NCBI GenBank assembly: GCA_002778785.1
Contig: PEZS01000004.1
Coordinates: 1 to 27,263 of the forward strand
Source of the DNA: Bdellovibrionales bacterium CG10_big_fil_rev_8_21_14_0_10_45_34
GTDB lineage: Bacteria; Bdellovibrionota; Bdellovibrionia; Bdellovibrionales; 1-14-0-10-45-34
DNA: 27,263 nucleotides
Reading direction: 5' to 3'
This document shows positions 1-27,263 of the stretch, piece by piece (position 1 is the first letter of the stretch; every line of letters begins with the position of its first letter). Position numbers and translations under genes: made by a program. Under the pieces are notes generated by a model. The model searched no databases, was not told the DNA's origin, and saw only the letters and a program-made list of their open reading frames with translations.

Positions 1-53
1 GGTTCTTCCGAATAGCCGAGATTAGAGCAAAAGTTCAGTCAGAGGCGGGGTAA

Positions 54-575
54 TCAAACTCCCACTCCCTCGGTGTCATTTTGCAATGATTCAATACGAA
101 GACCACGCCAAAATTCTGCAAGAACGAGCTGGTAAGCGTTGAGCGAGGCCCAAAGGCATATGAGGGTAAGATTTGCTGGTATAAGATCACTGGATATAAG
201 TGAGCCCAGAAAGTATCGAGAAAGATCGCTCAGAGATAGCAGGGCAAACGCAAAACTACCAAGAAGAATTAATGCGGTTGATATGTAAAGCGTCCTGGTA
301 ATAGCTGGCGCATCGTTTCGTGCGGAGGATTCGGAAACTATTTTTAGGCACATGTGATTCAGTCCGAACTGAATGGTCAACCCGAGGACCCAGTTGAGGC
401 TAATCGCAAGGAATAAAGAGCCCATCTCAGAGGTAGACAGAATCCGCGCCGACAAAGCGTTGATTATGACGACAGCCGCAATATTCGAGAAGCGACCGAA
501 AAAAGCCCAGACTCCGCCACTTGTTAAACTTTCTTTTTCAGTGGCCCGACCAAGGTCATTAGAAATCTGTCGCAT
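54..575 (-). pseudogene. Truncated polysaccharide flippase (Wzx/MATE-like), N-terminal fragment
   Basis: The 173-residue product starts with a polar head, then GGVWAFFGRFSNIAAVVIINA and LSARILSTSEMGSLFLAISL, the typical opening of Wzx/RfbX-type oligosaccharide flippases. Three to four hydrophobic segments follow, and then a LAEFWRGLRI stretch that normally leads into the next membrane helices. Members of this family usually have about 400-480 residues and 12-14 helices, so more than half is missing. The frame stops at 54-56, and both other minus-strand frames also stop within the remaining 53 bases, so one frameshift does not rescue it inside the window. It is divergent from the WecA-like gene with only 40 bp between starts, which suits an exopolysaccharide locus. 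It is probably a decayed flippase; a genuine short membrane protein is the alternative. No strong Shine-Dalgarno precedes its ATG. Confidence 0.55.
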
Positions 576-615
576 ACGATTTATATCTTAAGCTTTTTTC
601 GCGATAAGATGATAG

Positions 616-2058
616 GTGGAAATCCCTTTGTTATTAGTTGTCTCTGTATTTTTTCTTTCGATATCGATAACTTACGCAGTCAGAGCGATGGCTCTGCGCC
701 ATGGTTGGGTATCGGTCACTGATTTTCGCCGCACCAATGAAAAGCGAGTCCCGCTTCTGGGAGGGATAGCCATCTTCGTGGGTGTTTTTGTAAGCAACCT
801 CATCTGGAACTTTGATTTTGCCGCCTCATTTCTTTTTAGCAGTATACTTCTGGTTTGTGTGGGAGTCTTTGACGACATTTTGGAGCTGCGACCCCGGTAC
901 AAATTTTTGGCCCACCTGTTGGCCGTAGGCATGTGGTTCTATCTTACCCCCTACGAAAGTACGATACTCAGCCAACTTCCAATTCCCGAAGCGATTGGCT
1001 ATCTCGTTGGTGGTTTCTGGTTCATAGGAATCATCAATGCCTTAAATATGATAGACGGCATGGACGGAGAATCTTCTTCGGTGGCAATAATTTCTGCCCT
1101 CTGTTTGTTTGCGGTCAGCACCAATGTGGGCACGTCGCAGTTTAGCTTATCTCTCGCTGTAGCCTGCATGGGGTTCCTGCTTTATAATTTCCCGCCGGCT
1201 AAAATATATTTGGGTGAGAGTGGCAGCTCGCTACTCGGGTTCTTACTAGCTGGACTTTCACTTCATACCATGGTCGAGCCATTTCAGTGGTGGCATGTTT
1301 TGGCACCTCTTTTCTTGCTCTCCTTCCCAGAGATAGACGCTGTTTTGGCCATGTACCGTCGTTTTAAAAACAATACGAGTATTTCCGTAGGGGATCGCGA
1401 TCATTTGCATCACAAGCTCCAAAAAATAGACTTTAGCGTGAGGCAGACTCTTATTATCATTGTTTGTGCGTCTCTTTACAGTGCCTTAACGACTGTTGCT
1501 CTCCTTGAGGCTCAAAGTGCGTCGCTGGCTTCAATGATCTCGATACTGGCGCTTGGAGGACTCCTTCTTTTGCTTGGTGCTACGTTATATTTTGAAAAGA
1601 AGAGAGCGCTTCTTTTGTCTAGCTATAGTCAGGGTATGATCAAGAAGCATCTTGCGCTCACAGAGGAGCTATTCTTTGATGCAAATCATTTCAACGGAAT
1701 GGTTATTGATTTGTTACCATATTACAAAGAGTTGCAAACACGGGGACTCTTGGCTGTTCAGGATTTTTTGCGTGATACGAGTGAGCTTTTGCGCAATAAC
1801 TTCCCGAATGCGCAGTTCAAACTAATAGGCCTCTATACTTTAGTCTCGATTCACCCAGAAGGTGCTTTAACTCCAGAGATCCAGCAAAAGGTCGCCGGTG
1901 ATTTTTTTGTCTTGTTAGATAGGAACAGGGTGAGAAAAAATGGAGATGGACTGCCTTGGGGACTTTCTTTCTGCACAAATAAGTATTCAAAGGAGCAGTT
2001 TTTTAAACTTCTAGGAAGAGATTTACAGATACAAGAGTCGTTTTCAAAAGTTAGTTAG
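616..2058 (+). CDS. WecA/MraY-family undecaprenyl-phosphate sugar-1-phosphate transferase with C-terminal extension
   Basis: Predicted integral inner-membrane enzyme that moves a sugar-1-phosphate from a UDP-sugar to undecaprenyl phosphate, the first step of a lipid-linked glycan. Family motifs are visible: VPLLGGIAI (45-53), the metal-binding FDD (85-87), NALNMIDGMDG (141-151), NFPPAKIYLGESGS (191-204) and the HLHH box (263-266). The usual GD-x-GS motif reads GESGS here, a conservative Asp-to-Glu change. About ten hydrophobic segments occupy residues 1-325. Residues 330-480 form an extra soluble tail that is absent from ordinary WecA (about 360 residues); I do not recognise it. The start is GTG at 616 with a weak ribosome-binding site; it is chosen because the first helix begins at once. 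The gene leads a plus-strand operon with the SLBB and receiver genes, consistent with exopolysaccharide synthesis. The exact sugar cannot be read from sequence. Confidence 0.88.
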   Translation: MEIPLLLVVSVFFLSISITYAVRAMALRHGWVSVTDFRRTNEKRVPLLGGIAIFVGVFVSNLIWNFDFAASFLFSSILLVCVGVFDDILELRPRYKFLAHLLAVGMWFYLTPYESTILSQLPIPEAIGYLVGGFWFIGIINALNMIDGMDGESSSVAIISALCLFAVSTNVGTSQFSLSLAVACMGFLLYNFPPAKIYLGESGSSLLGFLLAGLSLHTMVEPFQWWHVLAPLFLLSFPEIDAVLAMYRRFKNNTSISVGDRDHLHHKLQKIDFSVRQTLIIIVCASLYSALTTVALLEAQSASLASMISILALGGLLLLLGATLYFEKKRALLLSSYSQGMIKKHLALTEELFFDANHFNGMVIDLLPYYKELQTRGLLAVQDFLRDTSELLRNNFPNAQFKLIGLYTLVSIHPEGALTPEIQQKVAGDFFVLLDRNRVRKNGDGLPWGLSFCTNKYSKEQFFKLLGRDLQIQESFSKVS

Positions 2059-2079
2059 CAACTGAGGCAAGGAGGCCGT

Positions 2080-2598
2080 TTGGAAATCTTACGACATTCT
2101 ACGAAATGCATCGTCGTTAGTCTGATTTCTATAGGCTTAACATTCATCGGCTTACCCGTTCGGGCTCAGTCAATTAGCTCAGCAAGTATTAAAGGCAACA
2201 CCTTGGCCAGCGAGTATTACGTGGGGGTCGAGTACGGCAAGCCTTTGATCTCCGTCAATATTGTCAGTGGAGTTTCAAAACCGGGAGTTTATCATGTGCC
2301 GATCGGTACAGACCTCGCCCAACTGATGGCTTATGCTGGAGGATCTACCGATAGAGCAGATTTAGAAGAGATCACAGTGAGACGGTCTTTGGGCCAGAAT
2401 CAAGAAATCTTTGTGTATGATTTAGAAAGAATGTTAAGGAGACCGAGCCAAATGCCGTTGCTTACAGAAGGCGATGTTGTGCATATTCCGCTTAAGAGTT
2501 CGGCTGACAAGACTTTGACCTGGGTAAACCTCATAGCGGGAGTTGTATCAATCGGTCTTTCGATTGTCTTGATAAACGACATCGGTAGAAGGCAGTAA
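2080..2598 (+). CDS. SLBB-domain polysaccharide export protein
   Basis: The protein has 172 residues. A signal peptide (1-29, ending V-R-A before QS) is followed by an SLBB/beta-grasp domain at about 57-105, seen in the pattern ISVNIVSGVSKPGVYHVPIGTDLAQLMAYAGG-like residues split across 57-88. A second short strand region ends LLTEGDVVHIP (127-137), and one hydrophobic helix lies near the C-terminus (147-166). SLBB domains are found in Wza-type outer-membrane export proteins and related periplasmic partners. This one lacks the N-terminal poly-export domain of full Wza (about 380 residues), so it is a small accessory export protein rather than the channel. The start is TTG at 2080 preceded by a strong AAGGAGG (2069-2075). 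It lies 21 bp after the WecA-like gene and 27 bp before the receiver gene, so co-transcription is likely. Confidence 0.8.
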   Translation: MEILRHSTKCIVVSLISIGLTFIGLPVRAQSISSASIKGNTLASEYYVGVEYGKPLISVNIVSGVSKPGVYHVPIGTDLAQLMAYAGGSTDRADLEEITVRRSLGQNQEIFVYDLERMLRRPSQMPLLTEGDVVHIPLKSSADKTLTWVNLIAGVVSIGLSIVLINDIGRRQ

Positions 2599-2625
2599 TA
2601 AGATTTATCTATTGAGGAGTGCGCT

Positions 2626-3042
2626 ATGTTTCCGGTCGAATCAAAGATACTCATTGTTGACGATGCTCAAACTATTTTGGCGCAAATGCGAATTTACCTA
2701 AGTGAAAGTGGCTACAAGAATGTAATTTCAGCAAAAAACTTAAGAGGCGCCATCGAAAACTTTGAAAAGGCTGACGCTGAAAGCGCGTACTTTCAATTGG
2801 TTTTGTGTGACATCAATATGCCAGGCGGAAGTGGAATCGATTTTTTAAAGTTTATCCGCAAACACCCTAAGCACAGAGAAACCCCTTTTATCATGTTTAC
2901 AGCCGAAGCCGAGAAGTCGGTGATAACAGAAGCAATTGCTGCAGGGGTAGATGGTTATATGCTTAAGCCATTTTCAAAGGCGCAACTCCTCCAAAAGATG
3001 GCAGATGCATGGAAGTCCGTTGAAAAGAAGAAAACGGCGTAA
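2626..3042 (+). CDS. Single-domain response regulator (CheY-like receiver)
   Basis: A 138-residue stand-alone receiver domain with all key residues: acidic pair D12-D13 in ILIVDDAQ, phospho-acceptor D62 in LVLCDINMPGGSG, T92 in IMFTAEA and K114 in MLKPFSKAQ. No output domain follows; a short Lys-rich tail (KSVEKKKTA) ends the protein. Receivers of this kind act by protein-protein contact or as phosphate shuttles. GAGGAG precedes the ATG. It is the last gene of the WecA-like/SLBB operon, so it may couple a signalling pathway to exopolysaccharide output. No histidine kinase is in the window, so the partner is unknown. Confidence 0.92.
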   Translation: MFPVESKILIVDDAQTILAQMRIYLSESGYKNVISAKNLRGAIENFEKADAESAYFQLVLCDINMPGGSGIDFLKFIRKHPKHRETPFIMFTAEAEKSVITEAIAAGVDGYMLKPFSKAQLLQKMADAWKSVEKKKTA

Positions 3043-3075
3043 TCGCTAGCCCGATTTTAGAATCACTAGGCCGCA

Positions 3076-3186
3076 TTACTTCTTTGTTTTGGCTGTCGAC
3101 ACTTTCTTTTTAATTCGAGCGTTCTTCTTTTTCTGGCTTTTCTTTCGCTTCATTTTAAGTGTTTTTCGGTTATCACCACGGCCCAT
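3076..3186 (-). CDS. 36-residue very basic small protein, MGRGDNRK type
   Basis: The ORF encodes 36 residues beginning MGRGDNRKTLKMKRKKSQ and continuing with a Lys/Arg-rich tail ending AKTKK. About half the residues are Lys or Arg, so it probably binds nucleic acid or the ribosome. A clean TAGGAG lies eight bases before the ATG. The MGRGD start recalls the tiny ribosomal protein bTHX (MGRGDKR...), and I recall short MGRGD-K/R proteins from delta-proteobacteria, but I cannot confirm homology. It sits 67 bp downstream of the outer-membrane protein gene on the same strand, and converges on the receiver gene with a 33-bp gap. The function is unknown; the strong ribosome-binding site and biased composition make chance unlikely. 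Confidence 0.65.
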   Translation of the reverse strand: MGRGDNRKTLKMKRKKSQKKKNARIKKKVSTAKTKK

Positions 3187-3253
3187 TATACGCTCCTATT
3201 TTAGAAATCTTTGAAAGAAAGTACTAAGGAATTAGCTTTGAGTTGTTACAGGG

Positions 3254-4318
3254 TCAAGGGCGTTTCTTCTTTTGCGGAATGACACTTTGGATTTGCCTTT
3301 CTCGGACTTCAGAATCGGGACGAAACTGCCCTTTTTCGCTATCACCAAAGGAGTCGTCTGCGTCATCGAGGGAATCTGTGTCCCATTTTGAGCGCGATTG
3401 AACAGTTCCTCCAAAGTTGAAAACAAGTCCACCTGTGATCTGCCAGGATACTGCCGATCTGAGGCCGTAGATCGCCTGCGCGAGTCCAAGATATACCTCC
3501 GCGGAATCATCAAACTGCGCTCCGACCTGAGCCTGTAGGTTAACTATCGTGGGGCTGAAGGCATTAAAATACTGACTTCCTCCGTTGACCCTTTGTAGAA
3601 ATACGAGTCGGGGGGTTTGGTTCTTAGCTTCATTGTCTTCAACGAGTGTCGTTTCTCCAGATAGTCCCATTTGAATATAAAACTTTTTGACGTGGGCACG
3701 AAAATCAAAGTTCCAAGGAAGCTGAGTCGAGAGTCCTTGAGACCTATAATTTATCCCTACATATCCTAGTAATGTGAGCCAGCCCAAGGGTTGGCGCAGT
3801 GAGAGACCTCCTTCTAGTTCAAAAGCTCCGTCGTGTATCAAGGGGTCGGTTTGGTTGTAGTTGACGGAGGTCAAAGGAATTGTCGCAATAAGGCTTGCAT
3901 CTAAATCTATGAAGTCCCGAGTGATCTGAAAGATGGAACCAAGCTCTACGTCCGAAACTCCAAAACGCGTTCTCTCAAAGTCATTTCGAACTCCGAAGTT
4001 ATCGGTGCCAACCGAGCTTGTGTATCCGCCGCTGACCCCGCCAAGAAGGGATATTTGATCTAGGATCTGACTTTTTACTGTTAATCGGCTTCTATTGTGC
4101 TGAAGCCTTTGAGCGGCAGGCAAATTAATAATTTCGCCATTTCCGTTATAATTGGCTCGCGATTCAGAGTAGGTATTCTCGAGGCCAAATTCGAAACTAC
4201 CACTCTCGAGGTCAAACTCGCGAATCTGGTACTTGAGGGGTTCGGCCTGGACCAAGCTCCCACTCAAAAAAAGACAAACCAAAAAAAGTGGGGCTATTCG
4301 ATTAAAAAGATATCGCAT
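3254..4318 (-). CDS. Predicted outer-membrane beta-barrel protein
   Basis: The protein has 354 residues with a signal peptide (1-25, cleavage after LVQA). The body is made of alternating short amphipathic strands with aromatic ends, for example GSFEFGLENTYSES, LTVKSQILDQISLLGG, LTLLGYVGINYRS and SWQITGGLVFNFGGTV, typical of a transporter-like or porin-like barrel. A charged Asp/Ser and then Lys-rich tail follows residue 310, so the barrel is not C-terminal. I cannot assign a substrate. Its ATG directly follows the acs stop (TAAATG), and the ribosome-binding site GGAGGA lies inside the end of acs, so translation is likely coupled. This suggests a link to acetate or acid uptake or handling, but that is inference from position only. 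Confidence 0.7.
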   Translation of the reverse strand: MRYLFNRIAPLFLVCLFLSGSLVQAEPLKYQIREFDLESGSFEFGLENTYSESRANYNGNGEIINLPAAQRLQHNRSRLTVKSQILDQISLLGGVSGGYTSSVGTDNFGVRNDFERTRFGVSDVELGSIFQITRDFIDLDASLIATIPLTSVNYNQTDPLIHDGAFELEGGLSLRQPLGWLTLLGYVGINYRSQGLSTQLPWNFDFRAHVKKFYIQMGLSGETTLVEDNEAKNQTPRLVFLQRVNGGSQYFNAFSPTIVNLQAQVGAQFDDSAEVYLGLAQAIYGLRSAVSWQITGGLVFNFGGTVQSRSKWDTDSLDDADDSFGDSEKGQFRPDSEVRERQIQSVIPQKKKRP

Positions 4319-6280
4319 TTATTCCTCCGCAATGCCGGTGTTTTTTTCAATTATCTCGTTAATTGCATTTGCATTCTCAAGCGTTGTCAAATCACCTTGA
4401 ACTTTTCCGTGGGTGGCAATTTCTCGCAAAAGACGTCTCATAATCTTACCAGAGCGTGTCTTTGGTAGTTGATCTACAATTATTATTTCCTCAGGTCGTG
4501 CAAGTGCTCCGATCTCTTTCACTACGTGCCCTTTAAGCGCATGAATCAAGTCAGGGGCGCTGAAAGTCTTTTCTGAGTTCTTTAAAGAAACAAAAGCAAC
4601 AATGGCCTGGCCTTTAAGATCATCGGGTCTAGCCACGACGGCGCTTTCGGCTACTGAGGCGTGGGCAACGAGCGCGCTTTCAATCTCTGCTGTGCTCAGC
4701 CGGTGCCCGCTCACATTAAGAACATCATCGACCCGTCCCAGAAGCCAAAAGAATCCATCGCTATCTATTCGCGCTCCATCACCGGTGAAGTACTTTGCTT
4801 TAAACTGACTCCAATAAGTTTTCTCGAACCTTTGCGGATCTCCCCAAATACCTCGCAGCATACTGGGCCAAGGTTTATCAACAACAAGAAGACCTCCGTG
4901 ATTAGTTTCGCAATCGTTGCCTTCTTGGGTAAGTACTTTTGCTTGAATGCCAGGCAGTGGTTTTGTGCAGCTTCCTGGCTTAAGCGGAGTAACTGCAGGA
5001 ATGGGCGCTATCATAATTCCGCCAGTTTCGGTTTGCCACCAAGTATCTACTATCGGGCATTTCTCATTGCCGATAATTTTATAAAACCACATCCAGGCTT
5101 CGGGGTTGATAGGTTCGCCAACGGTACCAAGCAGCCGCAGGCTGCTAAGATCAAATTTTTGGGGCCACTCGTCGCCTTGTGCAGCGCAAGCTCTGATAGC
5201 TGTTGGAGCCGTGTAGAATATTGTTGTTTTAGATTTCTCAATGATTCTCCAGAACTGTCCCCAGTCCGGATAGTTTGGTGCACCCTCAAAGACCACGCAG
5301 GTGCAACCATTTTGAAGGGGGCCATAAACCAAATAGGAATGACCTGTTATCCACCCAATATCAGCCGTGCACCAATAGACGTCACTCGGTTTAATATCAA
5401 ACACCCACTCATGGGATACTTTCGTCCAAAGCAAATAGCCGGCGGTTGTGTGTAATATGCCCTTGGGTTTTCCTGTCGTCCCTGAAGTGTAGAGTATGAA
5501 GAGTGGGTCTTCGCTTTGCATTTCTGCGGCGGTGAACTCATGGGGTTGAACTTCGACAATTTCTTTCCAGAGAATATCTCGTTGGTTCATTTTCGGTTTT
5601 GTTCCCACGTGTTCAAAAACAAGCACCTTTTCGATGGCTTCAAGTGAGACTACGGCTTTATCTACCTCTGACTTTAAATCAATGATTTGCCCGCGCCGAC
5701 GAGCTCCATCTGCTGTGACCACTACTTTTGATTTTGCATCAAGCAGGCGATCTTTGAGTGCTTCAGCGCTAAATCCAGCGAAAACAACAGAATGTATAGC
5801 CCCAATGCGAGAGCAAGCAAGCATCGTCGCAATTGCCTCGGGCACAAGAGGCATATAGATAGTAACGACCTCGCCTTTTTTGACACCCAGCCGGGTGAGC
5901 GCATTAGCAGTTTTACAAGTGAGCTCGTAGAGTTCTTTGTACGAGATTTTTTTGTCTTCGCCAGTTTCTGAAAACCAATGAATTGCAGGGTGATGCCATT
6001 GCGGTGTGTTTTTATGTCGATCGAGTGCCTGCACTGACGCATTCAAAGTGCCTCCAGTGAACCATTCCGCAAAAGGCGGGCGCCAGTTGAGCACGGAGTC
6101 AAATGGGCGGTCCCAAATTAGCTCCTTTTGAGCAAGTTCTTTCCAAAACCTCTCTGCATCGGTATTTGCCATTTCGTAGAGTTTTTCGAGCTCAGCGCGA
6201 GTTTTGATAAGCGCCGAACTTACAAACTTTTCTGGCGGATGAAAGGTTCTTGTCTCTTGTGACAGGCTAGTTATCTTCAT
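4319..6280 (-). CDS. acs: Acetyl-CoA synthetase (AMP-forming)
   Basis: Converts acetate, ATP and CoA to acetyl-CoA through acetyl-AMP in the cytoplasm. From the TTG at 6286 the protein has 655 residues; from the ATG at 6280 it has 653, close to E. coli Acs (652). In 655-residue numbering the ATP-binding loop YTSGTTGKPKG is at 266-276, WWQTETGG at 416-423, YFTGDGA at 499-505 and the C-terminal hinge GRVDDVLNVSGHRL at 517-530. The catalytic and acetylation-target lysine K614 lies in RSGKIMRR. All active-site motifs are intact. Neither start has a clear Shine-Dalgarno. The gene is divergent from the MFS gene across about 300 bp. The outer-membrane protein gene follows with no gap. Lysine acetylation by a Pat/CobB-type system is known for the family, but those genes are not present here. 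Confidence 0.97.
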   Translation of the reverse strand: MKITSLSQETRTFHPPEKFVSSALIKTRAELEKLYEMANTDAERFWKELAQKELIWDRPFDSVLNWRPPFAEWFTGGTLNASVQALDRHKNTPQWHHPAIHWFSETGEDKKISYKELYELTCKTANALTRLGVKKGEVVTIYMPLVPEAIATMLACSRIGAIHSVVFAGFSAEALKDRLLDAKSKVVVTADGARRRGQIIDLKSEVDKAVVSLEAIEKVLVFEHVGTKPKMNQRDILWKEIVEVQPHEFTAAEMQSEDPLFILYTSGTTGKPKGILHTTAGYLLWTKVSHEWVFDIKPSDVYWCTADIGWITGHSYLVYGPLQNGCTCVVFEGAPNYPDWGQFWRIIEKSKTTIFYTAPTAIRACAAQGDEWPQKFDLSSLRLLGTVGEPINPEAWMWFYKIIGNEKCPIVDTWWQTETGGIMIAPIPAVTPLKPGSCTKPLPGIQAKVLTQEGNDCETNHGGLLVVDKPWPSMLRGIWGDPQRFEKTYWSQFKAKYFTGDGARIDSDGFFWLLGRVDDVLNVSGHRLSTAEIESALVAHASVAESAVVARPDDLKGQAIVAFVSLKNSEKTFSAPDLIHALKGHVVKEIGALARPEEIIIVDQLPKTRSGKIMRRLLREIATHGKVQGDLTTLENANAINEIIEKNTGIAEE

Positions 6281-6582
6281 GTGCAAATCGTAACAACGGA
6301 TGAGTCGGAATGGCCAGTCCCAAACGCTTTTTATCGGAATTGTTGCCTTCTGGTCTCAAAAAAAGATCTTTCGCCATTTAGGGGTCTTTTGGTCTAAATC
6401 TTATTGGCTAAAAGATGGCTCTCAAGCTAGTATCTGCCGGCTTGCGTGGAGCTTGTCTGAGGTTGGCCGGCACAATCCTGTTATAGCAGTCAAGATCTGG
6501 GCTGACACTAGAAACTGGAATTCGCAAGTGGGCTTGTTTGCGCGTGTGCAACTTGGATTTTAAATCTACAGAAGGTGAAGAT
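6281..6582. other. Divergent intergenic region between acs and the MFS gene
   Basis: About 300 bases without a convincing gene. It must hold the promoters for acs (minus) and the MFS transporter (plus). I see no clear -10/-35 pair, palindrome or riboswitch. A TTG at 6538 would extend the MFS reading frame by 15 residues, but it has no good ribosome-binding site. Confidence 0.5.
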
Positions 6583-7857
6583 TTGGCAGCGAAAAGTAAA
6601 AAGGGATCCCTATTTGTCGTATTTTTTACCATTTTTATAGATCTTGTCGGTTTTGGCATCATCATTCCGCTCAGTCCCTATATCGCTACAAAATTTCAGG
6701 CGAGCAGTTTTGAAGTTGGTCTGTTGATGAGTGTGTTTTCGCTCCTGCAGTTTATTGCGGCGCCTTTTTGGGGCAGCCTCAGTGATCGCATAGGACGAAG
6801 GCCAGTGATGTTGACAAGTATAGTGGGTATTTTTCTTTCGTACTTAATGTTTGCATTTTCTCAAACCCTCACCGGACTTTTCGTTTCTAGAGTTTTGGCG
6901 GGGCTCTTTAGCGCCAACATCTCAACGGCTACAGCGATAATAGCCGATCTCACAGAAGAGAATGAACGATCGAAAAATATGGGGCTAGTAGGAGCCGCTT
7001 TTGGTTTGGGTTTTGTGTTTGGTCCAGCGATTGGTGGATTCTTGACCTTAGCGGGTGAAAACTTCGGAAGTCAGCCCCCTTTCGGAATGAGCTTTGCGGC
7101 TCTTGGCGCAGGCATAATTGCCTTGATCAATTTTGGTTTGGCGTTCTTTCTTCTGCCCGAAACCAACCGCCGAATATTGGCTCTTAAAGAGAAGAGCCCG
7201 AGCTCCTTAGAATCACCACATAATAGCATCAGTTCTAAGTTTCGTTTGCGAGATCATAGATGGAATTTGATAACAACTTCTTTAAAGACGCCTGTATTAG
7301 GATCTCTGCTCATCATATTTTTTCTGGCAAGTTTGGCGATGGCGCACATGGAATCGACGCTTGGTCTTTTTGTAAAAGAAGATAGGGGTTGGGGCGTGAG
7401 TGATGCAAGTTTTGCCTTTACTTATGTTGGTGTTTGCATGGTTGTCATGCAGGGGTTTTTAATTAGAAAGCTTATGCCTAAATTCGGAGAGCGAAATTTG
7501 TTGGCGAGCGGTTTGATATTGGCGGCCTTGGGGCTCATGACTTTAGGATATAGCACTCACATTGGTTTTTTGGTGTTGTCTATAACGGCGTTGGCTTTTG
7601 GAACTGGAATGGTAAACCCTTGCGTGCTTGGCGGTATCAGCATAATTGCAAAAAGTAATGTGCAAGGTGGTGTTATGGGCGCTACCCATTCTCTATCAGC
7701 GCTCGGCCGAATACTCGGACCGGTTTTTGGTGGATGGCTTTATGGAGCCGTTGGCAAAACTTCACCCTTTTTGATCGGCGGTGGGCTTATGCTAGTTGCG
7801 CTCGCCATCGTTGTCGCCAATTGGGGTACGATGCCCTCGAAAGGCAAAAACCCCTGA
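6583..7857 (+). CDS. MFS drug/metabolite exporter (TetA/DHA1-like)
   Basis: A 12-helix major-facilitator protein of 424 residues from the TTG at 6583 (preceded by GAAGGTGAAG); the frame is open back to another TTG at 6538. The first helix carries TIFIDLVGFGIIIPLSPYI, the start typical of DHA1-family drug/H+ antiporters. Motif A reads GSLSDRIGRRPVML between helices 2 and 3. A GAAFGLGFVFGPAIGG motif C-like stretch in helix 5 is characteristic of antiporters. A hydrophilic central loop (about residues 200-235) separates the two halves. The likely role is proton-driven export of a small hydrophobic compound; the substrate cannot be deduced. It is convergent with the HD gene and stands alone, with no adjacent regulator. 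Confidence 0.87.
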   Translation: MAAKSKKGSLFVVFFTIFIDLVGFGIIIPLSPYIATKFQASSFEVGLLMSVFSLLQFIAAPFWGSLSDRIGRRPVMLTSIVGIFLSYLMFAFSQTLTGLFVSRVLAGLFSANISTATAIIADLTEENERSKNMGLVGAAFGLGFVFGPAIGGFLTLAGENFGSQPPFGMSFAALGAGIIALINFGLAFFLLPETNRRILALKEKSPSSLESPHNSISSKFRLRDHRWNLITTSLKTPVLGSLLIIFFLASLAMAHMESTLGLFVKEDRGWGVSDASFAFTYVGVCMVVMQGFLIRKLMPKFGERNLLASGLILAALGLMTLGYSTHIGFLVLSITALAFGTGMVNPCVLGGISIIAKSNVQGGVMGATHSLSALGRILGPVFGGWLYGAVGKTSPFLIGGGLMLVALAIVVANWGTMPSKGKNP

Positions 7858-7869
7858 GACGTTTACTCA
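7853..7869 (+). terminator. Weak hairpin at the end of the MFS gene
   Basis: CTGAG and CTCAG arms with a 7-base loop span the stop codon, and a run of five T follows about a dozen bases later. The short stem makes this only a tentative terminator for the converging MFS and HD genes. Confidence 0.25.
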
Positions 7870-7967
7870 GTGTCTACTACCTTTTTCGTATGCGTAGGGT
7901 CCAGGCCGCTGAATGCCCCAACTCGCACCTACCGATATCAATCGAGTTGTTACCCTGTTTGGGCAAG

Positions 7968-9239
7968 TTAAGTCCGTTGCAATGATTTCGTTAAAACTTT
8001 GCGAGCGCGGTCGAGGTCTTCGGGGGCTACATAGATTCTTTCAATATTTCGGCTCTTTTCGTACATTCTAAAAATGTCCGTGGCGGCTTCAAGCGGGTAG
8101 GGCGGCTGAAAGTTGTTGTAGGGATCTACGACAAAAATTTGGTGTTTTCCCTCTGTTCCCAAAGAGGTGTGATACTTCGAAAGTCGTGCAATGGAGCTTG
8201 AATGAATCAAATCTATTCCTTCGCGCTGAAGCTCCGACTGAATGCGGGCGACATCGGCAGAAGGCTGAGTCTCATGAATCTCAAAAAGTCTTTTATAGGG
8301 CTGGCGTGTTGCAATCCTTACGGCCCAAGGGTTCTTCGAACTTTTGATGTGCTCGTAAATATGTTGATCTGTGTAACGCACATAGCGACTTAAATCTGCT
8401 GGGATATGATAGTCGCAATCTTTAGAAGTCAGATATTTTAAAAGCATTTCATCAAAAACAATGGCTTTGTGATGAAAATAAACCATGAGGTACATATGGT
8501 GACGAGAAATCAAGAAGTCGTCAAATGTATAAAGAGCGCCTCGATTTATTGCTAAGTGGAGTTTATTTTCTATCAAGTGATAATTTAAATTTGAGATAAG
8601 CCATTCAAGTTCAATTTTGCCGTAGTCAGTTCCGCAAAAATAGGAGTCGCGAACTAGGTAATCCATACGATCGACATCGAGTTCACTGCTTACAAGTTGA
8701 CTGAGAATTGGCCGAAAATCTAAACCATCATCTATAAAAAAAATCGAGTCGCAGGCAAGTGTCGGACTCAAAAGACAGGCAACGGCTGATGGCGGTATAT
8801 CAACAAAATTCCCTTCGATAACCTGAGTGAGCTCAGAATCGAGAATGATTTTTTGTGTGTAGTCTTCGTGGTCGGCTTTGCCTTTGCCAGGAAAGCCCAG
8901 TTCGCTCTTTAATGGCATACATTCTTCGGACGTGTGACTAAGCGGCCCGTGTCCAATATCATGAAGTAGAGCTGCCAGTCGAAGTGCCTGCCGGAACTTC
9001 CACTTATTTTGTTTCACTTTGAATGAAAATCCTCGAAAAATAACATCAAATGCTTCGCCGGCTAAATGGCAAACTCCTAAAGAATGTATATAGCGATTGT
9101 GTGTCGCCCCAGGATAAGAGTATTCGCCAAAGCCGAGCTGTTTTATTTCTCGCAGTCTTTGAAAAAATGGGGAGTCAACAATAGCACCCTCAACAGGGGT
9201 TAACTCTATAGAACCATGTACGGGATCTCTGATTTCCAA
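7968..9239 (-). CDS. HD-domain phosphohydrolase, dGTPase/SAMHD1-like
   Basis: A 423-residue cytoplasmic metal-dependent HD hydrolase of the SAMHD1/dGTPase-like group. It opens EIRDPVHGSIELT, the usual start of this subfamily. FFQRLREIKQLG is followed by YPGATHNRYIHSLGV (metal ligand H52) and LLHDIGHGPLSH (H93-D94 and H97), then SSELDVDRMDYLVRDS (the distal Asp, D188 or D190) and YFCGTDYG. The full H...HD...D set is present, so it should be active. Likely substrates are dNTPs or related nucleotides; the thyA-folA pair transcribed away from it concerns the same dTTP pool, which fits but does not prove that. The start is TTG at 9239 with AAGGA upstream. A near-perfect inverted repeat lies just upstream in its leader. 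Confidence 0.88.
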   Translation of the reverse strand: MEIRDPVHGSIELTPVEGAIVDSPFFQRLREIKQLGFGEYSYPGATHNRYIHSLGVCHLAGEAFDVIFRGFSFKVKQNKWKFRQALRLAALLHDIGHGPLSHTSEECMPLKSELGFPGKGKADHEDYTQKIILDSELTQVIEGNFVDIPPSAVACLLSPTLACDSIFFIDDGLDFRPILSQLVSSELDVDRMDYLVRDSYFCGTDYGKIELEWLISNLNYHLIENKLHLAINRGALYTFDDFLISRHHMYLMVYFHHKAIVFDEMLLKYLTSKDCDYHIPADLSRYVRYTDQHIYEHIKSSKNPWAVRIATRQPYKRLFEIHETQPSADVARIQSELQREGIDLIHSSSIARLSKYHTSLGTEGKHQIFVVDPYNNFQPPYPLEAATDIFRMYEKSRNIERIYVAPEDLDRARKVLTKSLQRT

Positions 9240-9253
9240 CTGAAATCCTTATT

Positions 9254-9298
9254 TCTTTGGAGGTTTCTACTGTAGCTTGAAAAGAAATCTCCAAGAGA
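9254..9298 (-). promoter_or_regulatory. Inverted repeat in the leader of the HD phosphohydrolase gene
   Basis: TCTTTGGAGGTTTCT (9254-9268) pairs with AGAAATCTCCAAGAGA (9283-9298) around a 14-base loop, with about one mismatch or bulge. It ends 15 bases before the TTG start on the minus strand, so the RNA hairpin would sit next to the ribosome-binding site. It could control translation, or be a DNA operator. No ligand or protein is implied by sequence alone. Confidence 0.45.
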
Positions 9299-9550
9299 CC
9301 TCTTTTTGATCCCAGAGTAAAATCTCACAAGCAAGCCCAATAGAATATGACCTAACTCGGCAGCCTACTGACGGCAAGCACAAATTCTGGGCAAGAACAG
9401 AGCGCCCCAAAGAGCAGTCTAGCCTATCCAACCCAACCCAACCCTATAACCTATCTCATTCTGGGTGAGACCAGGGTAACCAATTGAACCCCATGCTCAA
9501 TCAAACTATTGCAACCTAACTTAAGAAGGCCTCGGAAAAGCTGTTAAATG
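9299..9550. other. Non-genic stretch upstream of thyA
   Basis: No supportable ORF on either strand. It contains a short CCAACCCAACCCAACCC direct repeat around 9428-9445 and presumably the thyA promoter, which I cannot place with confidence. Confidence 0.4.
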
Positions 9551-9630
9551 AGCCGAGCACGAAAGTAGCCTGTCGTTTTGTGTTAGGACTTTGAACCGCA
9601 GCCGCTGAGTGCTTTAATAGGCTCGGCTGC
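9551..9630 (+). promoter_or_regulatory. thyA leader with two mutually exclusive stems
   Basis: AGCCGAGC (9551-9558) is fully complementary to GCTCGGCT (9621-9628). The same right arm can instead pair locally: GCAGCCG (9598-9604) with CGGCTGC (9624-9630), extended by GAG/CTC with a two-base bulge. The thyA ribosome-binding site (CTGGAG, 9671-9676) follows about 40 bases later. Competing stems are a hallmark of attenuators and riboswitches, but no known folate riboswitch consensus is recognised and no T-run follows. Confidence 0.35.
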
Positions 9631-9681
9631 ATTTCTCAAAGTATGGGCAGCTTTTGTTCCAATCTTAAATCTGGAGAATTC

Positions 9682-10476
9682 ATGCAGGAGTATCATGGCC
9701 TACTTGAGAGAATTTTGCGCGAAGGAAGAGAGCGTAGTGATAGAACTGGCACAGGCACACTGAGTGTTTTCGGACACCAGAGTCGGTATAGTCTTCGAGG
9801 TTCATTTCCGCTTGTCACCACCAAAAAAGTTCATTTCCGTTCGATTGTTGTTGAGCTGCTTTGGTTTTTAAAAGGCGACACCAACATTCGGTTTTTGAAA
9901 GACAACAAGGTCTCTATTTGGAATGAATGGGCTGACGAAAACGGAGATCTTGGCCCAGTTTATGGTAAGCAGTGGCGGCGGTGGCAAAAGGCCGATGGTT
10001 CTGAGTACGATCAAATCACATGGCTCATCAATGAGATAAAAACTAACCCCACATCGCGAAGGCTTATTGTAAGCGCTTGGAATGTTGGTGAGCTCGACAA
10101 GATGGCACTTCCACCATGCCACTCTTTTTTTCAGTTTTACGTAAATGACGGAGAGCTTTCGTGTCAGCTCTATCAGCGCAGTGCCGACGCCTTCTTAGGA
10201 GTTCCATTCAACATTGCCAGCTACGCATTGCTGACATTGATGGTGGCGCAAGTGTGCGAATTAAAGCCGGGCGACTTTGTTCACACGCTAGGTGACGCCC
10301 ACCTTTATCTGAATCATCTAGATCAGGCAAAGGAGCAAATTTCTCGAACGCACAAGATGCCTCCAAAGGTAGCTCTCAATCCGGAAATTTCGAGCATATT
10401 TGATTTTGATTTAGAAGATATTGTTTTGGTTGATTATGATCCACATCCTGCAATAAAGGCGGAAGTGAGCGTTTAA
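9682..10476 (+). CDS. thyA: Thymidylate synthase
   Basis: Methylates dUMP to dTMP using methylene-tetrahydrofolate. The start is ATG 9682, after GGAG, giving 264 residues, the same length as E. coli ThyA. Upstream in-frame codons to 9643 lack homology to the family. Key motifs are [14 protein letters not shown] near the N-terminus, [20 protein letters not shown], the catalytic cysteine in [14 protein letters not shown], and the nucleotide-binding [29 protein letters not shown] is also present, and the C-terminus ends IKAEVSV as in the family. Folates oxidised by this enzyme are recycled by dihydrofolate reductase, encoded 136 bp downstream on the same strand; this is the classical thyA-folA pairing. 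In many ThyA proteins the ADAF position carries C-D-x-F; Ala replacing that Cys is a minor, non-catalytic difference. Confidence 0.98.
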
Positions 10477-10612
10477 AAGGGCTACTTTTGGTGACGTGGT
10501 TAGTCTTTTGACGAGCCTCTGTCTCGCGCAGGTGTTACCTACAAAGGTCATTGTCGATGGCTTGCAGTAATTGGGCAGGTGTAGGCGGTTCTTATCTGAA
10601 GGAGAGTTAAAT

Positions 10613-11125
10613 TTGAAAATAAGTATGATAGCTGCCATGAGTAAAAATAGGGTTATCGGGGCCAACAACCAGTTACCGTGGCATATTCCGGAGGATTTGA
10701 AATTCTTCCGTGCAAAAACAAAGGGTCATATTTGTATCATGGGAAGAAAAACATGGGAATCCATAGGTGCAAAGCCGCTTCCGCACAGATATATTATTGT
10801 CGTTACCAGCTCGTCCATTGGCAGTCATGATTTAGCCTCAGCAGTAGGAAGTGTCGATGAGGCAGTGGTGAAGGCTAAGGGTCTCATCGGCAAATATCCC
10901 GATGAGATAATGGTTTGCGGTGGGTCTCAGATTTACAATCTGTTTCTACCAACTTGCGACCGCATTTATCTGACCCTCATTGACAGGGAGTATTCAGGTG
11001 ATAGCTATTTTCCCGAGTTTGATGAGAACAGGTTCCGTCTCGTTGAGAGCCGAAAAGGCGGGGGAACACAGCCCGACTATGTCTTCAATACCTACGAGCG
11101 GACTTCGTTGGTACAGAGGGATTAA
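10613..11125 (+). CDS. folA: Dihydrofolate reductase
   Basis: Reduces dihydrofolate to tetrahydrofolate with NADPH, regenerating the cofactor consumed by ThyA. The start is TTG at 10613, preceded by GAAGGAGAG six bases upstream, giving 170 residues (E. coli FolA 159). Typical elements are [20 protein letters not shown] at the N-terminus, [10 protein letters not shown] with the substrate-binding acidic residue D28, and [14 protein letters not shown]. The NADPH motif [14 protein letters not shown], the [17 protein letters not shown] stretch and a C-terminal YVFNTYER strand complete the fold. A complete and presumably active chromosomal enzyme rather than a mobile dfr cassette, since no attC or integrase is near. 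Co-transcription with thyA is likely. Confidence 0.96.
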
Positions 11126-11423
11126 AAAAACAAATGAAGCAATTGGGCTCAGTTCCCAGCTAAGTAATGGTAGTGTCGATTTTTCAGATCGTAGAATCTT
11201 GACTTCGAAGCAGCAAGACTCAAAAGTCTCAATAAAATACGTGCGGCATATAGGATCACTCGCCAACTTAAGTCTGGCATCTTTTGAGAGATGTTTCGGT
11301 GTGTGAGCAAGATCGGACTTTGAATTAATACATTGGTCTATACCTTTGATTCACTTCTTCGCAACTCAGTAGAATTGTCCGATATCTGATTGTTGAACAA
11401 ATTTGCTAACAGCAACAGTGATT
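11126..11423. other. Intergenic region upstream of the degenerate-receiver gene
   Basis: About 300 bases with only overlapping shadow reading frames. TCCGATAT at 11378-11385 resembles the -10 of a sigma-28 promoter and lies at a suitable distance from the next gene, but there is no matching TAAA at -35. No terminator for folA is obvious. Confidence 0.35.
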
Positions 11424-13586
11424 ATGGCAGAATATGACGACCAGTCAGCTGATACTGACTCACAGCAAACGGGTGTAGACTCAATGGATGCAGAAAGCCC
11501 CATTCGCATATTGGCTTTGGCGGCGGATGTAAAGCGCTATAAAAACGTAGTTCCGTTTTTAGAAAGACGGCACGTTCACATTCAGTTAGCGACAGATCTT
11601 CGGCAGCTCATTCAGACGGTACTGACAAATCGGCCGGATTTTTTGATTTTCTCTGCTGAGTTTCCGAACCCTCAGGTCAAATCGATGCCGATCATCTTCA
11701 GCCAGACATTTAATATGGAATGCATACTGCTAGGTGAAACAGCCGACTTTAAAACCAACTCTGTGCTGTCTCAAAGTAAAGCCAAGAATATAATATACGG
11801 TCCAGTCAGTGGACCAGCCATTTATAGTCGCTTGAAATCCATTATCAAAGAAAGAGAACTTCAGGCCCAGATGGAGTCTGCTGGCCAAGGTTATGGTGCT
11901 TCCGGCGCACGTAGCAACAGCCCGGGTGAAGAAGATAATGCCATTGTTTTAAAGGGTGGGACGCAGTCGAACGCTGAAGCTATGGAAAAGCTTATGCGCT
12001 CTCTGAGCGGTAATGCCCAGGAACCAGATAAATTACAAAGTAGCAGCAATATCAATCAATCCAAGGATGAAAATCACAACCAAGTTCAAAATACTTCCTC
12101 GAGCAGTGCCGTCAACGGCCAAGGTATTGGAGCTCTTGGAAACAACAATGGGCCTAAAGCTTCGGATGTGGTTTTGGGTTCGTCAAAAGGTTCTCAGCCG
12201 CAAAACTCATCGCAGTTTAAAAAAGGCGAAAACTCAGATGGTTCCACAGCGAATCAGCATCACAGTTCAAAAGATTCCACCAATTCGGATGCCATGTCGT
12301 TCGGAAAAGGCAAAAGTGCGACCGATCTCGGAAATTACCTCGACAAAGGTCGTCGCTCAAAAATGAATCAAGCCACGCAAGAGGGCGTGGATGCAAAAGG
12401 CTTCAACGAAAGACAAGAGCAAGAAAAAAAGGGCAGTTCCTTTTTGCAAACCCAGCAGGGACCAAACCAAAACAAGCACTCTTTCACTGAGCCATCGGGT
12501 CTAAATCCTACAAGTCAGAGCAGTTCTAGTTCCGCTCTTCCTCAGGTCGGATCCAGTTCAAACACTCTTCCTTTGAACACTCGCAGCGGCAATGGGAGCG
12601 GCACATTTGGCGACGGATCCAAAGAAGGCTCGGGTGAAACTAATGGTACGAAAGATAAAAAGAATGATGGAAGCCTCGGAGGGGCCTATTCTCCGGATCA
12701 GGGCACGAGTGGAACCAGCGGCAGAGGGAATTCTCCTCAAAATTCGAGCGGAGCCGGAGGTAGGGATCGTGATAAAAATGGTCACGCACGCGATAATAAA
12801 CGACGCAAGAAGATTCTAGCATCGAAGCGCTCACAGCTCAAAGACTCTGATGCAAAGGGAATTGAACTTTTTAAAGACTGTGCTGAGCAGGCTATGAAAT
12901 CCCTTTCGCAGCCAATTCATGGAAGCGGAGCAGATTTCGAAGGTCGAACGTTCAACGTGGGACTAATTCCAATAAACTCCTCCCGATTCAAGGGATATCT
13001 ATTAGTCGCCTGTAGCCAAGATAGATTCTTGGATGAAAGTTTTCTTGCAACGTTCAGAAACCTTTTAGTTAAAGAAATGAACCGCCGGGGCGAGTTCATT
13101 CGAGCCGATGATATACTCAATGTAGAAACTCGGGGTGTCGTTTTTTCTGACTTCATCAATGACGTTGGCGAATTTCAAGTTATAGGTGCGACGGACGGCA
13201 CTGATGTCTTGCTCGGTTTTATACACAGAGTTAGCAACTTACCAATCATTCGGCGTAGCACCTTCAGCGAGAATATGAGTCTTGTCGATGTAAGAGATGT
13301 CCCGACAGGAGTTCCCTTAGATTTTGAGGCCTACCTCTACCTACCGGTTAACAAGAGGTATTTGAAGTACCTGAAAAAGGGCAGTGAACTGACGGATGCG
13401 CAGCTTGATAAGCTCATTGAGAGTAAGATGGATCAACTGCACATTCCCATTGAATTCGAAGCGAACTTTAAGCGTGATTATGTGAAAAACGTCATTAATG
13501 AAGAGTTCAAGGTGCACGACAATTCCTACGAAGAAGACGCGTCGACATCGCCAACAAACGATACGAAATCAAAGAAAGCTTCTTAG
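11424..13586 (+). CDS. Degenerate receiver-domain protein with long disordered linker and conserved C-terminal region
   Basis: The protein has 720 residues from ATG 11424 (a TTG at 11403 is the alternative; neither has a strong ribosome-binding site). Residues 27-145 follow a receiver-like order of strands and helices, but the key sites are lost: the acidic pair is absent, the phospho-Asp position reads PDFLIFSAEFP (Ser77), and the usual KP is GP in IIYGPVSGP. Residues about 155-460 are a Ser/Gly/Asn/Gln-rich low-complexity linker. From about 460 the chain is ordered again. The last part (about 629-695; VPLDFEAYLYLPVNKRYL, then a Lys/Leu-rich helix and QLHIPIEF) resembles the small N-terminal domain found before some HD-GYP proteins. 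There is no signal peptide. It stands just before flagellin 1. A scaffold or signalling role in motility is possible but unproven. Confidence 0.75.
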   Translation: MAEYDDQSADTDSQQTGVDSMDAESPIRILALAADVKRYKNVVPFLERRHVHIQLATDLRQLIQTVLTNRPDFLIFSAEFPNPQVKSMPIIFSQTFNMECILLGETADFKTNSVLSQSKAKNIIYGPVSGPAIYSRLKSIIKERELQAQMESAGQGYGASGARSNSPGEEDNAIVLKGGTQSNAEAMEKLMRSLSGNAQEPDKLQSSSNINQSKDENHNQVQNTSSSSAVNGQGIGALGNNNGPKASDVVLGSSKGSQPQNSSQFKKGENSDGSTANQHHSSKDSTNSDAMSFGKGKSATDLGNYLDKGRRSKMNQATQEGVDAKGFNERQEQEKKGSSFLQTQQGPNQNKHSFTEPSGLNPTSQSSSSSALPQVGSSSNTLPLNTRSGNGSGTFGDGSKEGSGETNGTKDKKNDGSLGGAYSPDQGTSGTSGRGNSPQNSSGAGGRDRDKNGHARDNKRRKKILASKRSQLKDSDAKGIELFKDCAEQAMKSLSQPIHGSGADFEGRTFNVGLIPINSSRFKGYLLVACSQDRFLDESFLATFRNLLVKEMNRRGEFIRADDILNVETRGVVFSDFINDVGEFQVIGATDGTDVLLGFIHRVSNLPIIRRSTFSENMSLVDVRDVPTGVPLDFEAYLYLPVNKRYLKYLKKGSELTDAQLDKLIESKMDQLHIPIEFEANFKRDYVKNVINEEFKVHDNSYEEDASTSPTNDTKSKKAS

Positions 13587-13604
13587 AGTTTTTTCGATAA
13601 CTCT
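13585..13604 (+). terminator. Possible terminator hairpin overlapping the stop codon
   Basis: AGAGTT and AACTCT form a six-base stem around TTTTCGAT, followed by CTCGTTTT. The stem is weak and overlaps the TAG of the preceding gene. Confidence 0.3.
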
Positions 13605-13770
13605 CTCGTTTTGCCCTAGTCATTTACCAAGTATATTTAAAAACTTCCACTAGGTTTCATTACTCAAAGCAAGCGCCGGCTTGACTGCTCCAACTTTCCA
13701 GGATTTCTCTCGAGTACATCAACTTTTAACTATTCGAAAGTCCAGCTTTTCTCATTCTGAGAAAATAAGC

Positions 13771-13797
13771 TAAAGACTCAAAATGAGACACCGAAAA
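13771..13797 (+). promoter_or_regulatory. Sigma-28 (FliA)-type promoter for flagellin 1
   Basis: TAAA at 13771-13774, exactly 15 bases, then ACCGAAAA at 13790-13797, against the known TAAA-N15-GCCGATAA consensus (six of eight in the -10). It predicts a leader of roughly 65 bases. That leader contains an ACAAGC/GCTTGT hairpin (13822-13827 with 13841-13846) and the strong AAGGAGG at 13854-13860. Confidence 0.6.
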
Positions 13798-13868
13798 GAA
13801 ATATAGAACGGTCTAAATCCCACAAGCTTCAAAGGAAGAGGCTTGTCTACTTCAAGGAGGAGGTTAAA

Positions 13869-14714
13869 ATGGGACTTAGAATTAATACAAACGTCGCTGC
13901 GATAAATGCGCAGCGAAACTTGGCGGGGACTAAACTAGCCCTCGACAAGAGTCTAGAGCGGTTATCCTCAGGATACCGCATTAATCGCGCCGGAGACGAT
14001 GCTGCCGGTCTTGCGATCAGTGAAAACCTCAAAGCACAAATGAGAGGTCTCAAACAGGCTTCTCGAAATGCTCAAGACGGGATTTCATTGGTGCAGGTCG
14101 CAGAGGGTGGTCTCAACGAGATCAGCTCTATCATGATTCGTCTTCGCGAACTCGCCGTACAGGCCGCCTCAGACACGATTGGGCCTGTAGAAAGACAGTT
14201 TCTGAACGTTGAATATGATCAACTTGTTTCAGAAATTGATCGTATTGCAGACGGTACTGAATTCAACGGGAACGCCCTTCTTAACGGAACCGGAGCCATT
14301 CTCGACTTTCAGGTCGGTACGCGAAACGATCCGGCGATTGACCGAATCACGTTTGATGGCTCAAAAGCCGATTCGAACGCAGCTGCACTTGGCATTAATT
14401 TAACAAGTGTCGCAGACAAAGCATCAGCGCAGAATTCTTTGAGCGCCATTGATACGGCGATCGTAAGTGTTTCAGCGATGCGTGCAGATTTTGGAGCAAT
14501 TCAAAATCGTCTGCAATCAACAACCAATAATTTGGCGATCTCTCTGGAGAATATGGCAGCAGCCAATAGCCGAATACGGGATGTTGATGTTGCTGAAGAA
14601 ACGTCAGAAATGACCAGGAATAATATATTGTTACAAGCGGGTACTTCGGTACTTGCTCAAGCCAATCAGTCGACGCGGACTGCACTTCAGCTCCTGAACC
14701 AAACATTTAGTTAA
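13869..14714 (+). CDS. Flagellin 1
   Basis: Structural subunit of the flagellar filament, exported through the flagellar type III apparatus. The protein has 281 residues. The N-terminal D0/D1 region begins MGLRINTNVAAINAQRNLAG and includes LSSGYRINRAGDDAAGLAIS. The central part (about 140-200) is short, with no expanded D2/D3 domain. The C-terminal D1/D0 region carries NMAAANSRIRDVDVAEETSE and ends with the QANQSTRTALQLL helix. There is no N-terminal signal peptide, as expected for flagellins. The start has an ideal AAGGAGG and a sigma-28-like promoter. A second, closely similar flagellin lies 5 kb downstream in the same orientation, so the filament is probably mixed. Strong hairpins follow the gene. 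Confidence 0.97.
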   Translation: MGLRINTNVAAINAQRNLAGTKLALDKSLERLSSGYRINRAGDDAAGLAISENLKAQMRGLKQASRNAQDGISLVQVAEGGLNEISSIMIRLRELAVQAASDTIGPVERQFLNVEYDQLVSEIDRIADGTEFNGNALLNGTGAILDFQVGTRNDPAIDRITFDGSKADSNAAALGINLTSVADKASAQNSLSAIDTAIVSVSAMRADFGAIQNRLQSTTNNLAISLENMAAANSRIRDVDVAEETSEMTRNNILLQAGTSVLAQANQSTRTALQLLNQTFS

Positions 14715-14751
14715 TAGAAATATTAACTGATTGTTCTTGGTTCTGAGCCTT

Positions 14752-14868
14752 TAACTCACTAACGGCCCTAGTTTATAGGGCTTAGAGTTAGAGTCACTGG
14801 GTGTGACTGATCTGGATACGCTGACGAGTCAACTGTTTCCTGCTAGGGGGGTAACTCCCCCCACCTTT
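14752..14868 (+). terminator. Three consecutive hairpins after flagellin 1
   Basis: Hairpin one (14752-14790) is TAACTC / TAA / GCCCTA around GTTTA, with matching TAGGGC / TTA / GAGTTA arms and two small bulges. Hairpin two (14792-14808) is AGTCAC and GTGACT around a 5-base loop. Hairpin three (14846-14862) is GGGGGG-TAACT-CCCCCC followed by ACCTTTCTT. The last probably terminates transcription and, being symmetric, may also serve the minus-strand operon ending at 14934. The first could stabilise the flagellin mRNA 3' end. Confidence 0.6.
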
Positions 14869-14933
14869 CTTGACCACGAACTAATTCTAAATCTTTTTCA
14901 AATCAACGAAGATCACGTAATTGAGAATAGCCT

Positions 14934-15542
14934 CTAGATGGGACATTCTTTTGGTTTAGAAACCGTCTTGCACTTTGGCAGATCTCCGCAAACCTGGTTG
15001 GGACGACACATGGCCAAAGGAAAACCAGGTCGGAGTGTTGGATCATCACACTCAACTTTCCAATGACATGTTGCTTCGTCAAGCAATGTACCCTTTGCTG
15101 TGCCTTGCTTTGGGGTAGTTTCGCAGCAGTTGATTGTTGATTCATTACAGCACTCAACTGGCGCCGCCGCACACTTGGCTCGCCTTTGGGGTGGACCTTC
15201 TGGAACCGGAATAATTTCGCAGCTCCAGCTAGGACAGTACGAGGAGACTATACGGTTGGTATAAGAGCCGTGTTCACATTGGTAACAATTCAAAGCGGGC
15301 GAACCACAACCTTCTGGAACAGGCAAGCCGGTAGGTGAGATCTGATCACACTTAAGATCCATTCCTTCTAATCGGGGGCAAAAATTACCGACAGCGTGGG
15401 CATAGAAATTAAAAGAGAGTGTGAAGCCAAGAGCGAGGTATCCCAAAAAAACATTTCGAAGAGAAGTGTGAAACAACAAAAATTGAGGAAGTTGCTTTTT
15501 CAAAGAAGAGCCTTCCTTAAAGAGGACTGGGAAGAAATTCAT
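14934..15542 (-). CDS. Cysteine-rich exported protein
   Basis: The protein has 202 residues from the ATG at 15542, which overlaps the stop of the upstream vWA gene (ATGA). The frame is open further upstream, but that would overlap the vWA gene by over 100 bases. A long N-region with LKKQLPQF is followed by a hydrophobic stretch (VFLGYLALGFTLSFNFYAHA), read as a signal peptide with cleavage near AHA. The mature part holds 18 cysteines in about 140 residues, arranged in small clusters such as NCYQCEHG, ECCNES and NCCETT, with a PVPEG motif occurring twice, so it is probably disulfide-stabilised outside the cytoplasm. I recognise no family. As third gene of a translationally coupled operon with two vWA/calcium-repeat proteins, it may be their partner at the cell surface. 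Confidence 0.75.
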   Translation of the reverse strand: MNFFPVLFKEGSSLKKQLPQFLLFHTSLRNVFLGYLALGFTLSFNFYAHAVGNFCPRLEGMDLKCDQISPTGLPVPEGCGSPALNCYQCEHGSYTNRIVSSYCPSWSCEIIPVPEGPPQRRAKCAAAPVECCNESTINCCETTPKQGTAKGTLLDEATCHWKVECDDPTLRPGFPLAMCRPNQVCGDLPKCKTVSKPKECPI

Positions 15543-17326
15543 TTTCTCTCCTCCCCAAGATAATAGAAATCGGTTGGAGAGACGGCAATTCCAGACGTCA
15601 ATTTTGGGCCGAGTGTCCCCGTATTTCGTACTTTTCGAACAGCGCCCCAAAAGCGAATTGAGTCGTCGGAGCTCTTCGAGTCAGGTATAGATCGCACTAA
15701 AAACAAAATGACATTTTCACTGGCCTCATGGCTGAGATCAAAGCATTTTTCGAGACCGTTTTGCGAGTCTCGGCTTTCACAAAGCTTTTTTCCACCCTCA
15801 AATTTTTTAGTTTCTGCAACAGGAATTTGATCAACACTCAATTGCCAAGTCTCATGCTCCTGAGGGCAAAAATCCTTCGGCGAAGTCAGCGTTTCTCGAA
15901 CCATGACTTTGTTTTCGTTTGGCAAATCAGCATCCCAAAATGAAAGGTCTGAGCCTTGTGCAATTTCAAAGCGGTTCACCCATCCGTCTCCGTCTCTATC
16001 GAGCAAGGCATCTGACAAGACGGGCGAAGATCCACGTATGAGTTCAATAAAGTCGATAATTCCGTCGCTATCAGAATCGAGCCCGTTCGACCCAGCAATG
16101 CGAAGAAGCGCCAGTTCGCAGGAGTTCATGCCAATGGCCATGCCCTTGCACTGTGAAACATCGATACCTTGCAAACAAAAAGGTTCACCCTCGGAATTCA
16201 GTTGAGCCCCGCCCAAATCTAAGCAAAGTTTGTCGAGTATTCCATAGGTTCTAGAATTGGTAGGATCAAAATTAAATTTTTCTTCTACTGAGTCGGGGAT
16301 TCCGTCCATGTCGCTATCCGCCTCGAGGCGGCCCTGATACATTATAGCCGTGAGGTTGATAACAGATAAGGACTCTTTTCGATATCGGGTCGAAAGCGGC
16401 TTATCAGTGATCTCGCAAAAAGTGTTCGCGTCGAGATTTCGAGACGCCTTGACACCGCCAGTGCGTCCACCCTCAGCAAGCATGTTGAGAGTGTCCAGCG
16501 CAGATGCCACTTCAGGGGGCTTAGGGGTAGCGTCCAAGAGTCTGTGGTAGAATATTGGCTGTATGAATGCGCTTTTGCCCTTTCCGATAGCTTGAATAAC
16601 AATATCTTGAGCCTGCTGTTTGAAGCAGTTGTTGTCTATATTTGTAGAGCCTTCCGCTCCGGCCCGCGTGCATACTCCCATAGTTGGGGCGCCATCAGTT
16701 ATAAAGAAAACTTGGTACTGGTTCGCAGATTTCTGACTGTTTTCGCTCACTAAGATGGATCGCAAGCAGTTTAATGCGGATTCGTAATTAGTTTGTTTCA
16801 TCTGCACGATTGGATCTTCAGGGTTTGCCCGAAGCCTCGCAAGATCGGAATCTTGCAGCGCTCCTAACTCTTGTAGTGCGCTGCTAGCTTCTTGTGAACT
16901 ATAGAAGGTTCCGTCGCACCCGTGGCTGTTTGGAGTCGTTATAAGTTTGTCAGAAAAAGAAATGATCTTGTAGTGAGTGTTGGGGCCTGAACAATTTTGA
17001 ATAAACTGGTTGGCTGATTCAAAGCGTGCCTTGGCGAGATCGTTTCCGAGACTTGTATCAAGACCATAGTTTGAACCACTGACAACGTTCTCTCCAATGT
17101 TTGATCGTGACATGTCAAAGACGAACACTACATTTTTCTCTACAAAGGAGGTGGATCTCATTTCTGAACAAAAGTATCCCTCCGCCTTAGACAACGAGGC
17201 TGGCTGGTCGAAAGTTCCCAAGCGCGCCTTAGAGCAATTTTGATGAAGGGCCAAAAGAGCGATCCCTGTGATTACGGGATAGATTAATCTTTCTTTTTTG
17301 GAACTTCTCAAATCAAGTGGTTTCAT
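15539..17326 (-). CDS. von Willebrand A-domain protein with calcium-binding repeats (second paralogue)
   Basis: The 595-residue protein is predicted to be exported. The N-terminal hydrophobic segment ends LLALHQNC, a relaxed lipoprotein box with C31, followed by SKARL. A vWA domain runs from about 63 to 300, with an intact MIDAS metal site: D71-x-S73-x-S75 in VFDMSRS, T179 and D211 in FFITDGAP. Three aspartate-rich thrombospondin type 3-like calcium loops follow: DSDMDGIPDSVEE (about 337-349), DSDSDGIIDFIEL (417-429) and DRDGDGWVNRFEI (443-455). A C-terminal domain of about 130 residues has no recognised family. vWA plus such repeats usually means adhesion or extracellular protein assembly. 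Its ATG directly follows the stop of the first paralogue (TAAATG, with GGAG just upstream). The cysteine-rich gene overlaps its 3' end by four bases. Confidence 0.85.
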   Translation of the reverse strand: MKPLDLRSSKKERLIYPVITGIALLALHQNCSKARLGTFDQPASLSKAEGYFCSEMRSTSFVEKNVVFVFDMSRSNIGENVVSGSNYGLDTSLGNDLAKARFESANQFIQNCSGPNTHYKIISFSDKLITTPNSHGCDGTFYSSQEASSALQELGALQDSDLARLRANPEDPIVQMKQTNYESALNCLRSILVSENSQKSANQYQVFFITDGAPTMGVCTRAGAEGSTNIDNNCFKQQAQDIVIQAIGKGKSAFIQPIFYHRLLDATPKPPEVASALDTLNMLAEGGRTGGVKASRNLDANTFCEITDKPLSTRYRKESLSVINLTAIMYQGRLEADSDMDGIPDSVEEKFNFDPTNSRTYGILDKLCLDLGGAQLNSEGEPFCLQGIDVSQCKGMAIGMNSCELALLRIAGSNGLDSDSDGIIDFIELIRGSSPVLSDALLDRDGDGWVNRFEIAQGSDLSFWDADLPNENKVMVRETLTSPKDFCPQEHETWQLSVDQIPVAETKKFEGGKKLCESRDSQNGLEKCFDLSHEASENVILFLVRSIPDSKSSDDSIRFWGAVRKVRNTGTLGPKLTSGIAVSPTDFYYLGEERK

Positions 17327-19306
17327 TTATTCTCCAGCATTGATACCATCTCTTGCGAATGTCGTCTCAAGCAAGCTTAGATCTACAAGAAAATTGCGGA
17401 TTGACTCCCCCGAAGATGTTTCGTGCCATGAGGTTAGCCATCTAGCTTTAGTAGGATTGTTTATATCAACAACCCGAGCAAACAATCGGACTCGATTTTT
17501 GTTAATAGGTGCGCCGCCAAATGGAAGCTGCATGGGACCTATTAGACTTGTTTCTGACTTCTGACGGTCTCGGTATCTTTTTGGATGTATGGACTCGCCT
17601 CTTAACTTTGCTACAGGAAAGTTTGTAATTTCGATTTGGTAACCTTCAGTCTGAGCAAGCTGTCCGCCCTCATTTGTGAAAAGTTCTCTGCCAAGGAGTT
17701 TTTTGACAAATGAAACCAAAGCCGACCTGTCTATCGATTGGTGATGAGGATACGGAGATGCATTAGAGCCAAAATGAACTACGTTCGAACTGTTGTCTCC
17801 GCTAGTATCAAGCCGTGAGTCGTTCTCATTTAAAAAGAAACCGTAAATTACTTCGAGCCCATCAGGAATAGAGTCTCCGTCTTGGTCGTAGTCGAGAGGG
17901 TTAGACCGAAGTATCATCTCTTCACACTCTGACAATCCATCGGCATCAATATCAATCTCAGAGTCACACTGAAGGGCTTCTGCAGAAAGCAAGCAAATGT
18001 CCCTATACTCAGGTTTGACAGCGATAGAGTCTAAGCAGACGCCATGTCCCAAAGAGTGCGAGTTTAGCGGATCTGTTCCCAACTTAATTTCAGTTTCGTC
18101 ATCTAGACCGTCGCCGTCGGAGTCAACTATAAGTTGGCCGTTGTCGCCGACTCGGTAGTTCACGTTGAGAGCATAGAAAGCAGTCATTTGAAACGACTCA
18201 AAATCCTTTTTCATCAAGAAATTTGGCTTTGTAGGAAAGTCATCACTCACCAAATTTGCGTAGGCGTCTTGCGGGAAAAAACTATTGGCCATCTTAATAA
18301 AATTGTTTTCTGGTTTGTTGCGTTCACTCTCGATGCGATCGGGATGAATCTGCAAGAACGAGAATCTAAGTTGACCTTCCCCGTAAAAGAGAGGGAGTGA
18401 TTTGATCGAATCGATCTTTGAAACAACGACTTCTAGCTCATTGTTTTCTGGTTCTCCCCAGTTTTGTCTCATTTCACTGAGAGCGCTAATACAAATTTGA
18501 GGGCTACAGGTGCCAGACTCGCCCGGCATACATGCAGACGGACAGTTCAATAGATTCATCGTAACTTCAAAGTCCTCTATGGTGGGGCTCGGTACCCCAT
18601 CAGAGACTAAGTAGACTTCGTAGAGTGCGCTATCTAAAGTGCCCTCTTCCTTTAAACTATTCATGTCAAAAAGTGTTTTTTCGATGGCTTTGTCAAGCGC
18701 CTTAGCTGGGACCGATGTTCCCATAAAGGGGTCTGTAATGGGGTTTGTTGAAGACTCTTTGACGCTCATGTTGTGCTGATTTAAAAGCACGTCGATGTAT
18801 CTGAGCGACTCATTAACTGGCAAAAAATAATTGTATTGGCGCAAAGGATAGAAGCTTACATCCCAATTTAAGTCTCGTTGGATCTGCTTGAACCCGCCAG
18901 TGAACGGAAAAATAGCTATTTTCAAATCAATATCTAAACCGTCGGCAATCGCTCGTTCAGTTTCCAAAAGAAGGTTCTTGATAGACTCTAGCCGATGGCC
19001 ATCTCGATCTCGTGCCCATGCAAAATTCTGGCAAGAAGAACCCGGGTTAGATGGGCTTGCACCATCAATATCTGTTGGACATGTACCGTTTACCATCGAA
19101 TGCGACATATCAACTATAAAAACCAATCTTTGAGGGCCTCGGGTCTCTGTTGGTGGCTTGAAATAGCTCGACTTGAGCTCGCTCTTCGTGACCTCACTCC
19201 TGAAGCTTTGCGCCAGACGAACCTTCGAACAATTCGAGGCAAGCACTATCGAGTAAAAAACCAGCAACCATGCTAATAATAGTCCACTTGATTTTTTCAA
19301 ATTCAA
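17327..19306 (-). CDS. von Willebrand A-domain protein with calcium-binding repeats (first paralogue)
   Basis: The protein has 659 residues and the same layout as the next gene. The N-terminal hydrophobic segment ends VLASNC (C26, relaxed lipoprotein box), followed by SKVRL. The vWA domain spans about 58-385, with a complete MIDAS: D66-x-S68-x-S70 in FIVDMSHSM, T197 in GTSVPAK and D236 in YLVSDGVPSP. Aspartate-rich calcium loops occur at about 395-407 (DSDGDGLDDETEI), 451-463 (DIDADGLSECEEM) and 474-486 (DQDGDSIPDGLEV). A unique C-terminal domain follows. The start is TTG at 19306 with GGAG upstream. It is the first gene of a three-gene coupled operon that runs against both flanking flagellin genes. 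The two paralogues share order of domains and spacing but are diverged in sequence, so the duplication is old. Surface adhesion is the likely role, by inference. Confidence 0.85.
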   Translation of the reverse strand: MNLKKSSGLLLAWLLVFYSIVLASNCSKVRLAQSFRSEVTKSELKSSYFKPPTETRGPQRLVFIVDMSHSMVNGTCPTDIDGASPSNPGSSCQNFAWARDRDGHRLESIKNLLLETERAIADGLDIDLKIAIFPFTGGFKQIQRDLNWDVSFYPLRQYNYFLPVNESLRYIDVLLNQHNMSVKESSTNPITDPFMGTSVPAKALDKAIEKTLFDMNSLKEEGTLDSALYEVYLVSDGVPSPTIEDFEVTMNLLNCPSACMPGESGTCSPQICISALSEMRQNWGEPENNELEVVVSKIDSIKSLPLFYGEGQLRFSFLQIHPDRIESERNKPENNFIKMANSFFPQDAYANLVSDDFPTKPNFLMKKDFESFQMTAFYALNVNYRVGDNGQLIVDSDGDGLDDETEIKLGTDPLNSHSLGHGVCLDSIAVKPEYRDICLLSAEALQCDSEIDIDADGLSECEEMILRSNPLDYDQDGDSIPDGLEVIYGFFLNENDSRLDTSGDNSSNVVHFGSNASPYPHHQSIDRSALVSFVKKLLGRELFTNEGGQLAQTEGYQIEITNFPVAKLRGESIHPKRYRDRQKSETSLIGPMQLPFGGAPINKNRVRLFARVVDINNPTKARWLTSWHETSSGESIRNFLVDLSLLETTFARDGINAGE

Positions 19307-19734
19307 ATCGTCTCCAATGCGCCCATGTATTCACTCAAGTCTACACGGAAGATTAAATGCTCGTGAAACAGTATCTCTTATTGAATCGGCAGATTTGACA
19401 CGCGTCTTAAGTCGAGATTAGCTTTTCAAGTGTCTATTTAAGCAGAGGTTTTTCAAAGCCACTTGGGTCGCTTTTTTCTATAACATTTAGTCATGTGACT
19501 AATCCTTAAGCAGGCGACATCTGGAGCGAGTGTGTTAGTGCCTTCGTCTAGTTTTTCCGTTGAGGTCTCAAAATGAAATGATTCAATCCGATACGTTTCA
19601 TGGAGAGACAGTTGTCGCTGAGGTCCAAGAAGGACCATAGCGATACCTAGTAAAAAAACGAAGTGCAGAATGCGCTTCAATGCTAACGGACGGCACAAAT
19701 CAGGGAGGATTTGCCATGCAAGGAGGATAGAGAA
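19307..19734. other. Divergent intergenic region between vWA operon and flagellin 2
   Basis: About 430 bases that must hold the promoter of the minus-strand vWA operon and of flagellin 2. A minus-strand ORF of 81 codons (19453-19698) has a signal-like hydrophobic start (LHFVFLLGIAMVLLG) but only a TTG start without a ribosome-binding site, and it overlaps the candidate flagellin promoter; I treat it as doubtful. Two purine-rich ribosome-binding-like sequences precede flagellin 2 (AGGGAGGA at 19702-19709 and AAGGAGG at 19720-19726). Confidence 0.4.
19568..19594 (+). promoter_or_regulatory. Candidate sigma-28-type promoter for flagellin 2
   Basis: TCAA at 19568-19571, exactly 15 bases, then TCCGATAC at 19587-19594. 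It matches three of four and six of eight positions of TAAA-N15-GCCGATAA. The implied leader of about 135 bases is long, so confidence is moderate. Confidence 0.4.
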
Positions 19735-20568
19735 ATGGGATTGCGCATTTCAACCAATGTCGCGTCGCTCAACGCACAGAGAAACTTAAGAAACTCTGAT
19801 CAACTTATGAAGACATCGATGGCTCGATTGAGCTCTGGCTATCGAATCAACCAAGCTGCAGACGACGCAGCGGGATTGGCAATCAGTGAAAATCTGAAAG
19901 CACAAATCCGTGGTCTCAAGCAAGCTTCAAGAAACGCACAAGACGGAATTTCGCTCGTGCAGGTTGCCGAGGGTGGTCTCAACGAAATCAGTTCGATGAT
20001 CATTCGCCTAAGGGAACTCGCCGTACAGGCAGCTTCTGATACTATTGGCGACACCGAACGAAAATTCATCGATGTCGAGTATCAACAACTCAAATCAGAA
20101 ATTCAGCGTATTGCAGAAGTGACCACCTACAATGGCACCGATCTTCTCAATGGTACTGGCAGTATCATCGATATACAGATCGGAACTCACAATGATCCTT
20201 TCAAAGACAGAATATCTTTTAATGCAGGCGCAGCAAATTCCAGTTTGCTAGCACTGGGTTTAACCAGTGAATCGGTTGGTACCAAAGAAGGTGCGCAAAA
20301 AAGTTTGACGACCGCAGACGATGCCATTGTTTCTGTGAACGCGATACGAGCTAACTTTGGTGCGCTACAGAACCGACTTAATTCGACGATCAACAACTTG
20401 GCAATCGCGGATGAGAACTTTTCAGCAGCAAACAGTCGAATACGAGACACTGATGTCGCCGCTGAGACAGCCGAGCTAACAAGAAATTCTATCTTGCAGC
20501 AAGCGGGAATTTCAGTCCTGCAGCAAGCTAACTCAATGCAGTCTGCAGCACTCAAACTACTCGGTTAA
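19735..20568 (+). CDS. Flagellin 2
   Basis: Second filament subunit, 277 residues from the ATG at 19735 that directly follows AAGGAGG; an in-frame TTG at 19711 would add eight residues, but the paralogue starts at the equivalent MGLRI. The N-terminal region (MGLRISTNVASLNAQRNLRN, then LSSGYRINQAADDAAGLAIS) and the stretch up to about residue 100 are almost identical to flagellin 1. The centre differs (for example IDIQIGTHNDPFKDRISF against LDFQVGTRNDPAIDRITF), and the C-terminus ends SAALKLLG, a few residues shorter. It lacks a D2/D3 insertion. Distinct promoters and leaders for the two copies suggest different expression levels or positions along the filament, as known for multi-flagellin bacteria. 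Confidence 0.97.
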   Translation: MGLRISTNVASLNAQRNLRNSDQLMKTSMARLSSGYRINQAADDAAGLAISENLKAQIRGLKQASRNAQDGISLVQVAEGGLNEISSMIIRLRELAVQAASDTIGDTERKFIDVEYQQLKSEIQRIAEVTTYNGTDLLNGTGSIIDIQIGTHNDPFKDRISFNAGAANSSLLALGLTSESVGTKEGAQKSLTTADDAIVSVNAIRANFGALQNRLNSTINNLAIADENFSAANSRIRDTDVAAETAELTRNSILQQAGISVLQQANSMQSAALKLLG

Positions 20569-20581
20569 TAAGGTTATCGAC

Positions 20582-20602
20582 TACCGCTTGCACAAAGCGG
20601 TA
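20582..20602 (+). terminator. Hairpin after flagellin 2
   Basis: TACCGCTT and AAGCGGTA form a perfect eight-base stem with a GCACA loop 13 bases after the stop codon. No T-run follows (AAATTG), so it may be a processing or stability element or an imperfect terminator. Confidence 0.45.
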
Positions 20603-20676
20603 AAATTGATGCCAACCGTATATTTGAATTTAAAGAACTTGATTTGAACTAAAAAACTTTGAATTTCGGGGGAAAA

Positions 20677-20766
20677 ATGAAACAGCTAATTCAAGAGTGG
20701 ACTTACACAAGTTTTGCGATAGCGGTAGGGATTGCTGGCCTTTTTATGACCGCCGGCCTTGTCTAA
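20677..20766 (+). CDS. 29-residue predicted membrane peptide
   Basis: A short ORF beginning MKQLIQEWTYTSFAIAVGIA and ending GLFMTAGLV. A short polar head is followed by one hydrophobic helix of about 18 residues. GGGGG (20668-20672) stands four bases before the ATG. It follows flagellin 2 on the same strand by about 110 bp and ends immediately before the palindromic repeat cluster. Single-helix peptides of this type often modulate larger membrane complexes, but nothing in the sequence names a partner. The good spacing of the purine-rich site and the clean hydrophobic pattern argue for expression; chance cannot be excluded at this length. Confidence 0.45.
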   Translation: MKQLIQEWTYTSFAIAVGIAGLFMTAGLV

Positions 20767-20894
20767 GAAAAACACGCATCTTGCGTCGTGGATACGCTCA
20801 TGCTCCTCCTCAATAGAACTGCGGCGTAGGCACGGCTACGCCTCGTTCATTTCGTCGTGCGCTGAGCGCCCCACTCGCAATCTGCGTGTTTTTC
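20767..20894. repeat. Long imperfect palindrome A (128 bp)
   Basis: The outer arms are GAAAAACACGCATCTTGCG (20767-20785) and CGCAATCTGCGTGTTTTTC (20876-20894), complementary at 17 of 19 positions. The core is a perfect hairpin GGCGTAG-GCACGG-CTACGCC (20823-20842). The stretches between are partly complementary as well (GTGG, CGCTCA and AAT-GAAC blocks), so the whole unit can fold as one bulged stem. It begins at the base after the stop codon of the 29-residue peptide. It carries no ORF of its own. It looks like a non-coding mobile or structured repeat. Confidence 0.7.
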
Positions 20895-20938
20895 AGAAAT
20901 CTGGAGCATCTTGCGTCGTGGATACGCTCATGCTCCTC
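20776..20938. repeat. 33-bp direct repeat, two perfect copies
   Basis: The sequence starting GCATCTTGCGTCGTGGATAC and ending GCTCATGCTCCTC occurs identically at 20776-20808 and 20906-20938, 130 bp apart. The first copy is part of the left arm of palindrome A; the second leads into palindrome B. A further 21-bp relative of the following bases (TGCTCCTCTACAT then AATCGAG) appears at 20931-20951 and 21095-21115 with one mismatch. Confidence 0.9.
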
Positions 20939-20943
20939 TACAT

Positions 20944-21061
20944 GAATCGAGTCGTGAAAAGTTCTTCAAATACTCAGACATACGTTCGGCAGCAGCGCTC
21001 GCGTTAACGAGCGCCGCACCGAGCCGAACTCGCATTTGAAGCCCTTTTCACTCATTGATTC
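20944..21061. repeat. Long imperfect palindrome B (118 bp) with nested stems
   Basis: Paired blocks from outside in: GAATC (20944) with GATTC (21057); GTGAAAAG (20954) with CTTTTCAC (21044); CTTCAAAT (20964) with ATTTGAAG (21034); GTTCGGC (20984) with GCCGAAC (21023); and GCGCTCG (20995) with CGAGCGC (21008) around CGTTAA. All listed blocks are perfect; the bulges between them are 2-14 bases. The element resembles a REP/MITE-type structured repeat. It is not an integron attC site, since the GTT/AAC boxes point the wrong way. Confidence 0.8.
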
Positions 21062-21125
21062 AGTTTTTCAAAGCTTAGATTCTAAATGAGAACTTGCTCC
21101 TCTACATAAATCGAGGATTGAAAGC

Positions 21126-21707
21126 TTATTTGTAGCGGGTAGCAAAACCTCTTTGGCCTTTATTCTTAATAAATTGCTCTTGTAGCAACGGCCCATAATC
21201 AAGAATGTCATGTACCATGCAGTCCACCCGCAGACGCAAAGTAGAACTGAGGAGAGTTTCTCGGGCTTCGTCAAAATCACTCTCGGTAACGCTCACTCCA
21301 TAGGGCAAACTCCATCCGTAGCACTGCCGCACAGCCGTTCTCATTTGATCAATGACCGTAAGTCCTTTCTCGTGAGAGGAGACCACATATCCAAAAAGCT
21401 TTCCGGCAAATTCTTGCCAATAGTAATCCATCCAGTTTTTTACCGAACCTGCCATACTGCCGTGGTAATCAGGAGTCGCAACAACAACAGAGTGACTACT
21501 CACCAAGGCCTCGTCGTAGTCCTTAAGGACAAGGGGCCGCGATGCCTTTACTTTGAAGATCGGCAAATCGATCAAAGAAAGATCCAAGGTAACAACTTCA
21601 GTGCCTGCCTCATTCAAGGCTTTTTCAATCATTTTTAGAGTAGATTTTGTTACCGAAGGTTCAGTCGTTGATCCGGCAAGTAAGAAGACTTTTTTAGCCT
21701 CTTGCAT
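21126..21707 (-). CDS. NADPH-dependent FMN reductase family protein
   Basis: The 193-residue flavodoxin-fold oxidoreductase starts KKVFLLAGSTTEPSVTKST, the phosphate-binding loop for FMN. The central motif TPDYHGSMAGSVKNWMD (78-94) is the family hallmark (chromate, azo or quinone reductases and ArsH relatives). Length fits the family (about 180-200). The C-terminal extension of about 30 residues is Lys/Arg-rich. AGGAG precedes the ATG. A 14-bp perfect palindrome lies about 75 bp upstream in the likely promoter. It probably reduces quinones or similar electrophiles with NADPH; the substrate cannot be decided. The 3' end abuts a partial copy of the direct repeat at 21095-21115. Confidence 0.88.
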   Translation of the reverse strand: MQEAKKVFLLAGSTTEPSVTKSTLKMIEKALNEAGTEVVTLDLSLIDLPIFKVKASRPLVLKDYDEALVSSHSVVVATPDYHGSMAGSVKNWMDYYWQEFAGKLFGYVVSSHEKGLTVIDQMRTAVRQCYGWSLPYGVSVTESDFDEARETLLSSTLRLRVDCMVHDILDYGPLLQEQFIKNKGQRGFATRYK

Positions 21708-21781
21708 TCATTTCTCCTCAGTGAATACTCCATGAAAGCGTTTTTCATCTAAAATATAAGTTCTGTTTTTGACACATTAAA

Positions 21782-21795
21782 ATTGATTAATCAAT
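21782..21795. promoter_or_regulatory. Perfect 14-bp palindrome upstream of the FMN reductase
   Basis: ATTGATTAATCAAT. Read on the minus strand, a possible -35 TTAATG and -10 TATATT with a 16-base spacer follow it, so it could be an operator for a dimeric repressor. An AT-rich 14-mer palindrome is expected about once in a window this size by chance. Confidence 0.35.
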
Positions 21796-21863
21796 GAGTG
21801 CCTCGGCGAATACCGCTGGATTTCCGTTTGTGAGGGAATTGCATCCTGGGCCCGTCGCTAAAG

Positions 21864-21901
21864 CGCCTTATTGTTTGCATTGTAACCAAAGCTCTAAGGC
21901 G
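21864..21901 (-). terminator. Possible hairpin downstream of the 513-residue membrane protein gene
   Basis: CGCCTTA (21864-21870) pairs with TAAGGCG (21895-21901) across a 24-base loop, 14 bases beyond the stop codon. The large loop and missing T-run make it tentative. Confidence 0.3.
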
Positions 21902-21914
21902 TTGCGATCAATTG

Positions 21915-23456
21915 TCAGCCACCAAACAGTGAACAGAACTTTGAGGCTTGAGGTGGTTTTAGGTCGAGCGTTTCGGCCTTCCCAACCCGACGCCTTAGAT
22001 TTTGGCTGACTTTCTGCGACCACGCAGCGAGCTTGCTTTCAAAGCGTTTTGACCACTCATCGACGACTTCTAATTTTGCAATCTTTTCTTTGTTGCGCTC
22101 CACGTAGTCTTTGTTGAGGAGTTTACTTGAAACCACAACTCCTCCAACAAAAAAGAAGATTCGCACGCTCAAACGAAGTATTAGCTCCGCAAAACCTGCC
22201 CCGGAGCTGTCCTGAGGAACATAAAACTGGCTCGCAAAGTCGGAAGTGCCAACAATCGAACCATTTACTGAATCTATGGCAGAATGAGTCTCTCGTGACA
22301 TGGGACGCGCAAAAAATCCATTGGGATCGCGGCCCTCTCGAATAGCTCTTTGGTAGTTCTCAGATATCTCATCAAGGCGCGCTCTTAAGTAATTTCGTGG
22401 TGCATTTGAGATAACGCTAGTCGAAACCTTGATCAAGAGGGTTGATAGAGCAATGCCGCTAAAAAGGCCAAAGTCATCGCGATAAAAATTTGAGAACATT
22501 TGAGTGGCGGCGGCGAAAGGCAACCCAATAAAAAATTGCACAACCACGCAGCCTAAAACGCCAAGCCAGGTGTTCAGCTTTTGTATCTTCTTTGCGTTTT
22601 TCGAATCGATTTGCTCGATCGGGGTAAAAGGATCTTGGTGGGCTCGATAGGCCTTTTCGAAAAGCTCAGATCCCAGCTGTTTTCCAGCATACAATGTTTT
22701 TGAGACTGTCCACCTGGTACCCGTATACACCCAGCGTGAATAGCGATTAATCTTAAGCACGAGATTTTTTACAACCGCTGCATCAACAAGTAGCCCTAGA
22801 GAGAATCCGGTCATCATCATGGCAAGATCGGGGCTGTCGAGATTGGCATATACCACAATCGAATAGGCCACAATTTTTGAGCCATACCCATAGAAGATAA
22901 AAAATCTGTTTAGAAGGTTTGCTTTTCCATCTCTGATCGATGGATCGTACGGATTCAAAAAAGTATTGGCAGCCGTGTAAGGTTCGCTCTCTGACGAAGC
23001 GAGGCTGGATTTTTTATTTTGATTAAGAAGACTTTCTTGAAGGTCTAATGCGGTGCCGGGTTTGGCGCCAACCAGTAAATCAACTTGATGAACTTCCTCA
23101 ACTCTAAGTTGTCGAACGGTCTCTTCGGCATAGCGCTCCAGGGAGCACGGCCCAGTAGGATCTGCACAAGAGGCCACCACCACGTACTTGGCTTCTTCCG
23201 GTGTATCTGGAGCATCTGTTTCTAGAGCATTCGAAATACTTTCTGGGTTCAAATTAAGCGAATCAAATGGCGCAAAAACTTGTAGGTCTATTCCTGCGTG
23301 AGGGAGTGGGGATGACTGACTCAACTGTAACTTTGTTGGCTCCGGCGGGGAGGTATTTGCATAGGCAGCGGGTGTGAAAACTAATTGTAGTGTAAGCAAG
23401 CCGCAAATAACAGATTTCAGCCTGACGTGGCTGTGCCTGATGGTGATTCCCCTCAT
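21915..23456 (-). CDS. Exported multi-pass membrane protein of unknown family
   Basis: The protein has 513 residues. A signal peptide (about 1-33, ending AAYANTS) is followed by a soluble segment (about 35-180) that includes VVVASCADPTGPCSLERYAE. Then come five or so hydrophobic segments, for example GSKIVAYSIVVYA, MMMTGFSLGLLVDAAVV, WLGVLGCVVVQFFIGLPFA, SGIALSTLLIKVSTSVI and LSVRIFFFVGGVVVS. The last 60 residues are basic and helical. GGGGGAATAG precedes the ATG. I recognise no family. A periplasmic N-terminal domain before an inner-membrane core is the simplest topology. It stands alone between the FMN reductase gene (207 bp downstream) and the long non-coding stretch upstream. Confidence 0.7.
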   Translation of the reverse strand: MRGITIRHSHVRLKSVICGLLTLQLVFTPAAYANTSPPEPTKLQLSQSSPLPHAGIDLQVFAPFDSLNLNPESISNALETDAPDTPEEAKYVVVASCADPTGPCSLERYAEETVRQLRVEEVHQVDLLVGAKPGTALDLQESLLNQNKKSSLASSESEPYTAANTFLNPYDPSIRDGKANLLNRFFIFYGYGSKIVAYSIVVYANLDSPDLAMMMTGFSLGLLVDAAVVKNLVLKINRYSRWVYTGTRWTVSKTLYAGKQLGSELFEKAYRAHQDPFTPIEQIDSKNAKKIQKLNTWLGVLGCVVVQFFIGLPFAAATQMFSNFYRDDFGLFSGIALSTLLIKVSTSVISNAPRNYLRARLDEISENYQRAIREGRDPNGFFARPMSRETHSAIDSVNGSIVGTSDFASQFYVPQDSSGAGFAELILRLSVRIFFFVGGVVVSSKLLNKDYVERNKEKIAKLEVVDEWSKRFESKLAAWSQKVSQNLRRRVGKAETLDLKPPQASKFCSLFGG

Positions 23457-24030
23457 CTATTCCCCCGAAAAGATTTTATTCGTTCTCTAATCTTCAAGCT
23501 CAAACCCTTTAGCGCTTAGTGGTTAGAAGGACGACCGAGCGAACGGTACGTCAGCGAACAAGTATGAGTCTACCTGAGATGTATCTCGCGTGTTGTTAAA
23601 CTTCGGTTAAGGTGCTGTAATTACTATGTTTTGTAAAAATTACAGACTTTTCAAACAGCAAGTGTTTGAGATTTTTTTTAAAAGCTAGAGTTTCTTCCAA
23701 GCTTCAGTTCACAAATGAGGCTATAGCCAGAATCTCGGCTTCGGCGCCGGGTGGTTCGTATGGTTCTCCCGGCCCTTTAAAGAGGGCCGAGTTCTTCGAC
23801 AGTTGTGCGAAAGGCCTTATAGGAAGAGACAGTGCTCCGGAAGACACTAAAATGGGCGACAAACCTGAATAGAAATTGAACAGTCTGGAAATCGTTACCA
23901 AGGCCAGTCGAAAACTCTGTGCGCTTATTGAGTAATGCTAAAATTGCCTGTGTGGGTGATTTACGGGTACTGTCTCAAAGTTTTTTGAAAACTAAGGTTC
24001 CACAGTCACTGATTTACGCCTCTTTAGTAG
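23457..24030. other. Long non-genic stretch, part of it open on both strands
   Basis: The 570 bases have no convincing gene. Between 23666 and 23901 there are overlapping open frames on both strands (68 and 65 codons), without ribosome-binding sites or signal features. The middle has a perfect hairpin CGGCCCT-TTAAAG-AGGGCCG (23770-23789), and GC content is raised there compared with the flanks. This looks like a dispersed intergenic repeat or structured RNA, not a protein gene. A promoter for the 688-residue gene must lie towards the right end. Confidence 0.45.
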
Positions 24031-24109
24031 GGAACCACTTTAGCAAGGAACCACTTTAACAAGGAACCACTTTAACAAGGAACCACTTTAACAAGGAGCC
24101 ACTTAGTAA
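24031..24109 (+). repeat. Tandem 16-bp repeats ending in the ribosome-binding site
   Basis: Units GGAACCACTTTAGCAA (24031-24046), then GGAACCACTTTAACAA three times (24047-24094), then a degenerate GGAGCCACTTAGTAA that runs into the ATG at 24110. In the last unit the change to AAGGAGCC makes the best Shine-Dalgarno; the earlier units carry AAGGAA. Unit number could vary by slippage or recombination. Confidence 0.92.
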
Positions 24110-26176
24110 ATGAAAAGAAGTCAGCGTATTTGCAGTATACTCACTTTTTCACTGGCGGTCTCTCTTGCCGTTACGTCAAAAGCAAACTCTGATGGTGTGT
24201 GTGAGAATCTGCTACTGGTTGGAGCGAGATTTCTAGCCGAGCGGCAATTAGAGTTAGTTCCTGTTTTTGCGTCTAGCACAAGTAACGAGGCTGCACCGGA
24301 AGATACGCAGACCCCGGCTACTCAAAGAATGGCTGATTGGCTTACTCAATTAGAACAGGCCATTAAAGACCAAGCCATTGATCCTCAGGCTCTTGAAAAG
24401 CTCAAGGAGCATTTTCGTCAAAAGTATATTGTGAAATATGAAGACATCCCCGAGAGCTATTTTCATATGCAAGTGAAGATGGCTCGTGAGCAAGGCTATG
24501 GCACGAACAATCTTACAGATGCGCAGCGAAGGCAGATGGCAGGCGTGCTTATTGAGGATCAAAAGGCGTCGCTCAACCAATGGCTTGACTACCTATTGTC
24601 CTCAGAGACCTCCGAAATTTACCCCGTATGGATGAAGTACTGGACACTGGTGGAAATTGGAAAATTAGGTAAATTCAACCCTGAGCAAGGCACGTTTTCT
24701 GGAAGACCGCTTGGTACCGTGGCTCCTTTTGCAGAGCTCAACAGGGCAGCTTACGCGATGGTGGTTGATGTCATCGTGAAAGATCTTAATAAAAAGACTC
24801 TAGCTGAGGCGATCCATCCAAAGTTTGCAGACCTCATCCGCAAAAAGAATTTTTCAAACATGTATGCTCGAGCGCTTCAACTCAAAACTCGAGAAGTTGC
24901 AGACCTATCTTCAGTTGAAGGCCGCTGGATCAAGTACAATAAAGGATCTGATCACAGGCCGTTAGTATTATCGCTGCAAGGTAAAGCCACCAACTGGTGC
25001 ACCGCCGGTGAAAAAACAGCCGAAGTGCAACTGAAAGCAGGCGATTTTTATGTGTATTACACAAAAGACAATTTAGGTGGCTTCACCCAACCTCGCATCG
25101 CCATTCGCATGAATGGTGCTGACATTGCTGAAGTCAGAGGTATTGGCAAAGATCAGAACTTAGACAGCCAAATTGCTCGTACCGACACCTTTGATAGAAA
25201 GTTGGTCGAGTTTGGTCCTGCTGGCAAGAGGTATCTGAAACGATCGCGTGATATGAAGTTACTCGCCACCCTCGAGGAAAAGCAAAATAGCGATGAAGAA
25301 TTTACTGTTGATGAACTCAAATTCCTCTATGAAAAGGACTCGGCAATAGAGGGATTTGGAAATGAGAAACATCCTAGCATTGCGGAAATCAAGTCGAAGC
25401 GGGATTTTAGAGAGGATATCGCAAAAATACATAACGTAGATATTAGCCTTGTTACCAATAAAAAAGAGGATATCTTAAGCGGCAAAGCCCATTACTTTTA
25501 CGGAGATTATGTACACGAACGTGGTGATGATCTGTCGCGAGCTCATTTAGTAGCCATTTATGGCAGAGCCGATTTTCAAAGTCTGACCAATGCTGATGGC
25601 CTTAGTGCTCTGACTCACATTGGTGGGGATGCTCGCTTTGGTGGCCTCACCGACGCAAATGGCCTCAGCGCTCTGATTTACATATTAGGGATGGCTCTCT
25701 TCGAGAGCCTGACCAATGCTGATGGCCTCAGCGCTCTGACTCACATTGGTGGGGATGCCATATTTAGGAGCCTCACCAGTGCTGATGGCCTCAGCGCTCT
25801 GACTTACATCGGTGGGAAAGCTTTCTTTATTGACCTCACCAGTGCTGATGGCCTCAGCGCTCTGACTCACATTGGTAGAGATGCCTTATTTTTAAGCCTC
25901 ACCAGCGCCGATGGCCTCAGCGCTTTGACTCGGATTGGTAGAAGCGTTCTGACTCACGTTGGTGGGGCCGCTGGCTTTTCACCACTGGCCAACAACGCAA
26001 AAGGTCTCAGCGCTCTGACTCACGTTGGTGAGAATGCTTACTTTGACAGCCTCACCAGCGCCGATGGCCTCAGCGCTCTGACTCACATTGGTGGGCATGC
26101 TCACTTCCCCAGATTGTTGAAAAGAGTTTGGCGAAAAGAAGGGCTTCACGGCCGTTTTGTTAGCAGCTATCCATAA
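24110..26176 (+). CDS. Secreted protein with WCTAG domain and C-terminal solenoid repeats
   Basis: The 688-residue protein has a signal peptide (1-25, ending TSKA). Residues 70-260 are helical and unrecognised. Residues about 270-360 contain GRWIKYNKG, ATNWCTAGE (Cys297), GDFYVYYTKD and PRIAIRM followed by EVRGIGKDQNLD. I recall such a W-C-T...GDF-Y-V-Y domain, joined to similar repeats, in hypothetical proteins of several phyla; its function is unknown. Residues 487-667 are eight or so 21-residue units of the form LTSADGLSALTHIGGDAxFxS, an LRR- or receptor-L-like solenoid. One unit is cut short (LTRIGRSVLTHVGG), the trace of an in-frame deletion, and the next has one extra residue. The tail VWRKEGLHGRF is basic. 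The gene is isolated, and its stop overlaps the convergent transposase gene by ten bases. Binding to a surface ligand is a reasonable guess. Confidence 0.75.
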   Translation: MKRSQRICSILTFSLAVSLAVTSKANSDGVCENLLLVGARFLAERQLELVPVFASSTSNEAAPEDTQTPATQRMADWLTQLEQAIKDQAIDPQALEKLKEHFRQKYIVKYEDIPESYFHMQVKMAREQGYGTNNLTDAQRRQMAGVLIEDQKASLNQWLDYLLSSETSEIYPVWMKYWTLVEIGKLGKFNPEQGTFSGRPLGTVAPFAELNRAAYAMVVDVIVKDLNKKTLAEAIHPKFADLIRKKNFSNMYARALQLKTREVADLSSVEGRWIKYNKGSDHRPLVLSLQGKATNWCTAGEKTAEVQLKAGDFYVYYTKDNLGGFTQPRIAIRMNGADIAEVRGIGKDQNLDSQIARTDTFDRKLVEFGPAGKRYLKRSRDMKLLATLEEKQNSDEEFTVDELKFLYEKDSAIEGFGNEKHPSIAEIKSKRDFREDIAKIHNVDISLVTNKKEDILSGKAHYFYGDYVHERGDDLSRAHLVAIYGRADFQSLTNADGLSALTHIGGDARFGGLTDANGLSALIYILGMALFESLTNADGLSALTHIGGDAIFRSLTSADGLSALTYIGGKAFFIDLTSADGLSALTHIGRDALFLSLTSADGLSALTRIGRSVLTHVGGAAGFSPLANNAKGLSALTHVGENAYFDSLTSADGLSALTHIGGHAHFPRLLKRVWRKEGLHGRFVSSYP
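25568..26109 (+). repeat. 63-bp coding repeats
   Basis: About eight near-identical 63-bp units (plus a partial one around 25940-25970) in the 3' part of the 688-residue gene. Each contains a block close to GGCCTCAGCGCTCTGACTCA. Sequence identity is high at the DNA level, including third positions, so the units were amplified or homogenised recently. The array is in-frame, so gain or loss of units only changes solenoid length. Confidence 0.93.
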
Positions 26177-26796
26177 ACAGCATTTCGGCGGTACATTTGC
26201 CTTTGTTTAGGGCCCCCAATAGATCTTGGGGCATACGGAAAGCCAATAGCCTCTAATGTGTTTTCATCAAGATACCTGCAAACACCTTTGAAGTGCTTAC
26301 CCCACTCTACAATTTTGGTGTAAGGCCTCCTATCCCAGAAACTTTTGGTAGGAATGTTTTTGAGCAAGTTTTCTGAAGAGTTGGGTTTGGAGTTTCCTGA
26401 AGAGCTTACTGAGGATGCAGCCCCTCGTTGCTTATTCATCATGAGCCGTGCAATCAACCCACTGACTGATCGAATAAAATGAATGTAGCTATTTCTTGAG
26501 GCTGCCAGAATCACTAAGTGAAGATGATTGCCTCCGTTGGCGAAGCGATAGACTTTAACTCCAAATCTTTCACCTTGCCTTTTGATGATGCCGTAAATCT
26601 CTGCGTCTTTTTTGAGAAAAGACCTCGCGCCTTTAGCCCAACTTGAACGCATCACAAGGTGCATGGATTTCTTGAAGTTGATCGGTCTTTTGGCTTTTGG
26701 ATGGTTCGTAAGAAGTGCGCCACCAAACTCTTTGAGAGCCTTTTCTTCTAAGATCGCAAATCCTAACTGTTTTGCTTTTACTTTTGTCTTGTTCAA
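26167..26796 (-). CDS. Y1-type (REP-associated-like) tyrosine transposase
   Basis: The 209-residue HUH single-strand transposase is of the IS200/TnpA-REP superfamily. KKSMHLVMRSS starts the domain, the HUH metal motif is ANGGNHLHLVI (H91, H93), and the candidate nucleophile is Y175 in VCRYLDENTLEAIGF. FWDRRPYTKIVEWGKHF before it is typical of the stand-alone group. A Ser/Asn-rich insert (about 127-149) interrupts the domain. No terminal inverted repeats or partner tnpB gene are visible, so it is probably a domesticated RAYT-like enzyme rather than an insertion sequence. The start is TTG at 26796 behind AAGG. Its last ten bases overlap the solenoid-protein gene. RAYT enzymes are known to act on palindromic REP sequences; palindromes occur 5 kb away in this window. 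Confidence 0.82.
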   Translation of the reverse strand: MNKTKVKAKQLGFAILEEKALKEFGGALLTNHPKAKRPINFKKSMHLVMRSSWAKGARSFLKKDAEIYGIIKRQGERFGVKVYRFANGGNHLHLVILAASRNSYIHFIRSVSGLIARLMMNKQRGAASSVSSSGNSKPNSSENLLKNIPTKSFWDRRPYTKIVEWGKHFKGVCRYLDENTLEAIGFPYAPRSIGGPKQRQMYRRNAVYG

Positions 26797-26834
26797 GCCT
26801 TGATCCTTTTATCTCTACTTTCTCACTTTTAGGC

Positions 26835-26850
26835 CTTCAATCATTTGAAG
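26835..26850. repeat. Short inverted repeat upstream of the transposase gene
   Basis: CTTCAA-TCAT-TTGAAG, a perfect six-base stem 38 bases upstream of the TTG start. It could be a small REP-like or operator site; the short stem is also compatible with chance. Confidence 0.3.
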
Positions 26851-26993
26851 TCCAGTATTTAATCAATTATGGTAGCGATGTCAAATTATTCCATCGATTT
26901 TGGATCGAGTAGTGGTAGGTTTTGGGTAAAGATTAATCTTCTTGAAGCTTAAACTTTGTTGAGGCGAGAGACGGCGCACGTCAGTGGTAGATC

Positions 26994-27014
26994 TGTTAAA
27001 TCATTGATTTAACA
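26994..27014. promoter_or_regulatory. Strong dyad, 10-bp perfect arms
   Basis: TGTTAAATCA (26994-27003), one central T, then TGATTTAACA (27005-27014). A ten-base perfect dyad with a one-base centre is not expected by chance in 27 kb. It suits a dimeric DNA-binding protein better than an RNA hairpin. It lies 32 bp before the minisatellite. Confidence 0.55.
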
Positions 27015-27046
27015 CGATGACTTCAACTCGCCCAAGTGACGTTGCC

Positions 27047-27263
27047 TGCTTATCCTGCTTATGCTGCTTATCCTGCTTATGCTGCTTATCCTGCTTATGC
27101 TGCTTATCCTGCTTATGCTGCTTATCCTGCTTATGCTGCTTATGCTGCTTATGCTGCTTATGCTGCTTATGCTGCTTATCCTGCTTATGCTGCTTATGCT
27201 GCTTATGCTGCTTATGCTGCTTATGCTGCTTCGGAGATTATCTTGCTTATCCTGCTTATCTTG
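27047..27263 (+). repeat. 9-bp minisatellite (TGCTTATSC)n
   Basis: Twenty contiguous 9-bp units fill 27047-27226. They are of two kinds, TGCTTATCC and TGCTTATGC. The first ten alternate strictly, giving an 18-bp higher-order unit; then GC-type units dominate with one CC-type at position 15. After an interruption (TGCTTCGGAGATTATCT) the motif resumes at 27244 and runs out of the window. An ATG at 27017 opens a frame through the array to the window end, but its Cys/Leu product is unlikely to be real. Confidence 0.95.

Follow-up and report, generated by a model that had tools for sequence, protein, structure and literature searches.

The window examined here is the whole stretch of 27,263 nucleotides analysed, positions 1-27263 of contig C4 in a 3.06-Mb genome of 16 contigs (G000). 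Three minus-strand genes with uninterrupted frames occupy positions 14934-19306, between two plus-strand flagellin genes (13869-14714 and 19711-20568) that lie outside the module. Gene A (17327-19306) starts with TTG and encodes a 659-aa lipoprotein with a MIDAS-type vWA domain, TSP3 loops and a C-terminal beta domain. Gene B (15539-17326) encodes a 595-aa lipoprotein with the same domain order, as read from its frame, alignments and hhalign comparisons, and gene C (14934-15542), read from an ATG at 15542 to a stop codon at 14934-14936, encodes a 202-aa exported protein. The stop codon TAA of A is fused to the ATG of B in a TAAATG junction (17324-17330, minus strand, GGAGAATAAATGAAA), and B and C overlap in an ATGA (15539-15542, minus strand, GAGAGAAAATGAATT). 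Direct reading of frames and junctions thus confirmed the coupled three-gene operon of the original prediction, its two flanking flagellins and the 18 cysteines attributed to C. The GC content of the operon (0.44-0.47) matches that of the window (0.45) and gives no sign of recent foreign origin. Predicted promoters and terminators showed no excess over shuffled sequences.

Tandem repeats were also seen elsewhere in the window. At its right end (27046-27259), a 9-bp unit, CTGCTTATG, forms an array of ~21 copies with a 36-bp higher order, and one frame across the array translates to a Cys/Leu repeat. A 63-bp repeat (~5.7 copies, 25583-25942) lies inside a plus-strand ORF of 688 aa (24110-26176), for which Pfam gave no clear family and weak matches to DUF7930/DUF6279. 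Directly upstream of this ORF is a 16-bp tandem repeat (24031-24104; 4.6 copies, 96% matches).

A and B share a signal peptide with an 'NC' lipobox, followed by a vWA domain, TSP3-type Asp loops and a C-terminal beta domain. The lipobox, described as relaxed in the original prediction, reads 'ASNC' or 'HQNC' here; that description needs correcting, as homologues mostly carry 'QNC' and the same-genome paralogue has a standard 'VGC'. Pfam recognised neither the vWA domains of A and B nor gene C, detecting in A the TSP3 part alone, and searches of NCBIfam and of PDB sequences also failed to detect the vWA domain of A or B. Because sequence searches missed these domains, structure prediction was needed. 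In the AlphaFold model of A (pLDDT 79.5, pTM 0.74), residues 55-366 (18209-19144, minus strand) adopted a vWA fold when compared with ANTXR2 (VIA Z 15.7, rmsd 2.9 Å over 169 residues). Similar agreement was obtained with the vWA domain of TEM8 (Z 15.5, rmsd about 3 Å) and with the pilus adhesins SpaC (Z 14.8) and Mfa5 (Z 13.7-14.8 for the two), and Foldseek matched A to PitA with E 4e-4.

The MIDAS of A is made up of D66, S68 and S70 in the motif DMSHS (19097-19111), T197 (18716-18718) and D236 (18599-18601). In the vWA domain of B (16367-17137, minus strand), placed by alignment and hhalign, the corresponding residues are D71, S73 and S75 in DMSRS (17102-17116), T179 and D211; the paralogue B' matched VWA_2 with E 0.014. 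Across 16 homologues of A and 16 of B, each of these positions is either invariant or conserved to at least 90%; the prediction of a complete MIDAS vWA domain in both proteins was borne out. By hhalign, A and B are homologous in both the vWA domain (98.4%) and the TSP3 blocks (99.8%). The proposed Asp-rich calcium loops correspond to bacterial TSP3 repeats (PF18884); in A they span residues 395-510 (17777-18124, minus strand; E 7.9e-7) and show invariant Asp and Cys columns, and in B the Pfam match was sub-threshold. The C-termini had been thought unique, a view that did not survive comparison with a further lipoprotein, D, described below: the C-terminal beta domain of B (15551-15889, minus strand) is homologous to the C-terminus of D (hhalign 97%, E 1.3e-11), and that of A is a weak relative.

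Profile searches with A, B and C in 116 genomes of the same order placed full-length A and full-length B at one and the same set of 16 loci, spread over 13 genomes, with neither gene ever occurring alone. No full-length A was found outside the order in a phylum-wide sample of 191, and none was found in phage records. A single-sequence scan of named genomes with A gave no relative, but a profile scan did find relatives. Among loci in named records, Oligoflexia bacterium SJ240 (L094) carries A-B-C and Pseudobdellovibrio CRAIB_MAG49 (L095) carries A-B-C-D; a third (L092) stops within B. In the surveyed genomes the gene order was A-B-C or A-B-D-C, D being a TSP3 lipoprotein of ~317 aa that is often the fourth gene of the operon, and in one genome (G011) one further lipoprotein gene lies between D and C.

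A C-type gene was present at all A-B loci with a covered flank. Matches to the C profile below E 1e-12 occurred at 12 of the 16 A-B loci and at no other place in the 116 genomes; the other four loci have, in the equivalent position, a small exported C-like Cys-rich gene (16-30 Cys). Weaker matches elsewhere (E 1e-8 to 1e-5) covered only the Pro-rich tail (positions about 158-239); we attributed them to composition and discarded them. The family signature C-x2-[LI]-E-[GN] found in the window's C is also present at L094 and L095. Lack of conservation or of purifying selection in C had been named beforehand as grounds for abandoning the prediction. C turned out to be conserved, with dN 0.29 and dS 1.25 for tandem copies in G073 and pN below pS for other pairs, which indicates that it evolves under purifying selection. 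The AlphaFold model of C was poor (pLDDT 49) and was left out of interpretation.

Trees of A, B and C were congruent on the main groups. Both copies in the window's genome group together in all three trees, and the copies of G092 and of G109 split into different clades in the same way for A, B and C. The recurrence of the family across genomes places the set well beyond chance. The constant pairing of A with B, the presence of C, the congruent trees and the purifying selection on C together indicate that A-B-C is a real co-inherited operon. The proposed check of whether the three families occur apart thus returned A and B only together, with a C-type gene alongside. The original prediction had read the constant, tightly coupled set as one extracellular complex; given a co-inherited unit and a constrained C, we think it a sound inference that the three proteins would form such a complex.

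Several variants of this gene set were seen. In G073, C is duplicated in tandem at the operon end (L044 328-1107 and 1190-1933, 66% identity). In G058 (L025 2234-4264) and G092 (L039 4250-6292), a Cys-rich lipoprotein-like protein of 676-680 aa is encoded downstream of C; in the G058 protein, RCC1-type beta-propeller repeats (PF13540, E 1e-34) come after a TSP3-type N-terminal part. A locus on contig C16 of the window's genome (L022 6605-11125) encodes a vWA/TSP3 lipoprotein of another type, V2 (533 aa), and a D-type lipoprotein (317 aa), without C. We considered this locus as a third A-B pair, and it was dropped from the alignments because its 519-aa protein failed to align with B.

Closest to the window operon is the paralogous A'-B'-C' on contig C1 of the same genome, with 34-35% identity in all three genes. 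It lies directly upstream of a motor cluster encoding an outer-membrane barrel, a GltC-like protein, a 1083-aa TPR protein, a GltG-like FHA protein and TolQ-TolR-TolR. The barrel is of GltA/B type by its match to OMP_myx_plus (TIGR04565, E 1.4e-24, 86.9 bits versus a cut-off of 60). The order barrel-GltC resembles that of Myxococcus gltB-gltA-gltC, the M. xanthus operon that contributes two outer-membrane barrels and one periplasmic TPR protein to the gliding complex (PMC4488436). The GltC-like protein matched NF033756 (E 2.7e-14) with 53 bits against a cut-off of 450, and the GltG-like protein matched NF033760 over residues 9-669 (E 3e-35) with 122 bits against 650, its tail exceeding the myxo_SS_tail cut-off (67 versus 40 bits). 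Both are less like the Myxococcus models than are the GltC and GltG of another cluster in this genome. The TolQ-TolR-TolR genes stand in this order (L060 8486-10161), the layout of AglR-AglQ-AglS, a TolQ-TolR-TolR-type motor (PMC3169522), and the order is repeated in most of the related clusters compared.

The genome holds four Agl/Glt-like clusters, one on C1, two on C8 (~35-46 kb and ~59-71 kb) and one on C16 (~325-335 kb), and four have been reported in B. bacteriovorus as well (PMC3169522, PMC2797640). Among the four, A-B-C accompanies only the C1 type. Within the C16 cluster (L063 4913-6058), a 381-aa vWA lipoprotein is encoded beside the GltC-like gene, with a PF00092 match at the cut-off and a layout that recalls Bd1483. 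Between C' and the barrel gene on C1 lies an ORF of 179 aa (L021 6643-7182) for a tyrosine-recombinase-like protein, an integrase-like fragment that may be the trace of an earlier rearrangement in the cassette.

The association with the C1-type cluster recurs. The operon adjoins such a cluster in 7 of the 13 genomes (G000, G011, G058, G066, G094, G081 and, by its motor genes, G073), compared with ~0.12 expected by chance (P about 6e-11); in the other six, operon and cluster are on different contigs of draft assemblies, which would mask any linkage. With the large TPR protein as marker, the cluster type was present in 30 of the 116 genomes, comprising 13/13 genomes with A versus 17/103 without it (hypergeometric P 2.2e-9). 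Neither P-value is corrected for phylogeny. Within genus g13 the cluster occurs only in the two genomes that have A (G066 and G071), and within genus g9 only in G092 and G094. Most g13 genomes have neither operon nor cluster, so the operon is not a general gliding adhesin of that genus. In cluster genomes without A, a V2-type vWA/TSP3 lipoprotein is often encoded close by.

The pairing of a vWA lipoprotein with an Agl/Glt machine has precedents. In Myxococcus the Glt complex recruits the vWA adhesin CglB (PMC13104615), which has been reported only in Myxococcales (PMC3169522). CglB of M. xanthus is a vWA outer-membrane lipoprotein working with the Agl-Glt machine, and a vWA domain with MIDAS is found here in the fold of A (Z 15.7) and the conserved MIDAS of A and B, for which a signal peptide and lipobox make the same location a prediction. 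By gene order and co-occurrence, the vWA genes described here are linked to GltA/B-, GltC-, GltG- and AglRQS-like genes. The differences are that two vWA proteins with TSP3 stalks, D and the Cys-rich C share one operon, and that the gliding role of the C1-type partner cluster is putative. We do not claim identity with CglB; by analogy, the complex encoded by the operon would work like it. An NCBIfam scan of A and B named the Myxococcus TSP3 proteins MtsD and CglD and no CglB model, the content of that library for CglB not being established; NF033766, which we had guessed to be the CglB model, is choice_anch_G and was uninformative. MtsD matched the TSP3 region of 16/16 A and 13/16 B proteins and CglD that of 13/16 A and 7/16 B, but neither match extended beyond the TSP3 stretch, and both fell well short of the cut-offs (38 bits versus 800 and 30 versus 400).

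In B. bacteriovorus, Bd1483 is a lipobox-MIDAS protein (PMC11003981) and the agl operon is Bd1473-1483 (PMC2797640); its number falls within that range, which makes it a precedent for a vWA lipoprotein in an agl cluster. On surfaces, the gliding-cluster genes bd3099 (vWA) and bd1480 (aglQ) are upregulated (PMC9140294). With CglB, Bd1483 and bd3099 as precedents, the combination of vWA lipoprotein and Agl/Glt machine is a known theme, and the operon is an enlarged variant of it. The remark in the original prediction that no named system has this composition therefore stands for the exact set and falls for the theme. Bd1483 and Bd0875 have the lipobox and MIDAS vWA in common with A and B, but they are short (Bd0875, 378 aa), carry the vWA domain as an insert in a small beta domain built from their N- and C-terminal ends, lack a TSP3 block and have no second vWA or Cys-rich partner described; in A and B, vWA domain, TSP3 loops and C-terminal beta domain follow in series. 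The pilus-tip adhesins SpaC, PitA and Mfa5 share the vWA fold with MIDAS but are pilus proteins without a Glt cluster or TSP3 stalk, the likeness being one of fold only.

We favour, at a probability of roughly 0.6, a reading in which the products of the operon form the adhesive part, exposed at the cell surface, of an Agl/Glt-type trans-envelope machine in Bdellovibrionales. Both A and B would be lipoproteins of the outer membrane, and the MIDAS metal in their vWA domains would contact a ligand on a surface or on prey. The TSP3 loops with Ca2+ would stiffen the stalk, and the C-terminal beta domain would serve assembly. The exported C, rich in disulfides, would act as a partner of A and B that caps them or cross-links them. 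In the paralogous copy, taken as the main one, the neighbouring machine would both carry this complex and set it in motion, with the GltA/B-like barrel keeping it at the cell surface. The barrel and the GltC-like and TPR proteins would make up the part of the machine that lies in outer membrane and periplasm, the GltG-like protein would act as linker and TolQ-TolR-TolR as an inner-membrane proton motor. Powered by protons, the complexes would move while anchored through the MIDAS, and the cell would glide or crawl, or the adhesins would be transported along its surface; CglB is described as acting in this manner for Agl-Glt in Myxococcus (PMC13104615). The window copy would be a diverged second adhesin cassette, probably serving the same machine with another ligand. 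No Glt or motor genes were found on its 88-kb contig, so it would either use the C1 machine in trans or act alone.

The position of the window copy bears on where else such a complex might serve. The original prediction drew from it a role in attachment, surface sensing or a filament sheath, and indeed the operon sits between two flagellins, which together with the motor-free contig is a counterpoint to the machine model. However, no flagellin was found in the flanks of any other operon and motor-cluster locus; the recurring neighbour is the Agl/Glt-type cluster, the operon lies on the strand opposite to both flagellins, and the same-genome paralogue is located elsewhere. There is thus no conserved association with flagellar genes, and the place between flagellins is most likely incidental. 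That A, B and C are proteins of a flagellar sheath or filament, or of surface sensing, we consider highly improbable; an attachment role is likely. Attachment could also be had from A and B as stand-alone prey or surface adhesins, giving static or catch-release contact in predation or biofilms, with the motor cluster a mere neighbour. Bd0875, a lipobox-MIDAS adhesin needed for prey entry with an essential MIDAS residue D66 (PMC11003981), is a model for this; the isolation of the window copy from Glt genes agrees with it, and two operon copies per genome would fit ligand diversity. The recurrent linkage and the 13/13 co-occurrence with one type of motor cluster argue against it, as do the TSP3 block and C partner that Bd0875 lacks, and we regard it as rather unlikely.

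Doubtful too, if a little less so, is that the C1-type cluster is a surface transport or export machine whose cargo, the vWA/TSP3 complex, is spread or released over the surface without the cell being moved. Agl can drive the Glt paralogue Nfs, which moves polymer round the spore (PMC3858216), and cluster variants carry other vWA/TSP3 lipoproteins of the V2 type, as would be expected of cargo. The divergence of the C1-type GltC and GltG from those of Myxococcus also means that the output might be transport and not gliding. The vWA MIDAS domains, on the other hand, imply a grip on a ligand; the present evidence fits transport and gliding alike. An adhesive subcomplex of the Agl/Glt-type machine remains our preferred account.

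We know of no gliding adhesins in the Bdellovibrio-related group. The operon offers a concrete candidate for the adhesive end of such a machine, tied by gene order and co-occurrence to one motor cluster, with D66 of A and D71 of B as candidate sites for point mutation, and C represents a Cys-rich family outside Pfam, recognisable by its signature and co-inherited with the vWA pair. A broader view, which we offer tentatively and hold to be possible at less than even odds, is that motility in a Bdellovibrionales lineage depends on a focal-adhesion machine in which several subunits, in a modular and interchangeable assembly, take the place of a lone CglB at the adhesive end. On that view, and as tentatively, the subunits may be the two vWA/TSP3 lipoproteins together with D as a further TSP3 lipoprotein and the disulfide-rich C, and diverged spare cassettes such as the one in the window would alter what the machine grips.
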